From: Micromonospora sp. DSM 45708
GTDB taxonomy: Bacteria > Actinomycetota > Actinomycetes > Mycobacteriales > Micromonosporaceae
DNA length: 64,000 nt
Assembly (NCBI RefSeq): GCF_039566955.1
Contig: NZ_CP154796.1
Location: 1,116,001-1,180,000 of the forward strand
Direction of reading: 5' to 3'
Of the stretch, positions 1-64,000 are shown in pieces. The notes under the pieces were generated by a model that saw only the letters and a list, made by a program, of their open reading frames with translations, was not told the DNA's origin and searched no databases. Every line of letters begins with the position of its first letter. The first letter of the stretch is position 1. The position numbers and the translations under genes are program-made.

Positions 1-91
1 TCCGGGCCACGCTGGCGGTGGCCAGGCTGCCCGCGGCCCGCTCGATGCGGCGCAGCGTGGCCGACGTCTCGGTACCGCCCGGTTCGCTCAC
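1..91 (-). CDS. PucR/FasR-like regulator, N-terminal fragment
   Basis: Only the first 30 codons are present; the rest lies before the window. Reading from a GTG at 91, the protein begins with Ser-Glu-Pro-Gly-Gly, then a helix containing TLRRIERAAG and SLATASVAR. I recall similar N-termini from PucR-type regulators of actinobacterial fatty-acid synthesis genes (FasR), which lie close to aceE in streptomycetes; aceE is 8 kb away here. The family call rests on about 25 residues plus this neighbourhood, so it is tentative. That an N-terminus is present is more secure than its name. Confidence 0.45.
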   Translation of the reverse strand, partial: MSEPGGTETSATLRRIERAAGSLATASVAR

Positions 92-252
92 CGCACCAGC
101 CTGACATGGCCTGACCAGCGGATCCACTTCGAGTTGGCGACGGCGCCGTCGACGGGCGATCTCCACCGGTACGCGCTGACGATCTCGTCGGGCCGGGCCA
201 GTACGGTGTCAGGGCGCGTCGGGGCGTTCCGTCCGACGGGCGAGGGCGAAGG

Positions 253-579
253 GTGAGGGGGACCGGGATGGCGCACGGGGAGGCCGAGCACGGCTGCGCT
301 CAGCACGAGCACTGCCGGCCGGGCCACGACCAGCCGCGCCGCTCGGGTGTGGCCCACTCGGGCGAGCCGGCCGCCGGGTGGTCGCCGGAGCGCGCCGACG
401 ACGAGCCGGCGGCGCCGCGTCAGCGGGTCGTCGAGCCGGCCTATCCCGCGGCCGAGCCGGCGCCGGCCCAGGGCTGCCGCAGCGACCAGGCCGGCTGGGC
501 GGGCGGCCACCGGCACGGCGCGGTGCGTCCGGGCAACCGCACGAGCCGCCGGGAACGGCCGCCGCGCCGCTGGTGCTGA
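253..579 (+). CDS. Possible His/Cys-rich hypothetical protein
   Basis: I do not recognise this 108-codon frame. It is favoured over the overlapping antisense frame because about 94 per cent of its third positions are G or C by my reading, as expected for coding DNA here. A purine-rich AGGGGGA lies just before an ATG at 268, which may be the real start instead of the GTG at 253. The product would be rich in His, Pro, Arg and Ala, with Cys-His clusters near the N-terminus (GCAQHEHC), and has no membrane segment. It could equally be non-coding sequence between the clipped regulator and the oxidoreductase. Confidence 0.33.
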   Translation: MRGTGMAHGEAEHGCAQHEHCRPGHDQPRRSGVAHSGEPAAGWSPERADDEPAAPRQRVVEPAYPAAEPAPAQGCRSDQAGWAGGHRHGAVRPGNRTSRRERPPRRWC

Positions 580-614
580 CCACGCGGGGCCCGTCCGGCG
601 GTTAGCGTGGGTGG

Positions 615-1541
615 GTGAGGGCGATGGCGATCGACGAGTACGGCCCGGCCGACCGGCTCACCGCACGTGAGCTGCCCACACCGCCGGTCGGGCCGGACAC
701 GGTCCTGGTGCGGGTGCGGGCCGCGGGGGTCAACCCGGTCGACGGGAAAATCCGGGCGGGGCACCTGGCCGGCGCGTTCCCGACCCACTTTCCGCTGGTG
801 CCGGGGTGGGACGCCGCCGGGGTGGTGGAGGCGGTCGGTCCGGCGGTGTCCGGTTTCGGCGTCGGCGACGAGGTGATCGGCTACGTCCGTCGTGACGACG
901 TGCAGCACGGCACGTACGCGGAGCTGGTCCCGGCGCCGGAGCGGTGCCTGGCCGACAAGCCGGTGCGGGCGTCCTGGCCGGAGGCGGCCGGGCTGCCGCT
1001 GGCCGGGCTCACCGCCTACCAGGCACTGCAACTGGCCCGCACCGGCGCCGGTGACACCGTGCTGGTGCACGGCGCGGCCGGCGGGGTGGGACACCTCGCG
1101 GTGCAGGTGGCGCGCGCGCTCGGCGCCGACCGGGTGGTCGGCACGGCGAGCGAGGCGAACCACGACTTCGTCCGGTCGCTGGGCGCGGAGCCGGTGAGCT
1201 ACGGCGACGGCCTGCCGGACCGGGTCCGCGCGGTCGCGCCGGACGGCGTCGACGTGGTGCTGGACCTGTTCGGGGGCGACGCGCTCGACGCCTCCGCCGA
1301 GCTGATCGGCCGGCCGGGACGGCTGGTCTCCACCGCCGACCCCGAGCACGTGACCCGCCTCGGCGGCGCGTACGTCTTCGTCAAGCCGTCGACGGTCGAC
1401 CTGGGCGTGCTCGCCGGGCTGGTCGACGCCGGCCGGCTCACCGTGCACGTGGCCCGGACGTTCCCGCTCACCGACGCCGCCGAGGCGCAGCGGCTGGTGG
1501 AGGCGGGGCACGTCCGGGGCAAGGTGGTGTTGACGCTCTGA
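615..1541 (+). CDS. NADP-dependent quinone oxidoreductase-like protein
   Basis: This 308-residue medium-chain dehydrogenase/reductase is of the zinc-free quinone oxidoreductase type. An N-terminal GroES-like domain carries AAGVNPVDGKIRAG and the PGWDAAGVVEAVG turn. A Rossmann domain follows, with the nucleotide-binding run VHGAAGGVGHLAVQVAR. No structural-zinc cysteine cluster is visible. The family reduces quinones or enones with NAD(P)H in the cytoplasm; the substrate cannot be read from sequence. A TAGCGT box at 603-608 sits six bases before the GTG, which suggests a leaderless transcript and supports this start, although an ATG at 624 is also possible. Confidence 0.85.
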   Translation: MRAMAIDEYGPADRLTARELPTPPVGPDTVLVRVRAAGVNPVDGKIRAGHLAGAFPTHFPLVPGWDAAGVVEAVGPAVSGFGVGDEVIGYVRRDDVQHGTYAELVPAPERCLADKPVRASWPEAAGLPLAGLTAYQALQLARTGAGDTVLVHGAAGGVGHLAVQVARALGADRVVGTASEANHDFVRSLGAEPVSYGDGLPDRVRAVAPDGVDVVLDLFGGDALDASAELIGRPGRLVSTADPEHVTRLGGAYVFVKPSTVDLGVLAGLVDAGRLTVHVARTFPLTDAAEAQRLVEAGHVRGKVVLTL

Positions 1542-1605
1542 GCATGGGTGACCGCACCGAGCCAAGCGAGGGCCGGAGCGCATGCCCAGCCGACACAGCC
1601 GGGGC

Positions 1606-2265
1606 TCAGCGGGTGCGGCGGCGCACCAAAAGCGCGATGCCGGCCAGTCCGACGGTGATGACCAGCACCACGCCGATGTTGAGCAGCAGCAGCCGCTGCA
1701 ACTCGCCGAGCGCGGTGTCGAGGCCCTCCGCCGGGTCTAGCGCGTCCTCCGGCAGGACCCGCTCGCCGCCGCCGATGCCGCCGGAGAGCGTGTCGAACCG
1801 GGGTGCCAGCGGCACGCCGACAGCGCGCAGCGTCTCGGACATGTTGAGGCGCCCGAAGAACCAGCCGGCCCGGGGGTGGCTCAGGTCGGGCTGCTTGGCC
1901 GGCCGGTAGACCCGGGGACCGCCCTTGGCCAACGGGAAGAGGTCGTAGGTGTTCTTCGGGCTGCCGGCGGCGAGCACCACCACCGTGTACTTCGGACCGA
2001 GGTCCTTGGCCGCCGGGCCGCGCAGCTGACCGGTCGTCCCCAGCCACTCGACCTGGTCGACGATCATGGTGACCTCGGCCGGGCGGGTGTCGGCCCGCAA
2101 CTGCAACGGCTGGTCGAGCTGGTCGCCGGTGATGTCCACCCCGGCCGGGGCGAGTTTCGGCTTCGGCGCGGCCTGGGCCACCGTCGTGCCGGTGAGGGCC
2201 AGCGCGCAGGCCAGCACCGCCGCCCCGGCCACGACGGCCAGCAGCCGCCTCACCTTCCGGACCAT
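1606..2265 (-). CDS. Secreted, membrane-anchored hypothetical protein
   Basis: The 219-residue product has a clear signal peptide (basic MVRKVRR, hydrophobic core, AQA-type cleavage site near residue 32). A soluble domain of about 150 residues follows, then a C-terminal transmembrane helix (LLLNIGVVLVITVGLAG) ending in VRRRTR. It should be held at the outer face of the membrane with a short cytoplasmic tail. I do not recognise the middle domain. The gene is divergent from the CopC-domain gene at 2456, which has the same signal-domain-anchor layout, so the two may be co-regulated from the shared 190-bp gap. Confidence 0.75.
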   Translation of the reverse strand: MVRKVRRLLAVVAGAAVLACALALTGTTVAQAAPKPKLAPAGVDITGDQLDQPLQLRADTRPAEVTMIVDQVEWLGTTGQLRGPAAKDLGPKYTVVVLAAGSPKNTYDLFPLAKGGPRVYRPAKQPDLSHPRAGWFFGRLNMSETLRAVGVPLAPRFDTLSGGIGGGERVLPEDALDPAEGLDTALGELQRLLLLNIGVVLVITVGLAGIALLVRRRTR

Positions 2266-2455
2266 CGCCGCCTCCTCGCCCCGTTCGATGGCTGGCTTCC
2301 GCTACCGGTCACACTGGACCCGCCCACCACAAAGACTCCGCAGAACGTCGCGTGGTTGCAGTAGATGGAAGAGTATTTGGAACTATCTGCGAGCTGAGAC
2401 CGACCAATGAGCGGTCGAAGATCAGCGGCCGGATCTTACCCGGACGGAGGGGCTC

Positions 2456-3058
2456 ATGGGGGGCAGGACTGCCCGTACGACACGTACCTGGCTGGCGGTG
2501 CTCGGGCTGGCGGCGGGGGTGTCGCTGCTGCTGCCGGCAGCGCCGGCCGCCGCGCACAACTCGTTGACCGGCAGCGACCCGGCCAACGGGGCCCGGGTGG
2601 CCACCGCCCCGAAGCGGATCGAGCTGCGCTTCCTGGCCACGCCGAAGGAGGCCACCACGAAGGTCACCGTCACCGGGCCGGACAACGTGGCCGCCGCGGG
2701 CGGACCGCCGACGTTCTCCGGCAAGCGGGTGAGCGTGCCGTTCGAGCCCGCCGCGGCCGGGCTCTACATCGTGGCCTATCAGCTCGCGTCCGACGACGGG
2801 CATCCGATCAAGGGGGAGATCCGGTTCACGCTGACCACCGGCACCCCGGCGGAGACACCGTCGACGCCCACCAGCACCGCACCGACCACCGCGACGCCGC
2901 CCACCAGCGCCGCGCCGTCGCCGGCGAGCCCGACCCCCGCAGCCGCCGCCGCGGACGACGACGGGGGTACGGGTTGGCTGTGGGCGGCCGGCGCGGTCGT
3001 GGTGCTGGCCGCGTTGGGCGGCGGCCTGCTGCTGCGTCGCCGCGCCGCCCGCGGCTGA
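2456..3058 (+). CDS. CopC-domain surface protein
   Basis: A 200-residue exported protein. The signal peptide ends at about APAAA, so the mature protein begins with HNSLTGSDPANG; an N-terminal His of this kind is a copper ligand in CopC/YobA/YcnJ-type domains. The CopC beta-sandwich runs to about residue 123 and includes YQLASDDGHPIKGEIRF, with the conserved D-x-H. A Thr/Pro/Ala-rich linker (about 127-170) and a C-terminal helix with RRRAARG follow, so it is wall-spanning and membrane-anchored. No CopD permease is adjacent. A role in copper binding is inferred from the domain. A small AAGATC/GATCTT inverted repeat (2418-2437) precedes the gene. Confidence 0.85.
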   Translation: MGGRTARTTRTWLAVLGLAAGVSLLLPAAPAAAHNSLTGSDPANGARVATAPKRIELRFLATPKEATTKVTVTGPDNVAAAGGPPTFSGKRVSVPFEPAAAGLYIVAYQLASDDGHPIKGEIRFTLTTGTPAETPSTPTSTAPTTATPPTSAAPSPASPTPAAAAADDDGGTGWLWAAGAVVVLAALGGGLLLRRRAARG

Positions 3059-3062
3059 CCGG

Positions 3063-3140
3063 GCCGGGCACGCTGATCGGCCGGGAACGCTGATCGGCCG
3101 GGCACACTGATCGGCCGGCACGCTGGTCGGCCGGGCACTC
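3063..3140. repeat. Short direct repeats, CGCTGATCGGCCGGG type
   Basis: About four head-to-tail copies of a 16-17 base unit (consensus CGCTGATCGGCCGGGCA, with single-base changes) lie directly after the CopC-domain gene. The array is non-coding and lies between convergent genes. It may be a local slippage expansion. Confidence 0.75.
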
Positions 3141-3220
3141 GGCGGCATGCCGGTCCACCCGGAGGCGTCTGCTCGCCGGTCACGGTGCGTGACGCGGCGG
3201 GACAGACCTCTACCGCATCT

Positions 3221-3262
3221 CGTTATGCCTCCTGGTCATAAATATGACCAGGAGGCATAACG
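3221..3262. repeat. Perfect 20-bp inverted repeat, AA centre
   Basis: Arms at 3221-3240 and 3243-3262 are exact reverse complements with only two bases between them. The centre is GTCATAAATATGAC, unusually AT-rich for this genome. It lies between convergent genes (CopC-domain gene and gltX). It could be a bidirectional terminator, a protein-binding palindrome or a mobile palindromic element. The same 14-base core type recurs at 16637-16650. Confidence 0.9.
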
Positions 3263-3334
3263 CGCGAAAGGGCATCCGTTTCCGGCGCGCGATACGCCGA
3301 GGCGTCACCCGCACCTCCGCGGCGGCACCGTGGC

Positions 3335-4744
3335 TCAGACCAGGCGTACCCGGGCGGCGCGTAGCCGGGTCAGCGTCCGGTCGCGACCGAGCACCTCCAG
3401 GGACTCGAACAGCGGCAGCCCGACGGTGCGGCCGGTGACCGCCACCCGGACCGGCGCCTGCGCCTTGCCCAGCTTCAGCCCGCGCTCCGCGCCGACCGCC
3501 TCCAGCGTGGCCTTCAGCGCCTCGGCGTCCCAGGTTTCCAGCGTGTCGAACGCGGCGATCGCGGCGTCCAGCAGCTCGGCGGCGCCCTCCTTCATCGCCT
3601 TCGCCCAGGCCGCCTCGTCGATCAGCGGGTCGGCGAGGAAGAGGAAGTCGACGTTCGGCACGATCTCGCTGAGCACCGCGATGCGGGTCTGTGCCAGCGG
3701 GGCCACCGCGGCGAACGCGGCCGGGTCGAACTCGGCCGGCTGCCACGGCGGCGGGGCGATCGTGTCGGTGCCGGTGAGCCACGGCTGGCACGCGGCGACG
3801 AACTCCTCGACCGGCAGGGCCCGGATGTACTCCCCGTTGAAGGCACGCAGCTTCTTCTCGTCGAAGAAGGCCGGGGAGGGGTTGACCTCGTCGAGCCGGA
3901 ACTCGTCCTCGATCACCGACCAGGGCACGATCTCCCGGTCACCCGACGGCGCCCAGCCGAGCAGCATCAGGTAGTTGCGCATCGCGTCGGCGAGGTAGCC
4001 CTCGTCCCGGTACGCCTCCAGGGCGACCTTGTCCCGCCGCTTGGACAGCTTCTGCCGCTTCTCGTTGACCACCACGGGCACGTGCGCCCAGACCGGCGGC
4101 TTGACCCCGAGCGCGTCCCACAGCAGCTGCTGCTTCGGGGTGTTCGGCAGGTGCTCCTCGGCCCGGATCACGTGGGTGATCCCCATGGTCATGTCGTCGA
4201 CCACGTTGGCCAGCAGGAAGACCGGTGAGCCGTCGCCGCGGGCGATGACGAAGTCCTCGATCAGCTTGTTCTCGAACGTCGGCTCGCCGCGGATCAGGTC
4301 GACCACCACGGTCTCGCCCTCGTCCGGGGTGCGGAAGCGCAGCGCCCGGCCCTCTCCCGCGGACAGGCCGCGATCCCGGCAGAAGCCGTCGTAGCCGCGG
4401 TGCTGCGGGCCGGTACGCGCCTGCACGTCCTCGCGGGTGCAGTCGCAGTAGTACGCCCGGCCCCCCTCGTGCAGCCGCTGCGCGGCGGCGCGGTGCTCAC
4501 CCGCGTACGAGGACTGGAAGTAGGGGCCCTCGTAGCTGCCGCGGGTGATGCCGATCCAGTCGAGCGCGGAGAGGATGCCCTCGGTCCACTCGGGCCGGTT
4601 GCGGGCCGCGTCGGTGTCCTCGACGCGGAGCACGAACACCCCGCCCTGCTGCTTGGCGAAGATCCAGTTCTGCAACGCCGAGCGGGCGCCGCCGACGTGG
4701 AACATTCCGGTCGGGGAGGGGGCGAAGCGTACACGTACCGTCAC
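3335..4744 (-). CDS. gltX: Glutamyl-tRNA synthetase
   Basis: A 469-residue class I aminoacyl-tRNA synthetase that charges tRNA-Glu (possibly also tRNA-Gln, where an amidotransferase is used). The N-terminus RFAPSPTG is diagnostic; the HIGH signature appears as HVGG (residues 16-19) and KMSKS as KLSK (about 232-235) before RRDK. The Rossmann catalytic domain is followed by the helical anticodon-binding domain, ending in [12 protein letters not shown]. Length is normal. The GTP-stop gap to the downstream MFS gene is small, but that gene lies upstream in transcription order and shows no overlap. The call is secure. Confidence 0.97.
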
Positions 4745-4793
4745 GTCCCCCAGCCTACGGCGGGCCGCGACCGCTTTCCGGCAGGGGGCCCGG

Positions 4794-6071
4794 TCAGGGC
4801 ACCGCCCTGATCTTCACGACCAGCGCGCTGCCGAGCAGCGTGACGGCCGCGGTGACCGCATAGAGCGCCGGGTAGCCGCCCAGATGGACCACGATCGGGG
4901 CGGAGAGCGCCGGCCCCAGCACCTGCGGCGCGGAGTTGGCGATGTTGATCACGCCGAGGTCCTTGGCCCGGTCGGTGGCGGCCGGCAGCACCTGGGTGAT
5001 CAACGCGGCGTCCACCGCCAGGTAGACGCCGTAACCGGCGCCGAGCAGCAGCGCGGCGACGATCGCCATCGACCAGACCGGCGCCACCGCCAGCAACGTC
5101 GCCGCCACCGCCATGATCAGCCCGGACACGATCACGAAGACCTTGCGTCGCCCCGAGCGGTCGGAGAGCCGCCCGGCCACCACGGCGGTGAGCATCATGC
5201 CCACGGTGTAGAGCAGGATCAGCACCAGCAGCGAGCCCTCGGGGTCGGCCACCCGCACCCCGTCGGTGAGGAAGTACAGCAGGTAGAGCGTGCCGAGCGC
5301 GTTGCCCAACTGCACCAGGAACCGGGTGAACCAGGCCCAGGCGAAGTCGGGATGGCGACGCGGGCTGATCCACATCGAGGCGAGCAGGGCGCGCGCCCGC
5401 AGCGGCGGCCGGTGCTCCCGGGGCAGCGGGTCGTCCTGGGTGAGCAGCGCGAACGGCAGCGACAGCAGCAGCACGGCGAGCGCGATCGCGGCGTACCCGG
5501 CGGCGTTGCCGGTCACCACGGCGGTGACCAGCACCGCGCCGAGCACCAGGCCCAGCGCCTGCGGGATGCCCACCCAGCCGGAGACGCCGCCGCGCTGCGC
5601 CACCGGCACCCGGTCCGGGATCGCGGCGGTGAGGCTGGCCAGCATGGCGTTGAAACAGACCTGCGCGGCCACCCAGGCCACCGCCACCCCGGCGATGCTG
5701 TCCTGCCGGGCCAGCAGCACCAGCGCGAGCGCGCCGACCACCGCGCCGGTCGCGGTCCAGACGTGCCGGCGGCCGAAGTGCCGGTTCGCCAGCCGCAGCG
5801 AGGTGCGGTCCGACAGCGCCCCGGCGAGCGGGTTGGCGAGCACCGCGGCGAGCGCGCCGATGCCGGTGACGACCGCCAGCATGGCCTCCTTGTCACCCGG
5901 CGCGATGCGTTCCACCTGCTGCGGCAGCAGCACCTGGATCGGCGTGAAGAACGCCATCCAGACGCCCAGGTTGGCGGCGAAGATCAGCGCGATCCAGCTC
6001 CGCCGGACCGGCACGGTCGGTTCGGCGAGCGCCGCCGGCAGCGAGGCCGGCGTCGGGTTCACCGTGGTCAT
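4794..6071 (-). CDS. MFS transporter, probable sugar uptake
   Basis: A 425-residue, 12-helix major facilitator protein. Starting at [11 protein letters not shown], the cytoplasmic loop after helix 2 carries the MFS A-motif as [12 protein letters not shown], and the second half has [11 protein letters not shown]. Its ATG overlaps the stop codon of the GH1 glucosidase by four bases, so the two are translationally coupled; the likely role is uptake of the glycoside or the released sugar. An open frame continues upstream through the glucosidase gene, but that part is an antisense-frame shadow. The substrate is inferred only from the partner. Confidence 0.85.
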
Positions 6072-7396
6072 CGCCGGGCCAGGTCCCGGAACCAGGCGTA
6101 CGACGACTTCGGGGTACGCCGCTGCGTCGGGTAGTCGACGTGCACCAGGCCGAACCGCTTGGTGAACCCCTCGGCCCACTCCCAGTTGTCCAGCAGCGAC
6201 CAGACGAAGTACCCGGTCACCGGCACGCCCGCGGCGATCGCCTCGTGCACCGCGCGCACGTGTCCGTCCAGGTACGCGATCCGCTCCGGGTCGTGCACCC
6301 GGCCCTGCGCGTCCGGCGCGTCGTCGTACGCGCAGCCGCTCTCGGTGACCTGGACCGGCGGCAGCGCGTCGCCGTACCGGTCGTGGAGCTGGAGCAGCAG
6401 CTCGCGCAGCCCGTCCGGGGCCACCGGCCAGTCGAACGCGGTGCGCGGGTAGCCGTCCAGCGGCACCATCTCGAACGGCAGCGGCGAGCCCTCCTCGGGG
6501 GCCCGGATGCCGGTCGGGTTGTAGTAGTTCACGCCGAGCACGTCGATCGGGGCGGCCAGCACGTCCAGGTCGCCGTCGTGGACCACGGCCGGGTCGAGGC
6601 CGGGCGCGTCGGGGTAGCCGCGGCCGAGCAGCGGGTCGGTGAAGAGCCGGTTGTGCAGCGCGTCGTACGCCTGCGCGGCGGCCCGGTCGGCGTCGGTGTC
6701 CCCGACCTGCCGCACCGGTGAGTAGTTGTTGGCGATCGCCACCGGGCTCGCGGTGCGGGCGCGCAACGCGGCGACCGCGAGGCCGTGCCCGAGGAGCTGG
6801 TGGTGGGCCACCGGGAAGACGTCGAAGAGCAGCATCCGGCCGGGCGCGTGCGTGCCGATGCCGTGCCCGAGGCTCATGTGGATGAACGGTTCGTTGAGCG
6901 TGATCCACAGCTTCACCCGGTCGCCGAGGCGGGCCGCGGTCAGGTCGGCGTACTCGGCGAAGCGGGCGGCGGTGTCCCGGTTCAGCCAGCCGCCGGCGTC
7001 CTCCAGCGCCTGCGGCAGGTCCCAGTGGAAGAGCGTGGCGACCGGGTCGACGCCGGCGGCGAGCAGGCCGTCCACCAGCCGGTCGTAGAAGTCCAGCCCG
7101 GCCGCGTGGGCCGGGCCGGCGCCGGTGGGCTGGACGCGGGGCCAGGCGATCGAGAACCGGTACGCGGACACGCCCAGCCCGGCCAGCAGCGCGGTGTCCT
7201 CGGCGTGCCGGTGGTAGTGGTCGCACGCCTCGTCGCCGGTGCTGCCGTCGACGATCCGGCCCGGGTCGTGGGCGAACGTGTCCCAGATGGAGGGTCCCCG
7301 GCCGTCGACCGTGGTCGCGCCCTCGATCTGGTACGCGGAGGTGGACACCCCCCAGCGGAAGCCGGCGGGGAAGTCGGGCATCGGCACGGTCGTCAA
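6068..7396 (-). CDS. GH1 beta-glucosidase
   Basis: A glycoside hydrolase family 1 enzyme that releases non-reducing beta-glucosyl (or related) units with retention. Family landmarks are FRWGVSTSAYQIEG at the N-terminus, the acid/base Glu in TLNEPF (about residue 169 from this start), the nucleophile Glu in VTESG (about 352) and WSLLDNWEWAEGF near the end. There is no signal peptide, so it acts in the cytoplasm on imported oligosaccharide. Start choice: a GGGAGGG Shine-Dalgarno (7401-7407) fits a TTG at 7396 best; an ATG at 7381 begins at the family's usual MPDFPAGF. CTCCCGAG (7403-7410) and CTCGGGAG (7438-7445) form a possible operator. Confidence 0.93.
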   Translation of the reverse strand: MTTVPMPDFPAGFRWGVSTSAYQIEGATTVDGRGPSIWDTFAHDPGRIVDGSTGDEACDHYHRHAEDTALLAGLGVSAYRFSIAWPRVQPTGAGPAHAAGLDFYDRLVDGLLAAGVDPVATLFHWDLPQALEDAGGWLNRDTAARFAEYADLTAARLGDRVKLWITLNEPFIHMSLGHGIGTHAPGRMLLFDVFPVAHHQLLGHGLAVAALRARTASPVAIANNYSPVRQVGDTDADRAAAQAYDALHNRLFTDPLLGRGYPDAPGLDPAVVHDGDLDVLAAPIDVLGVNYYNPTGIRAPEEGSPLPFEMVPLDGYPRTAFDWPVAPDGLRELLLQLHDRYGDALPPVQVTESGCAYDDAPDAQGRVHDPERIAYLDGHVRAVHEAIAAGVPVTGYFVWSLLDNWEWAEGFTKRFGLVHVDYPTQRRTPKSSYAWFRDLARR

Positions 7397-7584
7397 TTCA
7401 CCCTCCCGAGACGTGAAGCTTGTTCGCGACTCTAGGGCTCGGGAGAACGCCGCGCCATAGGCCGGGACGGCGGGCGACACAAGGGCGGTTCGGCGTGTCT
7501 TAGCCGATCCCGTCCGCTTAAGTCCGATTTACACATAGAGTGCCGAATATCGCGGATGTAGTTTTAGGTGGGGGAAAGACGCTC

Positions 7585-8031
7585 ATGATCCTCGTGGAAC
7601 GCAGCGCACACGTGGCGGCGCCGGTGGAAGTGGTCTGGGACGTCGTGCAGCGCGCCGAGCAGCTGCCGGCCTGGCTGGCGGGGGTCCGTGCGGCCGAGGT
7701 CCTCTCCGGGGAGGGGTTCGGCCGGCGGCAGCTCGTCCAGGCCGGACGCGGTGCCGCGCACGAGGCCGAAGTGATCGCCTATCAGGAGCCGACGCTGATC
7801 GGCTGGCGCGAACGGGCCAAGGGCGCCGGCGCCCGGGCCGAGGCGCGTACCGAGATCTACGTCCAGCTCACCGAGGACGACGAGGCCGGCGGCACCGTGG
7901 TCCGGCTGATCGTCGTGCGGTGGCCCGCCGGGCCGGTCAAGGCCGCACTGCTGCGGCTCGGCCTGCGTCGGGTGGGCGCCGACCTGGAGGACTCGCTGGC
8001 CCGGCTGACCGACCTGGCCGCCGTCGGCTGA
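7585..8031 (+). CDS. SRPBCC (polyketide cyclase/START-like) protein
   Basis: A 148-residue single-domain protein beginning MILVERSAHVAAPVEVVWDVV, the usual first strand and helix of SRPBCC folds. It also has the LIGWRERAKG turn and a long C-terminal helix (LEDSLARLTDLAAV) that caps the hydrophobic cavity. Such proteins bind small hydrophobic ligands; no catalytic residues can be assigned. A GGGGGAAAG ribosome-binding site lies before the ATG at 7585, which is preferred to an upstream ATG at 7540. The gene stands alone, divergent from the glucosidase operon. Confidence 0.8.
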   Translation: MILVERSAHVAAPVEVVWDVVQRAEQLPAWLAGVRAAEVLSGEGFGRRQLVQAGRGAAHEAEVIAYQEPTLIGWRERAKGAGARAEARTEIYVQLTEDDEAGGTVVRLIVVRWPAGPVKAALLRLGLRRVGADLEDSLARLTDLAAVG

Positions 8032-8167
8032 CCGGATCGCAGTCCCGGCGTCGCCCGCAACGGTGATGGTCCGGCATCCCGGCCAGGGACGCCGGACCAT
8101 CGTCGTGTCCGACCGCTGTGCGGTGCCCGCGTCGCGGTACCGCCCGACGTCTCGCACCGCCGTCGGC

Positions 8168-8224
8168 GGTGAGAAGGGGCCCCTTCTCTACCGGAGGCGT
8201 TGAGAAGGGGCCCCTCCTTTCACA
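8168..8224. repeat. GGGGCCCC intergenic element, copy A
   Basis: Two hairpin-like blocks, GAGAAGGGGCCCCTTCTC (a perfect 18-bp palindrome, 8171-8188) and GAGAAGGGGCCCCTCC (8202-8217), flank the centre CTACCGGAGGCGTTGAG. The 19 bases at 8186-8204 occur in exact reverse complement inside the SNF2 gene at 29098-29116. The element abuts the stop codon of aceE, so it may also serve as its terminator. Confidence 0.85.
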
Positions 8225-8225
8225 C

Positions 8226-10970
8226 CTAGCTGTCGCCGCCGGTCTCGCCGACCGGGGCGGCGGTGACGTCGTCCAGCGCGTACTTGCGGGCGGCGTCGGC
8301 CGGCACGTGGGCCGGGACCGCGCCCCGCAGCGCGAGCTGCCGCAGCGTGGCGACCGCGATCGACTCGGCGTCCACGTGGAAGTGGCGGCGCAGCGCGTGC
8401 CGGGTGTCCGACATGCCGAAGCCGTCGGTGCCGAGCGAGGTGTAGTCGCCCGGTACCCAGCGCGCGATCAGGTCCGGTACCGCGCGCATCCAGTCGCTGA
8501 CCGCGACCTTCGGGCCGTCCGCGTCGGCCAGCTTCCGCTGGATGTACGGCACCCGCTGCTCCTCACCCGGGTTGAGCAGGTTGTGCTCCTCGCACTCCAC
8601 CGCGTCGCGGCGCAGCTCGGTCCAGGACGTCACCGACCACACGTCGGCGGCCACGCCCCAGTCCTCGGCGAGCAACTGCTGCGCCTTGAGCGCCCACTGC
8701 ATGCCGGTGCCGGAGGCGAGGACGTTCGCCTTCGGCGCGTCGCCGTCGACCTGCGGCGCCGGGGAGTAGCGGTAGATGCCCTTGAGGATGCCCTCGGCGT
8801 CCACGCCCTCCGGCTCGGCCGGCTGGAAGATCGGCTCGTTGTAGACGGTGAGGTAGTAGAAGACGTTCTCCTGCGCCTCGCCGTACATCCGGTGCAGGCC
8901 GTTCTCCAGGATGTGCGCCAGCTCGAAGGCGAACGCCGCGTCGTACGCGACCACCGCCGGGTTGGTGGCGGCGAGCAGCAGCGAATGGCCGTCCTCGTGC
9001 TGGAGGCCCTCGCCGTTGAGCGTGGTCCGGCCGGCGGTCGCGCCGAGCACGAAGCCCCGGGCCATCTGGTCGGCCGCCGCCCAGAACCCGTCGCCGGTGC
9101 GCTGGAAGCCGAACATCGAGTAGAAGATGTACATCGGGATCATCGGCTCGCCGTGCGTGGCGTACGACGAGCCGGCGGCGGTAAACGAGGCGACCGAGCC
9201 GGCCTCGTTGATCCCCTCGTGCAGGATCTGCCCGGTCGTCGACTCCTTGTACGACAGGAACAGCTCCCGGTCGACCGAGGTGTAGCGCTGGCCGTGCGGC
9301 GAGTAGATCTTCTGGGTCGGGAAGAGCGAGTCCATGCCGAAGGTGCGGGCCTCGTCCGGGATGATCGGCACCCAGCGCTTGCCGAACTCCTTGTCCTTCA
9401 TGACGTCCTTGAGCAGGCGGACGAAGGCCATCGTGGTGGCCACCTTCTGCTTGCCCGACCCGCGCTTGACGTCGGCGAACCGCTCGCTGCCCGGGATGGC
9501 CAGCGTCTTGGGCGCGGTGGTGCGCGACGGGAGGAAGCCGCCGAGCTGGCGACGCCGCTCCCGCAGGTATTCCATCTCGTCCGACTTCTCGTCCGGCGTG
9601 TAGTACGGCGGGAGGTAGGGGTTCTCCTCCAGCTGCTTGTCCGGGATGTCGAGGTAGAGCCGGTCGCGGAACAGCTTCAGGTCGTCGAGCGTCAGCTTCT
9701 TCATCTGGTGCGTGGCGTTGCGGCCCTCGAAGTGCGAGCCCAGCGTCCAGCCCTTGATGGTCTTGGCGAGGATGACGGTCGGCTGGCCGGTGTGCTCCAT
9801 CGCCGCCTTGTAGGCCGCGTAGAGCTTGCGGTAGTCGTGACCACCCCGCTTGAGGTTCCAGATCTCGTCGTCGGAGAGGTGCTCGACCATCTTGCGGGTC
9901 CGCGGGTCGCGGCCGAAGAAGTGCTCCCGGACGTACGCCCCGGACTCCGCCTTGTAGGTCTGGTAGTCACCGTCGGGCGTGGTGTTCATCAGGTTGACGA
10001 GCGCGCCGTCGGTGTCCGCGGCGAGCAGCGGGTCCCACTCGCGGCCCCAGACCACCTTGATGACGTTCCAGCCGGCGCCGCGGAAGAACGCCTCCAGCTC
10101 CTGCATGACCTTGCCGTTGCCGCGGACCGGCCCGTCCAGCCGCTGGAGGTTGCAGTTGATCACGAAGGTGAGGTTGTCCAGCTCCTCGCGCGCGGCCACG
10201 CCGATCGCGCCGAGCGACTCGACCTCGTCCATCTCACCGTCGCCGAGGAACGCCCAGACGTGCTGCTGGGAGGTGTCCTTGATGCCACGGTGCTGGAGGT
10301 AGCGGTTGAACCGCGCCTGGTAGATGGCGTTCAGCGGGCCGAGGCCCATGGAGACGGTGGGGAACTCCCAGAAGTCCGGCATCAGCCGCGGGTGCGGGTA
10401 CGAGGGCAGTGAGCCGGCGCGGTGCGACAGCTCCTGCCGGAAGCCGTCGAGCTGGTCGGCGCTGAGCCGGCCCTCCAGGAAGGCCCGCGCGTACATGCCG
10501 GGGGAGGCGTGACCCTGGTAGTAGATCTGGTCGCCGCCGCCCGGGTGCTCCTTGCCGCGGAAGAAGTGGTTGAAGCCCACCTCGTAGAGCGACGCCGAGC
10601 TGGCGAACGTGGAGATGTGGCCGCCCACGCCGATCTCCGGGCGCTGCGCCCGGTGCACCAGCATGGCGGCGTTCCACCGGATGTACGCCCGCAGCCGCCG
10701 CTCGATGTGCTCGTCGCCGGGGAACCACGGTTCCCGCTCCGGCGGAATGGTGTTGATGTAGTCGGTGGTGGTCAGCGACGGCACCCCGACCTGGCGCTCG
10801 CGGGCCCGCTCCAGCAGGCGCAGCATGACGTACCGGGCGCGCTTGGTTCCGCGCTCGTCGATGACACCGTCGAGTGACTCGACCCATTCGCTGGTCTCTT
10901 CAGGGTCGATGTCCGGAAGCTGGCTCGGCAGACCAGCGGTGATCACCGGGCGCTTGCGTTCCGTAGCCAC
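8226..10970 (-). CDS. aceE: Pyruvate dehydrogenase E1 component, homodimeric type
   Basis: A 914-residue E1 of the AceE type, which decarboxylates pyruvate with thiamine diphosphate and passes the acetyl group to lipoyl-E2. The ThDP motif begins [12 protein letters not shown] and ends in [13 protein letters not shown]. The N-terminus carries the family's [14 protein letters not shown], and the C-terminal domain has [11 protein letters not shown] and DGFGMSDTR. Length is typical. The start is a GTG preceded by GAGGGAACG. No E2 or lipoyl protein is adjacent; actinobacteria often keep aceE alone. The gene ends directly against repeat copy A. Confidence 0.98.
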
Positions 10971-11262
10971 AGGCGTTCCCTCGGTTCTGTGTGGGATAGG
11001 TCTCTAGCGCCATCCTGCCCCCTCGTGGCGCTCGTCGTCACGTCTGGCTCCCCCAGACGCGACGCTGAACACAGGTACCCACCGGTAACTTTGCGCGATC
11101 AACGGCTCCGCCGTCCGCCGGGGTCGGTGCCTTCCCGCACGCGCCCGGCCCGGAAACCGGCGGCGGCGAGATGCCCGACTACGCCCCGGGGGACGGCGGC
11201 GGTGGCGGCGCAGACTGCGGTGGCGGCGGCGGGAACCGAGCGGCTGCGGCAGAATGCGCCGT

Positions 11263-11667
11263 ATGCGCAGTGAGGTGATCAGCGTCCGGACCGGTTCCCG
11301 GCCCGCCGTCCGGGACATCACGGCCGAGGCCGAGCGGTTCGTCGCCGGGGCCGGCGACGGGCTGCTGCACGTCTTCGTCCCGCACGCCACCGCCGGGCTG
11401 GCGGTCGTCGAGACCGGCGCCGGGTCGGACGACGACCTGCTCCGGGCGCTCGACGACCTGCTGCCCACCGACGACCGGTGGCGGCACCGGCACGGCTCGC
11501 CCGGGCACGGCCGCGACCATGTGCTCCCGGCGTTCGTGCCGCCGTACGCGACACTGCCGGTGCTCGACGGGCGGCTCCAGCTCGGCACCTGGCAGTCGAT
11601 CTGCCTCGTCGACCCGAACGGCGACAACCCGGACCGCCAGGTCCGCTTCTCCTTCCTCCCCGCCTGA
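11263..11667 (+). CDS. YjbQ family protein (UPF0047)
   Basis: A 134-residue protein with the YjbQ signature: HVFVPHATAGLAVVE, then HRHGSPGHGRDHVLPAF, and the end LGTWQSICLVDPNGDNPDRQ. Members form trimers with a conserved His/Asp/Glu site. Some are reported to have weak thiamine-phosphate synthase activity, but the physiological role is unsettled. CAGAAT lies seven bases before the ATG at 11263, so this codon is preferred to an ATG nine bases upstream. It is monocistronic and followed by a long hairpin. Confidence 0.9.
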   Translation: MRSEVISVRTGSRPAVRDITAEAERFVAGAGDGLLHVFVPHATAGLAVVETGAGSDDDLLRALDDLLPTDDRWRHRHGSPGHGRDHVLPAFVPPYATLPVLDGRLQLGTWQSICLVDPNGDNPDRQVRFSFLPA

Positions 11668-11696
11668 CCTCCCCTGCCCACCCCCGTCAGACGGGC

Positions 11697-11756
11697 CCTG
11701 ATTCACGGAAAGCGTGGCTATCCGAGGCCGGATGGCCACGCTTTCCGTGAATCAGG
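11697..11756. repeat. 22-bp inverted repeat, TTCACGGAAAG family, copy 1
   Basis: Perfect arms at 11697-11718 and 11735-11756 surround a 16-base loop. The arm contains TTCACGGAAAGCGTGGC. A close relative lies at 33344-33393. It sits after yjbQ and could terminate it, but the conserved arm sequence and not just its folding suggests a repeat family. Confidence 0.9.
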
Positions 11757-11761
11757 CGCGC

Positions 11762-11820
11762 GGGAAGGGAGGAGGGGGAGGAGGGGAGGAGGAGGGGGCG
11801 GGGGCGTGGGTAGTGGAGGA
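11762..11820. other. G-rich polypurine tract
   Basis: An uninterrupted purine run (11762 to about 11798) made of G2-G5 blocks separated by A is followed by further G-runs. It could form G-quadruplex or triplex structures. It lies between the 22-bp hairpin and the MarR promoter. A comparable G-rich stretch follows the second hairpin copy near 33400. Confidence 0.7.
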
Positions 11821-11842
11821 CGTCAATTGTTGATCCGTCACG

Positions 11843-11848
11843 TATGAT
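11843..11848 (+). promoter_or_regulatory. -10 box TATGAT for leaderless marR-type gene
   Basis: TATGAT lies seven bases before the ATG at 11856, so the mRNA would begin at or next to the start codon. An in-frame ATG at 11844 lies inside this box and is therefore unlikely to be the start. TCAATTGTTGA (11823-11833), a small inverted repeat, may be an autoregulatory operator. Confidence 0.55.
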
Positions 11849-11855
11849 TGGTGGC

Positions 11856-12338
11856 ATGGCGGATCGTCCGGTGCCCCGCACGCCGTCCGAGGCCGACGAC
11901 CGGCTCGGCCTGGCCGGCGACACCGTGCGCCGCATCCAGCACGTCGCCGCCGCGCTGCGGCACCACCAGGACGAGGAGATCGCCGCGCTGGGCCTGACCC
12001 CGGCCGCGGCCCGGGCGCTGCACGAGCTGGACCCGGACCACCCGTCGCCGGCCCGTCACCTGGCCGCGCAACTCGGGTGTGACCGCTCCAACGTGACCGG
12101 CCTGGCCGACAGGCTGGAGCAGGCCGGGCTGGTCGAGCGCCGGACCGACCCGACCGACCGGCGGCAGAAGGCGCTCGTCGTCACCGCGCGGGGCCGGCAG
12201 GTCCGGGAGCGGGTCCGGCAGGTGATGTCGGACTCACGACTGCTCGACGGGTTGAGCACGGCGGAGCTGGCCGCGCTGCGTGACCTGGTCTGGAAGGTCT
12301 CCGACGGCGGCTGCCCACAGGAGTGCGGCGAGGTCTGA
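11856..12338 (+). CDS. MarR family transcriptional regulator
   Basis: A 160-residue winged-helix regulator. The DNA-recognition core reads LAAQLGCDRSNVTGLADRLE, and the wing is LVERRTDPTDRRQKALVVT, the DxRxxxxxLT-type MarR signature. Long N- and C-terminal dimerisation helices flank it. The C-terminus contains two cysteines (GGCPQECG) that could sense oxidants, which is speculation. The next gene (E1 dehydrogenase) follows in the same direction after about 50 bases and may be a target or operon partner. Confidence 0.9.
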   Translation: MADRPVPRTPSEADDRLGLAGDTVRRIQHVAAALRHHQDEEIAALGLTPAAARALHELDPDHPSPARHLAAQLGCDRSNVTGLADRLEQAGLVERRTDPTDRRQKALVVTARGRQVRERVRQVMSDSRLLDGLSTAELAALRDLVWKVSDGGCPQECGEV

Positions 12339-12390
12339 GCAACGCCGGGTAGGAACGTGTCCGACTGGGCGAGGTGGGCATGAGTCGGTA

Positions 12391-14961
12391 ATGCTGTCCG
12401 ACGTGACCTCCCCGCACGATCTCGACGACCGGCTCCGAGCCGACCTGGCCGCGCTCGGCGCGCCGGACCAGCGGCGCGACCTGCGTGAACCGCTGCCCGA
12501 CGGCGGGCCGCTCACCGGGGCGCAGGCGCTGGCCCTGTTCGACGCACAGCTCACCAGCCGGCTGGCCGATCTGGCCGGGCGCTGGCTGCGCGGCTTCGGT
12601 GAGGGGTACTACACGATCGGCTCGGCCGGCCACGAGGGCAACGCCGCGGTGGCCGCCGCGTTGCGGCCGACCGACCCGGCGCTGCTGCACTACCGGTCCG
12701 GCGCGTTCTACTGCCTGCGCGCCGCCCAGGCGGCCGGCGAGTTCCCACCCGACGCACCACCCGCTGTCGCCAGCGGAGAGCAGTGTGCCGATACGCCGGA
12801 CACGGAGGGATCCTGGTACGACGGTGCCCCCACCGGGGTCGGTTCCGGCCAGGACTCCGCTGCCGGGGACCCCGGGAGCGGTGGGGACGGACCGGTCGGG
12901 CCGGCGGACGCCGGTGACGCCGACGCGGCGCTGCTGCCGGACGGAGCCGGGGTGACGGTGGACGCGGACGGCGACGCGACGGTCGGCGTACCCGGTCTGC
13001 CGTCGCCGTCGTTCGACGACGCGTTCGCGGGCGCGGCGCGTGACGTGCTGCGCGGCATGGTCGCCTCCGCCGAGGAGCCGATCGCCGGTGGCCGGCACAA
13101 GGTCTTCGGCCGGGCCGACCTGGCGGTCGTGCCGACCACCTCGACGATCGCCTCGCACCTGCCCCGGGCGGTCGGCCTGGCGTTGGCCCTGGAGCGGCTG
13201 CGTCGGGGCGGACGGCGCGTCGACGGCGACCCGGAGGTGGCGTCCTGGCCGCCGGACGCGGTGGTGGTCTGCTCCTTCGGCGACGCCTCGGTCAACCACG
13301 CCACGGCCACCGCCGCGTTCAACACCGCCGGCTGGTACGACCACACCGGCCTGCGGATCCCGGTGCTGTTCGTCTGCGAGGACAACGGGCTCGGCATCAG
13401 CGTGCGCTCGCCCGAGGGGTGGGTGGCCGCCACGCTCAGGTCCCGACCCGGCATCCGCTACTTCGCCGCCGACGGCACGGACGCGGTGGAGAGCTACCGG
13501 GTGGCGGCCGAGGCGACCGCCTGGGTACGCCGGCACCGCCGGCCCGCCGTGCTGCACCTGCGCACGGTCCGGCTGATGGGGCACGCCGGCGCGGACGCGG
13601 AGACCGCGTACCGGAGCCCGGCGGAGATCGCCGCGGACGTGGCGCGGGATCCGCTGCTGCTCACCGCGCGGCGGCTGGTGGCGGGCGGCTACGCGAGCGG
13701 CGAGGAGCTGCTCGCCCGGTACGACGAGCGGGGCTGGCAGTTGCGGCGGATCGCCGAGGAGGTGCTGGACGAGCCGAAGCTGGCCACCCCGGTCGAGGTG
13801 GTGGCGGAGCTGGCCCCGCGCCGGCCGGTGCGGGTGTCCCGGGCGGTCGCCGAGGCGGCGGCACACGCGGCCGGTCCGGGCGCCGGGGCCCGGGCGGAGG
13901 CGTTCGGCGGGAAGCCGCCGGAGCTGACCGGGCCGCTGACGCTGGCGCAGAGCATCAACGCGGCGCTGGCCGACGGCATGCTCGACCACCCGCAGATGGC
14001 CGTCTTTGGTGAGGACGTGGCCGCCAAGGGCGGGGTGTACGGGGTGACGAAGGGGCTGCGGGACCGGTTCGGCGTGGCCCGGGTGTTCGACACGCTGCTC
14101 GACGAGACCTCGATCCTCGGGCTCGGGCTCGGCGCCGGCCTGGCCGGCATGCTGCCGGTGCCGGAGATCCAGTACCTGGCGTACCTGCACAACGCCGAGG
14201 ACCAGCTCCGCGGCGAGGCCGCCACCATGCGGTTCTTCTCCCGGGGTGCGTTCCGTAACCCGATGGTGGTGCGGGTGGCCGGCCTGGCGTACCAGGAGGG
14301 CTTCGGCGGGCACTTCCACAACGACAACTCGGTGGCGGTGCTGCGGGACGTGCCGGGGCTGGTGATCGCCGTGCCGTCCCGGCCGGACGACGCCGCCGCG
14401 ATGCTGCGTACCTGCCTGGCGGCGGCCCGGGTGGACGGCGCCGTCTGCGTCTTCCTGGAGCCGATCGCGCTCTACCACGCCCGTGACCTCCACACCGAGG
14501 GCGACGGCGGGTGGCTGGCCGAGTACGCCGAGCCGGGCGCCTGGGTGGACCGGCACGTGCCGGTCGGCCGCGCCCGCGTGTACGGGGTCGGCTCTGCCGA
14601 CGACCTCACCATCATCACCTTCGGTAACGGGGTGCGGATGTCGCTGCGGGCCGCGGCCACGCTGGCCGACGAGGGTGTCGGCAGCCGCGTGGTGGACCTG
14701 CGCTGGCTCGCCCCGCTGCCGGTGGCCGACATCATCCGGGAGGCGTCGGCGACCGGCCGGGTGCTGGTGGTGGACGAGACGCGGCGCTCCGGCGGGGTGG
14801 GCGAGGGGGTGGTGGCCGCGCTTGTCGACACCGGTTACGTCGGCGCGGCGCGTCGGGTGGCCGCGCTTGACTCGTTTGTACCATTAGGTCCGGCTGCTCG
14901 TCAGGTTCTGGTGTCCGAGGAAGCCATTACCCAGGGTGCCCGTACGCTGCTGGCACGGTAA
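12391..14961 (+). CDS. Fused alpha/beta 2-oxoacid dehydrogenase E1
   Basis: An 856-residue ThDP enzyme with E1-alpha and E1-beta of a branched-chain or pyruvate-type dehydrogenase in one chain. The alpha part has YYTIGSAGHEGNAAVAAAL and the ThDP segment CSFGDASVNHATATAAF ending FVCEDNGLGI. The beta part has AVFGEDVAAKGGVYGVTKG, then HNDNSVAVLRDVPGL and VVDETRRSGGVGEG. No E2 or E3 gene is next to it. About 90 residues (roughly 117-208) of Asp/Gly/Pro/Ala-rich, low-complexity sequence interrupt the alpha domain between HYRSGAFYCLRAAQ and EEPIAGGRHKVFG, which are normally much closer. The start at 12391 follows a three-codon frame (ATG AGT CGG TAA) and overlaps its stop, so coupling is possible. 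Confidence 0.88.
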   Translation: MLSDVTSPHDLDDRLRADLAALGAPDQRRDLREPLPDGGPLTGAQALALFDAQLTSRLADLAGRWLRGFGEGYYTIGSAGHEGNAAVAAALRPTDPALLHYRSGAFYCLRAAQAAGEFPPDAPPAVASGEQCADTPDTEGSWYDGAPTGVGSGQDSAAGDPGSGGDGPVGPADAGDADAALLPDGAGVTVDADGDATVGVPGLPSPSFDDAFAGAARDVLRGMVASAEEPIAGGRHKVFGRADLAVVPTTSTIASHLPRAVGLALALERLRRGGRRVDGDPEVASWPPDAVVVCSFGDASVNHATATAAFNTAGWYDHTGLRIPVLFVCEDNGLGISVRSPEGWVAATLRSRPGIRYFAADGTDAVESYRVAAEATAWVRRHRRPAVLHLRTVRLMGHAGADAETAYRSPAEIAADVARDPLLLTARRLVAGGYASGEELLARYDERGWQLRRIAEEVLDEPKLATPVEVVAELAPRRPVRVSRAVAEAAAHAAGPGAGARAEAFGGKPPELTGPLTLAQSINAALADGMLDHPQMAVFGEDVAAKGGVYGVTKGLRDRFGVARVFDTLLDETSILGLGLGAGLAGMLPVPEIQYLAYLHNAEDQLRGEAATMRFFSRGAFRNPMVVRVAGLAYQEGFGGHFHNDNSVAVLRDVPGLVIAVPSRPDDAAAMLRTCLAAARVDGAVCVFLEPIALYHARDLHTEGDGGWLAEYAEPGAWVDRHVPVGRARVYGVGSADDLTIITFGNGVRMSLRAAATLADEGVGSRVVDLRWLAPLPVADIIREASATGRVLVVDETRRSGGVGEGVVAALVDTGYVGAARRVAALDSFVPLGPAARQVLVSEEAITQGARTLLAR

Positions 14962-15071
14962 ATTCCGTTCCACCCGGTGCGCCACTTGCGCAGCGAGCCG
15001 CAACTGTGTGGACTGGGCCCGGTGGTGTCGCACGACGCCGCCGGCAGGATGAGACGAGGAGGCACGCGACA

Positions 15072-15509
15072 GTGAGCGCGACCGCTGGTCAGGCCGCCGA
15101 CGGGGTACGCAGCCTGGCGGACCGGTTCGGGATCGAACCGGGCATGGTCGTCATGGAGATGGGCTACGACGACGACGTCGACTCCGATCTCCGGGACGCC
15201 CTGACCGACCGCTGTGGAGAACTGGTCGACGAGGACACCGACGAGGTGGTCGACGTGGTTCTGGTCTGGCACCGGGACGGTGACGGTGACCTCTTCGAGC
15301 TCCTCGTCGACGCCCTCGGTCCGCTGGCGGACAACGGCGTGGTGTGGCTCCTGACGCCCAAGGCCGGCCGGGACGGCCACGTCGAGCCGAGCGAGGTCGC
15401 GGAGAGCGCCCAGACCGCCGGCCTCCAGCAGACCTCCACCATCAACGCGGGCCGCGACTGGAGCGGCGCACGCCTCGTGCTGCGGCGCGGGTCCAAGAGC
15501 AAGAAGTAG
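15072..15509 (+). CDS. DUF3052 family protein
   Basis: A 145-residue acidic protein of the actinobacterial DUF3052 family, beginning VSATAGQAADGVRSLADRFG with the conserved PGMVVMEMGYDDDVD. The middle, DVVLVWHRDGDGDLFELLVD, is followed by NGVVWLLTPKAGRDGHVEP and a basic tail, RRGSKSKK. The function is unknown. The GTG start is supported by GAGGAGG about ten bases upstream. It ends eight bases before the peroxiredoxin gene, and both probably share one transcript. Confidence 0.9.
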   Translation: MSATAGQAADGVRSLADRFGIEPGMVVMEMGYDDDVDSDLRDALTDRCGELVDEDTDEVVDVVLVWHRDGDGDLFELLVDALGPLADNGVVWLLTPKAGRDGHVEPSEVAESAQTAGLQQTSTINAGRDWSGARLVLRRGSKSKK

Positions 15510-15517
15510 GAGCAAAC

Positions 15518-15985
15518 ATGCCCGTCAAGGTTGGCGCCGAGGCGCCGGACTTCCTGCTCAAGGACCAGAACAACCAGGAGGTCCGACTCTCCGACCTCCG
15601 CGGTCGCAAGACCGTGCTGCTGGTCTTCTACCCGCTCGCCTTCACCGGCATCTGCCAGGGTGAGCTGTGCGAGGTCAGGGACAACCTCAACGAGTACGTG
15701 AACGACGACGTCCAGGTGCTGACCGTCAGCGTCGACTCGGTCTACGCCCACAAGATCTGGGCCGACCGGGAGGGCTACCAGTTCCCGCTGCTGGCCGACT
15801 TCTGGCCGCACGGCGCGGTGGCCCAGGCGTACGGCGTCTTCAACGACGTCGCCGGCATCGCCAACCGGGGCACGTTCGTCATCGACAAGGCCGGCGTGGT
15901 CCGCTTCGCCGAGATGAACATGCCCGGCGAGGCGCGCGACCAGCAGGGTTGGCGCAAGGCGCTGGCCGAGGCCGTCGCCGCCTGA
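15518..15985 (+). CDS. AhpE-like peroxiredoxin
   Basis: A 155-residue thiol peroxidase that reduces hydroperoxides. The peroxidatic site is PLAFTGICQGELC, with the attacking Cys at about residue 46 in the PxxxTxxC pattern; Cys51 is a further cysteine. The family's W-x2-D-x-G-Y, FPLLADFWPHGAVAQAYGV and NRGTFVIDKAGVVRF are present. It is a cytoplasmic, single-domain protein of normal length. AGGAGCAAAC precedes the ATG, and it is coupled to the DUF3052 gene, an arrangement I recall as recurrent in actinobacteria. Confidence 0.93.
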   Translation: MPVKVGAEAPDFLLKDQNNQEVRLSDLRGRKTVLLVFYPLAFTGICQGELCEVRDNLNEYVNDDVQVLTVSVDSVYAHKIWADREGYQFPLLADFWPHGAVAQAYGVFNDVAGIANRGTFVIDKAGVVRFAEMNMPGEARDQQGWRKALAEAVAA

Positions 15986-16064
15986 TCCACCCCCGAGCAC
16001 GTCGTTCGACCGGGCCGGAGGCGGCAGGTAAGCTTGCCGCTCCGGCCCGCCGTACGGGCGTTCC

Positions 16065-16139
16065 GGGCGCGTAGCTCAGTGGGAGAGCACCCGCCTTACA
16101 AGCGGGGGGTCGCAGGTTCGAAACCTGCCGCGCCCACCA
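16065..16139 (+). tRNA. tRNA-Val (anticodon TAC), CCA encoded
   Basis: A complete cloverleaf: acceptor GGGCGCG paired with CGCGCCC, D-arm GCTC/GAGC, anticodon stem CCCGC/GCGGG around the loop CTTACAA (anticodon TAC), T-arm GCAGG-TTCGAAA-CCTGC, discriminator A and a genomic CCA. TAAGCT (16029-16034) upstream may be part of its promoter. The 3' half is overlapped by the Nudix frame on the other strand. Confidence 0.98.
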
Positions 16140-16527
16140 CCTTCCGGACCAGCCCCACCACGCCGCCGTGCACCAGGGGAAGGCCGCCCAGTTCGCCTAC
16201 CGCAACCCAGGCGATGTCGTCATGCTCGTCGGGCGCACGGTTGGTCGGCGCGCCGACCCAGGCTCCGACGTGCCAGACGGCCACGTGAACGGCGTCCTCG
16301 CCGCTGCCGAGGTGCAGGTCGCCCAGGCGTGACGAGGACTCCGCCACGATGTGGACACCGATCTCCTCGTGCAGCTCCCGCGCGAGCGCCTGTCGCTCCG
16401 ACTCACCCGCCTCGACATGCCCGCCGGGGAGATCCCAGAGATCCGGGTAGGCCCGGCGGGTCGGACTGCGGTGCACCAGCAGGACCGCGCCGTTCTCCAC
16501 GAGCGCCCCGATGACGACGACATGCAT
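16096..16527 (-). CDS. Nudix hydrolase; frame ends inside tRNA-Val
   Basis: A Nudix pyrophosphohydrolase of about 143 residues. The Nudix box is GGHVEAGESERQALARELHEE followed by IG (G-x5-E-x7-RE-x2-EE-x-G pattern), which binds the metal-nucleotide diphosphate; the substrate is unknown. I start it at MHVVVIGALVENG (ATG 16527). Oddly, no stop occurs before the tRNA gene, so the last residues (VVGAAGFEPATPRL) are antisense tRNA sequence; that string is a well-known translation product of tRNA complements. The natural C-terminus could still be this one, but transcription would run antisense through the tRNA. Confidence 0.85.
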   Translation of the reverse strand: MHVVVIGALVENGAVLLVHRSPTRRAYPDLWDLPGGHVEAGESERQALARELHEEIGVHIVAESSSRLGDLHLGSGEDAVHVAVWHVGAWVGAPTNRAPDEHDDIAWVAVGELGGLPLVHGGVVGLVRKVVGAAGFEPATPRL

Positions 16528-16636
16528 GACCGGGATTGGAACACGGGGGTGGGACAACGTGGTGCCCACGTCGGGCTCGACCGACGTTGGCGCGCGGGAG
16601 CGGGGAAAGCATTACCTGAGCACGATATGACTCCTC

Positions 16637-16650
16637 GTCATATTTATGAC
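16637..16650. repeat. Palindrome GTCATATTTATGAC
   Basis: A 14-base palindrome with the same GTCATAWWTATGAC pattern as the centre of 3221-3262, again preceded by CTCCT. The outer arms are imperfect here (ACCTGAG upstream, CTCACAGGT downstream). It lies between the ends of the GH15 gene and the start of the Nudix gene, in an AT-rich pocket. Confidence 0.7.
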
Positions 16651-16737
16651 TCACAGGTATGAGACCGACAGGCAGATGCTCCTTGCCGGACATGACGCGG
16701 AGTAACCGCATGCCATCCTCGTCAGGGCGTGAGCCTC

Positions 16738-18618
16738 CTACCGGCGGCGGCGGGCGTCGGCCTCGGCGTCGAGCAGGTCGTTCAGCGCCAGCGCCGAGTT
16801 GATCAGGGAGAGGTGGCTGAACGCCTGCGGGTAGTTGCCGATCTGCTCACCGGTCGCGGCGATCTCCTCGGCGTAGAGGCCGAGGTGGTTGCTGAACGTG
16901 AACATCTTCTCGAACGTGAGCCGGGCGTCGTCCAGCCGGCCGGTGCGGGCCAGCGCCTCGACGTACCAGAACGTGCACATGTTGAACGTGCCCTCGTGGC
17001 CGGGGAGGCCGTCGGGGGAGTGCACCGGGTCGTACCGGTGGACCAGGCTGTCGGAGACCAGGTCCCGCTCGATCGACGCCAGGGTGGACCTCCACAGCGG
17101 GTCGCTCGCCGTGATGAAGCCGACCGCCGGCATGGCCAGCAGCGCGGCGTCCAGCACGTTCTCGTCGTACGCCTGCACGAAGCTGCCGCGTTCCCGGTGG
17201 TACCCGCGGGCCATGACCTGGTTGTAGATCCGGTTGCGCTGCTCCGTCCAGCAGGACATGTCCCCGGGGCGGCCGGTGCGGGTGGCCAGCCGGATGGCCC
17301 GGTCCAGCGCCACCCACGACATCACCCGCCCGAACGTGTAGTTGCGGGGGTGGTGGCGGCTCTCCCAGATGCCGGCGTCGCGCTGGTCCCAGTTGTGGCA
17401 GAGCCAGTCGACGAGCCGGACGGTGCTCTTCCACACCTGGTGCGAGACCCGGATGCCCTGCTCGTCGGCGAGGTGCATGGCGTAGAGCGCCTCGCCGTGG
17501 ATGTCGAGCTGGAGTTGGTCCGCGGCGCCGTTGCCGATCCGCACCGGGGAGGAACCGCGGTAGCCCTCCAGGTGGTCGAGGATCTCCTCGTGCAGGTCGG
17601 AGGAGCCGTCCACCCGGTACATGATCTTCAGTGGGTCCTGGTGGTCGCCGGCCTCGCGGATCCGCTCGTCCAGCCAGTCCATGTAGCGGCTGACCTCCTC
17701 GGTGAACCCGAGGCCGAGCAGCGCGTGCACGGAGAACGACGTGTCGCGTACCCAGGTGTAGCGGTAGTCCCAGTTGCGGGTGCCGCCGACCAGCTCGGGC
17801 AGCGCGGCGGTGGGCGCGGCGATCATCGCGCCGGTCGGCGCGTACGTCATCAGCTTCAGCGTGATGGCGGAGCGTTCGACCATCTCGCGCCAGCGGCCGG
17901 TGTAGCGGGACCGCTCGACCCAGCGCCGCCAGTAGTCGCGGGTCCACTCGAACATGCCCTGGACCTCTTCCGGCGGGATGATCCGGGGCTCGGTTCCCTC
18001 CGTCTCCAGGACCACCCCGCCGGTGTCGCCCTCGTGCAGCGTGCCGTGGGCGATCAGGTCGCCGTCCTCCAGCCGGACGTCGCCGCTCTGGGCGAGGAGC
18101 TGCCGCACCGGGTCGACCGGGTTGAAGGTGAGCGTCGCCGACCGGCTGCGGAAGACGTACCCGTTCTGGTGCCGTTCGAGTTCGTGCCGCTCGCGCGCGT
18201 AGTCGAACCGGGGGCGGCACTCCACCCGGAAACGCATGCTGCCCCGGACCATGTTGACCATGCGGACCAGGCGGTGCGAGTCGGTGGCCCGTTCGCCGGT
18301 GACCGGCATGAAGTCCATCACCTCGGCGACGCCGTCCGCACTGATGAACCGCGTGATCAGGATCGGGGTGCCGGGCAGGTAGAGCTGCTTGGTGACGTAC
18401 CGGACGTCGTGCGGGGCGATCTGGAAGTAGCCGCCCTTCTGCCGGTCCAGCAGCGCGGCGAAGATGCTCGGCGAGTCGAAGCGCGGCGCGCAGAACCAGT
18501 CGATCGTCCCGTCGCAGGTCACCAGCGCGGCGGTCTGCAGGTCGCCGATGAGCCCGTGATCCTCGATCGCCGGATAGCTCTCCACGTCGCCCCCCGGTGT
18601 CGACTGCCTCCTGCGCAT
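16738..18618 (-). CDS. Glycoside hydrolase family 15 (glucoamylase/trehalase-like)
   Basis: A 626-residue GH15 protein. The N-terminal beta-sandwich begins ESYPAIEDHGLIGDLQTAALV, with TCDGTIDWFCAPRFDSPSIF. The alpha/alpha barrel includes GGTRNWDYRYTWVRD and QLDIHGEALYAMHL. Mycobacterial relatives hydrolyse trehalose, while others hydrolyse alpha-1,4 or other glucans; the substrate is not resolved here. There is no signal peptide. The ATG at 18618 opens the frame, but a GTG at 18585, preceded by GGGGGG, would start exactly at the conserved region and is a good alternative. It is divergent from an XRE-cupin regulator. Confidence 0.92.
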   Translation of the reverse strand: MRRRQSTPGGDVESYPAIEDHGLIGDLQTAALVTCDGTIDWFCAPRFDSPSIFAALLDRQKGGYFQIAPHDVRYVTKQLYLPGTPILITRFISADGVAEVMDFMPVTGERATDSHRLVRMVNMVRGSMRFRVECRPRFDYARERHELERHQNGYVFRSRSATLTFNPVDPVRQLLAQSGDVRLEDGDLIAHGTLHEGDTGGVVLETEGTEPRIIPPEEVQGMFEWTRDYWRRWVERSRYTGRWREMVERSAITLKLMTYAPTGAMIAAPTAALPELVGGTRNWDYRYTWVRDTSFSVHALLGLGFTEEVSRYMDWLDERIREAGDHQDPLKIMYRVDGSSDLHEEILDHLEGYRGSSPVRIGNGAADQLQLDIHGEALYAMHLADEQGIRVSHQVWKSTVRLVDWLCHNWDQRDAGIWESRHHPRNYTFGRVMSWVALDRAIRLATRTGRPGDMSCWTEQRNRIYNQVMARGYHRERGSFVQAYDENVLDAALLAMPAVGFITASDPLWRSTLASIERDLVSDSLVHRYDPVHSPDGLPGHEGTFNMCTFWYVEALARTGRLDDARLTFEKMFTFSNHLGLYAEEIAATGEQIGNYPQAFSHLSLINSALALNDLLDAEADARRRR

Positions 18619-18673
18619 CCAACCTAGGGGAAGAATTGTCGGGTTAGGTGGGATTCGTCATCTGCAAGCGAGG

Positions 18674-18688
18674 TTGCCACCGTGGCAA
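18674..18688. promoter_or_regulatory. Palindromic operator TTGCCAC-C-GTGGCAA
   Basis: A perfect 7-bp inverted repeat with a single central base ends nine bases before the XRE-cupin start codon and overlaps a possible -10 (CAAGCT, 18686-18691). Its position fits autoregulation by that protein and perhaps control of the divergent GH15 gene. Confidence 0.55.
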
Positions 18689-18697
18689 GCTGGCGGG

Positions 18698-19282
18698 ATG
18701 GACGACGACCTGGGCCGCGCCCTCGACGCGGTCGGCCCCCGCCTGCGCGCGTTGCGCCGCGAGCGGGAGACCACGCTCGCCGACCTCTCCGCCGCCACCG
18801 GCATCTCGGTGAGCACGCTGTCCCGGCTGGAGTCCGGCGGCCGGCGGCCCACGCTGGAGCTGCTGCTCCCGCTGGCCCGGGCGCACGGCGTCGCCCTGGA
18901 CGAGCTGGTCGGCGCGCCGCCCACCGGCGACCCCCGCGTGCACCTGCGGCCGGTGTCCGCGCACGGGATGACCATGCTGCCGCTCACCCGGCGGCCCGGC
19001 GGCATCCAGGCGTACAAGCTCGTCATCCCGGCCGGCGGCCGGTCCGAGCCCGAACCGAAGACCCACGAGGGGTACGAGTGGGTCTACGTGCTCAACGGGC
19101 GGCTGCGCCTGGTGCTCGGCGAGCACGACCTGGTGCTCGAACCCGGCGAGGCGGCCGAGTTCGACACCCGGGTGCCGCACTGGTTCGGGCGAGCCGACGC
19201 CGGGGGCGTGGAGTTCCTCAGTCTCTTCGGCAGCCAGGGCGAGCGGGCCCACCTGCGCGCCCGCCCCCGCAGCGGGGAGTGA
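18698..19282 (+). CDS. XRE family regulator with C-terminal cupin domain
   Basis: A 194-residue protein with two domains. Residues about 8-65 are a Cro/CI-type helix-turn-helix (LSAATGISVSTLSRLESGGR). Residues about 105-185 are a small beta-barrel cupin with EPEPKTHEGYEWVYVLNG and the GE-x2-EFDTRVPHWF motif. Such regulators usually sense a small carboxylate or metal-bound ligand through the cupin. The ATG at 18698 is chosen because it follows the palindrome and a -10-like element. The divergent GH15 gene is a possible target. Confidence 0.92.
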   Translation: MDDDLGRALDAVGPRLRALRRERETTLADLSAATGISVSTLSRLESGGRRPTLELLLPLARAHGVALDELVGAPPTGDPRVHLRPVSAHGMTMLPLTRRPGGIQAYKLVIPAGGRSEPEPKTHEGYEWVYVLNGRLRLVLGEHDLVLEPGEAAEFDTRVPHWFGRADAGGVEFLSLFGSQGERAHLRARPRSGE

Positions 19283-19445
19283 TCCCGCCCACGCGCCCCG
19301 CTCCGCGCCGGCTCACCAGGGGTTACCCGCCGGTTAGGGTGGCTCCGCCGTCCCGACGTTCTCCGGGCCAACCGCACCGGGACGGTCGCACCCACGCCCG
19401 TCCGGCGCGACCGGCGGGCCAACCCGGAACGGAGTACGCCACGCC

Positions 19446-20936
19446 ATGAGCGTGACCACGCAGGATCCCGCTGCCCCGGTGGAGCCGGCGGAACCCACCC
19501 CACCCGGCCGCCTCGACCGGTACTTCGAGATCACCCGTCGCGGCTCGACGGTGCGCCGCGAGGTGCTCGCCGGGCTCGCCACGTTCGCCACGATGGCGTA
19601 CATCGTGGTGCTGAACCCGCTGATCATCGGCACCGCCCCGGACGCCGACGGCAACCTGCTCGGCATCGCGCCGGTCGCCGGCGTGACCGCGCTGGTCGCC
19701 GCCGTCATGACGATCATGATGGGCGTCGTCGGCCGGGTGCCGTTCGCGGTCGCCACCGGCCTCGGGCTGAACGCGTTCGTCGCGTACGCGGTGGCCTCGC
19801 AGATGACCTGGGCCGAGGCCATGGGCCTGGTGGTCGTCGAGGGGCTGATCATCACCGTGCTGGTGCTGACCGGGTTCCGCAGGGCCGTCTTCCGGGCCAT
19901 CCCGGCCGAGCTGAAGGCCGCCATCGCCGCCGGCATCGGCCTGTTCATCGCCATGATCGGATTCGTCGACGGCGGACTGGTCCGGCGGGTGCCGGACGCG
20001 GCCGGCACCACGGTCCCGGTGCAGCTCGGCGGCGACGGCACACTGCGCGGCTGGACCACCGTGGTGTTCGTGATCGGCCTGCTGGTCACCGGCGTCCTGG
20101 TGGCCCGCAAGGTCAAGGCCGGCGTGCTGATCGGCATCGTGGTCACCACGGTGGTCGCGGTCGTCGTGAACGCGCTCGCCAAGCCGGGGCCGGCGTTCGT
20201 CGACGGCAAGCCGAACCCGCAGGGGTGGCGGCTCAACGTGCCCACGCTGCCGGACCCGCTGATCCAGAAGCCCGACCTGCACCTGGTCGGCAACGTGTCG
20301 TTCGGCGCGTTCGCCCACGTGGGCGTGATGACCGCGCTGCTGCTGGTGTTCACGCTGGTGCTGGCCGACTTCTTCGACGTCATGGGCACCACGGTCGGGC
20401 TGGCCAGGCAGGCGGACCTGGCCACCTCCGACGGCACCGACATGCCCCGTCTCGGCAAGGTGCTCTTCGTCGACGGCGTCGCCGCGGTCGCCGGCGGCGC
20501 GGGCAGCGCGTCGTCCGCCACCACGTACGTAGAGTCCTCCGCGGGCATCGCGGACGGCGGGCGGACCGGCCTGACCAGCGTGGTCACCGGCGTGCTCTTC
20601 CTCGGCGCGCTGCTGCTCACCCCGCTGGTGTCACTGGTGCCCAGCGAGGCCGCCGGCCCGGCGCTGGTGGTGGTCGGCGCGCTGATGATCCGTCAGGTCA
20701 AGGACATCGACTTCACCGACCTCGGGGTCGCCGTGCCGGCGTTCCTGACCATGACGCTGATGCCGTTCACCTACTCGATCACCAACGGCATCGGCGCCGG
20801 CTTCGTGAGCTGGGTGGCGATCCGGGTGGCACAGGGCCGGGCCCGGCAGATCCACCCCCTGCTCTGGGCGGTCGCGGTGGCCTTCGTGGTCTACTTCGGC
20901 ATCAACCTGGTCAAGGCCGTCACCGGCGTCAGCTGA
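19446..20936 (+). CDS. NCS2 family purine permease (AzgA-like)
   Basis: A 496-residue, multi-helix importer of the NCS2/AzgA branch, proton symporters for guanine, hypoxanthine or adenine. It begins LDRYFEITRRGSTVRREVLAGLATF, with early YIVVLNPLI and GLGLNAFVAYAV. The signature second half reads FDVMGTTVGLARQADLA and GSASSATTYVESSAGI. The substrate class is well supported by family, the exact base is not. It is followed 18 bases later by an alpha/beta hydrolase gene on the same strand. Confidence 0.92.
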   Translation: MSVTTQDPAAPVEPAEPTPPGRLDRYFEITRRGSTVRREVLAGLATFATMAYIVVLNPLIIGTAPDADGNLLGIAPVAGVTALVAAVMTIMMGVVGRVPFAVATGLGLNAFVAYAVASQMTWAEAMGLVVVEGLIITVLVLTGFRRAVFRAIPAELKAAIAAGIGLFIAMIGFVDGGLVRRVPDAAGTTVPVQLGGDGTLRGWTTVVFVIGLLVTGVLVARKVKAGVLIGIVVTTVVAVVVNALAKPGPAFVDGKPNPQGWRLNVPTLPDPLIQKPDLHLVGNVSFGAFAHVGVMTALLLVFTLVLADFFDVMGTTVGLARQADLATSDGTDMPRLGKVLFVDGVAAVAGGAGSASSATTYVESSAGIADGGRTGLTSVVTGVLFLGALLLTPLVSLVPSEAAGPALVVVGALMIRQVKDIDFTDLGVAVPAFLTMTLMPFTYSITNGIGAGFVSWVAIRVAQGRARQIHPLLWAVAVAFVVYFGINLVKAVTGVS

Positions 20937-20954
20937 GCCCGCGATGATCAGCGG

Positions 20955-21752
20955 GTGAGCTATGCGGACGTGCGAGGGCTGCGGATCTGGTACGAGGTGC
21001 ACGGCGCCGGCAAGCCGCTGGTCCTGCTGCACGGCGGATACGGGTCGGCCGAGACGTTCGCCCCGGTCCGCTCCGCGCTGGCGGCGCGACGGCGACTGAT
21101 CGCGGTCGACCTGCGCGGCCACGGTCGCACCGCCGGCGCGGACCGACCGCTGCGGTACGAGTCGATGGCCGACGACGTGGCCGCGCTGCTGCGTCACCTC
21201 GACCTGCCCGAGGTCGACCTGCTCGGCTACTCGCTCGGCGGCGGCGTGGCCCTGCGTACCGCGATCCAGCACCCCGCGCTGGTCCGCCGCCTGGTCCTGG
21301 TCTCCACGCCGTTCCGGCGGCGGGGCTGGTACCCGCGGGTGCTGGCCGCGATGTCCACGCACGACGAGCGCGCCGCCGAGCGGATGCGCGGCACCCCGCC
21401 GTACGAGCGGTACGCGCGGCTCGCGCCCCGGCCGCAGGACTGGCCGGCGCTCTGGGCCCGCAGCGGTGACCTGCTGCGCCGCGACTACGACTGGTCGGCC
21501 GAGGTGGCCGCGCTGCCGATGCCGGTGCTGCTGGTCTTCGCGGACGCCGACGCGATCCCGATGGGTCACGTGGCCGAGTTCTTCGGCCTGCTCGGCGGCG
21601 GCCACCGGGACGCGGGCGACGACGGATCGGACCGCCCCGCGTCCCGGCTGGCCGTGCTGCCCGGCCTGACCCACGACGAGGTGGTGGCGTCGCCCGCGCT
21701 GCCGGCGGCGGTGCTGCCGTTCCTCACCCACCCCGCACGTGCCCCCGGCTGA
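20955..21752 (+). CDS. Alpha/beta hydrolase
   Basis: A 265-residue cytoplasmic alpha/beta hydrolase. The oxyanion-hole region is LVLLHGGYGSAETF, the nucleophile elbow is GYSLGGG (Ser in G-x-S-x-G), an Asp lies in LLVFADADAIP and the catalytic His is in LPGLTHDEVV. The substrate is unknown; the closest general class is esterase or hydrolase of the 2-hydroxy-6-oxo acid type. It follows the purine permease closely, but a shared role is not evident. Confidence 0.88.
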   Translation: MSYADVRGLRIWYEVHGAGKPLVLLHGGYGSAETFAPVRSALAARRRLIAVDLRGHGRTAGADRPLRYESMADDVAALLRHLDLPEVDLLGYSLGGGVALRTAIQHPALVRRLVLVSTPFRRRGWYPRVLAAMSTHDERAAERMRGTPPYERYARLAPRPQDWPALWARSGDLLRRDYDWSAEVAALPMPVLLVFADADAIPMGHVAEFFGLLGGGHRDAGDDGSDRPASRLAVLPGLTHDEVVASPALPAAVLPFLTHPARAPG

Positions 21753-21861
21753 GCGAGCCGCGTCGCCGGCGTCGTGGACCCGCACCACGACGCCGTCCGG
21801 CCGACTGACGGCGCGGTCTATCCTCGGAGGACAGGCCGTGTGTCAGCTGACGGGGTGGTCG

Positions 21862-23076
21862 ATGCTGAAGGATCTGGCTGCGGATCGGCATGCGCAGGGG
21901 GACACCCGTCGGCGTAACCTCGGCGCGCTGCTCCGCCGCGTCCACCTGGACGGCGCGGTCTCCCGCGTCGAGCTGGCCGACTGGCTGGGCGTCAACCGCA
22001 GCACGGTCATGGCGCTCACGGCGGAACTCGTGGCGGCCGGCCTGGTCCGGGAGGTGCCCGCCCCGACGAGCGGGCGGGCGGGTCGTCCGTCCTTCGTGGT
22101 CCGACCGGAGTCGGCGGCCGTTCACGTCCTCGCCTTCGACATCGCGGTGGACCGGCTCGTGGCCGCCCGCGTCGACCTGGGCGGGACGGTCTCGGCCCGG
22201 CTCGAGGCGACCCGGCCCCGGGCCGGGGCCGACCTCGACGCGGTGGTGTCGGTGCTCGCCGACTTCGGGCGGGCGCTGCACCACGACGCGTCGCCCACGT
22301 CGGTCTGCGTGGGCATCGGCGCGTCCTACTGCGGGATGATCCGGCCCGAGGACGGGATGGTGCGGTTCGGGCCGGACATGGGTTGGGTGGACCAGGCGTT
22401 CGGCGCCGAACTGGCCCGCCGGTTGGATCTCGGCCTGCCGGTGCTGGTCGGCAACGAGGCCCACCTGGGCGCGATGGCCGAGCACCAACGCGGTGCCGGC
22501 GTCGGCGTGCAGAACCTCATCTACCTGCACGGTGACGTCGGCGTGGGCGGCGGGATCATCGTCGGCGGGGACCTGCTCGGCGGCGACGGCGGGTACGGTT
22601 CCGAGGTCGGGCACATGCTGGTCAACCCGTACCAGGGGCGGCCCTGCGGCTGCGGCTCGCGCGGTTGCCTGGAGGCCGAGGTCGGTGAGCGGGCGCTGCT
22701 CGACGAGGCCGGCCGCCCGGCCGACCACCAGGGGCGCGAGGCGGTGCGCGCCGTGGTCGCCGCCGCCGAGCAGGGGGATGCCGCCGCGCGCGAGGCCCTG
22801 CGGCGCATCGGTGACTGGCTGGGCATCGGAGTGGCGAACCTGATCAACCTGTTCAATCCCGGCGTGGTGATCTTCGGCGGGACGCTCCGCGAGGTGTTTC
22901 CGGGCGCCGCTCCCCAGGTCCGCAGCCGGATGGCCGCCAACGTGCTCCCCGTCTCGCGGGACAAGGCCCACCTGCGCGTCTCCGCGCTGGGCTACGACGC
23001 CACCCTGATCGGCGCCGCCGAACTGGCCTTCACCCCCCTGCTGACCAACCCCCTGACCCCCCACCCGGCCCACTAG
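21862..23076 (+). CDS. ROK family transcriptional regulator
   Basis: A 404-residue ROK (repressor/ORF/kinase) protein. The N-terminal winged helix (about 28-85) contains ELADWLGVNRSTVMALTAEL and GRAGRPS. The sugar-kinase-like domain carries the zinc site CGCGSRGCLE and DVGVGGGIIVGG. Such proteins (XylR/NagC-like) repress sugar-use genes and respond to a sugar or sugar phosphate. No sugar transporter is adjacent, so targets may be remote. TATCCT at 21817-21822 may be its -10. The C-terminus is proline-rich. Confidence 0.92.
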   Translation: MLKDLAADRHAQGDTRRRNLGALLRRVHLDGAVSRVELADWLGVNRSTVMALTAELVAAGLVREVPAPTSGRAGRPSFVVRPESAAVHVLAFDIAVDRLVAARVDLGGTVSARLEATRPRAGADLDAVVSVLADFGRALHHDASPTSVCVGIGASYCGMIRPEDGMVRFGPDMGWVDQAFGAELARRLDLGLPVLVGNEAHLGAMAEHQRGAGVGVQNLIYLHGDVGVGGGIIVGGDLLGGDGGYGSEVGHMLVNPYQGRPCGCGSRGCLEAEVGERALLDEAGRPADHQGREAVRAVVAAAEQGDAAAREALRRIGDWLGIGVANLINLFNPGVVIFGGTLREVFPGAAPQVRSRMAANVLPVSRDKAHLRVSALGYDATLIGAAELAFTPLLTNPLTPHPAH

Positions 23077-23101
23077 CGCCAGGTGGGCCCGGCCCGAAGG
23101 G

Positions 23102-23302
23102 TCATCTCGGGCTGTCGCGGGGCGGCAACTCCACGATCGACGAGAGGGCCCGACCCGGTTGGGCGTGCAGAGCCCGCCACGCCCCGACGAGCGCCTCCGG
23201 AGGGGGACGCCCGTCATCGGGGGCCAACTGCCGCAGCAGGTCGAAGACCTGGTCGACGTCGTCGTCGGGCGTCGCCGGACGGATCGTCAGCTCACCGGTC
23301 AC
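23102..23302 (-). pseudogene. Truncated GNAT acetyltransferase remnant
   Basis: From a GTG at 23302 the frame reads TGELTIRPATPDDDVDQVFDL and continues through LAPDDGRPPPEALVGAWRAL, typical of the first strand and helices of GNAT N-acetyltransferases. It then stops after only 66 codons with no acetyl-CoA-binding loop. A normal GNAT is about 150 residues, so two thirds of the protein is absent. The tail (ELPPRDSPR) has no family resemblance, which suggests a C-terminal deletion at the junction with the convergent ROK gene. Confidence 0.6.
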
Positions 23303-23373
23303 AGTGGCCGAGCCGAGCCGTCGCCGCCGGCCGTTCGACCGACCTCCGGCGGTACGGGCCCGGAGGGTCCGAC

Positions 23374-24312
23374 TCACCCGCCCAGCCGGCGGGCCAGCCA
23401 GGGCAGCAGCGCGTCGGCCTGGAGCCGCTGGAACGCCCGCACGGTGGGGATGCCGGGCGGCGGTGGCTGACGGGCGGCGTCGAGGAAGAAGCCGGTGAAG
23501 CCGGCCAGCACCCCGGTCAGGTCGGCCGGGTCGACGTGCGCGGTGAGTGGCCGGGTGGCCAGCAGCGCGTCCGGGTCGATCCCGCCGTACACCTGCACGT
23601 TGACGACGGTCAGCAGCGTGTCCAGCCAGGCCGGCCCACGGCAGGCCCAGGGCCAGTCGACCACGGTGACCGTGCCGTCCGGGCCGAGCAGCAGGTTGTC
23701 GGCGCGGACGTCGAGGTGGCAGAGCGTGTCGCCGGCCAGCGCGGCGAGGCCGTGGTCGGCGGCGGCGCGCAACTCGGACAGGTGGGCGCGGGCCCACGGG
23801 TCGAGGTCGGCGGGCGGATCGTCGGCGATGCGTCGCCAGCCGGCGAAGTCGGGCGTGAGCGACTCCGCCGCGGTGCTGGTCGCGACCGTGGGGGCCGGGG
23901 TGAGCGTCGCGGCCATCGTCTCCAGCGTGGACAGCACGGCGGCCAGCTCGCCGAAGTCCCACGGGGTGACCGGGTGCCGGCCCTCGACGTCGGCGTAGAC
24001 CAGCGCGATCCAGTCGCCGTCGTCGTGGCTGCCGAGCAGCCGGGGCGTCGGCGCGGTCGCGGGCAGGGCGGCGGCGATCCGGGCCTCGGCGCGGTGCATG
24101 GCGGGGCTGCGGTCGTTCTGCGCGGGGCTGACCGCCTTGACGAAGGCCCGCCCGCCGCGTGCGGTGCGGACCCGGTCGGCGGTGCCGGGGGAGAAGCCGC
24201 CCGGCTGGGACTCGGCCGTCACCACCCGGTCGCCGAGGACGGCCTCGACCGCGGCGCGCACGTGGGCCGGCAGGTCGTGCCAGTGGAGGCGGGTCTTCGT
24301 CGGGCTGCTCAC
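23374..24312 (-). CDS. Aminoglycoside-phosphotransferase-like kinase
   Basis: A 312-residue protein of the APH/choline-kinase fold. The catalytic loop CHLDVRADNLLLGPDG supplies the HxDxxxxN motif, and VVDWPWACRGPAWLD supplies the metal-binding Asp. The N-lobe has GGFSPGTADRV and AFVKAVSP for nucleotide binding. The substrate is unknown; many members do not confer antibiotic resistance. The GTG at 24312 is taken as the start because the sequence before it is not conserved-looking. Repeat copy B lies immediately upstream. Confidence 0.85.
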   Translation of the reverse strand: MSSPTKTRLHWHDLPAHVRAAVEAVLGDRVVTAESQPGGFSPGTADRVRTARGGRAFVKAVSPAQNDRSPAMHRAEARIAAALPATAPTPRLLGSHDDGDWIALVYADVEGRHPVTPWDFGELAAVLSTLETMAATLTPAPTVATSTAAESLTPDFAGWRRIADDPPADLDPWARAHLSELRAAADHGLAALAGDTLCHLDVRADNLLLGPDGTVTVVDWPWACRGPAWLDTLLTVVNVQVYGGIDPDALLATRPLTAHVDPADLTGVLAGFTGFFLDAARQPPPPGIPTVRAFQRLQADALLPWLARRLGG

Positions 24313-24352
24313 GTGTTCCACCGTGCGCGCCGCCTCCCGCCGGGGCAACCGA

Positions 24353-24408
24353 GTTAGGCGGGGCCCCCGCCTGGGCCGGACGCGTCAAGCGGGGGCCCCT
24401 CCTTCACC
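24353..24408. repeat. GGGGCCCC intergenic element, copy B
   Basis: GTTAGGCGGGGCCCCCGCC, then GCCGGACGCGTC, then a second GGGGGCCCCTCCTTCACC block. It shares GTTAGGCGGGG and GCCGGACGCGTC with copy D (32917-32976) and the end GGGGCCCCTCC with copies A and E. It overlaps the stop codon of the RibD-like gene by a few bases. Confidence 0.8.
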
Positions 24409-24973
24409 GGGCGTAGCGCAGCACCACGACGCCGCTGTCGAACGGGCGCGTGGCGGAGAGCGTGAACCGCCTCGGATCGAAGCCACGCTCGACCAGCGGG
24501 ATGCCGCTGCCGGCCACCACCGGGTTGAGCTTGAGCACCAGTTCGTCGATCTCGTCGAGGAGTTGGCCGGCGAGGTTGCCGCCGCCGCAGAGCCAGATGT
24601 CGCCGCCGGGGCGCGTTCTCAGCTCGCGGACGAACGCCGCCGGGTCGCCGGTGACGACCTGCACGTCCGGATGGTCGGCCGGGGTCAGGGAGCGGCTGAA
24701 GACGTACTGCGTCAGGTGGGCGTAGGGGCTGGTGACGCCGATCTTCAGGCCGGGCTCGTAGCTGGCGCGGCCCATCAGCACGGTGTCGAAGCGGCCGGTG
24801 GGTGGCGACGGGACGCCGAGCGGGGCGTGGGCGAACGTGGGCAGCGTCTGCGGCCAGTCGGACACCAGGTAGGGGGCGACGTCCGGCTCCAGCGGGAAGA
24901 AGTCGAACGACCCGTCGGGGGCGGCGATGAAGCCGTCGAGCGTGCTGGCGACGAAATAGACGAGCGTGCGCAA
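24404..24973 (-). CDS. Dihydrofolate-reductase-fold (RibD C-terminal-like) protein
   Basis: A 189-residue protein of the RibD_C/DHFR-like family. It has LVYFVASTLDGFIAAPDGS at the start, LMGRASYEPGL, and the NADPH-site run GGDIWLCGGGNLAGQLL. These are flavin- or pterin-linked reductases of mostly unknown substrate. The true start is probably the TTG at 24973, because conserved sequence begins there and GGAG lies about ten bases upstream; the frame extends further but without a family match. It is divergent from the TetR gene, with shared operator-like repeats between them. Confidence 0.88.
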   Translation of the reverse strand: MRTLVYFVASTLDGFIAAPDGSFDFFPLEPDVAPYLVSDWPQTLPTFAHAPLGVPSPPTGRFDTVLMGRASYEPGLKIGVTSPYAHLTQYVFSRSLTPADHPDVQVVTGDPAAFVRELRTRPGGDIWLCGGGNLAGQLLDEIDELVLKLNPVVAGSGIPLVERGFDPRRFTLSATRPFDSGVVVLRYAR

Positions 24974-25005
24974 ATCGGCTCCGAGGTTTGAGGAAACCAC
25001 AACGA

Positions 25006-25047
25006 CTGTCGTGGTTCGGCCACGAATGTACAACACCTGTCGTGGTT
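25006..25047. promoter_or_regulatory. Paired operator-like repeats, CTGTCGTGGTT
   Basis: Two exact direct copies of CTGTCGTGGTT (25006-25016 and 25037-25047) lie between the RibD-like and TetR genes. Each sits in a loose inverted repeat: AACCAC with GTGGTT around the first, and CAACACC with GGTTGTTG around the second. Position and pattern fit TetR binding that controls both divergent genes. Confidence 0.55.
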
Positions 25048-25065
25048 GTTGCTAGGGTGTGCGTC

Positions 25066-25650
25066 GTGGCCAGGAACCCGGAACGCCGTACCCTGCTCGC
25101 CGACGCCGGCCTGCGGATCCTCGCCGCCGCCGGCGCGCGGGGGCTGACCCACCGGGCGGTCGACGCCGAGGCGGGCGTGCCCACCGGCACGACCTCCAAC
25201 TACTTCCCGTCCCGGTCGGCGCTGCTCGCCGGCCTGGCCGAACGGATCTTCGACCGGATGGCGCCCGACCCGGCGGTGGTGGCCGACCTGGGCCGTCGGG
25301 AGCCGTCGCTCGCGCTCGTCACCGACTACCTGCGCGACATCGTCGCCCGCACCACCCGCGAGCCCGACCTCACCCGGGCGCTGTGGGAACTGCGGCTGGA
25401 GGCCGGCCGCCGGCCCGAGCTGCGGGCCGCGCTCGGCGACGTGCTCCGCCGGGGGTACGCCGACGACGTCGCCTTCCACGTCGCCGCCGGCCTGCCCGGC
25501 GGGGCGTACGAGATCGCGCTGCTGCACTACGCGGTCGACGGGCTCCTGCTCGACCTACTCACCACCTCGATCGACGCCGGGTTCGACCCCGACCAGGTGG
25601 TCTCCACCCTGGTCTCCCGTCTGGTCGGTGCCGCGCAGCTCGCCCCCTGA
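25066..25650 (+). CDS. TetR family transcriptional regulator
   Basis: A 194-residue TetR repressor. The N-terminal helix-turn-helix reads GLTHRAVDAEAGVPTGTTSNYFPSR with the usual Y-x-F-x-S end. The ligand-binding helical domain follows and is not diagnostic. TAGGGT (25053-25058) lies seven bases before this GTG, which indicates a leaderless start and argues against the upstream GTG at 25057. It probably represses itself and the divergent RibD-like gene through the repeats at 25006-25047. Confidence 0.92.
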   Translation: MARNPERRTLLADAGLRILAAAGARGLTHRAVDAEAGVPTGTTSNYFPSRSALLAGLAERIFDRMAPDPAVVADLGRREPSLALVTDYLRDIVARTTREPDLTRALWELRLEAGRRPELRAALGDVLRRGYADDVAFHVAAGLPGGAYEIALLHYAVDGLLLDLLTTSIDAGFDPDQVVSTLVSRLVGAAQLAP

Positions 25651-25726
25651 GGCCGGCACCCGACCGGGTTACCCCAGCGTGCACAGCGGGAACGCGGGCC
25701 CGGACGCCCCGGGGAAGGAGCATCGG

Positions 25727-26872
25727 ATGAGGGAAGGCGCCGGACTGACCATCGGCGTGCTCGGTTCGTACGGCGGACGTAACCTCGGCGACGAGGCGAT
25801 CCTCACGGGTCTCCTGGCCGACCTGCGCCAGCACGAGCCGAACGCCCGGATCATCGTGTTCTCCCGCAACCCGGCGCACACCGCGCTGGCCCACCCCGAC
25901 GTCGAGGCGGTGCCGTGGGAGGGCGTCAGCCGGGCCGACTCGTCCCAGGTGCTCACCCAGCTCGACCTGCTCGTCCTTGGCGGCGGCGGCATCCTCTACG
26001 ACAAGGAGGCCCGGCGCTACCTGCGGGTGGTCCGGGTCGCCCAGGAGCGGGGCCTGCCGCTGCTCACGTACGCGGTCGGCGTCGGCCCGCTCACCGACGG
26101 GGTGGACACCACCATGGTCCGCGAGACGCTGGCGCAGGCCGTCGAGGTGACCGTCCGCGACCAGGAGTCGCGGATGGTGCTGGAGGAGGCCGGCCTGGTC
26201 AACCCGATCACCGTCACCGGCGACCCGGCGTTCCTGCTCACGCCCGAGGAGTTCCCCGCGCAGTGGCTGCGCGAGGAGGGCGTGCCGGCCGGTTCGCGAC
26301 TGGTCGGGCTGAGCGTGCGCGAGCCCGGCCGGGCCGCGGAACGCCTCGACGTGGACGGCTACCACCGACTGCTCGCCCAGATCGGCGACTTCCTGGTGCA
26401 CCGGATCGACGCGCACGTGCTCTTCGTGCCGATGGAACGCGACGACATCCGGCACTCGCACGGCGTGCTGTCACACATGATCGCCGCGGACCGGGGCCGG
26501 ATCCTGCACGGCGACTACCGCCCGGCGCAGGTTCTCGGCCTGATGCGCCACCTCGACCTGGCGGTCGGCATGCGGCTGCACTTCCTGATCTTCGCGGCCA
26601 TGATGAACACGCCGTTCCTGCCGCTGCCGTACGCCGGCAAGGTCTTCGACCTGGCCCAGCGGCTCGGCGTGCCGGCGCTGCGCGGCATGGAACGGGAGGT
26701 GGAGGGCCCGCTGCTGGCCGAGGTGGACCGGTTGTGGGACGAGCGGGCGGCCCGCGCCGACGAGACCGCCCGCCGGGTCGCCGAGGTCTGCGACCAGGCG
26801 CGCGGCACCTCGCAGGTGATCCGCAGCGTGCTGGACACCATCCGGGCCCGCGCGCTGACCCCGGTGGCCTGA
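25727..26872 (+). CDS. Polysaccharide pyruvyl transferase family protein
   Basis: A 381-residue protein of the CsaB/WcaK family, which transfers pyruvate from PEP to sugars of cell-surface polymers as a ketal. It starts with IGVLGSYGGRNLGDEAILTGL, the usual glycine-rich N-terminal strand, and has LLVLGGGGILYDKEA, VTVRDQESR and MRLHFLIFAAMMNTPF. There is no signal peptide or membrane segment. An AAGGAG site precedes the ATG. No exopolysaccharide genes are adjacent, so the polymer modified is unknown. Confidence 0.88.
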   Translation: MREGAGLTIGVLGSYGGRNLGDEAILTGLLADLRQHEPNARIIVFSRNPAHTALAHPDVEAVPWEGVSRADSSQVLTQLDLLVLGGGGILYDKEARRYLRVVRVAQERGLPLLTYAVGVGPLTDGVDTTMVRETLAQAVEVTVRDQESRMVLEEAGLVNPITVTGDPAFLLTPEEFPAQWLREEGVPAGSRLVGLSVREPGRAAERLDVDGYHRLLAQIGDFLVHRIDAHVLFVPMERDDIRHSHGVLSHMIAADRGRILHGDYRPAQVLGLMRHLDLAVGMRLHFLIFAAMMNTPFLPLPYAGKVFDLAQRLGVPALRGMEREVEGPLLAEVDRLWDERAARADETARRVAEVCDQARGTSQVIRSVLDTIRARALTPVA

Positions 26873-26882
26873 GCCGGCGCGG

Positions 26883-27089
26883 TCAGACCGCCGGGCCGCG
26901 CCAGGTGTAGATCCATTCGTGGTCCGGCCGGTCGCCCGACTCCAGCTCGTAGATCTGCGCCTCCGCCAGCCCGCCCGCCCCGAGGTGGTGGTGGGTCAGC
27001 GGCGGGCGGCCGTTGCTGTCCAGCTCGACCGTGACGGTCTCGCCGTCGGCCGGGCCGCCGACCAGCGGAATGTGCACCGTGGAAGCCAT
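26883..27089 (-). CDS. Small conserved-looking hypothetical protein
   Basis: A 68-residue protein starting MASTVHIPLVGGPADGETV. It has a short beta-rich pattern and ends in HEWIYTWRGPAV. The GGPADG opening resembles a small actinobacterial family of unknown function that I cannot name. It is convergent with the pyruvyl transferase gene and divergent from the DinB gene. Confidence 0.6.
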   Translation of the reverse strand: MASTVHIPLVGGPADGETVTVELDSNGRPPLTHHHLGAGGLAEAQIYELESGDRPDHEWIYTWRGPAV

Positions 27090-27172
27090 GCGCCCATCCT
27101 GCCCCGGCCGCAGCGCACGCGCAGCGGATAGCGGGGCAGCGGGCCAGCCGGTCCGGCGACTAGGGTCCGAGA

Positions 27173-27694
27173 ATGGCGACCCCGACGATCGACCCGACAC
27201 TCGGTCCGGTCCTCGCCCGCACGGGCGACGAACGGGCGATCCTCGACGCGTTCCTCGACTTCCACCGCGCCACCGTGCTGCGCAAGGCGCGCGGCCTCGC
27301 CGACGCCGACGCCGGCCGACGGCTGGTGCCCTCGCTGACCACGCTGGCCGGGCTGCTCAAGCACCTCGCCCTGGTCGAGGAAAACTGGTTCGCCCGGCTG
27401 TTCGCGCCGGAGCCGGGCGACGTCCACCTCACCTCCCAGGTCGACGCCGACGCCAGCTTCACGCTCGCCCCCGACGACACGGTCGAGGCGCTCGCCGCGG
27501 CCTACGAGGCGGCCTGCGCCCGGTCCCGTGCCGTCGCCGCCCGGTTCGACCTCGATCACGTGGTGCCGCATCCCCAGCTCGGCGAGGTGTCGCTGCGCTG
27601 GGTGCTGGTGCACCTGATCGAGGAGACCGCCCGGCACGCCGGGCACGCCGACATCCTGCGTGAGCTGACCGACGGCGAGACCGGCGCGATCTGA
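27173..27694 (+). CDS. DinB/DUF664 family protein
   Basis: A 173-residue four-helix-bundle protein of the DinB superfamily (DUF664/mycothiol-dependent enzyme-like). Potential metal-binding histidines lie in LKHLALVEENWF and HLIEETARHAGHADILRE, the spacing expected of the family. Some relatives are mycothiol-dependent isomerases or transferases; the reaction here is unknown. TAGGGT (27161-27166) is six bases before the ATG, so the transcript is probably leaderless. Confidence 0.9.
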   Translation: MATPTIDPTLGPVLARTGDERAILDAFLDFHRATVLRKARGLADADAGRRLVPSLTTLAGLLKHLALVEENWFARLFAPEPGDVHLTSQVDADASFTLAPDDTVEALAAAYEAACARSRAVAARFDLDHVVPHPQLGEVSLRWVLVHLIEETARHAGHADILRELTDGETGAI

Positions 27695-27697
27695 GCG

Positions 27698-28558
27698 TCA
27701 CTCGCGGGGCAGCAGCCCGTCCGGATACTCCATCCCGTCGTGGGTGCAGGCGGCGGCGGCCACCCGGGCGGCGTAGCGGGCCGCGTCGAGCAGGTCGGCG
27801 CCGCGCAGCCGGGCCGCGATCAGGCCGGCGGCGAAGGCGTCCCCGGCGCCGTTGGTGTCCACCACCGGCGCCGGTGGGGTGGCGGCGGGCACGTGCGCCG
27901 GCGGCAGGTCCGGGGCGTGGAGCGTCGCGCCGGCCGCCCCGCCGGTGACCAGCACCGTGCGCGGCGACAGCCCGGCCGCCGCCTTGCCGGCCCGCTCACC
28001 CAGCTTCACGTCGCTGACGAACACCAGGTCGGCGGCCTCGGCGAACGGCCGGTGGTAGTCGTTCTCGCCGTCCCAGTCGTGCAGGTCGGTGGAGAGCGAC
28101 GCGGCGCCCCGCAGCGCCGGCAGCGCGTCCCGCGCCCAGTCCATGATCGACACGTGGGTGTGGGCCGCCTCGGCGACCAACGCGGCCAGCTCCGCGTCGG
28201 GGAACGGCGTCGGCCCGGACCAGGACCGCGGGTCGTAGAGCGACATCCGCCGGCCGTCCGGGTCGACCAGGTTCACCGACCGGCGGGTGCCGGCGGGCGC
28301 GTCCACCAGCACGGTCCGCACCGAGGTGCGCGCCAGCGCGGCCCGTACCAGGTCGCCGGCCGGGTCGGTGCCCAGCACGTCGACAAGCGTCACCCGCAGG
28401 CCGAGCGCGTGCGCGGCCAGCGCCACCCCGGCCCCGGTGTTGCCGATCCGCAGCTCGACCGGGGGCACGGTCAGTGAGTCGGCGGCGGGCAGTGGCAGCG
28501 CGGGCACCTGGGCGCGTACGTCCACGCCCAGCCCGCCGATAACGAGGAGGTCGACCAT
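27698..28558 (-). CDS. PfkB family carbohydrate kinase
   Basis: A 286-residue ribokinase/PfkB-fold kinase. The first signature is LRIGNTGAGVALAAHALGL and the catalytic C-terminal signature is DTNGAGDAFAAGLIAARL, where the Asp is the base and GAGD forms the anion hole. Substrates in this family include ribose, fructose and nucleosides; nothing here specifies which. It ends four bases after the convergent DinB gene. Confidence 0.9.
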   Translation of the reverse strand: MVDLLVIGGLGVDVRAQVPALPLPAADSLTVPPVELRIGNTGAGVALAAHALGLRVTLVDVLGTDPAGDLVRAALARTSVRTVLVDAPAGTRRSVNLVDPDGRRMSLYDPRSWSGPTPFPDAELAALVAEAAHTHVSIMDWARDALPALRGAASLSTDLHDWDGENDYHRPFAEAADLVFVSDVKLGERAGKAAAGLSPRTVLVTGGAAGATLHAPDLPPAHVPAATPPAPVVDTNGAGDAFAAGLIAARLRGADLLDAARYAARVAAAACTHDGMEYPDGLLPRE

Positions 28559-28623
28559 GGCGCCGACGATATCCGCTCGGCGCCGCCTATCCTGGCCCCG
28601 GGCGTCGTCGAGGGGGAGAGCGC

Positions 28624-31600
28624 GTGCTGGTCATCCACGGGCTGTGGCTGCCCGGCGCGGGGCTCGCCCTGTGGGCCGAGGACGGCACGCTGCCGACCGT
28701 CGCGCGACGTCGGCCCGGCCGCGCGCCCCGGGAACGGCCGCACCCGTTCGCCGCCGACCACGCCACGCTGGCCGCCGCGCTCGACGGGTTCCCGGGTGAG
28801 CCGATCTCCGTGCTGCTCGGCCTGCCCACCCGCGCCGGGTCGCCGGTGGACTCGCCGGAGCTGGTCCGGGCCGCCGTCGGGGACCCGGTCCGCGGCCCGG
28901 TCACCCGCGCCGGTTGGCGGGTCCCCGCCCTGGCGTACGCCCCCGACGACGCGTACGCGCTGCTGCGCGCGCCCCGGCCGGACCCGGTCGGGGCCAGCGT
29001 GCGACACCTGGCCGAGCTGGCCGACTTCGCCGCGGACCTGGTCGCGCGTGGCCGGCTGCTGCCCGGCGTGCTCGACGCCGGTAAGGCGGGGCCCCCGCTC
29101 AACGCCTCCGGTAGAGGCAGGGCCTCCTCTCATCACCCGCCCCGGGCCGGGCGGCGACTACGCCCGGTGGGTGAGTCCGACGTGGCGACCGCGCTGGCGC
29201 TCTGGCGACCGTTGCTCACCGGCACCGACGCGGCCTGGGCGCGCGGCCTGGCGCTGGCCCTGCCCCCGGCGGCCCGCGCCGCCCGCGAGTGGCAGCCCGC
29301 ACCGTCGGATGCGTCTGTCGTCGCCCCGGCGACCACAGGTGCACCCACACCGCCGAACGCCGCCGCGCACCCGCCCGCGGCGACCGGCCGGGCCGACGGC
29401 GTGGGGCCGGGCGAGCTGGTGGCGGACGCGCTGGATGCGCTGGTCGACGCCGCCGCCCGCGCGGCCCTGGCCGACACCCGCCTGCACCGGGGGATGCGCC
29501 CCGGTGGTCCGGTGCCGCGCTGGCTGGCCGCGCTCACCGGCCCGGAGCGCGCCTTCACCACCGAGCCGGCCGCGTTGGCGACGCTGCGGCGCGAGCTGGA
29601 CGCCTGGCAGCGCGACGCCGCCGGCGGCGCGGTACGGGCCACGTTCCGCCTGGTCGAGCCGGCCGCCGATCCGGTCGCCGAGCTGGTCGAGGGCGGCGCG
29701 TGGCGGGTGGAGTTCGGCCTGCACCCGGCCGACGAGCCGGGGCTGGTGGTCGACGCCGGGCACATCTGGCAGCGGCCCGCGCCCGCGCTCGCCGCCCGCG
29801 GGATCGACCCGCAGGAGACGCTGCTGGCGGAGCTGGGCCGGGCCAGCCGGCTCTGGCCGGAGGTGGACGCGGCACTGCGTACCGCCGCGCCGGAGGGGAT
29901 GGAGCTGGACGCCGAGGGCGCGCACCGGTTCCTGCGCGAGGGCGCACCGGTGCTGCACGCGGCCGGCTTCGGGGTGCTGCTGCCGTCCTGGTGGCGGCGC
30001 TCCTCGTCCCGCCTCGGCGCCCGGCTGCGGGCGCGCAGCCGTACCGCCCCGGGCGCGGTCGCCACCACCGCCGGCACGCTGGGGTTGGACGCGCTCGTCG
30101 ACTACCGCTGGGAGGTGGCGCTCGGCGACCAGCCGCTGACCGCCGAGGAGCTGGCCTCGCTGGCCGACCTGAAGTCGCCGCTGGTCCGGTTGCGCGGTCG
30201 CTGGGTCGAGCTGGACCCGCAGCGGCTGGAGGCCGGGCTGCGGCTGCTCCGGTCCTCCGGCGAGCTGACCGTGGCCGACCTGCTGCGGATGGGGCTCTCC
30301 GGCGAGGAGGGCGGCGGCGAGCTGCCGGTGCTGGACGTGGTCGCCGACGGGGCGCTCGGCGAGCTGCTGGCCGGCGAGGCGGAACGGCGGCTCACCCCGG
30401 CCGACCCGCCGCCGGGCTTCGTCGGGACGCTGCGGCCCTACCAGCGGCGCGGGCTGGCCTGGCTGGCCTTCCTTCAGTCGCTGGGGCTGGGCGGTATCCT
30501 CGCCGACGACATGGGGCTGGGCAAGACCGTGCAACTGCTCGCGCTGCTCGCCGGCGACCCGCCGGAGGCCGGCCCGACGCTGCTGGTCTGCCCGATGTCG
30601 CTGGTCGGCAACTGGCAGCGGGAGGCCGCGACGTTCGCGCCCGGCCTGCGGGTGCACGTGCACCACGGCGCGGAGCGGGCCCGGGGCGAGGCGTTCACCA
30701 CCGCCGTGCAGGAGGCGGACCTGGTGCTCACCACCTACTCGGTGGCCGCCCGGGACGCGTTCGACCTGGCCGCCGTCGACTGGCACCGGGTGGTGGTGGA
30801 CGAGGCGCAGGCGATCAAGAACGCCGCGACCCGGCAGGCCGAGGCGGTCCGGTCGCTGCCCGCGCGGCACCGGGTCGCGGTCACCGGTACGCCGGTGGAG
30901 AACCGGCTCGCCGACCTCTGGTCGATCATGCAGTTCGCCAATCCGGGGCTGCTCGGTCCGGCCGCGACGTTCCGCAAGCGGTTCGCCGAACCGATCGAGC
31001 GGCACGCCGACGCGGAGGTGGCCGAGCGGCTGCGCCGGATCACCGGCCCGTTCGTGCTGCGGCGGCTCAAGACCGACCCGTCGATCATCACCGACCTGCC
31101 GGAGAAGCTGGAGATGGAGGTGCTCTGCAACCTCACCGCCGAGCAGGCCGCGCTCTACCGGGCCGTGGTCGACGACATGATGGCGAAGATCGAGTCCAGT
31201 GACGGGATCGAGCGCCGGGGACTGGTGCTGGCCACCATGACCCGGCTCAAGCAGGTCTGCAACCATCCCGCCCAGTTGCTGCACGACGGCTCCGCGCTGA
31301 CCGGCCGTTCCGGCAAGCTGGAACGGCTCGACGAGATCGTCGACGAGGTGCTCGCGGCGAACGAGAAGGCGCTGCTGTTCACCCAGTACGCCGAGTTCGG
31401 CGGGATGCTGCGCGGGCACCTGTCGGCGCGTACCGGCCGGGAGGTGCTGTTCCTGCACGGCGGTGTCGGCAAGGCCGAGCGGGATGCCATGGTGACGCGG
31501 TTCCAGTCGCCGGACGGCCCGCCGCTGTTCGTGCTCTCACTCAAGGCCGGCGGCACCGGGCTCACGCTCACCGCCGCCAACCACGTGGTGCACGTGGACC

Positions 31601-31848
31601 GCTGGTGGAACCCGGCGGTCGAGGACCAGGCCACCGACCGGGCGTTCCGCATCGGCCAGCGTCGCCGCGTGCAGGTGCGCAAGTTCGTCTGCGCCGGCAC
31701 GGTGGAGGAGAAGGTGGCCGCGATGATCGCGGACAAGCGGAACCTGGCCCGGTCGGTGGTGGGCAGCGGCGAGCAGTGGGTGACCGAGCTGTCCACCGAG
31801 ACGCTGCGCGAACTGTTCACGCTGGAGGCCGGGGCGGTGGTCGAGTGA
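28624..31848 (+). CDS. SNF2-family DNA helicase
   Basis: A 1074-residue SWI2/SNF2 ATPase. The N-terminal half (about 1-570) is the SNF2-associated region common in bacterial HepA-like proteins. The ATPase core has Walker A in LADDMGLGKTVQLLAL, the DEAH-type box as VVDEAQAIKN, and motif VI in QATDRAFRIGQRRRVQV. The role is inferred to be DNA translocation in repair or transcription recycling. An in-frame repeat element (29081-29136) adds GKAGPPLNASGRGRASSHH at about residues 154-172. Its stop overlaps the start of the SWIM gene (GTGA), so the pair is coupled. Confidence 0.93.
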   Translation: MLVIHGLWLPGAGLALWAEDGTLPTVARRRPGRAPRERPHPFAADHATLAAALDGFPGEPISVLLGLPTRAGSPVDSPELVRAAVGDPVRGPVTRAGWRVPALAYAPDDAYALLRAPRPDPVGASVRHLAELADFAADLVARGRLLPGVLDAGKAGPPLNASGRGRASSHHPPRAGRRLRPVGESDVATALALWRPLLTGTDAAWARGLALALPPAARAAREWQPAPSDASVVAPATTGAPTPPNAAAHPPAATGRADGVGPGELVADALDALVDAAARAALADTRLHRGMRPGGPVPRWLAALTGPERAFTTEPAALATLRRELDAWQRDAAGGAVRATFRLVEPAADPVAELVEGGAWRVEFGLHPADEPGLVVDAGHIWQRPAPALAARGIDPQETLLAELGRASRLWPEVDAALRTAAPEGMELDAEGAHRFLREGAPVLHAAGFGVLLPSWWRRSSSRLGARLRARSRTAPGAVATTAGTLGLDALVDYRWEVALGDQPLTAEELASLADLKSPLVRLRGRWVELDPQRLEAGLRLLRSSGELTVADLLRMGLSGEEGGGELPVLDVVADGALGELLAGEAERRLTPADPPPGFVGTLRPYQRRGLAWLAFLQSLGLGGILADDMGLGKTVQLLALLAGDPPEAGPTLLVCPMSLVGNWQREAATFAPGLRVHVHHGAERARGEAFTTAVQEADLVLTTYSVAARDAFDLAAVDWHRVVVDEAQAIKNAATRQAEAVRSLPARHRVAVTGTPVENRLADLWSIMQFANPGLLGPAATFRKRFAEPIERHADAEVAERLRRITGPFVLRRLKTDPSIITDLPEKLEMEVLCNLTAEQAALYRAVVDDMMAKIESSDGIERRGLVLATMTRLKQVCNHPAQLLHDGSALTGRSGKLERLDEIVDEVLAANEKALLFTQYAEFGGMLRGHLSARTGREVLFLHGGVGKAERDAMVTRFQSPDGPPLFVLSLKAGGTGLTLTAANHVVHVDRWWNPAVEDQATDRAFRIGQRRRVQVRKFVCAGTVEEKVAAMIADKRNLARSVVGSGEQWVTELSTETLRELFTLEAGAVVE
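29081..29136. repeat. GGGGCCCC element, copy C, inside the SNF2 gene
   Basis: GTAAGGCGGGGCCCCCGCTCAACG, then CCTCCGGTAGAGGCAGGG and CCTCCTCTCATCAC, matching the other copies in order. CTCAACGCCTCCGGTAGAG (29098-29116) is the exact reverse complement of 8186-8204 in copy A. It keeps the reading frame open and encodes an atypical hydrophilic insert. Confidence 0.82.
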
Positions 31849-32921
31849 CCACGGGTCCCCGCTTCGAGGAGTTCGGGCCGCCGCTGCGGGTCGAGGGTGG
31901 GCTGCGGGCGCGCAGCGTCCGGGGCGCGATCGGGCGTTCCTGGTGGTCCCGACGGTTCCTGGAGGTGCTGGAGTCGTTCGCGCTCGGTTCCCGGCTCACC
32001 CGGGGCCGGGCGTACGCGCGCCGGGGGCAGGTGCTCCGGCTGGATGTCGCACCCGGACTCGTCACCGCCGAGGTCCAGGGGTCCCGGCCGCGTCCGTACC
32101 CGGTGCGGATCGGGCTGTCCGCGTACCCGGAGGAGGTCTGGCGTCGGATCGAGGCGGAGCTGGCCGGGCAGGCGTTCTTCAGCGCCCGGCTGCTCGCCGG
32201 TGACCTGCCGGCGGAGCTGGAGGAGCTGTTCGCCGCGGCGGGCGCGCCGCTGTTCCCGGCCGAGGTGGGCGAGCTGGCGCAGCGCTGTGGTTGCCCCGAC
32301 TTCGCGGTGCCGTGCAAGCATCTGGCGGCCACGTTCTACCTGCTCGCCGAGGCGTTCGACGCGGACCCGTTCCGGCTGCTGCACTGGCGCGGCCGGTCCC
32401 GGGCCGAGCTGCTGGACCGGCTGCGGACGCTACGCGGTGCCCGGCCCGGCGGCGTGGCCGCGCCGAGCGGCGCCGCCGTCCGCGCGGGTCGGGTGGACGC
32501 GACCGGTCCGAGCGGCGTCGCGACGCGTCCAGCCCCGGCGGCCGGGACTGGGCGAGCGGATGCCACGGCTGCGTCGGCCGGGACTGTGCGAGCAGATGCC
32601 ACGGCTGCGTCGGCCGGGACTGTGCGAGCAGATGCCACGGCTGCGTCGGCCGGGCCGGTGGACGTGCCGGTCGGGACGCCGGCGTCGTCGGTGACCGGCG
32701 CCGGGCGGGTGCTGGCCGGGTTGTCGCCGATCGAGCCGGCGGCGGAGCTGGACCGGTTCTGGCTCTCGCCGGTGACGCTGCCGGACCGTCCGCCCACCCT
32801 GGACACCGGCCCGGAGCTGCTGCTGCGGCAGCTCGGCCCACCCGGCGCCGAGATCGGCGGGCCGGGCCTGGTCGAGCGGCTGCGGCGGGCGTACCGGGCG
32901 TTCCACGGACCGACCGGTTAG
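31845..32921 (+). CDS. SWIM zinc-finger protein
   Basis: A 358-residue protein with a SWIM zinc finger, CGCPDFAVPCKHLAATFY (C-x-C-xn-C-x-H), at about residues 147-164. The N-terminal part (RSVRGAIGRSWWSRRFLEVLE) is typical of SWIM proteins paired with SNF2 helicases. A GTG start overlaps the SNF2 stop by four bases, so the two probably act together in DNA processing. The region about 195-290 is low complexity and includes a 3 x 12-residue repeat (RADATAASAGTV); the C-terminal about 60 residues are ordered again (FWLSPVTLPDRPP). Confidence 0.9.
   Translation: MTTGPRFEEFGPPLRVEGGLRARSVRGAIGRSWWSRRFLEVLESFALGSRLTRGRAYARRGQVLRLDVAPGLVTAEVQGSRPRPYPVRIGLSAYPEEVWRRIEAELAGQAFFSARLLAGDLPAELEELFAAAGAPLFPAEVGELAQRCGCPDFAVPCKHLAATFYLLAEAFDADPFRLLHWRGRSRAELLDRLRTLRGARPGGVAAPSGAAVRAGRVDATGPSGVATRPAPAAGTGRADATAASAGTVRADATAASAGTVRADATAASAGPVDVPVGTPASSVTGAGRVLAGLSPIEPAAELDRFWLSPVTLPDRPPTLDTGPELLLRQLGPPGAEIGGPGLVERLRRAYRAFHGPTG
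32545..32652 (+). repeat. 36-bp tandem repeat, three copies, in the SWIM gene
   Basis: Copies at 32545-32580, 32581-32616 and 32617-32652; the second and third match exactly over 36 bases and the first differs at a couple of positions. The length is a multiple of three, so the reading frame is kept. Copy number probably varies between strains by slippage. Confidence 0.92.
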
Positions 32922-32976
32922 GCGGGGACGCCGCCGCTGCCGGACGCGTCGGGCGGAGGCCCTTCCGCGCGCTCAC
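32917..32976. repeat. GGGGCCCC intergenic element, copy D (diverged)
   Basis: It begins GTTAGGCGGGG, with the TAG being the stop of the SWIM gene, continues GCCGGACGCGTC, and ends GGCCCTTCCGCGCGCTCACC over the stop of the convergent DUF3040 gene. It is most like copy B. It may act as a shared terminator. Confidence 0.65.
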
Positions 32977-33230
32977 CGCAGGCGGTGGCGGAAGCGCCAC
33001 ATCAGGGCGGCGTTGGCGACCAGCACCGTGGCGCAGATCGCCCCGGCCAACCGTCCGGCCAGCACGGTCATCGCCGGCAGCGAGGCCCACAGCGTGATCG
33101 TCAACAGCATCAGGTACCGGCCCCGGCGACCCCTGAGCCGGTTGTCCAAGCGGGCGAAGAACCGCGGATCGCTCTCCCGCAGTTGACGGGTGATCTGTTC
33201 GAACCTGCGCTGATCCTCTTGGCTGAGCAT
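32973..33230 (-). CDS. DUF3040 small membrane protein
   Basis: An 85-residue protein opening MLSQEDQRRFEQITRQLRESDPRF, the DUF3040 hallmark. Two adjacent hydrophobic segments (about 39-56 and 59-77) follow, ending in WRFRHRLR. It is a two-helix membrane protein with a cytoplasmic N-terminal helix; the function is unknown in this actinobacterial family. Confidence 0.88.
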   Translation of the reverse strand: MLSQEDQRRFEQITRQLRESDPRFFARLDNRLRGRRGRYLMLLTITLWASLPAMTVLAGRLAGAICATVLVANAALMWRFRHRLR

Positions 33231-33769
33231 GGCGATGCCTTCCCCTCACGGCTTCAGCGGTTCGGCGGCTTACCCGATTTCCCCGCCCGTCACGCCCCCG
33301 GCCGCTGCTCGTTTCCCTCCACCTCCGACGACGAGCGCCCTGTTTCACGGAAAGAGTGGCCATTGCGGCTCGGATGGCCCCTCTTTCCGTGAATCTGCGC
33401 GGCGGCGGGGGTGGGGGCGGGGGCGGGGTGGGTGGGGTGAGGTAGGGGAGGCTTAGCGGTGCCTTAAGTTTTCCTGTGGGGGTGAACGGGCGTCGACGGC
33501 CCGTTGCCGGGCGAAACCTCGCGTCGGGGCGGTTGGTGGGCGAGTCGGCCCTGCTCCCGGGGGTGCCGGGATGGGGGGTCCGCGTCGGGTGTCCCACGCC
33601 GGGCCTGAGCACCGTCTTAAGTGCGCCCGGGAGCCGGTTCGGGCCGCCTTGAGCAGCCGGTCCGGCCTGGCTACTTTCCCGTAGCAACTCTCCGGCAACC
33701 GTCGCCGCCCCTCCCACCCAACCCCCGGGTGGCAGGCGTGCCGGCGCTCGAAGAAAACGGGATAGCTAC
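33231..33769. other. Long intergenic region upstream of the flavin operon
   Basis: No convincing gene. It holds the second TTCACGGAAAG hairpin (33344-33393), a G-rich run (about 33400-33440), and two TTAAG-containing AT pockets near 33465 and 33617 that could belong to promoters. Frames here have poor codon character. The operon that starts at 33770 is presumably driven from the last 150 bases; no strong Shine-Dalgarno is visible before its ATG. Confidence 0.6.
33344..33393. repeat. 20-bp inverted repeat, TTCACGGAAAG family, copy 2
   Basis: Arms at 33344-33363 (TTCACGGAAAGAGTGGCCAT) and 33374-33393 match except at one position. The sequence corresponds closely to copy 1 at 11697-11756, including the GGATGGCC right shoulder and a purine/G-rich tract downstream. 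Confidence 0.88.
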
Positions 33770-35848
33770 ATGGCCGACCTGAACGTGCCACCGCGTCGAC
33801 CTCGGGACGACCGCGGCTGGGACGGATACCAGCACCCCCATCCGGACGGGTACCGCGAAATGGGCTCCGCCGCCCCGTACGCCGGCGGTCACCCCGCCCC
33901 GGCGCCGCAGCCCGCCCCGGGCCCGCAGTGGGTCGGACCGAACGGCTTCGCCCCGGCCGGCCACGCGCCCGGCGCGGGTCACCCCCAGCCCCACCCCGGC
34001 TACGCCCAGCCCGTCGGCGGGTACCCGCCGCCGGCCGGCCCGGGACTGCCCAACCTGGACGACGACTCCGACGACGCCCCCCGGCGTGGCCGGCGTCGCG
34101 CCCTCGCCACGCTCGGTGGCGCGGCGGTGGTCGCCGGCGGCGCGGCGTTCGCGCTCTCCCCGCAGCTTCGCGGCCTGTTCTCGGACGGTGTGGAGTCCGG
34201 TGACGCCACCGGCACGGTGACCACCGACGGCACCCAGGCCCGGCCCAGCGGCCAGCAGCCCAGCACGGTGCGTACCTACACCGAGCAGAACGAGAGCTAC
34301 ATGGGTTCCCGGGCGGGCGCGGCGCTCAAGCGCAACACCCCGACCGGCGGCCGGATCTTCGGCAGCCCGGCGGCTGCCGCCGCGGCGACCGAGGTGACCG
34401 TGAAGACGGTGCTCGCCAAGGACCCGATCCGCCACCTGGCCAGCCGGACCACGTTCGGCCCGACGCCGAGGGTGATCGCCGACATCAAGAAGCTCGGCAT
34501 CGACAACTGGCTGCGCCAGCAGTTGGAGCCGGAGAAGATCGCCCCGACCAAGGCCGAGCTGAAGCTGGCCGAGCTGCCCTCGCTGAAGCTCAGCCCGACC
34601 CAGCTCCGCGACCAGCGCGAGCAGCTCAACGAGCGCGGCGTCGACCCGGCCCGGGAGACGGTGGACGCCACCATCGCCCGGCAGATCTGGTCCGACCGCC
34701 AGCTCTTCGAGGTGATGGTCGACTTCTGGAACGACTTCCTGCACGTGGCGGCCGACTTCGACGGCGGCGAGACGTACCGCAACTCGTTCGACAAGGACGT
34801 CATCCGCAAGCACGCGCTGGGCAGCTACCCGGAGATGCTGGTCGCCGCGAACAAGCACCCGGCGCTGCTGCTCTACCTGAACCAGGTCGACTCGCGCAAG
34901 GACGCGATCAACGAGAACCTGGCCCGGGAGAACCTGGAGCTGTACTCGGTCGGCGTCGACGGCGGCTACACCGAGAAGGACGTGCGGCAGGCCGCCATGC
35001 TCCAGACCGGGCGGGGCGTCGCCGACGGCAAGTACATGTTCTTCGGCGACCGGCACTACGTCGGCAAGGTGAAGATCCTCGGGTTCAGTCACGCCAACAA
35101 CTCGAACGACCCGAAGGTCGCCGACAAGGTGATCGACTCGTACATCCGGTACATCGCGCTGCACCCGTCGACCGCGAAGTACGTGGCCCAGAACCTGGCC
35201 ACCCGGTTCGTCTCCGACACGCCGCCGAAGTCGATCGTGGACCGGCTGGCGAAGGCGTACACCACCAACAAGGGCCAGATCCGGCCGGTGCTGGCGACGC
35301 TGTTCAGCTCCTCGGAGTTCTGGGCCGCGGTCGGCCAGAAGGTCCGCCGCCCGATGGAGTACCTGGTCGCCACGTACCGGTCGCTGGGCGTGGGCCCGGA
35401 CGCGACCGCCGGGTTCGAGGGCGACCAGCGGCGCACCCCGTTCGCCCAGGGGCTGCGGCAGATCCAGGACAAGATGCGCGAGCTGGGCCAGTACCCGATG
35501 GGCAAGCCCACCCCGGACGGCTACGCCGACGTCTACCTCGCCTGGACCTCGGCCGGCACCATGGTCGACGGCTGGAACGAGGCCGGTGACCTGCTCGGCG
35601 GCTGGCGCAAGCAGTTCACCTACGTCAAGCCGGAGAAGCTGGTGGCCAAGCCGCCGACGACCGCCGGGGCGTACGTGGACGCGCTGGCGCAGAAGCTCGT
35701 GCACCAGAAGCTGAGCGCCAAGGAGAAGAAGCTCGTGCTCGCCGTGGCCGGGGTGTCCGAGGGCGCCAAGGTCGACGCCACCTTCAACGGGGCCATCGCC
35801 GCGGTCGCGCGGACGATCCTCGCGTCCCCCCAGCACCACCTCCGGTGA
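33770..35848 (+). CDS. DUF1800 domain protein, probably Tat-exported
   Basis: A 692-residue protein. The first about 100 residues are Pro/Gly/His/Tyr-rich and disordered. RRGRRRALATLGGAAVVAGG (about 105-124) then looks like a twin-arginine signal or anchor. The DUF1800 domain follows, with HLASRTTFGPTPRVI and ENLARENLELYSVGVDGGYTE-type motifs. DUF1800 proteins are almost always encoded with a DUF1501 partner, as here, and have no established biochemical function. It is the first gene of a five-gene operon; its stop overlaps the next start. Confidence 0.9.
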   Translation: MADLNVPPRRPRDDRGWDGYQHPHPDGYREMGSAAPYAGGHPAPAPQPAPGPQWVGPNGFAPAGHAPGAGHPQPHPGYAQPVGGYPPPAGPGLPNLDDDSDDAPRRGRRRALATLGGAAVVAGGAAFALSPQLRGLFSDGVESGDATGTVTTDGTQARPSGQQPSTVRTYTEQNESYMGSRAGAALKRNTPTGGRIFGSPAAAAAATEVTVKTVLAKDPIRHLASRTTFGPTPRVIADIKKLGIDNWLRQQLEPEKIAPTKAELKLAELPSLKLSPTQLRDQREQLNERGVDPARETVDATIARQIWSDRQLFEVMVDFWNDFLHVAADFDGGETYRNSFDKDVIRKHALGSYPEMLVAANKHPALLLYLNQVDSRKDAINENLARENLELYSVGVDGGYTEKDVRQAAMLQTGRGVADGKYMFFGDRHYVGKVKILGFSHANNSNDPKVADKVIDSYIRYIALHPSTAKYVAQNLATRFVSDTPPKSIVDRLAKAYTTNKGQIRPVLATLFSSSEFWAAVGQKVRRPMEYLVATYRSLGVGPDATAGFEGDQRRTPFAQGLRQIQDKMRELGQYPMGKPTPDGYADVYLAWTSAGTMVDGWNEAGDLLGGWRKQFTYVKPEKLVAKPPTTAGAYVDALAQKLVHQKLSAKEKKLVLAVAGVSEGAKVDATFNGAIAAVARTILASPQHHLR

Positions 35849-37236
35849 GGCATTCGATGGAGATGACCGTGAACCCGTACCCCCTGCACCCCGAATGCCC
35901 CGACGTGCGGCGGCTGGCCGACAACCCGACCGAGGCGCTGCTGCGCGCGGAGGCGGACATCGTCGCGGCCGAGAACGCGGTCGAGGCCGACCGGTACCGC
36001 CGGCTGGAGGAGGTCGAGGAGGCCCAGCAGGACGGCCGGGGCGTCACCCGGCGTACCTTCGTGGCCGGCGCGGCGGCCACCGCGACCGCGCTGGCGACCG
36101 CGCAGTTCGTCACCACCTCGGCGTCGTTCGCGGCGACCAAGACCGGCACCCTGATCCACGTCTTCCTCTACGGCGGGCTGGACGGGCTGAGCCTGGTCGC
36201 GCCGGCGAGCGACCCGGTGCTCAGCAAGGCCCGCCCCGACCTGCTGCTCGGCAACGACTCGCTGGCCCTGGGCCGCGGCTTCAAGCTGACCAGCGCGTTC
36301 GCGCCGCTGGAGAAGTGGCTCAAGGCCGGCCAGCTCGGCTTCGTGCCGGCGGTGTCCGACCCGCGGCTGTCCCGCAGCCACTTCCAGGCCGCCGACGCCT
36401 GCAACCTGGGCGGCCTGCCCGGTGAGACCGGCGGCCGGGGCTGGCTGGACAGCCTGGTCGACACGCTCGGCAAGGGCACCGCGTTCCGCAGCGTCGGCAT
36501 CGGCAGCACGCTGCCCCGCTCGCTGGTCGGCGTGAACGGCGCGATCTCCCTGAACAACGTCGGCGAGCTGCGGCTCAACGGCGACGACAAGTACCGCGCG
36601 GCCACCGAGAAGGCGATCCGCGGCCTGTTCACCGGCATCAACCACCCGGTCGAGGAGGCGGTCATCGAGGGCATGGGCGCGCTGTCCACCGCCCAGAAGC
36701 TCGCCGCCAAGCCGTACGCGGCGGCGGCCGGCGTCAAGTACGAGGGCGTCGGCAACGCGTTCCAGCAGCTCGCCCAGCTCATCAAGGGCGGGGCGAACGT
36801 GCGGGTGGCGACCGTCGGCATGGGCGGCTACGACACCCACGAGAACCAGGGCACCAGCGAGGGCGGCCAGCTCTGGCGGCGGCTCAACGAGCTGGCCAAC
36901 GCCATGGCGGCGTTCTTCACCGACCTGGGCGACAAGGCCTCGGACGTGACGGTCATGGTGTCCAGCGAGTTCGGCCGGCGGGTCGCCTCGAACAGCGGCG
37001 GCACCGACCACGGGCACGGCGGTGTGGTCACCGTGCTGTCCGGGCGCAAGCTCGCCGGCTCGCTGCTCGGCACCTGGAACGGCCTGGACACGTTGGACAG
37101 CGGCGACGTGCCGGAGTACAACAACATGTTCAACGTGTACGGGTCGGTGGCGCAGGGCCGCTTCGGCCTCACCGCCGCCCAGGTGGACAAGGTCTTCCCC
37201 CGACAGAAGTTCACCCCGATCAAGATGTACGCGTGA
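35845..37236 (+). CDS. DUF1501 protein, Tat-exported
   Basis: A 463-residue protein of the DUF1501 family, whose fold is related to the alkaline phosphatase/sulfatase superfamily. A Tat signal, VTRRTFVAGAAATATALA, begins near residue 67. Then come LIHVFLYGGLDGLSLVAP, RLSRSHFQAADAC, GMGGYDTHENQG, SSEFGRRVASNSGGTDHGHGG. The conserved His/Asp cluster implies metal binding. The reaction is unknown. A GTG start inside GTGA overlaps the DUF1800 stop; ATG 35857 is an alternative. Confidence 0.9.
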   Translation: MRHSMEMTVNPYPLHPECPDVRRLADNPTEALLRAEADIVAAENAVEADRYRRLEEVEEAQQDGRGVTRRTFVAGAAATATALATAQFVTTSASFAATKTGTLIHVFLYGGLDGLSLVAPASDPVLSKARPDLLLGNDSLALGRGFKLTSAFAPLEKWLKAGQLGFVPAVSDPRLSRSHFQAADACNLGGLPGETGGRGWLDSLVDTLGKGTAFRSVGIGSTLPRSLVGVNGAISLNNVGELRLNGDDKYRAATEKAIRGLFTGINHPVEEAVIEGMGALSTAQKLAAKPYAAAAGVKYEGVGNAFQQLAQLIKGGANVRVATVGMGGYDTHENQGTSEGGQLWRRLNELANAMAAFFTDLGDKASDVTVMVSSEFGRRVASNSGGTDHGHGGVVTVLSGRKLAGSLLGTWNGLDTLDSGDVPEYNNMFNVYGSVAQGRFGLTAAQVDKVFPRQKFTPIKMYA

Positions 37237-38648
37237 CGTATCAGGACACCCACGCCGCCGGCCGTCGTACCGGGCACTCCGCCCCGTACGGCGGCCGTCC
37301 GGCTGCTCCCGTACCACCGGGCCGGCCGCGCCGCGGGCCCGGCGGCCGGCGTGCGCTCGCGGCGGCCTTCTGGCTCGGCCTGGTCGTCGCGGTCCTGCCG
37401 TGGTGGCTGGGCACCCCGGCCGGCTCGCTGGCGGACACCGCCGACCTGCTCACCGCCGGCGGTCGGATCACCGGCCTGATCGCCGGCTACCTGCTGCTGG
37501 TGCAGGTGCTGGCGATGAGCCGGCTCGGCGTGCTGGAACGCGCGTTGGGCGGCGAGCGGATCTCCCGCCTGCACCGGGACCTCGGCGCGACGCTGCTGGT
37601 GGCGGTGCTCACCCACATGGCGCTGCTGGTGGTCGGCTACGCCCGGCAGGAGCGCAACTCCGTGTTCGGCGAGGTCGGCGCGCTGCTCACCGACTACGAG
37701 GACATGCTTTCCGCGTTCCTGGCCGCCGGCGTCATGGTGGTGGTCGGGTTCACGGCGGTCCGCGGCATCCGCCGCCGGCTGCCCTACGAACTCTGGTACG
37801 CGCTGCACCTGACCAGCTATCTCACGCTGCTGCTCGGCTACGCGCACCAGTTCAGCAACGGCGCCCAGCTCCACGAGCCGGGGCCGGTGCGCACCGGCTG
37901 GATCGTCGCGTACCTGCTGGTGGTGGCCGCGCTGCTGTGGGGCCGGATCATCGCGCCGCTGGTGTTCAACCTGCGGCACAAGCTGCGGGTGGCCGACGTG
38001 GTGGCGGAGAGCCCGGACACCGTCTCGGTCTACCTGACCGGGCAGCGGCTCAACCAGATCGACATGCTCGGCGGCCAGTACTTCCGCTGGCGCTTCCTGA
38101 ACCCCGGCGGCTGGTGGCAGTCGCACCCGTTCTCCGTCTCGGCGGCGGGCAACGGCCGCTGGCTGCGGCTCACCGTGAAGGTGGTCGGCGGGCACACCGC
38201 CGACCTGCGGGACCTCACGCCCGGCACCCGGGTGTGGGCCGAGGGGCCGTCCGGTACGTTCACCGCCGCGCACCGCACCCGGGAGCGGGCGCTGCTCATC
38301 GCCGGCGGCAGCGGCATCGCGCCGCTGCGGGCGATGCTGGAGGAGTTGCCGCCCGGCGCGGCGCTGATCTACCGCGCGCGTACCCCGGCCGACGTGCTGC
38401 TGCACCGGGAGCTGGACTGGCTCGCGCAGGCCCGGCAGACGTCGGTCTGGTACGTCATCGGCCGGCGCGACGACCCCGGCCCGCGCCAGGTGATGAACCC
38501 GGAGGGGCTGCGCCGGCTGGTGCCCGACCTGACCCGCCGCGACGTCTACCTGTGCGGGCCCGGCGGCATGGTCGACGAGACCGTGAAGGCGCTGCGCGCG
38601 GCCGGCGTGCCCCGCCGCCAGATCCACCTCACCGCGTTCGAGTTGTAG
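37233..38648 (+). CDS. Ferric-reductase-like transmembrane flavoprotein
   Basis: A 471-residue protein. Six or so helices (about 42-250) form a ferric-reductase/NOX-type heme domain, with histidines in RLHRDLGATLLVAVLTHMAL and YALHLTSYLTLLLGYAH. The cytoplasmic part (about 250-471) is a ferredoxin-NADP reductase module: FRWRFL and HPFSVSAAG for FAD, LIAGGSGIAPLRAML and YLCGPGGMVD for NAD(P)H. It should carry electrons from NAD(P)H across the membrane. Start and stop overlaps tie it to the DUF1501 gene; the FMN-binding protein downstream is its likely acceptor. Confidence 0.9.
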   Translation: MTYQDTHAAGRRTGHSAPYGGRPAAPVPPGRPRRGPGGRRALAAAFWLGLVVAVLPWWLGTPAGSLADTADLLTAGGRITGLIAGYLLLVQVLAMSRLGVLERALGGERISRLHRDLGATLLVAVLTHMALLVVGYARQERNSVFGEVGALLTDYEDMLSAFLAAGVMVVVGFTAVRGIRRRLPYELWYALHLTSYLTLLLGYAHQFSNGAQLHEPGPVRTGWIVAYLLVVAALLWGRIIAPLVFNLRHKLRVADVVAESPDTVSVYLTGQRLNQIDMLGGQYFRWRFLNPGGWWQSHPFSVSAAGNGRWLRLTVKVVGGHTADLRDLTPGTRVWAEGPSGTFTAAHRTRERALLIAGGSGIAPLRAMLEELPPGAALIYRARTPADVLLHRELDWLAQARQTSVWYVIGRRDDPGPRQVMNPEGLRRLVPDLTRRDVYLCGPGGMVDETVKALRAAGVPRRQIHLTAFEL

Positions 38649-38661
38649 GAAGGCACCCACC

Positions 38662-39261
38662 ATGCGTCGCACGCTGATCGCGATCACCGGACTGGCCGCC
38701 GGCACCACCGCGCTGGTGGTCCTCAAGGGCGGTCCCGGCGCCGGCCAGGCCACCGCCGGTGACCTGCCGGTCGCGCTGGCCCCGGTCGCGCCGGGCGGCT
38801 CGCCCGCGCCCGGCGGGCCGACGCCCACCGCGTCCGGCGGCGGCACGCCCTCGGCCGCGCCGAGCACCTCGGCGAAGCCGGGTGCGAAGCCCTCCGCCGA
38901 CCGGACGCCGGCCACCCGGACCAGCACCCGGGCCCGGACCACCCCGGCCGCGCCGAAGACCACCACGAAGGCGCCGAAGCCCACCACGCGCACGGTCACC
39001 GGGCCGACCGTCACCTACCGGTACGGGTCGCTGCGGGTGCAGATCACGTTGAGCGGCAGCCGCATCGTCGACGCCACCGGGCTGGACATGCCGGTCGGCG
39101 GGCAGGAGGGGCAGCGCGCCGACGATGTGCAGGCCCGCTACAGCGGCAGCTCCGGCGAGGTGGTGGCGAAGCAGAGCGCCAACCTGAACACCGTCTCCGG
39201 GGCCACGTACACCAGCACCGCGTACAAGCAGTCGTTGCAGTCCGCCCTCGACAAGGCGTGA
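38662..39261 (+). CDS. Exported FMN-binding domain protein
   Basis: A 199-residue protein with an N-terminal signal/anchor (IAITGLAAGTTALVVL), a long Pro/Thr/Ala-rich linker (about 40-112), then an FMN-binding domain of about 80 residues ending LNTVSGATYTSTAYKQSLQSAL. SGATYT is the flavinylation motif seen in NqrC/RnfG-type domains; the Thr at about residue 184 is the expected site of covalent FMN linkage by ApbE, which is encoded next. It is inferred to be an extracytoplasmic one- or two-electron carrier that takes electrons from the upstream reductase. Confidence 0.92.
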   Translation: MRRTLIAITGLAAGTTALVVLKGGPGAGQATAGDLPVALAPVAPGGSPAPGGPTPTASGGGTPSAAPSTSAKPGAKPSADRTPATRTSTRARTTPAAPKTTTKAPKPTTRTVTGPTVTYRYGSLRVQITLSGSRIVDATGLDMPVGGQEGQRADDVQARYSGSSGEVVAKQSANLNTVSGATYTSTAYKQSLQSALDKA

Positions 39262-40067
39262 CGCGGTTGGCCGCCGCCGGCCGGCCCGGCCTGCGTCGGG
39301 TCGAGCAGATCATGGGTACGGCGATCAGCCTCGACCTGGCCGACGACCTGCCCGCCGCCACGTTGCACGAGCTGGCCGAGCGCACGTTCGACTGGCTGCG
39401 CGAGGTGGATGCCCGGTTCAGCACGTACCGGGACGACAGCGAGGTGTGCCGGCTGGACCGGGGGGAGTTGCGGGCGGCCGACGCCTCCGGCGACCTGCGG
39501 GCGGTGCTGGAGCGGTGCGCCGACCTGTGGTCGTCCACGGACGGCTTCTTCGACGCGTACGCCACCGGCCGGCTGGACCCGTCCGGCTACGTGAAGGGCT
39601 GGGCGGCGCAGGTCGCCTCGGACCGGCTGGTGGCGGCCGGCGCCCCGAACCACTGCGTGAACGCCGGCGGCGACGTCCGGGTCCGTGGCCGGACCGCCAC
39701 CGGGGAGCCGTGGCGGATCGGGGTGCGGCATCCCTGGGACCCGGCGGCCACCTGCCTGGTGCTGACCGGCACCGACCTGGCGGTCGCCACCAGCGGGGTG
39801 TACGAGCGCGGCCACCACGTCGTCGACCCGCGCCGGGGGGCGCCGGCGGCCGGCCTGCGCTCGGTCACCGTGGTCGGCCCGGACCTGGGCGTGGCGGACG
39901 CGTACGCGACGGCGGCGGTGGCCATGGGCGGGCCCGGCATCGCCTGGCTGGACCGCCTCCCCGCCCCCTGGCAGCACGCCGTGGTGACGGACGACGCCCG
40001 TCTCCTGCACTCCCGCACCCTTCCTGCGACCCTCGACCCGGCCCGCGCCCGGCCGTCACCGGGGTGA
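39258..40067 (+). CDS. apbE: FAD:protein FMN transferase (ApbE)
   Basis: A 269-residue ApbE family enzyme that transfers FMN from FAD to a Thr or Ser of a target domain. MGTAISLDLADD opens the domain; DARFSTYRDDSEVCRLD, the SGYVKGWAAQ segment, NAGGDVRVRG, and ATSGVYERG/DPRRG follow in the expected order. There is no obvious signal peptide, so modification may occur before export. The start overlaps the stop of the FMN-binding gene by four bases, so substrate and enzyme are made together. A hairpin begins at its stop codon. Confidence 0.94.
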   Translation: MTRLAAAGRPGLRRVEQIMGTAISLDLADDLPAATLHELAERTFDWLREVDARFSTYRDDSEVCRLDRGELRAADASGDLRAVLERCADLWSSTDGFFDAYATGRLDPSGYVKGWAAQVASDRLVAAGAPNHCVNAGGDVRVRGRTATGEPWRIGVRHPWDPAATCLVLTGTDLAVATSGVYERGHHVVDPRRGAPAAGLRSVTVVGPDLGVADAYATAAVAMGGPGIAWLDRLPAPWQHAVVTDDARLLHSRTLPATLDPARARPSPG

Positions 40068-40120
40068 GCAAGGAGTTGGCGTCGTGCTCGGGCCGCCGAA
40101 CCGACGCGAACTCCTTGCTC
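40066..40120. terminator. 19-bp hairpin after apbE
   Basis: Arms GAGCAAGGAGTTGGCGTCG (40066-40084) and 40102-40120 pair at 18 of 19 positions around a 17-base loop, beginning within the stop codon of apbE. It probably ends the flavin operon. No T-tract follows, but G-rich DNA does. Like the other hairpins here it may belong to a repeat family. Confidence 0.7.
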
Positions 40121-40399
40121 AACGCCGGGGTGGGGGGAGGGGGCAGCGTGGGGGGCCGGGGTCAGCGGAGAGGGCGGTGGAGGATGGCGGGGCGGGAACC
40201 CGGAGGGCGGGGACGGCCGGGGCGGGCGCCCCGGGGGCGGGTGAACGCCCACGGGTACGGGCGTCGGCGGTGCCGTGGTGGTTCCGTGCCGCCGGTGTGG
40301 CGGGCCGCGTCGTCCCTGGACATCGTCAAACCCCCGCTCTGGCGCGCACGCGCCCTCGGCAGGCACAACGAGCCCGGTGCCGGGGAGGTCGCTGTCGGG
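40121..40399. other. G-rich intergenic stretch
   Basis: G-runs at about 40125-40165, then GC-rich DNA. A minus-strand frame 40162-40323 (53 codons, start MSRDDAARHTGGTEPP, Arg/Pro-rich) has a GGGGG site about eleven bases upstream and fair codon use, but I am not convinced it is a gene. A plus-strand frame from 40184 is no better. Confidence 0.4.
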
Positions 40400-41071
40400 T
40401 CAGCGACCCCGCCGGGGCAGCGGGAGGTGGCCGGGGAACAGCTCCGGGGTGAGCGTGACGCCGGCCGCCCGCAACGCCGCGATCAGCGCGTTCTGCACCA
40501 GGTAGGAGTCGGGCAACTGCCATCGGGCCTGTTCCGGGGCGACCGCCCAGCGCACGGCGCCCTCGGGCAGCCGGGTCGGCGGGGCCGGGATCCACGAGCC
40601 GGGGCCGTGCCGCACCACGTGGAAGCAGTGCTCCAGCTCCGGCCGAAGCGGGTCGCCGGGCCGGACCAGGAACATCCAGCGGCCGGTCGGGGTGACCAGC
40701 ACCGGCCCGCGTACGCCGAAGCCGGCCGGGTGGGCGGCGACCGTCTCCAGCACCTGCCGGCCCAGGTGGGCGGCGACCTCCAGCACGTCGAACGCGCGCC
40801 CGGTGGGCAGCAGCACCCCGTGCGGGCGGCTGCGCCACCAGGTGGCCACCCGGGCCGGGTCGGCGCTGGCCGCGTGTTCCCACTCCTCCAGCGCCGGGTG
40901 GCAGCCCACCGTGGGGCAGCCGGCCCGACCGCAGACGAAGCGGCTGTTGGCCAGGCAGGCGCCGGGCGTGACCGGCCAGCCGTGCAGCGCGTACCGGATC
41001 GCGACCCGTCGCAGCCGCACCCGTTCCAGCGGCGACAGGTGAGCGACGCGCGGTCGGACGTTCCCCCACAT
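40400..41071 (-). CDS. Prim-pol-like (bifunctional primase/polymerase N-terminal) protein
   Basis: A 223-residue protein resembling the N-terminal prim-pol domain of bifunctional primase/polymerases, beginning at MWGNVRPR. Residues AIRYALHGWPVTPGAC, then CGRAGCPTVGCHPALEEW (Cys/His cluster) and WWRSRPHGVLLPTGRAFDVLEV fit the family. The last has the F-D-V-L-E position where catalytic prim-pols carry D-x-D/E, so activity is uncertain. No helicase domain is present. The start is chosen from AGAGGGG eight bases upstream of ATG 41071. It is divergent from the XRE/TPR regulator, a pairing that looks deliberate. Confidence 0.75.
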   Translation of the reverse strand: MWGNVRPRVAHLSPLERVRLRRVAIRYALHGWPVTPGACLANSRFVCGRAGCPTVGCHPALEEWEHAASADPARVATWWRSRPHGVLLPTGRAFDVLEVAAHLGRQVLETVAAHPAGFGVRGPVLVTPTGRWMFLVRPGDPLRPELEHCFHVVRHGPGSWIPAPPTRLPEGAVRWAVAPEQARWQLPDSYLVQNALIAALRAAGVTLTPELFPGHLPLPRRGR

Positions 41072-41286
41072 GTGTGCCATCCCCTCTCGCCCCACCGAAT
41101 CGTCCACCGCCACACGTCGAGAACCGTCACTGCCGTAACCCGGGATCGTTGACCTGACGAACGGCCGGTGCAACTTGCACGAAAACTACGAGAACTGGCT
41201 GGACGGCTGACGTACAACCTGTGCGACCAGGGAAAACCTGGTGGACATGCGGGGACCGGCCGGCGCCGACAGGGGGAGGGAGTGGG

Positions 41287-42516
41287 ATGGACGAACTACC
41301 CATAGGCCGGCGGGTGGCGTACTGGCGGAGCCGTCGCAAGATGTCCCAGCAGGTCTTCGCCGACCGGCTCGGCAAGTCGAAGAGCTGGGTGGACAAGGTG
41401 GAGCGCGGCGTCCGCCGGTTGGACAAGTTCTCCGTGCTCTACGAGATCGCCGACATCCTCCAGATCGACGTGCAACTGCTGCACGGCAAGGACCCGGAGC
41501 GGCGCAGCGACGCGCTCAACTGCATCGACCAGGTCGAGGTGGAGGAGATCCGCAGCGCCCTGGAGCGCTACGACTCGATGAGCGCCTACTTCGACGCGGC
41601 GCCGTACCCTCCGCCGCTGGCCGACATGCGCAAGGCGGTCAACCACGCCTGGCTCACCTACCAGTACGGCCGCTACGGCATGCTCACCCGGGCGCTGCCC
41701 AAGCTGCTGCGCGACGCCCAGGCGGCGGACGCCGTCTACGGCGGCGACGACCAGGGTCGGGAGGCCGCCCACCTGCTCGGGCAGGTCTACCAGATCGCCT
41801 CCTCGGTGCTGCGCAAGCTGGGCGAGTGCAACCTGGCCTGGCTGGCCGCCGACCGGTCGATGGCGGTGGCCCAGCGGGCCGACGACCCGCTGCTCGCCGG
41901 CATCGCCACCACCCGGGTCTGCAACGCGCTCGTCGCGATGGGCCGTCCCCGCCCCGCGCTCGAACTCAACGTGCGGATCGCCGACCGGCTCGCCCCCGGC
42001 AGCGACAACGACGCCCGGCCCGAGCGTCTCTCGGTCTACGGCTCGCTGCTGCTCCAGGGCGCCATGGCCGCCGCCCGGATCGGCGACTCGGCGACCGTGG
42101 ACGACCTGATCAGCGGCGCCGCCGAGGCGGCCGTCCTGCTCGGCGGCGACCACAACCACTACTGGACGTCGTTCGGCCCGACCAACCTGGAGCTGCACCG
42201 CGCCGCCGCGGCGGTCGAGCTGGGTGACGGCGGCCGGGCGGTGGAGACCCACAAACGGCTGCCCACCCCGGCGTTCAACGCGCTGCTGCCCGAGCGGCGC
42301 GCGCACCACCTGCTCGACCTGGCCCGCGGGTACGCCCAGATCGGCGACGTCGCCAACGCCGGCGACATGCTGTTGCAGGGCGACCGGCTCGCGCCCTCCG
42401 AGATCCGGTGCCGGCCCATCGCCCACGAGCTGATGTCGGACGTGCTCCGTCGCACACGTGGTGCGCCGCCGCCGCCGATTGCGGAGTTGGCTGAGCACAT
42501 GGGAGTCGGAGTATGA
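41287..42516 (+). CDS. XRE regulator with TPR-like domain
   Basis: A 409-residue protein. The N-terminal helix-turn-helix (about 7-62) contains KMSQQVFADRLGKSKSWVDKVERG. About 300 residues of helical TPR-like repeats follow (for example LGQVYQIASSVLRKLGECNLAWLA in two halves, then DRLAPGSDN). This layout is common in actinobacterial developmental and signalling loci, where the TPR part senses a partner. It is followed 16 bases later by a flavoprotein gene, so both are likely one operon; a GGGAGGGAGTGGG site precedes the ATG. Confidence 0.9.
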   Translation: MDELPIGRRVAYWRSRRKMSQQVFADRLGKSKSWVDKVERGVRRLDKFSVLYEIADILQIDVQLLHGKDPERRSDALNCIDQVEVEEIRSALERYDSMSAYFDAAPYPPPLADMRKAVNHAWLTYQYGRYGMLTRALPKLLRDAQAADAVYGGDDQGREAAHLLGQVYQIASSVLRKLGECNLAWLAADRSMAVAQRADDPLLAGIATTRVCNALVAMGRPRPALELNVRIADRLAPGSDNDARPERLSVYGSLLLQGAMAAARIGDSATVDDLISGAAEAAVLLGGDHNHYWTSFGPTNLELHRAAAAVELGDGGRAVETHKRLPTPAFNALLPERRAHHLLDLARGYAQIGDVANAGDMLLQGDRLAPSEIRCRPIAHELMSDVLRRTRGAPPPPIAELAEHMGVGV

Positions 42517-42532
42517 GCGCGGGCCGGGCCGG

Positions 42533-43114
42533 ATGAGCGGTCCGCACACCAGCGACGGGCACCGCGGGGTGCTCTACGTCATCGCCTGCGGTTCGCCGCT
42601 GGCCCGTCACGTCGGCCGGCTGGTCGACCTCGCCCGAGCCGACGGCTGGACGGTCTGCGTGGTCACCACACCGGACGGCGCGAAGTTCGTCGACCGGGCG
42701 GCGTTGGCCCGGCAGACCGGCCACCCGGTCCGTACGCACTACAAGAACCCGGGTGACCGGGACGTGCTGCCCCCGGCGGACGCCATGCTGGTCTGCCCGG
42801 CGACGGTCAACACGGTCAACAAGTGGGCGGTGGGCATCACCGACACGCTCGCGCTCGGCCTGCTGATCGAGGCGCAGGGGCTCGGCGTGCCGATCGCGGC
42901 GGTTCCGTTCACCAACGCGGCGATGGCCGGGCACCCGGCGTTCCGGGCCAGCCTGGCCCGGCTCGCCGAGTGGGGCGTCCGGGTGGTCTTCGGCGACCAC
43001 GTCGTACGCCTGCACCCGCCCGGGACCGGCGAGCAGCACCTGGACGCCTTCCCCTGGGAGGCGGGCCTGGCCGCCCTGCGTGGCGCGGGCCGGCCGGTGG
43101 CGCCGGTCGCCTGA
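42533..43114 (+). CDS. Flavoprotein (PPC decarboxylase/HFCD fold)
   Basis: A 193-residue flavoprotein of the homo-oligomeric FMN-containing Cys decarboxylase family. It has LYVIACGSPLARHVGRLV at the FMN-binding N-terminus, then MLVCPATVNTVNKWAVGITD, with the conserved P-A-T-x-N-T-x-x-K segment, and AVPFTNAAMAGHPAF. Relatives include Dfp and the lantibiotic decarboxylases; the substrate is unknown. ATG 42533 is preferred to the longer frame because it lies just before the conserved sequence and after the regulator's stop. Confidence 0.88.
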   Translation: MSGPHTSDGHRGVLYVIACGSPLARHVGRLVDLARADGWTVCVVTTPDGAKFVDRAALARQTGHPVRTHYKNPGDRDVLPPADAMLVCPATVNTVNKWAVGITDTLALGLLIEAQGLGVPIAAVPFTNAAMAGHPAFRASLARLAEWGVRVVFGDHVVRLHPPGTGEQHLDAFPWEAGLAALRGAGRPVAPVA

Positions 43115-43204
43115 GCTGTCGGCGGGCCTCCGGTGACGCATTCGAGGGCCCCGCTGGGCCGCCGTGACCGTGGAAGGCGCCGGACGCCGGTAAGCTGGCC
43201 GGCC

Positions 43205-44071
43205 GTGAGCACAACCGGATCGCCGCCCACGGTCGCCGACGTGGTGGCCGCCCTGGACCGCCGCTACCCGCCCGCCTGGGCGGAGGAGTGGGACCGGGTC
43301 GGCCTGGTGCTGGGCGACCCCGACCACCCGGTCCGCCGGGTCGCCTGCGTGGTGGACGTGGTCCCGGAGACGGTCGACGAGGCGCTCGCCGCCGGCGCCG
43401 ACATGATCGTCGCGCACCATCCGCTGCTGCTGCGCGGCGTCTCCTCGGTGGCCGCCACCACGTTCAAGGGCCGGATCGTGCACCGGCTGATCAAGGCCGA
43501 CGTCGCCCTGTACGTGGCGCACACCAACGCCGACGTGGCCGACCCCGGCGTGTCCGACGCGCTCGCCGCCCGGTTCGGGCTGACCGGGCTGCGTCCGCTG
43601 CACCGGCCCCGCCCCGGCTCACCGGCCGACGGGCCGGGCCGGGGCATCGGTCGGGTCGGCGAACTGCCCACGCCGATCACCCTGGCCGGGCTGGCCCGGT
43701 TGGCCGCCGACGTGCTCCCGGTCACCACCTGGGGCGTTCGCGCCGCCGGGGATCCCGGGCGTATGGTTCGTACCCTCGCCGTCAGCGGCGGCTCGGGGGA
43801 CGGCTTCCTGGCCGAGGCGACGGCGGCCGGGGTGGACGCGTTCCTCACCGCGGACCTGCGCCACCATCCGGCCGGCGAGCACCTCGCCGCCGGCGGCCCG
43901 GCCCTGCTGGACGCCGCCCACTGGGCGACCGAACGGCCCTGGCTGGACGACCTGGCCGCCCACCTGGCCGACGACCTGGGCGTCGAGACCGTGGTGTCCG
44001 ACCTGGACACCGACCCCTGGACCGTGCACGCCGCCGCGCCCCGACCGGACGACAAGGAGCCCCGACCGTGA
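43205..44071 (+). CDS. Nif3-like dinuclear metal centre protein
   Basis: A 288-residue Nif3/YbgI family protein (GTP cyclohydrolase I type 2-like). The N-terminal part has WAEEWDRVGLVLGDP, then MIVAHHPLLLRGVSS, with the metal-binding HH and VAHTNADVADPGVSDALA. The C-terminal part has a SGGSGDGFLAEA turn and DLRHHPAGEH. It forms a hexamer with two metals; the physiological role is unclear. TAAGCT (43191-43196) lies eight bases before the GTG, so a leaderless transcript is likely. It heads an operon with the next two genes. Confidence 0.92.
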   Translation: MSTTGSPPTVADVVAALDRRYPPAWAEEWDRVGLVLGDPDHPVRRVACVVDVVPETVDEALAAGADMIVAHHPLLLRGVSSVAATTFKGRIVHRLIKADVALYVAHTNADVADPGVSDALAARFGLTGLRPLHRPRPGSPADGPGRGIGRVGELPTPITLAGLARLAADVLPVTTWGVRAAGDPGRMVRTLAVSGGSGDGFLAEATAAGVDAFLTADLRHHPAGEHLAAGGPALLDAAHWATERPWLDDLAAHLADDLGVETVVSDLDTDPWTVHAAAPRPDDKEPRP

Positions 44072-44805
44072 AGGCTGACCCGAAGGTGCAGCGTCGCCTG
44101 CTCGACCTCCAGGCGATCGACACCACGCTCGCCCAGTTGGCGCACCGCCGCCGCAGCCTGCCGGAACGGGCCGAGCTGGAGGCGCTCGCCCGCGAGCTGT
44201 CGGCGCTGGAGGACGAGCGGGTCCGCGCCCAGGTGGCCGTCGACGACCTGGACCGGGACATCGCCCGGCTGGAGAAGGACGTCGACCAGGTGCGGGCGCG
44301 TAAGAGCAAGGACGAGGCCCGGCTGGCCTCGGGCAACGGCCCGGCCCGGGAGCTGGAGGCGCTCCAGCACGAGCTGGTCTCGCTGAACCGCCGGCAGAGC
44401 GACCTGGAGGACGCCGAGCTGGAGGTGATGGAGCAGCGGGAGACCGCGCAGGGCGTGCTGGACGGCGTCGAGCGGCGGATCGCCGAGGCGCGGGAGCGCC
44501 GGGCCGCGACCGAGCAGCGCCGTGACGACACGCTCGCCGAGATCGCCAAGGAGGAGGAGTTCAAGCGCACCTCCCGCCAGCCGCTCGCCGGTGACCTGCC
44601 GGCGGACCTGGTCACGCTCTACGACAAGATCCGCGAGGACACCGGCATGGGCGCCGCGCTGCTCACCGGCGGTCGCTGCGGGGGCTGCCGGTTGGAGCTC
44701 TCCGGCGCCGACCTGGCCCGCATCCGCAAGGCCGACCCGGACGACGTGGTCCGGTGCGAGGAGTGCCGCCGGATCATGGTCCGGACCAACGAGTCGGGGC
44801 TGTAG
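44068..44805 (+). CDS. Coiled-coil zinc-ribbon protein (CdsZ/DUF164-like)
   Basis: A 245-residue protein. Most of it (about 10-190) is a long helical coiled coil rich in Glu, Arg and Leu (for example LEDERVRAQVAVDDLDRDI). The C-terminus is a zinc ribbon with C-x2-C in RCGGCRLELSG and C-x2-C in VRCEECRRIM. It is widely linked to Nif3 and RNase H genes in actinobacteria, and the function is not settled. The GTG start overlaps the Nif3 stop (GTGA). Confidence 0.9.
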   Translation: MKADPKVQRRLLDLQAIDTTLAQLAHRRRSLPERAELEALARELSALEDERVRAQVAVDDLDRDIARLEKDVDQVRARKSKDEARLASGNGPARELEALQHELVSLNRRQSDLEDAELEVMEQRETAQGVLDGVERRIAEARERRAATEQRRDDTLAEIAKEEEFKRTSRQPLAGDLPADLVTLYDKIREDTGMGAALLTGGRCGGCRLELSGADLARIRKADPDDVVRCEECRRIMVRTNESGL

Positions 44806-44810
44806 CCACC

Positions 44811-46022
44811 GTGGCGGTGCGCGCGGTCGTGATCGAGGCCGACGGCGGTTCCCGGGGCAACCCGGGCCCGGCCGGCTACGGCGCGGTGGTCCGGGACCCG
44901 GAGACCGGTGAGGTGCTGGCCGAGCGTTCGGCGGGGATCGGCACGGCGACGAACAACGTGGCGGAGTACCGGGGCCTGATCGCCGGGCTGGAGGCCGCCG
45001 CCGAGCTGGGCGCGGCCGAGGTCGAGGCGCGGATGGACTCCAAGCTGGTGGTCGAGCAGATGTGCGGTCGCTGGCAGATCAAGCACCCCGGGCTGCGTCC
45101 GCTCGCCGCCCAGGCCGCCGGGCTGGTCGGCCGGTTCACCGCCGTCCGGTTCACCTGGATCCCCCGGGAGCGCAACAAGCACGCCGACGCGCTGGCCAAC
45201 GCCGCCATGGACGCCGCCGCCGGCCGCGCCCCGACGGTGGCGTCGCCGCGCGCCGCGCAGCCGCCGCGCGAGGTCGCCGGGCCCGACTCGGCGGCCCGGG
45301 CCGCCGCCCGCGAGGTGGCCGCCCGCGCCGCCACCGCGAAGGCCACCGGCACCGACCCGGCCACCACGCCGGCCTCCTGGGAACCGCGCCCGACCGAGGA
45401 GGGCACCCGGTTGATCCTGGTGCGGCACGGGGAGACCGACCGCACCGTGCAGAAGCAGTACTCCGGCCGGGGCGACGTGCCGCTGACCGCGCGGGGCCGG
45501 GCCCAGGCCCGGGCCACCGCCGCCCGGGTGGCCGCGCTGGCGCCGTCCGTCGCGGCCGTGGTCAGCTCACCGCTGTCCCGGTGTACGGCCACCGCCAGGG
45601 CGGTCGCCGCGCTGGTCGGCAACCCGCCGGTACGCACCGACGACGACCTGGTCGAGTGCGACTTCGGGGTCTGGGAGGGGCGCACGTTCGCCGAGGTGCG
45701 GGACGGCTGGGCGGGCGAGTTGGACGCCTGGCTCGCCTCCACCCGGGTCGCGCCGCCGGAGGGGGAGTCGTTCGCCGCGGTCGCGGAACGCACCGGTCGG
45801 GCGGTGGACCGGCTGCGGTCGGCGTACCCGGGGGAGACCGTGGTGGTGGTCTCGCACGTCTCGCCGATCAAGCTGGTGCTGCGCGACGCGCTCGCCGCCG
45901 GCGACGCGTTCCTGCACCGGCTCTACCTGGACACCGCGGGCGTCTCGGTGCTCGACCTGTACCCGGACGGCGGCGTCGCGGTCCGCTCGGTCAACGACAC
46001 CGCCCACCTGACCGACCTCTGA
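44811..46022 (+). CDS. Bifunctional RNase H / acid phosphatase
   Basis: A 403-residue fusion. Residues 1-135 are RNase HI, with IEADGGSRGNPGPAGYGAVV, NNVAEYRGLIAGLEAA and DSKLVVEQM supplying the acidic site. An Ala-rich linker (about 135-195) follows. Residues about 197-403 are a histidine phosphatase: LILVRHGETDRTVQ (RHG), SSPLSRCTATARAV, and VVVSHVSPIKLVL (second His). Mycobacterial relatives cleave RNA in hybrids and dephosphorylate alpha-ribazole phosphate (CobC-like). It lies five bases after the zinc-ribbon gene. Confidence 0.95.
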   Translation: MAVRAVVIEADGGSRGNPGPAGYGAVVRDPETGEVLAERSAGIGTATNNVAEYRGLIAGLEAAAELGAAEVEARMDSKLVVEQMCGRWQIKHPGLRPLAAQAAGLVGRFTAVRFTWIPRERNKHADALANAAMDAAAGRAPTVASPRAAQPPREVAGPDSAARAAAREVAARAATAKATGTDPATTPASWEPRPTEEGTRLILVRHGETDRTVQKQYSGRGDVPLTARGRAQARATAARVAALAPSVAAVVSSPLSRCTATARAVAALVGNPPVRTDDDLVECDFGVWEGRTFAEVRDGWAGELDAWLASTRVAPPEGESFAAVAERTGRAVDRLRSAYPGETVVVVSHVSPIKLVLRDALAAGDAFLHRLYLDTAGVSVLDLYPDGGVAVRSVNDTAHLTDL

Positions 46023-46085
46023 CCGGGAGTCGGCCGTTCGGCGCAGCCGGGCGGCCGTTCGGCGCATCGACATCCGCCTGTCGAA

Positions 46086-46101
46086 TGTGACCGCGCTCAC
46101 G
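46086..46101 (+). promoter_or_regulatory. CRP/GlxR-like site TGTGACCGCGCTCACG
   Basis: TGTGA-N6-TCAC(g) matches the cAMP-receptor-protein consensus at all but the last base. It lies 55 bases before the DUF3311 gene of the symporter operon, fitting catabolite control of monocarboxylate uptake. Confidence 0.6.
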
Positions 46102-46155
46102 GGGTCGTAGCCTCCGGCCGTCACCTGGCCCGCTACGACTTCCCGGAGGTTGTCA

Positions 46156-46401
46156 ATGGCCACACCGGAACCGGAGGCGCTGGACACGGCGCGTTCCCGG
46201 GCGAAGGACAAGAGCCCCTGGAACTGGCTGCTCTTCATCCCGATCGTGGTGCCGCTGATCCCGGCCTTCTTCAACGCCGACTCGCCCCGGCTGTTCGGGT
46301 TCCCGCGCTTCTACTGGCTGCAACTGGCCTGGATCCTGCTGGGCGTCGGCACCACCACGCTGGTCTACCAGATGACGAAGAAGAAGCGGGGTGACCGCTG
46401 A
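46156..46401 (+). CDS. DUF3311 small membrane subunit
   Basis: An 81-residue protein with two transmembrane segments, WNWLLFIPIVVPLIPAFF and FYWLQLAWILLGVGTTTLVY, and a basic tail KKKRGDR. DUF3311 proteins accompany sodium:solute symporters and are thought to be accessory subunits. GGAGGT lies before the ATG at 46156. Its stop overlaps the ATG of the symporter gene (ATGA-type junction at 46399-46403). Confidence 0.88.
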   Translation: MATPEPEALDTARSRAKDKSPWNWLLFIPIVVPLIPAFFNADSPRLFGFPRFYWLQLAWILLGVGTTTLVYQMTKKKRGDR

Positions 46402-48050
46402 TGTGGCGCGACCACCTCACCGAGATCATCGTCTTCTCCGTGCTGTTCCTGCTGGTCAGCGCCATGGGTTTCGTGGCCGCCCGGTGGCGCCGGCCGCAGG
46501 ACATGGCCCACCTCGACGAGTGGGGGCTGGGCGGGCGCAGCTTCGGCGGCTGGATCACCTGGTTCCTGGTCGGCGGTGACCTCTACACCGCGTACACGTT
46601 CGTGGCGGTGCCGGCGCTGATCTTCGGGGCCGGCGCGGCCGGCTTCTTCGCCGTGCCGTACACGATCGTCATCTACCCGATGGTGTTCCTGGTGCTGTGC
46701 CGGCTCTGGTCGGTCTCGCACCGGCACGGCTTCGTCACCCCGGCCGACTTCGTCCGCAACCGGTTCGGTTCGCCGATCCTGGCGTTGCTGGTCGCCATCA
46801 CCGGCATCGTCGCCACCATGCCGTACATCGCGTTGCAGCTCGTGGGCATCGAGGCGGTGCTCAAGACCATGGGCGTCACCGGGGACAGCGCGGTGGCCCG
46901 GCACCTGCCGATCATCATCGCGTTCGCGATCCTGGCCGCCTACACCTACCAGTCCGGGCTGCGCGCGCCAGCGCTGATCGCGTTCGTCAAGGACTCGCTG
47001 ATCTACGTCGTGATCCTGGTGGCGGTGGTCTACCTGCCGTACAAGCTGGGCGGCTGGGGCAGCATCTTCGACGCCGCCGACGCGAAGTTCCAGGCGACGG
47101 CCAACAACCCGAACGACGGCATCCTGCTCAACGCCAACAACCAGCTCCAGTACGTGACGCTGGCGTTCGGCTCGGCGCTGGCGCTGTTCCTCTACCCGCA
47201 CAGCATCACCGGCGTGCTGGCCAGCCGGAACCGGGACGTGATCAAGCGGAACATGTCCGCGCTGCCGGCGTACAGCCTGCTGCTCGGGTTGATCGCGCTG
47301 CTCGGTTACATGGCCATCGCGGCGAACGTGAAGCCGCTGCCCGGCGCGAAGGAGGGCAGCGTCGACGGCAACACGGTGGTGCCGCTGCTGTTCGACCAGC
47401 AGTTCCCGGACTGGTTCGCCGGCGTCGCGTACGCGGCCATCGGCATCGGCGCGCTGGTGCCGGCGGCGATCATGTCGATCGCGGCGGCGAACCTGTTCAC
47501 CCGCAACATCTACAAGGAGTACCTGAAGCGGGACGCGACGCCGGCGCAGGAGGCGAACGTCTCGAAGATCACCTCGCTGGTGGTGAAGGTCGGCGCGGTG
47601 GCCTGCATCGTCTTCCTCGACCCGCAGTTCTCCATCGACCTCCAGCTCATCGGCGGCGTGATCATCCTCCAGACGCTGCCGGCGGTGGCGCTGGGCCTCT
47701 ACACCCGCTGGTTCCACCGGGGCGCGCTGATCGCCGGCTGGGTGGCCGGCATGGGCCTGGGCATGTGGATGCTCTACCAGATCGGCAACCCGGCGACCGG
47801 GAAGAAGCACTTCGCCGGCTCGGCGTTCCCGCTCTCCGAGTTCGGCTTCGACACCAAGAAGACGATCTACGTGGGAATCGTGGCGGTGCTGGTGAACCTG
47901 GTGGTGGCCGCGCTGGGCACGCTGGTGCTGCGGGCCGCGAAGGTGGCCGACGGCCCGGACGGCACCACCCCGGACGACTACTTCGCCGACGAGGGCACGC
48001 CCCGCGCCTCCGCCGACCGCGCCGACCCCGCGCCCGAGCCGGTCGCGTGA
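46401..48050 (+). CDS. Sodium:solute symporter, monocarboxylate permease-like
   Basis: A 549-residue SSS family transporter with about 13 helices, closest in layout to MctP monocarboxylate permeases. Residues EWGLGGRSFGGWITWFLVGG mark the first core helices, then PADFVRNRFGSPILALLVA and ATMPYIALQLVGIEAV. A disordered acidic C-terminus ends the protein. The substrate (lactate, pyruvate, acetate or similar) is inferred from family. It is coupled to the DUF3311 gene and followed immediately by repeat copy E. Confidence 0.9.
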   Translation: MWRDHLTEIIVFSVLFLLVSAMGFVAARWRRPQDMAHLDEWGLGGRSFGGWITWFLVGGDLYTAYTFVAVPALIFGAGAAGFFAVPYTIVIYPMVFLVLCRLWSVSHRHGFVTPADFVRNRFGSPILALLVAITGIVATMPYIALQLVGIEAVLKTMGVTGDSAVARHLPIIIAFAILAAYTYQSGLRAPALIAFVKDSLIYVVILVAVVYLPYKLGGWGSIFDAADAKFQATANNPNDGILLNANNQLQYVTLAFGSALALFLYPHSITGVLASRNRDVIKRNMSALPAYSLLLGLIALLGYMAIAANVKPLPGAKEGSVDGNTVVPLLFDQQFPDWFAGVAYAAIGIGALVPAAIMSIAAANLFTRNIYKEYLKRDATPAQEANVSKITSLVVKVGAVACIVFLDPQFSIDLQLIGGVIILQTLPAVALGLYTRWFHRGALIAGWVAGMGLGMWMLYQIGNPATGKKHFAGSAFPLSEFGFDTKKTIYVGIVAVLVNLVVAALGTLVLRAAKVADGPDGTTPDDYFADEGTPRASADRADPAPEPVA

Positions 48051-48106
48051 AAGGATGGGGTCCCCTGTTAACGCATTCTGCATAACAGGGGGCCCCTCCT
48101 CACACC
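48047..48106. repeat. GGGGCCCC intergenic element, copy E
   Basis: GTGAAAGGATGGGGTCCCC, then TGTTAACGCATTCTGCATAACAGG in the centre (TGTTA/TAACA inverted repeat), then GGGGCCCCTCCTCACACC. The flanking blocks match copies A and B; the centre is different and AT-richer. It starts at the symporter stop and probably terminates it. Confidence 0.75.
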
Positions 48107-48109
48107 GCC

Positions 48110-48577
48110 TCAGCGGCGACGGTTGCGGGCGTCGAGCGCCTCGTTGAGGCGGTGCAGCAGCTCCGCGAGGGTGTCCCGGTCGTCGGCGGACCAGGCGGCC
48201 AGCATCTCGCCGTAGAGCCGGGTGCGGGCGGCCCGCACGGCCGCCATCCGCTGGAGCCCGGCCGGCGTCGCGGAGATCACCGTGCCGCGCCCGTCGGCCG
48301 GGTCGGGGGTACGCGCGATCAGGCCGTCGCGCTGGAGCGCGGAGACCTGCCGGGTGACCGTGGAGCCGTCCAGGTTCAGCCGGGCGGCGAGCGCCGAGAC
48401 GTTCTGCGGGCCGGCCGCGTCGAGGTGCCGCAGGATCACGTACGCGGCCCGGTCGAGCAGCCGGTGTTCCATGGTGCCGGTGCCGCGCCGGGTGGCCTCG
48501 CCCAGCCGCATCAGCAACGCGACCTCGGTTTCGATGCGGCCGAGTGTGACTTCCTTCGCGTGGGCGTCGTCGCTCAT
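48110..48577 (-). CDS. MarR family transcriptional regulator
   Basis: A 155-residue MarR protein: LAARLNLDGSTVTRQVSALQ is the recognition helix region and LIARTPDPADGRGTVISAT the wing. The start at ATG 48577 (MSDDAHAKEV) is preferred over an ATG at 48592, which lies inside the operator. It is divergent from an MFS gene with two palindromic sites between them, so it very likely represses the efflux gene and itself until a ligand binds. Confidence 0.92.
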   Translation of the reverse strand: MSDDAHAKEVTLGRIETEVALLMRLGEATRRGTGTMEHRLLDRAAYVILRHLDAAGPQNVSALAARLNLDGSTVTRQVSALQRDGLIARTPDPADGRGTVISATPAGLQRMAAVRAARTRLYGEMLAAWSADDRDTLAELLHRLNEALDARNRRR

Positions 48578-48580
48578 AGC

Positions 48581-48613
48581 TGTATGATACAAGGAAATTA
48601 CCTGTACGATACA
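48581..48613. promoter_or_regulatory. Twin MarR operators, TGTAtgATACA
   Basis: TGTATGATACA (48581-48591) is a perfect 5-1-5 palindrome and TGTACGATACA (48603-48613) matches at all but one base. The sites are 22 bases apart, two helical turns, so two dimers would bind one face. Together they form a larger inverted repeat, AGCTGTAT to ATACAGCT. Confidence 0.75.
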
Positions 48614-48633
48614 GCTATCTGGGAGGTTGCGGA

Positions 48634-49857
48634 GTGGATCGGCGATCCGAACCCCACCGCAGTGCCATCTACGCCACCACGCTCGTGGCGTTCCTCGCCA
48701 TCGCCGGCATCGCGGTGGTGGACCCCATCCTGCCCGCCATCGGCGAGGCCATCGGCGTCACCGCCTGGCAGGTCGAACTGCTCTTCACCGCGTACATCGC
48801 GGTGATGGCCGTCGGCATGATCCCGGCGACGCTGGCCAGCGGACGGTTCGGCTTCAAACCGGTGCTGATCACCGGCGTCTCGGTGGTCGGCCTGGCCGCC
48901 ATCGGAGCCTCGTTCAGCAACGACATCGTCCAGCTCTCCGTGCTGCGCGGCGTCTGGGGGCTGGGCAACGCGATGTTCTTCGCCACCGCCATGGTGGTGC
49001 TGGTCAACCTCGCCAACGACCGGGAATGGGTGGTCGGCCTCTTCGAGACCGCGCTCGGCCTCGGCTTCGCCGTCGGCCCGCTGATCGGCGGCCTGCTCGG
49101 CGAGGTGAGCTGGCGGCTGCCGTTCTTCGTCTGCGGCATCTTCATGGTGCTCGCGCTCGGCGTCGCCGCCCGCAAGCTCCGCGAACCCACCACCAGGCAA
49201 TCACCGGTACGCGTCGGCCAGATCTTCGCCACCTACCGCAAACCGGCGTTCATCACGCTCTGCGTGGTCACCGCCGCGTACAACTTCGTGTTCTTCGTGG
49301 TGCTCGGCTACACGCCGCTGTTCCTGCGCCTCGACGTCATCCCGCTCGGCCTGGCGTTCACCGGCTGGGGCCTCGGCCTGGCCGCCGGCATCCTGCTGCT
49401 CGGGCACCGGCTCGCCCACCGCATCGGCGCGGTGCAGACCGTCGGCGTGGCACTCCTCGGCCTGCTGGTCTGCATGGTCCTGTTCGCCACCTCCACCGGC
49501 ACCGCCATGTCGCTCGTCGTGCTGGTCGTCGCCGGCCTGTTCATGGGCCTGGCCAACGCCAACCTGACCGACCTGGCGCTCGGGCTCGGCTCCGCCGACC
49601 GGCGCATCGCCACCGGCGCGTTCAACCTGGTCCGCTGGGGCGCCGCCGCGCCCGCCCCGATCATCTCCGGCAAGCTCGCCGAACACGGCCTGGCGCTGCC
49701 GTTCTGGGTCGGCTTCGGGGTGCTCGCCGTCGGCGTGCTGGTCTACCTCGCGTTCGGTCACCTGATGGCCGCCGGCTACGGCGAGCGGATGGTGTGGAAC
49801 CGGGCCGCCCGCGCCGCCGAGCACGCCCCGGAGGAACCGGTCGGGGAGGCGTACTGA
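48634..49857 (+). CDS. MFS drug-efflux-type transporter
   Basis: A 407-residue, 12-helix MFS exporter of the ACDE/Bcr-like kind. It has VVDPILPAIGEAIGVTAWQ after helix 1, LASGRFGFKPVLITG as the A-motif loop and ALGLGFAVGPLIGGLLGE as motif C, which is typical of exporters. The GTG start follows GGGAGG. The divergent MarR gene and operators suggest induction by a toxic compound; the substrate is unknown. Confidence 0.9.
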   Translation: MDRRSEPHRSAIYATTLVAFLAIAGIAVVDPILPAIGEAIGVTAWQVELLFTAYIAVMAVGMIPATLASGRFGFKPVLITGVSVVGLAAIGASFSNDIVQLSVLRGVWGLGNAMFFATAMVVLVNLANDREWVVGLFETALGLGFAVGPLIGGLLGEVSWRLPFFVCGIFMVLALGVAARKLREPTTRQSPVRVGQIFATYRKPAFITLCVVTAAYNFVFFVVLGYTPLFLRLDVIPLGLAFTGWGLGLAAGILLLGHRLAHRIGAVQTVGVALLGLLVCMVLFATSTGTAMSLVVLVVAGLFMGLANANLTDLALGLGSADRRIATGAFNLVRWGAAAPAPIISGKLAEHGLALPFWVGFGVLAVGVLVYLAFGHLMAAGYGERMVWNRAARAAEHAPEEPVGEAY

Positions 49858-49864
49858 CCGACCG

Positions 49865-50626
49865 TCAGGTCAGCGCCCGCCACAGCAGGTAGAGGCCGAT
49901 CGTCGTGCCGAACACCACGATGACCGTCTTCAACACCACCGCCGGGAGCCGGCGGGCCAGCCGGGCGCCCACGTACCCCCCGACGACGGTGGCCGGCGCG
50001 ACCACCGCGACGGCCACCCACTGCACCGGACCGAACAACGCGAAGACCACCAGCGTGGTCAGCCCCACCACGGCCGAGAGCAGGTTCTTCACCGCCGTCA
50101 CCCGGGCCAGCGTGGCATCCAGCACCAGCGCCAGCCCGGCCACCAGCATCACCCCGAGCGCCGCGCCGAAATAGCCGCCGTACACCGTGCCGACCAGAAC
50201 CATGGTCTGCACGGTGACGGTACGGCGGCGCGGGCTCAACCGCGACGGATGGCCCACCAGCCGGCGCAGCGGATCCTGGAACGCGAGGATCGCGGTCGCG
50301 CCGAGCACCAGGAACGGCACCACCACCTCGAACGCGCGCGCCGGCGTGGCCAGCAACAGCACGCAGCCCAACACCGTGCCGACCGCCGCGGTGGGCAGCA
50401 GCGACCACAACGCCCGACCGCGCGGCAGATCCGCCCGACTGCCCGCCACGCTCGCCGCGTATCCCGGGAAGACCGCCACCGAGTTCGACACGTTTGCGGC
50501 CACCGGCGGCAGGCCGGTCGCGATCAGCGCCGGGAAGGTGATCAGGGAACCGCCACCGGCGACCGCGTTCACCGTGCCCGCGGCCAGCCCGGCGACCAGC
50601 AGCAGCGCGACGTCGGAGAAGTCCAT
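49865..50626 (-). CDS. TauE/SafE family permease
   Basis: A 253-residue protein with about eight helices in two repeats. It has LLVAGLAAGTVNAVAGGGSL at the N-terminus, the AGGGSLITFPAL signature, and TVYGGYFGAALGVMLVAG opening the second half. The family exports sulfite, sulfoacetate or other organosulfur anions; the substrate here is not defined. The start is taken at MDFSDVALLL (50626). It is convergent with the MFS gene. Confidence 0.9.
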   Translation of the reverse strand: MDFSDVALLLVAGLAAGTVNAVAGGGSLITFPALIATGLPPVAANVSNSVAVFPGYAASVAGSRADLPRGRALWSLLPTAAVGTVLGCVLLLATPARAFEVVVPFLVLGATAILAFQDPLRRLVGHPSRLSPRRRTVTVQTMVLVGTVYGGYFGAALGVMLVAGLALVLDATLARVTAVKNLLSAVVGLTTLVVFALFGPVQWVAVAVVAPATVVGGYVGARLARRLPAVVLKTVIVVFGTTIGLYLLWRALT

Positions 50627-50740
50627 GATCCCCGAGGCTAGTACGCCCGGGTCCGGCTGTCCTGGTACGAGTCGGGGGGACCACTGTGCGCCCCGGATTC
50701 CGGTATAACCAGGCGTGACGGGGGCACGGGGGAGGCATCG

Positions 50741-51715
50741 ATGCGGGACAGACTGGACCACGCGCTGCGTGCCGGCCAACTCGACGGCCTGCACGCCGTC
50801 GTGGCGGTTCGCGGCGACGAGATCGTGTTGGAACACTACGGCGTCGGCGAGGACTTCACCTGGGAACGGTCACTGGGCGTCGTGGAGTTCGGGCCCGGGA
50901 CGCTGCACGACATCCGCTCGGTCACCAAGAGCGTGACCGCGCTGCTGTACGGCATCGCGCTGGGCGACGGGCTGGTCCCGGCGCCGGAGGAGCCGCTGCT
51001 GCCGAAGTTTCCCCACTATCCCGACCTGGCGGCCGATCCCGCGCGTGCCCGGCTCACCGTCGCGCACGCGCTGACCATGTCACTCGGGCTGGAATGGCGC
51101 GAGGACCTTCCGTACGACAGCCCGGCCAACGCCGAGATCGCGATGGAGCTGGCACCGGACCGGTACCGGTACATCCTGGAACGACCTGTCGTCGAGCCGC
51201 CCGGCACCCGATGGGCCTACTGCGGCGGCGCCACCGCCCTGCTCGGCCGGCTGATTGCCGACGGCACCGGGCAGTCGCTGCCGGAGTACGCGCAGGCGAC
51301 GCTGTTCGGCCCGCTGGGCATCAGCCGCCACGAGTGGACGGCCGGCCCGGACGGGGTGGCCTCCGCCGCGTCCGGGCTGCGACTCGCGCCCCGCGACCTG
51401 GCCCGCCTGGGCGAGCTGGTGCTGCGCGACGGCGTGTGGCAGGGCCGCCGGCTCGTCCCGGCCGACTGGCTCCGCACGATGCTCCAGCCGCGCCTCCAGA
51501 CCGAATGGGGCGCGCGGTACGGCTACCACTGGTACCTCGACTCCGTCGCGGGCCACGAGCTGGCGGCGGCGATGGGCAACGGCGGCCAGCGCCTCTACGT
51601 CCTGCCCGACCTGGACCTCACCGTGGCCGTCACCGCCGGCAACTACGACGACCCCGACCAGTGGCGGACCCCGCTCGCGCTGCTGGAGCAGGTCATCCTC
51701 GCCGAGGCCGGGTGA
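50741..51715 (+). CDS. Serine hydrolase (class C beta-lactamase-like)
   Basis: A 324-residue protein of the beta-lactamase/DD-peptidase fold. The S-x-x-K motif is SVTKSVTALLYGIALG, with the nucleophile Ser at about residue 66. The second motif, usually Y-x-N, appears as WAYCGGATALLGRLI, and a GNGGQRLYVLPDLDL segment replaces HTG/KTG. There is no signal peptide, so it is cytoplasmic, and an esterase role is more likely than antibiotic resistance. It stands upstream of rnpB. Confidence 0.87.
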   Translation: MRDRLDHALRAGQLDGLHAVVAVRGDEIVLEHYGVGEDFTWERSLGVVEFGPGTLHDIRSVTKSVTALLYGIALGDGLVPAPEEPLLPKFPHYPDLAADPARARLTVAHALTMSLGLEWREDLPYDSPANAEIAMELAPDRYRYILERPVVEPPGTRWAYCGGATALLGRLIADGTGQSLPEYAQATLFGPLGISRHEWTAGPDGVASAASGLRLAPRDLARLGELVLRDGVWQGRRLVPADWLRTMLQPRLQTEWGARYGYHWYLDSVAGHELAAAMGNGGQRLYVLPDLDLTVAVTAGNYDDPDQWRTPLALLEQVILAEAG

Positions 51716-51774
51716 CGCGCCGCAAGGCGTCGGGGCGGAAATGGGCGCGGCGGTCGCGTCGTTAGGATGAGGGC

Positions 51775-52195
<421 letters not shown>

Positions 52196-52200
52196 CCACC

Positions 52201-52230
52201 AGCTCAGAGCCGTGATCAAGGCTCTGAGCT
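52201..52230 (+). terminator. rnpB terminator hairpin
   Basis: AGCTCAGAGCC (52201-52211) and GGCTCTGAGCT (52220-52230) form a perfect 11-bp stem with an 8-base loop, five bases after the RNase P RNA, followed by a T/G-rich stretch. Confidence 0.85.
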
Positions 52231-52283
52231 GGGTGTTTGTCTGGTGCTGTTGGTTGACCTTGGTCATCGTTGGGTGGCGTTTG

Positions 52284-52323
52284 ACGGCCTGGCCACGGCC
52301 TGAGACGGCCTGGAGACGGCCTG
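52284..52323. repeat. Phased ACGGCCTG repeats
   Basis: ACGGCCTG occurs at 52284, 52295, 52305 and 52316, spaced 11, 10 and 11 bases, about one helical turn each. Such phasing suits a cooperative protein-binding array or iteron-like site near the element's left border; slippage is the simpler explanation. Confidence 0.6.
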
Positions 52324-52396
52324 AGTGCTGGCTCAGCAAGCCTCGTGCCCGCTTGACCGCTGCGGCACGCGCGGGAGCAACCCGCCATCGCCATCA

Positions 52397-52786
52397 CTAC
52401 AACTCGTGCCACTCTCCTGCCCGACGAGGATCACCCGTGCGGACGAACTCTTCGACAACTTGCCAGGCGCGTTCGAGGTCGAGAACGAAGTCCGCGGTGA
52501 AGTCGACCAGGTCGTCCAGCACCACCACTTCCGCATCTGCTTCCGCAGGCTTACCGGCGGCCAGGAGGGACACGGCGTCCTCGTCCGTTATCAGATGGAC
52601 GACCGCCGCAGAACCCGCGAACCCGAGCGTCAGCACAGGGAACTCAGCATCGCCCCGTACTTCGAGGTAGCCGCGCCCCTGGGCACGCAGTTCGTCGAAC
52701 CGCTCGATGAGGCCGGCGAAGTCTGACCGCTCCACCGGGGCGAACTTCCCTGACGTTGGAGACGTGGCGCTCCACGAAATGGTCAC
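52397..52786 (-). CDS. Imm1-like immunity-family protein (tentative)
   Basis: A 129-residue protein: TISWSATSPTSGKF, a central strand pattern (VLTLGFAGSAAVVHLITDED), and an end LERAWQVVEEFVRTGDPRRA. Alternating strands with a final helix plus W resemble Imm1-type immunity proteins of contact-toxin systems, but no toxin is adjacent, so this is a resemblance only. The GTG start at 52786 has GAGGAGG seven bases upstream, which settles the start. Confidence 0.5.
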   Translation of the reverse strand: MTISWSATSPTSGKFAPVERSDFAGLIERFDELRAQGRGYLEVRGDAEFPVLTLGFAGSAAVVHLITDEDAVSLLAAGKPAEADAEVVVLDDLVDFTADFVLDLERAWQVVEEFVRTGDPRRAGEWHEL

Positions 52787-52952
52787 CCGGCAACCTCCTC
52801 GACGACCACGAGGGTACGGCTGCGGAGCGCGATCGGTGAGCCGGTGATCCGGTGGCAAGCCAGTCCTGGGGTTGGACTGGCGCGGCAGGCGGAAGCCCCG
52901 ACCCCGATGGCGGTCGAGGTGTCGGCTTCCGTCCCGCTCGCTGGCAAGCTGG

Positions 52953-53171
52953 CTATGCGAATCTTACGGTGCCGCCCAACCGGATATCCAGGTTTCGCAG
53001 AAGGGCACCGAGCCGTCTGCTGGCCTCGGCGTCCATGTGGGGAATCGGCCTGCCTGCGGCCTGATGCTCGCCCAGGTCGTACAGCGCGATGCGAAGGTAC
53101 TCGGCGGTGGCGAGGTCGAGGCGCAGCTCGATCGGGTCGTCCATGCTGTGACCGTAGGACTCTGCCGTCAT
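52953..53171 (-). CDS. Small hypothetical protein
   Basis: A 72-residue protein, MTAESYGHSMDDPIELRLDL and then a helix (TAEYLRIALYDLGEHQA) with PIPHMDAEASRRLGALLRN. I do not recognise a family. An internal ATG at 53144 (MDDPIELR) is another possible start. Codon use is normal for the genome. Confidence 0.5.
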   Translation of the reverse strand: MTAESYGHSMDDPIELRLDLATAEYLRIALYDLGEHQAAGRPIPHMDAEASRRLGALLRNLDIRLGGTVRFA

Positions 53172-53522
53172 CTTGCGTGCGGGCGGTGTCCCGGCGGCTG
53201 TCGGTGGCTCACCGCCCCGGCGCCGTAGGCGGCCGGGGCGGCTTGCCGCCGGCCGGGCTTGCCGCCCCCGCACCGCGCGCAGCGCGGTGCCTTGATCATA
53301 ATGAGAGTGTTTCGGCAGTGGCGCTTCGCGCTTTGTGCCCTCCGTCGGGTGATGTGCTCACGGATTCGCCAGGTGAAGTGCGCCAGTGGTCCTGTTGGAT
53401 ACGGTGTGGCGGCTCACTACCGTCTGCCACGTGGCTATCGTCAAGCGAAGTGGCCCGCACGATCACCAACTACCCGGTGTCTGAGGATCGTCTCCACCCC
53501 ATTGCCGAGCCTGCTGGCGGTG
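53172..53522. other. Gene-free stretch before the 806-codon gene
   Basis: GGCGGC/GCCGCC short stems lie near 53229-53268. A perfect hairpin follows at 53270-53290: GCACCGCGC, loop GCA, GCGCGGTGC. AT-richer DNA (CTTGATCATAATGAG) comes next. Base composition changes sharply here, so this may be a junction between older and newer DNA. A plus-strand frame from 53259 has poor codon character and is not called. Confidence 0.55.
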
Positions 53523-55943
53523 TCAGGTAATGGAGTCACTCTTGCCAGCTTTGGATGCGTGAACGTGCTGGATGCTAGTCGAATTTGCAGGGTCCGCCGA
53601 TCGAACCGGGTAGTCTCGCCATAAACGAGAGAATGGCGAATCGCTCTCCGAGATAAACCGCAGCACCTCATTCGGTTCCGCAAAACGTGCGGCTGGCATA
53701 ATGTGCTGCGAATAAGTAAGGGAAGGCAGGTCCAGCCAGCTGAAGCGTGACGGGCGGTGGAAAGCAAACTCCCTGCCCCTCCCGTCCACAAACAAGATTT
53801 CCTGACGGCTTGCGTCATCTACGGTTGCCTTGACCCGCCGAAATACGTGGCGACAGAATCCCGCGTCTTCTATCCAGGTAACGGCGTCACGGATTGCATC
53901 AACAGCACGCTTCAGCATTTCGACATCAGGAGTGCTCGATCTCCCGTGGGCCCATTCGTTCCGGGCCTCGTGTGCCTCGGCGCTTACTAAGCGCTGGCTA
54001 ATTTCCTTTAGCTGTCGAACGACAAACGACCTGCTATCAGGTAGGAGGTTCAGGAAAGGCAACGTTGACCTAAAGGCGAAAGCCTGAAGTTCCTGCTTAA
54101 GTACCCACTTGGGGATTCCTGTGTCGGGCCGCTCGAAATCGCTAGCTGATCCCTCTTGCTCTGCGAGCCAATCGCCGAGGATCTGGAAACCGCGTGTTAG
54201 AGCGTACAGGTCTGGCTTTTCGTTGAAACGAACGGCATAGTCGCCATCCTGTCGGTTGCCCTTACCCAGGTCGTCCAGCTTAAGCCTTGCCCCTTCCTCA
54301 TCTACGTGCGGCCGATATATGAAAGGTCGGGGGCTGGAAGAGTGATCTGTCGTCAGTGCCCACGTCGTGTAGTAAAGAGACTCTCGGAGTACCGACTCAA
54401 GTTGAGGGAAATAGGAACCGGTATTTCCGCGGATGCGATCTATGTCGCGAGAAGTCATCGTTGGCGGTGCCTGTCTAACCGCCTGAGTAAGCCTTTCGTG
54501 CAGCAGCCAGAATTCTTTATGCGGATCTAGGAGGTCTTCAACAGAGAATCCCAGTTTCCACATTACGGCGTTTACGCGCTCTTCGTCAGTCGACAAAATC
54601 TCTTCTGCCAGGCTTAGTTTGGACGCAGCGACTATGAAATTGCTCCTGCGCGCAAGCAGCAGTGATGAGACCACCTCGCGCGGCTCTCCTCGCTGCAAAT
54701 AGTGTTCGATTTTAGCTTCAAGGCTTGGCCCCTCCTCGCTTCGAAGCTGCCACTCGAGATCGGTCCGGTCGCCTTCGTCATCCATTCGGTACATCTGCCC
54801 GACCAGGCGCCGCAAGCGCATAAGGGCTAAGGGCAAGGAACTGGATCGAATCCTAACCCCGAACCTCCCCAGCTCGGGCTGCAAATCGTACGCACCCATC
54901 TCCTCGTCCTCATTAACGACAGGACGGCGAACTTCGCCGAGCGGTACGGGGATGGTGCCATCCATGACAAGACTATCGAGAGCAGCGAAGATTGCCTGGT
55001 TCGATGCCGTTAGCGTCAACTGAAGCAACTCGGCTACGTTTAAGTCTGCGACCATGCGCGCCGCAGGTCCGCCCTTGATGCCTACTGCGGAGGCAGCTTG
55101 TCGAACCGAATTCTTCGTGTTGTCGAGCAGCCATTCCAGCAGACGGCGCATCTCTTCGATTGTGAGCGAATCGCCAATTAGATAGGCGACGCAGTCTCCC
55201 GAAAGGTCGTCGTAGACGTTTTGGGGAGTTAGATCGATTCTATTAAAAAATTCTTTCCAGTCGCAGCGGTTCTTGGTCTCTTTGTCGAAAATTTTCTCAG
55301 CGATGGAGCGGCTTTCGTTAATTTGGGCAGCCTGATCCGAGACGAGGGATCTGTAGTGAGTGCTTGTGCATCGAGCGTCTGAGCAATGGAAAGGAATGGA
55401 CCGATCAGGCGGGAGCACGCGCCGATGGGAGGTCTCAATCAACCCAAAGGGTCCTGTAATGAAACGGCCCATCTGAAATACGCCCTGCGGTGTACCTTCC
55501 AACACCTCTAGACTTTCCTCGGCCGTCAGTACTGTTCGGTTCGCGCCAAATGGCATTGAATTAATTTTGTCGTAAAGTGTGCGCCCGTATACGTAGGGAA
55601 AAAGCAGCTCGCGCTCTCTAATTTGCCGACTGACGATTTCAACGAGCGCGGGCACGTCTGATCCTATGGCATCGATCAGCAGATCGGAGTGGAACATGTG
55701 TAGATAGCAAATGAATCGCGCCTCGGGATATTTAATGTTCTTCTTTACGAAGTTGTCCGTAACGCGCTCGCCCAATGCCGACAGTTTGACCGTCTCGTAC
55801 ATCTCCCTTGAAACTCTGTAGCTTCGCCGGATGATGCACTCGGACAGCAGTTCACGTAAATCCAACAAGCTTCGAAGTGTCGCTCGATACTCGTCGCTGC
55901 CGTAAAGATCCACTAACTCATCCACGGTCTTCGGCTCAGGCAT
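53523..55943 (-). CDS. Large protein of unknown family with HEPN-type motif
   Basis: An 806-residue cytoplasmic protein that I do not recognise. Its DNA is visibly lower in GC and uses A/T-ending codons freely, unlike all chromosomal neighbours, which indicates recent transfer. Near the C-terminus, EARNEWAHGR gives an R-x4-H motif (R661, H666) in a helical context (LKEISQRLVSAEAHEA before, VDAIRDAVTWIEDAG after), as in HEPN ribonucleases. A HCSDARCTSTH cluster (C187, C192, H196) could bind zinc. The middle is mixed helix and strand, with no Walker A box or membrane segment. It lies alone as cargo of the integrated element. A defence role is inferred from size, isolation, HEPN motif and composition only. 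Confidence 0.85.
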   Translation of the reverse strand: MPEPKTVDELVDLYGSDEYRATLRSLLDLRELLSECIIRRSYRVSREMYETVKLSALGERVTDNFVKKNIKYPEARFICYLHMFHSDLLIDAIGSDVPALVEIVSRQIRERELLFPYVYGRTLYDKINSMPFGANRTVLTAEESLEVLEGTPQGVFQMGRFITGPFGLIETSHRRVLPPDRSIPFHCSDARCTSTHYRSLVSDQAAQINESRSIAEKIFDKETKNRCDWKEFFNRIDLTPQNVYDDLSGDCVAYLIGDSLTIEEMRRLLEWLLDNTKNSVRQAASAVGIKGGPAARMVADLNVAELLQLTLTASNQAIFAALDSLVMDGTIPVPLGEVRRPVVNEDEEMGAYDLQPELGRFGVRIRSSSLPLALMRLRRLVGQMYRMDDEGDRTDLEWQLRSEEGPSLEAKIEHYLQRGEPREVVSSLLLARRSNFIVAASKLSLAEEILSTDEERVNAVMWKLGFSVEDLLDPHKEFWLLHERLTQAVRQAPPTMTSRDIDRIRGNTGSYFPQLESVLRESLYYTTWALTTDHSSSPRPFIYRPHVDEEGARLKLDDLGKGNRQDGDYAVRFNEKPDLYALTRGFQILGDWLAEQEGSASDFERPDTGIPKWVLKQELQAFAFRSTLPFLNLLPDSRSFVVRQLKEISQRLVSAEAHEARNEWAHGRSSTPDVEMLKRAVDAIRDAVTWIEDAGFCRHVFRRVKATVDDASRQEILFVDGRGREFAFHRPSRFSWLDLPSLTYSQHIMPAARFAEPNEVLRFISESDSPFSRLWRDYPVRSADPANSTSIQHVHASKAGKSDSIT

Positions 55944-56292
55944 GCAACCGAGACTAGATCAGCGAGGGTGAGCCAGGAAGGCTCAGATCGGGGTTCCTTG
56001 CATGAGACAGAACAACTTGGTACATCACGGAACTGAACGGACTGAAACTGTCTGATACTCGACAGCGGCTAAGATGTCGGTATTCGGCTATGCGGTAGCT
56101 CTTGGTCGTCTTCTACTCGTTGAACGGGCGGACGGACGCTACTGCCCGCTTGTCGACGACCTCCGGCTCGGAGCGGGACGCCTAGTTCGGTTGCGTCGAT
56201 CCACGTCGGCGAGGTCGTCCTACGTTGCGGTTGTTCCGGCGCCTTTCAGTTAGTCCTAGCTAGTCAAGGTTGATGCTGGCATCGATCAGTTT
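55944..56292. other. Gap holding a possible 59-residue ORF
   Basis: Upstream of the 806-codon gene this region should hold its promoter; no clear -35/-10 pair stands out. A short inverted repeat, GAGCCAGGAAGGCTC, lies near 55970. The only open frame of interest is plus-strand 56074-56253, listed separately. Confidence 0.5.
56074..56253 (+). CDS. Possible small protein, 59 residues
   Basis: ATG at 56074 to TAG at 56251-56253. The product MSVFGYAVALGRLLLVERAD with GRYCPLVDDLRLGAG has a plausible strand-turn pattern and a basic C-terminus (LVRLRRSTSARSS). There is no good ribosome-binding site, and codon choice is mixed, like the island around it. Treat it as a candidate only. Confidence 0.3.
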   Translation: MSVFGYAVALGRLLLVERADGRYCPLVDDLRLGAGRLVRLRRSTSARSSYVAVVPAPFS

Positions 56293-56514
56293 CTAGCTGC
56301 GCTTGGGGGTGAGCCGTCTCACCCCTGACTGGAGAACGAACAACTCTCTACGGGCGATTGCCTCACCTTTGGCGTCGAGTTGGTACCCCTCAAGCCATAC
56401 CCAACCGTCGTACGTGTGCAACTCGGCACGGATCTTGATGAGGCGGAAGAAGATTGGTCGTGTGAATTGAGGGCTCGCGGCTCGGGTCAGGTGCAGAAGA
56501 TCACCGACCTTCAC
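56293..56514 (-). CDS. Small element-borne hypothetical protein
   Basis: A 73-residue protein read from a GTG at 56514: VKVGDLLHLTRAASPQF, IFFRLIKIRAELHTYDGWVWLE, ending LQSGVRRLTPKRS. It has the strand-rich pattern of a small SH3-like barrel. The GTG lies 14 bases inside the end of the upstream 60-codon gene, so the two would be translationally coupled; a longer start at 56628 is less likely. The function is unknown. Confidence 0.65.
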   Translation of the reverse strand: MKVGDLLHLTRAASPQFTRPIFFRLIKIRAELHTYDGWVWLEGYQLDAKGEAIARRELFVLQSGVRRLTPKRS

Positions 56515-56683
56515 GCTGACTCTTTCGGTCTCGCCATTCGCGCAGGGTCGCAGCTGCTGCTGTGAGGCGTGGACACCCGGTGTCGGAGCACTTCGAGCAG
56601 ACGGATCGGTGGTGGAAGTCGATGACATAGCCGGCCATCAGGACGGGGAAGGGGGGTCCTGGCTGTTGCTCGGGGACCAGCAC
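56501..56683 (-). CDS. Small Cys-rich protein
   Basis: A 60-residue protein from a GTG at 56683: AGYVIDFHHRSVCSKCSDTG then CPRLTAAAATLREWRDRKSQ. H-x5-C-x2-C-x4-C suggests a zinc-bound knuckle. It starts directly after the stop of the upstream gene and overlaps the next one by 14 bases. I do not recognise the family, but the coupling argues that it is real. Confidence 0.6.
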   Translation of the reverse strand: MLVPEQQPGPPFPVLMAGYVIDFHHRSVCSKCSDTGCPRLTAAAATLREWRDRKSQREGR

Positions 56684-56686
56684 GGC

Positions 56687-56884
56687 TCACCTCTGGTTGA
56701 GGCGTTTGAGGGCGGCCGACGAACGCAGAGCGCCGGCTCTGGTCATCGACGGCTTTTCGGGAGCGGAAACGGCGGCTCGGCCGACCCACTTCTGAGCCTG
56801 CGGGGTGTGCGTGGATGAGCCCGGCTCGCCGACTACGTAGTCGACCGGATGATCAGGGCGCTGGAACCACTTGAGCCTAGTCAT
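56687..56884 (-). CDS. Small hypothetical protein, first of three-gene operon
   Basis: A 65-residue basic protein beginning MTRLKWFQRPDHPVDYVVGE. A TACCCT box on its strand (56891-56896) lies six bases before the ATG, suggesting leaderless transcription. It is followed by the Cys-rich and strand-rich small genes, all within 600 bases, and is divergent from the AlpA-like regulator. The function is unknown. Confidence 0.55.
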   Translation of the reverse strand: MTRLKWFQRPDHPVDYVVGEPGSSTHTPQAQKWVGRAAVSAPEKPSMTRAGALRSSAALKRLNQR

Positions 56885-56973
56885 GCGTAAAGGGTAGACG
56901 ACTAGAGCGTCCGGTAACTAGGTGTCCATCAAGTTGATACGTGCCTAGTCGACGGATGCCTAGCGTCAGTGTC
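56885..56973. promoter_or_regulatory. Divergent promoters with four CTAG sites
   Basis: CTAG, normally rare in such genomes, occurs at 56902, 56918, 56945 and 56960. Related contexts are GCCTAGTCGAC and GCCTAGCGTC. TAGCGT (56961-56966) is seven bases before the AlpA start, and TACCCT serves the minus-strand operon. The CTAG boxes may be binding sites for the AlpA-like protein. Confidence 0.5.
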
Positions 56974-57168
56974 ATGGGCAAGAAGCTGCGTCTGGTGGGT
57001 TCGGGCGAGATCCGAACCATGCTCGGCGGCGTCTCCCGGCAGCGCGTCTACCAGATCACCAATCGGCGCGACTTCCCTGAACCTGTGGCCACGCTTCAGA
57101 TGGGCAACGTCTGGCTTGCCGAGGACGTCGAGGCGTGGATCGCTGCCAGGCGCGGGGACCTGGACTAG
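56974..57168 (+). CDS. AlpA-like helix-turn-helix regulator
   Basis: A 64-residue MerR/AlpA-type DNA-binding protein: EIRTMLGGVSRQRVYQITNR, then FPEPVATLQMGNVWLAEDVEAW. This is the usual recognition helix followed by the wing and W-x3-DV-x-AW. Such proteins control excision or gene expression of integrated elements. The start is set by TAGCGT seven bases upstream, so an upstream ATG at 56956 is rejected. A second protein of this kind (61578) is the likely excisionase. Confidence 0.85.
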   Translation: MGKKLRLVGSGEIRTMLGGVSRQRVYQITNRRDFPEPVATLQMGNVWLAEDVEAWIAARRGDLD

Positions 57169-57264
57169 CTCGTAGTCGTCCCTCGCGGAGGGTGCCAGCT
57201 CCGAACCGAGACAACGAGAAACGCCCCGGTGATGATCCCCGGGGCGCTCGTGTGCGGAGGGGTG

Positions 57265-57954
57265 CTACAGCTCGTCGACGGCGAACGCCGACACCAGCTC
57301 GGCCATGCTGTCGATGACGGCCTCTGCGGCGGCGAACCGCTCGCGCTTGCCGGGCTTGTTGGCGTACCCGATGGCGGCCACCCCGGCAGCGTGGGCGGCC
57401 TCGATGTCGGTCTCCGAGTCACCGACGAGGACGCATTCTGCCGGACTGGCGCCCAACTCGCGGACGGCTTCCCGCACCGGGAACGGGTCCGGCTTCATCC
57501 GCTCCGGTGCCGCCTCCGGTCGGCCGATGACCGGGTGTACGTAGCCGCTCAGCCGGCGGGCGCTCAGGTAGGCGTGGACGGACCCGGCTGAGTTGTTCGA
57601 GACGACGGCGACCCGACGGCCGGTCTGCTGGGCGGCGACGATGACCTCTCGGCCGTACGGCGTGGGCGTGGCGGTGCGGGCCGCGGTGACCTCCTCGCGG
57701 GTCATCGCCTGGTCGATCAGGCGGACGACGGCCGGGCGCCCAAGCGTTCCGGTGAAGCGGAGCACGGCGAGCGGGTCGCGCTCGGCCAGGATCTCGGGCG
57801 GCAGGGTCACGCCCTGGTCGACGAGCAGCCGGCGAAGTTCGTGGGCGACGGTCGGCGCGGGACGCTGGGCGAAGATGCTGCACACGGGGCCGTCGAAGTC
57901 GAGCAGGATCACTCGGGCACGGTCGATCACCTTGGCCAGGTCGGTGGCGGTCAC
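57265..57954 (-). CDS. HAD family hydrolase
   Basis: A 229-residue HAD phosphatase. Motif I is VILLDFDGPVC (nucleophile Asp), motif II is VAVVSNNSAGS, the Lys is in PERMKPDPFPV, and motif IV is CVLVGDSETDIEAAHAAG. It resembles phosphoglycolate phosphatases, with the substrate unknown. The GTG start overlaps the stop of the upstream gene (GTGA). HAD and regulator-like pairs of this sort recur in actinomycete elements as far as I recall. Confidence 0.9.
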   Translation of the reverse strand: MTATDLAKVIDRARVILLDFDGPVCSIFAQRPAPTVAHELRRLLVDQGVTLPPEILAERDPLAVLRFTGTLGRPAVVRLIDQAMTREEVTAARTATPTPYGREVIVAAQQTGRRVAVVSNNSAGSVHAYLSARRLSGYVHPVIGRPEAAPERMKPDPFPVREAVRELGASPAECVLVGDSETDIEAAHAAGVAAIGYANKPGKRERFAAAEAVIDSMAELVSAFAVDEL

Positions 57955-58379
57955 GAGGCGTACTCGCGGGCGATGGTGCCCCAGAGGCTGTCGAACCAGG
58001 CGCGGGCCTGCTCGACGTAGAGGGCGTCATTGCTGGTGTCCTCGTCGCTGGGCGTGAACGGGAAGAGGATCGCGTCCTTGCCCATCGCGTCGTAGATCGC
58101 CATCGGCTTGCCGTCCACGGAGACGGTGTGCTCGACGACGGGATAGAAACCGAAGAAGGCTTCCTGCTCGTTGATGATGAACAGCTTGAACAGGGGCGCG
58201 GCGTTGTGGACGCGTACCTCGGTGGTGGCGGTCTTGACCAACCCGAGGTCGGCAAGCTCCTGGACGGCGTCGGTGACGGCGTGGATGGACCGGTCGGTGA
58301 TCCGGCGGGCTCGGGCACGGATGCCGGGGTCGTCGGCTTGGTCCTCGGCGCGGCAGGGGATCGCCATCGGAGCGGTCAT
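57951..58379 (-). CDS. Effector-domain protein, possibly 5'-truncated regulator
   Basis: A 142-residue protein: MTAPMAIPCRAEDQADDPGI, VRVHNAAPLFKLFIINEQEA, FFGFYPVVEHTVSVDG and an end ARAWFDSLWGTIARE. The sequence before this ATG (VRVLISDM) still looks homologous, but no helix-turn-helix is found upstream, where similar proteins carry one. The frame instead runs into the start of a plus-strand gene. The coupling to a HAD hydrolase suggests a phosphate-ester or nucleotide-related role, which is unproven. Confidence 0.6.
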   Translation of the reverse strand: MTAPMAIPCRAEDQADDPGIRARARRITDRSIHAVTDAVQELADLGLVKTATTEVRVHNAAPLFKLFIINEQEAFFGFYPVVEHTVSVDGKPMAIYDAMGKDAILFPFTPSDEDTSNDALYVEQARAWFDSLWGTIAREYAS

Positions 58380-58419
58380 ATCAGAGATCAGCACGCGTAC
58401 CCCCGAACCCGTCACCGCC

Positions 58420-58611
58420 GTGTCCGTCCGCATCGACCCGCAACGACCCGACCCGTACCCGGTGTATCTCGCGGTCGGTGCCGGCCGGCGACGGATGTCC
58501 CTGACCCCCGACGAGGCGTGGGCGCTGTGGCGCTGCCTCTCCGAAGCCGTCGCCACGCTCGGCGCCCCTCCCGACTACATCCGCACCGACATCCGACCGG
58601 CCAGGAGGTAA
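58420..58611 (+). CDS. Small hypothetical protein
   Basis: A 63-residue protein from a GTG: SVRIDPQRPDPYPVYLAVGA then MSLTPDEAWALWRCLSEAVA. A short strand-helix protein, common in type to the gene strings before spdB/rep in such elements. It is followed five bases later by another small gene after a GGAGG site. The start is uncertain because its upstream region overlaps the divergent gene. Confidence 0.6.
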   Translation: MSVRIDPQRPDPYPVYLAVGAGRRRMSLTPDEAWALWRCLSEAVATLGAPPDYIRTDIRPARR

Positions 58612-58616
58612 CCGCG

Positions 58617-58808
58617 ATGACCACCCTCACCCGCATCGTCAACCGGCTCCGTCGCCCGCTGCGCATCCGCCTGGTGGGCCCGGCCGACCAGACCGCCGCC
58701 GCCCTGCACGGCCTGGCGCACATGGTCAACCGCCGCCCCGACATGGCCGACCGGCGCATCCGCATCGACCTGACCATCCGCGACAAGCCACTGGAGGAGT
58801 GGCGATGA
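58617..58808 (+). CDS. Small basic hypothetical protein
   Basis: A 63-residue, arginine-rich protein: MTTLTRIVNRLRRPLRIRLV, with AALHGLAHMVNRRPDMADRR and a strand (IRIDLTIRDKPLEEW). It has a strong AGGAGG site (58602-58607) and a stop overlapping the next ATG (ATGA), so it is in the spdB operon. The function is unknown. Confidence 0.7.
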   Translation: MTTLTRIVNRLRRPLRIRLVGPADQTAAALHGLAHMVNRRPDMADRRIRIDLTIRDKPLEEWR

Positions 58809-59350
58809 CCGAGCGCACCGAAACCGCCGTACGCCTGGTGATCCTGCTCGCCATCGCCACCATGGCCGGCGCCGCCGCCTTCACCCACGTCCACGACCTC
58901 TCCGTCGCCCACGGCCAACCCAACTGGATCGGCTGGGCCAACGCCGTAGCGGTCGAGCTGATGACGATCTACCTCGGCCTGGAACTACGCGCCCGCCGTC
59001 GCACCGGTCGACCCGTCGGCCTGGTCGGCTCGCTGCTGGTGGCGTTCGCGCTGCTGTCCCTCGCCGCCCAGGTCGCCGAAGCCCATCCATCGGTGTGGGG
59101 CTGGGTCGTGGCGGCGGTGCCGTCGCTGGCCTTCCTCGCCCTGGTCAAGGTCGTCCTGTCCAACGCCCCGATCACGCCGCCGGCTGTCGAGCCGAACCAG
59201 CCCGACGCGTACCGGTACGACGAGCCGGCGGAAGCCACCGAGGCCGAACCGGTCCGCCCGACCGTGCCAGCGTCGCCCGTCGTCCCGGCGGCACTGCCTC
59301 CGCGCGCTGTCCAGTCCAACCGGCCGCACGTCGTCGGGATCATCCGATGA
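58805..59350 (+). CDS. DUF2637/SpdB-like membrane protein
   Basis: A 181-residue protein with four transmembrane helices in the first 120 residues (LVILLAIATMAGAAAFTHV; WANAVAVELMTIYLGLEL; LVGSLLVAFALLSLAAQVAE; WVVAAVPSLAFLALV) and a Pro/Glu-rich cytoplasmic tail. FTHVHDLSVAHGQPNWIGWA is typical of DUF2637 proteins, which occur in actinomycete plasmids and resemble the plasmid-spread protein SpdB. It is the only transfer-related gene I can see in the element. Confidence 0.82.
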   Translation: MTERTETAVRLVILLAIATMAGAAAFTHVHDLSVAHGQPNWIGWANAVAVELMTIYLGLELRARRRTGRPVGLVGSLLVAFALLSLAAQVAEAHPSVWGWVVAAVPSLAFLALVKVVLSNAPITPPAVEPNQPDAYRYDEPAEATEAEPVRPTVPASPVVPAALPPRAVQSNRPHVVGIIR

Positions 59351-59376
59351 GGGCCACCCACGCCGCCGGCTGGCGG

Positions 59377-59730
59377 CTACCGGAACTCGTGCACGACCTC
59401 GATCAGACCGACGATGTGGGCGTTGAAGTCGTCCAGTTCTTCGGCGGGCACCCACAGCTCCAGGATGGTTTGCCCGCCGGCCTGGCGCACCGGGTAGCGA
59501 CTCAGGAACTCCGACTCCACGTGGAAGCGGGTCACGTAGCCGACGCCGGAGGCCGGTACGTTCCAGTCCCTGGCGATCTTGATTGCGTAGTCCTCGTTCA
59601 GGACCGGGTAGAAGATCGGCTGATCGGGCAGACGTGGCGGCCACGCCCGCCATCCGGACTCGCGGACGAGAGCCAGCTCTGTCGGCCCGGTCGGGCGCCA
59701 CAGCACCGTCGTACCGTCATCGCTGTTCAT
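59377..59730 (-). CDS. ADP-ribosylation/crystallin J1-like small protein
   Basis: A 117-residue protein: TTVLWRPTGPTELALVRESG, WPPRLPDQPIFYPVLNEDYA, KIARDWNVPASGVGYVTRF, LELWVPAEELDDFNAHIVG. I recall this actinobacterial family under the database label ADP-ribosylation/crystallin J1, but the function is not established and it is far shorter than true ADP-ribosylhydrolases. The ATG at 59730 begins the conserved part. It faces away from rep and is probably an independent cargo gene. Confidence 0.75.
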   Translation of the reverse strand: MNSDDGTTVLWRPTGPTELALVRESGWRAWPPRLPDQPIFYPVLNEDYAIKIARDWNVPASGVGYVTRFHVESEFLSRYPVRQAGGQTILELWVPAEELDDFNAHIVGLIEVVHEFR

Positions 59731-59822
59731 GTCGACCTCGCCGTGTGGGTTGATGGTGAGCCCGGACAGTACCGGCGCACCGTTCTCCGGGACCACCGCA
59801 TTCGGCTCGCGGGGGTGGACCG

Positions 59823-61578
59823 ATGACGGCGCCGACTCTGCCCGGCCTCGCGCCGGCCGACCCGACCCCGGCTGCTGCTCCTCGGCCGGGGTCGCGGGCG
59901 GCTCGCATGGCGCTGCCTCGTTCGGTGGACGTGCTCAAGGAGATCGCCGCCGAGTACGGCGTGTGCGTGCGTCCCCTTGCGATGCGCCGCACGGATCTCG
60001 ACACCGGCCGGACCGAGGTCATCGACCTACCCTGCGGCGCGACGCGGGAGGACAAGTGCGCGCCATGCGCGAAGAAGAACCGCCGGCTGCGGCAGGCCCA
60101 GATCCGGGAGGGCTGGCACCGCGACGACGAGCCGCTACCGCCCCCGGAGCCGGCGACCGACGAACAGTCGTCCCTGATCCTGTTCCGGGCACACCTGGAG
60201 TTCTCCCGCGACGAGGCATCCCGGGCGTGCCAGTGGGACCAGGTCGACGACCTCGACGAGGCGATCCGCGAAGTGGAAGAGGCCATCGCGGCCGAAGGGC
60301 TCCGGGGACGGGTCGCCCCTCCGCACGCCACCGGCGATGAGGACCAGGGCGACGACGACACCGGCCCGCGCCGCAAGCGCTCCACCCGGCGGCGTCAGGA
60401 CGCCCCGGAACTGCCTCGCCGCAAGGTCGAGCCGCGCACGGTCGGCAGGACGTACACCGCCCCGGACGGGGCCACCTACCGGCCGTCGATGTGGCCGACG
60501 CTCACCCTCGACTCCTACGGCCCGGTCCGCCCCGACGGCACCCCGCTCAACCCCGACCGGTACGACTACCGCCGCGCCGCGTGGGACGCCGTGCACCTCC
60601 CGCGTCTGCTCGACCGGTTCTGGCAGAACCTGCGCCGCTGTGAGGGCTGGAACGTCCAGTACGCCGGCTGCGTCGAGCCGCAACGCCGCCTCGCCCCACA
60701 CGCGCACTTCGCCATCCGGGGCACGATTCCCCGGGACATACTGCGCACCGTCGCGGCGGCGACCTATCACCAGGTGTGGTTGGCCGGCGGTCGACGTCCA
60801 GCGATACACCGTCGAGCGGCCTCCGGTGTGGGACGAGGACGCCTCGGCGTGGGTCGACCCAGACACCCGCCAGCCGCTGACCACCTGGACGGAAGCCCTC
60901 GACGGCATCGACGCCGATCCGGACGCGGAACCGGTGCACGTGGTCCGCTTCGGCGCCCAGGTCGACGCGCGCGGCGTCATGCCCGGCACCGCCGACGCGG
61001 AGCGGACCATCCGGTACGTCACGAAGTACATCACCAAGCACACCGGCGACTGCCACAAGGCGACCACCGACCGGCAGCGGGCGCACCTGGACCGGCTGTG
61101 GCGGGAACTGCGCGTGACCCCGTGCACCGACCGCTGCGCCAACTGGCTGCTCTACGGGGTCCAGCCGAAGAAGGCACACGCGAAGCTCAAGCCCGGCCGC
61201 TGCAAGGGAAAGGTCCACCAGCGCGACACCCTCGGCATCGGCGGCCGGCGCATCCTCATCTCCCGCGACTGGTCCGGCAAGACGCTCTCCGACCACAAGC
61301 ACGATGTACGGGCCTGGGTGCGGGCACTGCTCGGCGTGACTGTCGGCCTGGATGGCGTCGACGACCAGGGCGCCGCCGTCGAACCGGTCCGCCACGCCTG
61401 GGAACTGGCCCGCCCCGATGACCCGGACGTGCCGGCGATGGCTCACCGGCTGCTGCGGTCGATCAACGAACGCGCCCGCTGGCGCTCCGAACTGCTCGCC
61501 GCCAAGGACCGCGCGGCCCAGCTCCCCGCAGACGCCTCGATGACGGACGCGGACGACAAGACGGGGGAGGGGCTGTGA
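59823..61578 (+). pseudogene. RepSA-type replication initiator, frameshifted
   Basis: The replication initiator of an actinomycete integrative element, split over two frames. The first (59823-60780) has DLPCGATREDKCAPCAKKNR and the rolling-circle-type HUH strand VEPQRRLAPHAHFAIRG, then YHQVW. The second resumes with WPAVDVQRYTVERPPVWDED and includes IRYVTKYITKHTGDCHK and a C-terminal domain. One extra T at about 60780 (TGG-T-TGG) explains the break; without it the protein would be continuous at about 584 residues. It is either a real mutation, a sequencing error or a programmed shift. Downstream xis and int are intact. Confidence 0.85.
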
Positions 61579-61757
61579 TGGCCAAGGACGAGCTGTGGAC
61601 GGTTCGGGACGTGTCGGCGTATCTGCGGGTGCCGCAGGAGACGCTGTACCGCTGGCGCAAGGTCAAGTACGGTCCGCCGGCGGCCCGGGTCGGCCGACAC
61701 CTGCGCTACGAGTCCGAAGCGGTCCGGGCGTGGGTACGTGAGCAGGCGGCGGCCTGA
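61578..61757 (+). CDS. xis: Excisionase-type helix-turn-helix protein
   Basis: A 59-residue protein, MAKDELWTVRDVSAYLRVPQ then TLYRWRKVKYGPPAARVGRH and RYESEAVRAWVREQ. This winged-helix form is typical of excisionases of actinomycete elements. The ATG overlaps the rep stop (TGATG), and its own stop overlaps the integrase ATG. It is expected to bend att DNA and steer the integrase towards excision. Confidence 0.88.
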   Translation: MAKDELWTVRDVSAYLRVPQETLYRWRKVKYGPPAARVGRHLRYESEAVRAWVREQAAA

Positions 61758-62974
61758 TGGGGCACGTCGAGGATCGCTGGTACAAGACGCTGCATCACCC
61801 GGGCGGGCGGAAGGAGCGGGTCAAGACGCAACTGTTCGGCAAAGGGCTGCGCTACCGGGTGCGGTACATCGGGCCGGACGGCAAGGAGCGTAAGAAGTCC
61901 TTCCCGGACCGGGCCAAGCGCGAGGCTGAGGCGTTCATGGTCTCAACCGAGACGGACAAGCTCCGGGGCTCCTACGTCGATCCGCTGGCCGGCCGGATGA
62001 CGTTCGCCGAGTACGCCGAGACCTGGCTGCGTACCCGGTCCTTCGACGAGTCGACGCGGGAGGTCACCGAGCATCGGGTACGCAAGCACCTGCTGCCGTT
62101 CTTCGGCTCTCGGCAACTGGCGGCGATCAAGCCGGGCAACATCCGGGAGTGGGACGCCGCGTTGGTCGGCAAGCTGGCCCCGGCGACCCGGGCCGTGATC
62201 TTCGCGCACCTGCGGACCATCCTCGGCGCGGCCGTCGACGACCAACGCATCGCGAAGAACCCGTGTTCGGCAAAGTCGGTCACCGCGCCGCGCCCGGTGC
62301 AGCGTCGGGTGGTGCCGCTGCGCTACGACCAGGTTTCGGCAATCCGCGGTGGCCTCGCCCAGCGGTACCGGGCGATGGTCGACCTGGGCGCCGGCTGCGG
62401 TCTGCGGCAGGGCGAAATCCTCGGGCTCGGCGTCGACGACATCGACCTCGACGCCGGATGGGTGCACATCGTCCGGCAAGTCAAGCTCGTCCGCTCCCGG
62501 CTCGTCTTCGGCCTGCCCAAGAACGACCGGGACCGCCGGATACCGCTGCCCGACTCCGTCGCCCTGGTGCTGCGCCAGCACATCGACGACTTCCTGCCTG
62601 TGTCGCTCACCCTGCCGTGGGAGAACCCGGCCGACGAGGAGCGGGTGACGGTGCCGCTGCTGTTCACCACCACCCGGCGGGGTGCGATCAACCGCCACAC
62701 CTTCGACGACAAGAGCTGGCGTCCCGCCGTACGCGCGGCCGGCATCACGCCGACCCGGGCCACCGGGATGCACGCGCTGCGCCACTTCTACGCTTCGTCG
62801 CTGCTCGACGCAGGGGAGAGCATCAAGGCCCTGGCGTCGTACCTCGGCCACGCCGACCCCGGCTTCACGCTCCGGGTCTACACGCACCTGATGCCGGCCA
62901 GCGAGGAACGCACCCGGCAGGCCATCGACCGCCTGTTCGAGCCTGGGTCCGGAGATGCGGGATCGCCATCGTGA
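61757..62974 (+). CDS. int: Tyrosine recombinase (integrase)
   Basis: A 405-residue site-specific recombinase. The N-terminal arm-binding domain (RYRVRYIGPDGKERKKSFP) is followed by the SAM-like core-binding domain (TFAEYAETWLRTRSF). The catalytic domain has the first Arg in GAGCGLRQGEILGL, H-x2-R in MHALRHFYASSLL, H in LGHADPGF and the nucleophile Tyr in LRVYTHLMP. All catalytic residues are present, so it should be active. It ends about 170 bases before the next chromosomal-type gene; that gap should contain one att site. Confidence 0.95.
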   Translation: MGHVEDRWYKTLHHPGGRKERVKTQLFGKGLRYRVRYIGPDGKERKKSFPDRAKREAEAFMVSTETDKLRGSYVDPLAGRMTFAEYAETWLRTRSFDESTREVTEHRVRKHLLPFFGSRQLAAIKPGNIREWDAALVGKLAPATRAVIFAHLRTILGAAVDDQRIAKNPCSAKSVTAPRPVQRRVVPLRYDQVSAIRGGLAQRYRAMVDLGAGCGLRQGEILGLGVDDIDLDAGWVHIVRQVKLVRSRLVFGLPKNDRDRRIPLPDSVALVLRQHIDDFLPVSLTLPWENPADEERVTVPLLFTTTRRGAINRHTFDDKSWRPAVRAAGITPTRATGMHALRHFYASSLLDAGESIKALASYLGHADPGFTLRVYTHLMPASEERTRQAIDRLFEPGSGDAGSPS

Positions 62975-63148
62975 GATCGACCGCCAGGATCTTGCCGACG
63001 GCTGCCAGGCTCCCCCGATGACCTTGTTTCTCATGACGGCAACTACTCGTCTCAGCGTCTACTCGTCCGCCACCGCGTCGGTCCGTCCAGCGCCGTTGCT
63101 GTCGTCCGTTGATCCTCTTGACCAGACACGCTGAGTAGGGTCGGCCCG

Positions 63149-63820
63149 GTGAATCTGAACCTTTTCCACGATGTGCCCAAGGGCCTCACGCTACGGGCCC
63201 GGTCCTTCATCCGCGCGCACGGCGTCAAGGTCGACTGCCTGCAAGTCGAGCAGTACCGGGAGCGATGGGTTGCGCTAGGGATTCCTTCGACAGAGATCGA
63301 CCGGGTGGCGGTCTATCAGGAGCGCTGGGGCGGTCTGGTCTTGCCTCCAGCCCCGCAGTACGACGGCGGCCCCAGGTACCTCGGCGTCGATACACCGGAA
63401 GGGTCGATCACTGAGGGATGGTGGTTCGAAGCTGGCACACAGCGGACAGCGGTTCCGTATGCCTTCATGATCGGACCTGCCGGCGAGTTCGGGATTCACG
63501 CAGGGGATTGGGTTCCTCTACATGCCTCCATCGAGGGTTGGGTGGAGTCTCTTGCGTTGGCTGACCACGCAGCCATGTGGGCGAAGCAGATCACGAAGGT
63601 CACCGGCGATGAGCTGGATGACATCGCGTTAGGCGACTACGAGCCGGTGCGAGAGGTCATGGGGCTGGCGGACACCTGGTGGCGGGGCACTGACTCGCTG
63701 GTGGCGATCTACACAGGGGAGGCAGAGTGCCTTTCCTTCCCTGCGGGTCGCACCGCACGGATCTACTCCGGGCTTGATGAGTGGGGCCTACGCGGCGGAG
63801 TCGCTGAGGGCGACAGCTAA
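63149..63820 (+). CDS. Hypothetical protein, possibly leaderless
   Basis: A 223-residue protein beginning NLNLFHDVPKGLTLRARSFI, with WVALGIPSTEIDRVAVYQER and a C-terminal half containing WWRGTDSLVAIYTGEAECL. Its strand/helix mix and isolated tryptophans recall SMI1/KNR4- or other immunity-type folds, but I cannot assign one. TAGGGT (63136-63141) is seven bases before the GTG and sets the start. Codon use is less GC-biased than the chromosome, so it may be part of, or next to, acquired DNA. Confidence 0.75.
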   Translation: MNLNLFHDVPKGLTLRARSFIRAHGVKVDCLQVEQYRERWVALGIPSTEIDRVAVYQERWGGLVLPPAPQYDGGPRYLGVDTPEGSITEGWWFEAGTQRTAVPYAFMIGPAGEFGIHAGDWVPLHASIEGWVESLALADHAAMWAKQITKVTGDELDDIALGDYEPVREVMGLADTWWRGTDSLVAIYTGEAECLSFPAGRTARIYSGLDEWGLRGGVAEGDS

Positions 63821-63829
63821 GGAGCTCTG

Positions 63830-64000
63830 ATGAACGTAGTCGCGACCAACGGCGAACGAATGCGGCGGTTGATCACGGGCCCTTGCAGACTCACCGCAGC
63901 GTCGCGAGGGTGGAGAACCCAGATCGACGCGCAGTCAACCGAGATGCTTCAACAGGCAGGATTTCGAACAGATGGACCCACGCCCTCTCCGACCCGGTGA
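63830..64000 (+). CDS. Possible small protein, 56 residues
   Basis: ATG at 63830, stop TGA at 63998-64000, with AAGGAGCT six bases upstream. The product starts MNVVATNGERMRRLITGPCR and ends in a Pro/Thr-rich tail. It is nine bases after the preceding gene, so it is probably in the same transcript. Third positions are mixed. There is no recognisable family. Confidence 0.5.
   Translation: MNVVATNGERMRRLITGPCRLTAASRGWRTQIDAQSTEMLQQAGFRTDGPTPSPTR

Follow-up and report, generated by a model that had tools for sequence, protein, structure and literature searches.

What could be the role of an 806-residue protein whose gene lies by itself in an integrated element of an actinobacterial genome? The window considered here (the whole analysed stretch of 64,000 nucleotides from Micromonospora sp. 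DSM 45708) contains such a gene, an intact open reading frame with an ATG start, whose product is called P0001 and which matches its own genome at one place only. An earlier, sequence-only reading had singled out the string R661-NEWA-H666, taken for a HEPN-type RNase motif, and HCSDARCTSTH at residues 186-196, and both are indeed encoded in the frame (Table 1). It had also called the protein an orphan, wrongly, as a protein search returned 59 rows including the query, to which two partial proteins (profile search) and three more (search with residues 498-786) were later added. The approximately 60 database relatives are all named 'hypothetical protein' or 'uncharacterized protein', and their named sources are all actinobacteria (Micromonosporaceae genera, Streptomyces, Saccharothrix and Jiangella). 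A search for other architectures with residues 498-786 returned family members only, among candidates 0.55 to 1.75 times as long as the query. Perhaps, the answer lies in a combination of sensor and effector within one chain: with a rough probability of 0.55, we take P0001 for a single-protein HEPN-type RNase sensor-effector, probably directed against phages or mobile elements.

Table 1. Positions in the window of the P0001 gene, its parts and the surrounding element
Feature	Position	Strand	Basis
806-aa protein P0001, candidate single-protein HEPN-type effector	53523..55943	-	ORF, homologues and AF2 model
Putative HEPN domain, ~residues 498-695	53859..54452	-	model helices and weak, sub-cut-off Pfam HEPN_Swt1 match
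RNxxxH motif, R661-N662-x3-H666	53946..53963	-	conservation
E516, invariant acid, in long helix 498-531	54396..54398	-	conservation (57/57) and model
D533-H534, invariant	54342..54347	-	57/57 in alignment A1
H186-C187-x4-C192-x3-H196, putative zinc cluster (HCSDARCTSTH, 186-196)	55356..55388	-	conservation
C-terminal beta region, residues 700-765, five strands	53649..53846	-	secondary structure of models
attL-like 55-nt direct repeat, overlapping the rnpB 3' end	52162..52216	+	repeat comparison; empty site in G661
RNase P RNA gene (rnpB), full, integration target	51783..52191	+	Rfam RF00010, 277.3 bits
Tyrosine integrase	61757..62974	+	PF00589 E 1e-20, PF14659 E 3.6e-10
RepSA (pSAM2-type replication initiator), split between two frames	59823..61578	+	Pfam RepSA profile
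Element backbone pair: HAD hydrolase (57265-57954) and GntR-regulator relative (57951-58556)	57265..58556	-	HAD_2 E 1.3e-16

That the gene sits isolated in an integrated element was borne out. The element spans 12.3 kb between two copies of a 55-nt direct repeat (54/55 identical), the right one of which falls outside the window at the window-equivalent positions 64467-64521, and it carries a tyrosine integrase and RepSA. In the relative G661, the repeat, located where a complete RNase P RNA gene has its 3' end, leads straight into the right flank: the site is empty. The AICE class calls for a site-specific integrase along with RepSA or another AICE replication initiator, and both are present here, RepSA in a frame-broken state: its profile positions 2-232 lie in the piece 59823-60800 and positions 236-437 in the frame 60337-61578, so that the replication gene of the element looks broken, unless the assembly is in error. 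No FtsK/SpoIIIE-type transfer gene was found among the scanned window proteins, a set that leaves out open frames such as 58799-59350. The HAD and GntR-relative proteins are 56% and 57% identical to a pair at a related locus, L016, and the second of them has no Pfam match over the cut-off. AICEs with tyrosine integrases usually integrate at the 3' end of a tRNA gene, which is not a defining feature (PMC3218068); no tRNA attachment site was found here, the repeat lying at the rnpB 3' end instead, nor is there a tRNA in L022. Among 61 Micromonospora genomes, the host included, 26 carry the repeat, whole or in part, at least twice on one strand within 60 kb, in a survey that counted short partial copies and scored at most nine candidates per genome; in this genus, the rnpB 3' end thus looks like a hotspot of integration. 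Neither rnpB nor RNase P occurs in the main text of the AICE survey (PMC3218068), and the titles and abstract openings among the matches listed report no element integration at rnpB.

Does the protein then work for its carrier? Twelve neighbourhoods bear on this question, those of the window and of the related loci L009, L010, L011, L012, L016, L017, L019, L020, L021, L045 and L046, with Pfam-scanned neighbours numbering from none (L021) or two (L010, L045 and L046) up to ten (L009 and L016). RepSA and integrase-type genes occur among them only in the window and at L009, on a contig of Micromonospora endolithica JCM 12677. The HAD-GntR pair is common to L016 and the window, a NUDIX gene is common to L019 and L020, and L019 also has an FtsK gene; on account of these shared backbone genes, L016, L019 and L020 are probably of the AICE type as well. 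L011, in turn, adjoins resolvase and transposase genes. It is conceivable, even if unlikely, that a HEPN RNase found in such places serves the element and not the host, by excluding rival elements or as a toxin-like maintenance device that is checked within the same protein, an idea favoured by the residence of the gene in AICE-type elements here and at L009 (probably also at L016, L019 and L020) and by the finding that the compared neighbours include no conserved antitoxin next to the gene. The five loci L010, L012, L017, L045 and L046, where no element genes were seen among two to four Pfam-scanned neighbours each, weakly suggest by contrast that the gene persists outside elements.

Nor does a partner emerge. 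Among 112 chosen neighbours (a selection from all ORFs) of ten loci (the window, L009-L012, L016, L017 and L019-L021), none recurs as a conserved companion, and the few cross-locus matches look like element backbone genes, NUDIX proteins, regulators and unassigned small proteins; the protein therefore appears to act alone. Defence genes, which the sequence-only reading had hoped to meet near homologues, are not consistent neighbours at these loci, and this counts against the reading preferred here. When the 112 neighbours were pooled, 26 PADLOC families matched at E 1e-5 (25 of them among the matches listed), and three of the 20 neighbours rescanned individually matched as well, namely an HNH protein beside L017, a TPR-bearing regulator near L020 and an IetA/DolB-like protein near L021; other matches, pooled over the ten loci, include mad3, mad8, SspH, AriA, PDC-S03 and PDC-S07. 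Defence genes may accordingly lie beside single copies. At L017:7890-9680, an HNH_2 endonuclease gene adjoins the family member, the L017 protein being P0003 of Solwaraspora.

What, then, speaks for HEPN? The superfamily is recognised by a conserved Rx4-6H motif with a polar residue (N, D or H) after the arginine, and this the P0001 family has; further marks are an acid in helix 2, typically as Ex3[KR], a four-helix fold and a metal-independent RNase activity, usually of a dimer. In alignment A1 (57 rows of P0001 family members), 28 columns are invariant. R661 and H666 are each present in 57/57 rows and N662 in 54/57, with variable residues at 663-665. P0001 contains eight R-x4-6-H strings, of which RNEWAH alone has both residues in all 57 homologues, the other seven retaining the two in 2 to 29 of 57, so the conservation of RNEWAH exceeds chance. 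The sequence-only reading had made its HEPN proposal depend on this very pair, and the two residues are kept together in 68 of 69 distinct rows spanning both sites. These 69 remain from 75 gathered rows after removal of two partial proteins that do not span both sites and of four locus copies that are 100% identical to database proteins over the aligned part; they still include L011, which is nearly a copy of P0032 (99.5%), and, from the split copy at L021, one piece of 216 aa. The sole exception, L019, reads RNQLQY, with Y in place of H666, and is counted against the preferred reading. This natural variant (L019:8977-11457) also has Y in place of R781, and it retains E516 and D533-H534. At L021:7665-10165 (genome G290), the copy is split between two frames, with RNGLDH and a zinc-like cluster readable in separate pieces.

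Several further residues deserve attention. E516 is present in 57/57 rows of the alignment, and every covering row among those listed has E at this position, followed by K or R at +4, as in the Ex3[KR] form, in four of the nine rows of alignment A3. D533-H534 might provide a second active-site histidine. HEPN families such as AbiV are without the motif histidine and have another conserved histidine before the motif (PMC3710099), and H534 may, by analogy, play such a role in P0001. In the N-terminal part, C187, C192 and H196 are each found in 57/57 rows and H186 in 55/57, a pattern that would suit a metal site, presumably for zinc.

The AlphaFold2 model of P0001 is confident (pLDDT 89.6) and places helices at residues 498-531, 545-562, 579-598, 635-654, 657-666 and 674-694. 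The helical surroundings supposed for the motif are therefore found in the prediction: the motif ends helix 657-666 and is followed by a loop and helix 674-694, as is also predicted by a separate model of residues 469-786. In HEPN RNases, the R-[polar]-x3-H motif likewise closes one helix and precedes another, and a conserved acid sits in an earlier helix (PMC3710099), as E516 does in the model of P0001 (helix 498-531). The motif-bearing helix may, in our reading, correspond to HEPN 'helix 3'. Unlike the HEPN domain, for which a length of 100-120 residues is given (PMC3710099), the putative region of P0001 extends over ~200 residues, helix 498-531 being separated from the motif helix by a large stretch, and no whole-domain match of sequence or fold is significant. 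Foldseek searches with the full model (PDB and a viral library) and with residues 469-786 (PDB) brought no match at E <= 0.001. HEPN structures appeared in the fold searches at noise level only, not above unrelated helical bundles, a further point against the preferred reading. Rows returned by VIA-align were rejected as relatives, since most of them were GPCRs, designed bundles or helical proteins of further unrelated kinds.

Profile comparisons carry the case up to a point. The best-scoring family is Pfam HEPN_Swt1 (PF18731), which matches residues 643-688 with E 0.024; its 15.3 bits stay below the curated cut-off of 27.5, again to the disadvantage of the preferred reading, and two of the 57 family members matched at E 0.1. 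A Swt1-type profile was built from 13 HEPN domains in genomes of the host's class, where 12 of 13 PF18731 matches over the cut-off lie in open frames of 1,110-2,167 aa and one in 197 aa. Against residues 498-700, this profile gave an hhalign score of 33.1 (single-pair P 7.5e-5, probability 62), with R-N-x3-H, that is R661-H666, in register and the alignment spanning 34 columns. Controls with reversed alignments and three other regions of P0001 had P 0.1 or worse, and none of 200 column shuffles reached 33 (maximum 20.4). Masking of R, N and H lowered the score to 18.1 and moved the match elsewhere in the domain, whereas keeping the block 655-669 and shuffling the rest still attained 33 in 37 of 100 trials. 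The expected domain-wide extension of the Swt1 match is thereby ruled out, and the sequence evidence for HEPN comes from the motif block alone; the rest of the case is made by the place of the motif in the predicted structure and by E516. ApeA is a defence protein with a HEPN domain of its own type (PF18739), and its motif, too, registers with that of P0001 in hhalign; the similarity to a profile of four such domains only is, however, not significant (P 0.073) and PF18739 has no Pfam match on P0001 at E 1, so P0001 does not qualify as ApeA-type. PDB sequence searches gave best matches of E 0.4 or worse, and weak NCBIfam matches, such as those to beta-lactamase models in up to five of 57 members (best E 0.00099), were treated as chance.

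Could some other helical fold, for instance one that binds nucleotides or nucleic acids, account for the invariant R-x4-H and the cluster? The confinement of the profile similarity to the motif block, the noise-level HEPN hits in the fold searches and the 28 invariant columns, which comprise more than R and H, would all be compatible with this view; yet R-N-x3-H with variable spacers, its position at a helix end and the presence of an invariant acid on a helix further upstream are what the published HEPN signature describes (PMC3710099), which makes another fold rather improbable. P0001 is likely to be a HEPN-type RNase.

Distribution bears on what such an RNase would be for. Family members were found in five of 354 genomes of the host's family and in four of 348 genomes of its order (the host counted in both, and the two counts overlapping by one further genome, G698), in two of 394 genomes of the family of G023 (probably Streptomycetaceae) and, by single-sequence search, in two of 396 genomes of the phylum, the host counted. 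No relative turned up in IMG/VR (two short patterns), in phage or plasmid records, or in a first-pass scan of genome contigs with one protein as query. In a quick tree of 33 rows, some of them on long branches, the Micromonospora copies do not form one clade (p-AU 4.5e-5), while the 12 named Streptomyces copies do, with L019 and L020, probably from the same host family, falling outside. Transfer between genera is the simplest reading of this tree against the host genera, and the gene is rare in the genomes searched and spread non-vertically. The low GC content noticed earlier is real (0.542, with GC3 0.60, versus 0.705 and 0.693 in the flanks), but it recurs in the family: all ten loci have a gene GC of 0.52-0.56 against flanks of 0.64-0.73, and L045 is low as well (GC3 0.50), L046 being the exception (GC3 0.81), so that low GC is mostly a family trait and no proof of foreign origin by itself; a recent foreign origin from GC alone was rejected. 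A non-defence HEPN enzyme, active in conditional RNA processing or a host stress response, is very improbable: the superfamily does include RNA-processing enzymes such as Las1 (PMC3710099) and no defence partner was seen, but a gene that is rare in the searched genomes, does not follow host genera and is low in GC at nearly every examined locus is unlike that of a housekeeping enzyme.

Is there a precedent for defence by a single HEPN protein? Tha, a prophage-borne anti-phage protein of Staphylococcus, has a C-terminal HEPN motif, RNSIMH, whose histidine is needed for defence (PMC11087260). Compared by description and not by sequence, it resembles P0001 in that one protein, borne by a mobile element, has its HEPN motif in the C-terminal part, and differs in its length of 301 residues and its host. 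DS-11 is a one-protein CBS-HEPN defence whose RNase is believed to be under the control of a separate domain (PMC13092281), as is proposed for P0001; its sensor is a CBS domain, by contrast, and P0001 has no CBS match in Pfam. PADLOC-DB 2.0.0 (2023) returned 0 families for P0001 at E <= 10, in line with the earlier failure to recognise a named defence family and counted against the preferred reading, and no such actinobacterial HEPN family is named in the literature titles and abstract openings among the matches listed, subscription papers falling outside that scope. The architecture of P0001 is new, within a kind that is already known.

The HEPN and defence interpretation is partly supported: the conservation and helix-end position of the motif speak for HEPN, and no backing comes from a whole-domain profile, a fold match or consistent defence neighbours; a part in anti-phage or anti-element defence we consider somewhat better than an even bet. 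How could such a sensor-effector operate? Residues ~498-695 would form a metal-independent HEPN-type RNase using R661, N662, H666 and perhaps E516 and D533-H534, while residues ~1-470, with the H-C-x4-C-x3-H cluster, and the C-terminal beta region would serve as sensor and lock that keep the RNase silent. Detection of an invader component would release the RNase, and the ensuing cleavage of RNA would stop phage growth or kill the infected cell. The gene would travel by itself as an accessory; in the present genome, an AICE-type element carries it. We infer from these comparisons that P0001 would cut RNA, bind zinc, sense invaders and act in defence.

The finding matters since it concerns an unnamed family whose members are conserved from end to end and offer a catalytic pair that can be tested; no partner gene is evident, and natural variants exist, one with the motif histidine replaced. 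As a tentative proposal, for which the odds fall a little short of even, these proteins would be undescribed actinobacterial single-protein immune receptors, in which a zinc-bearing N-terminal module of ~470 residues, upon recognising a component of a phage or element, activates the RNxxxH HEPN RNase of its own chain, and which rnpB-targeting AICEs and other routes may have carried across Micromonosporaceae, Streptomyces, Saccharothrix and Jiangella.
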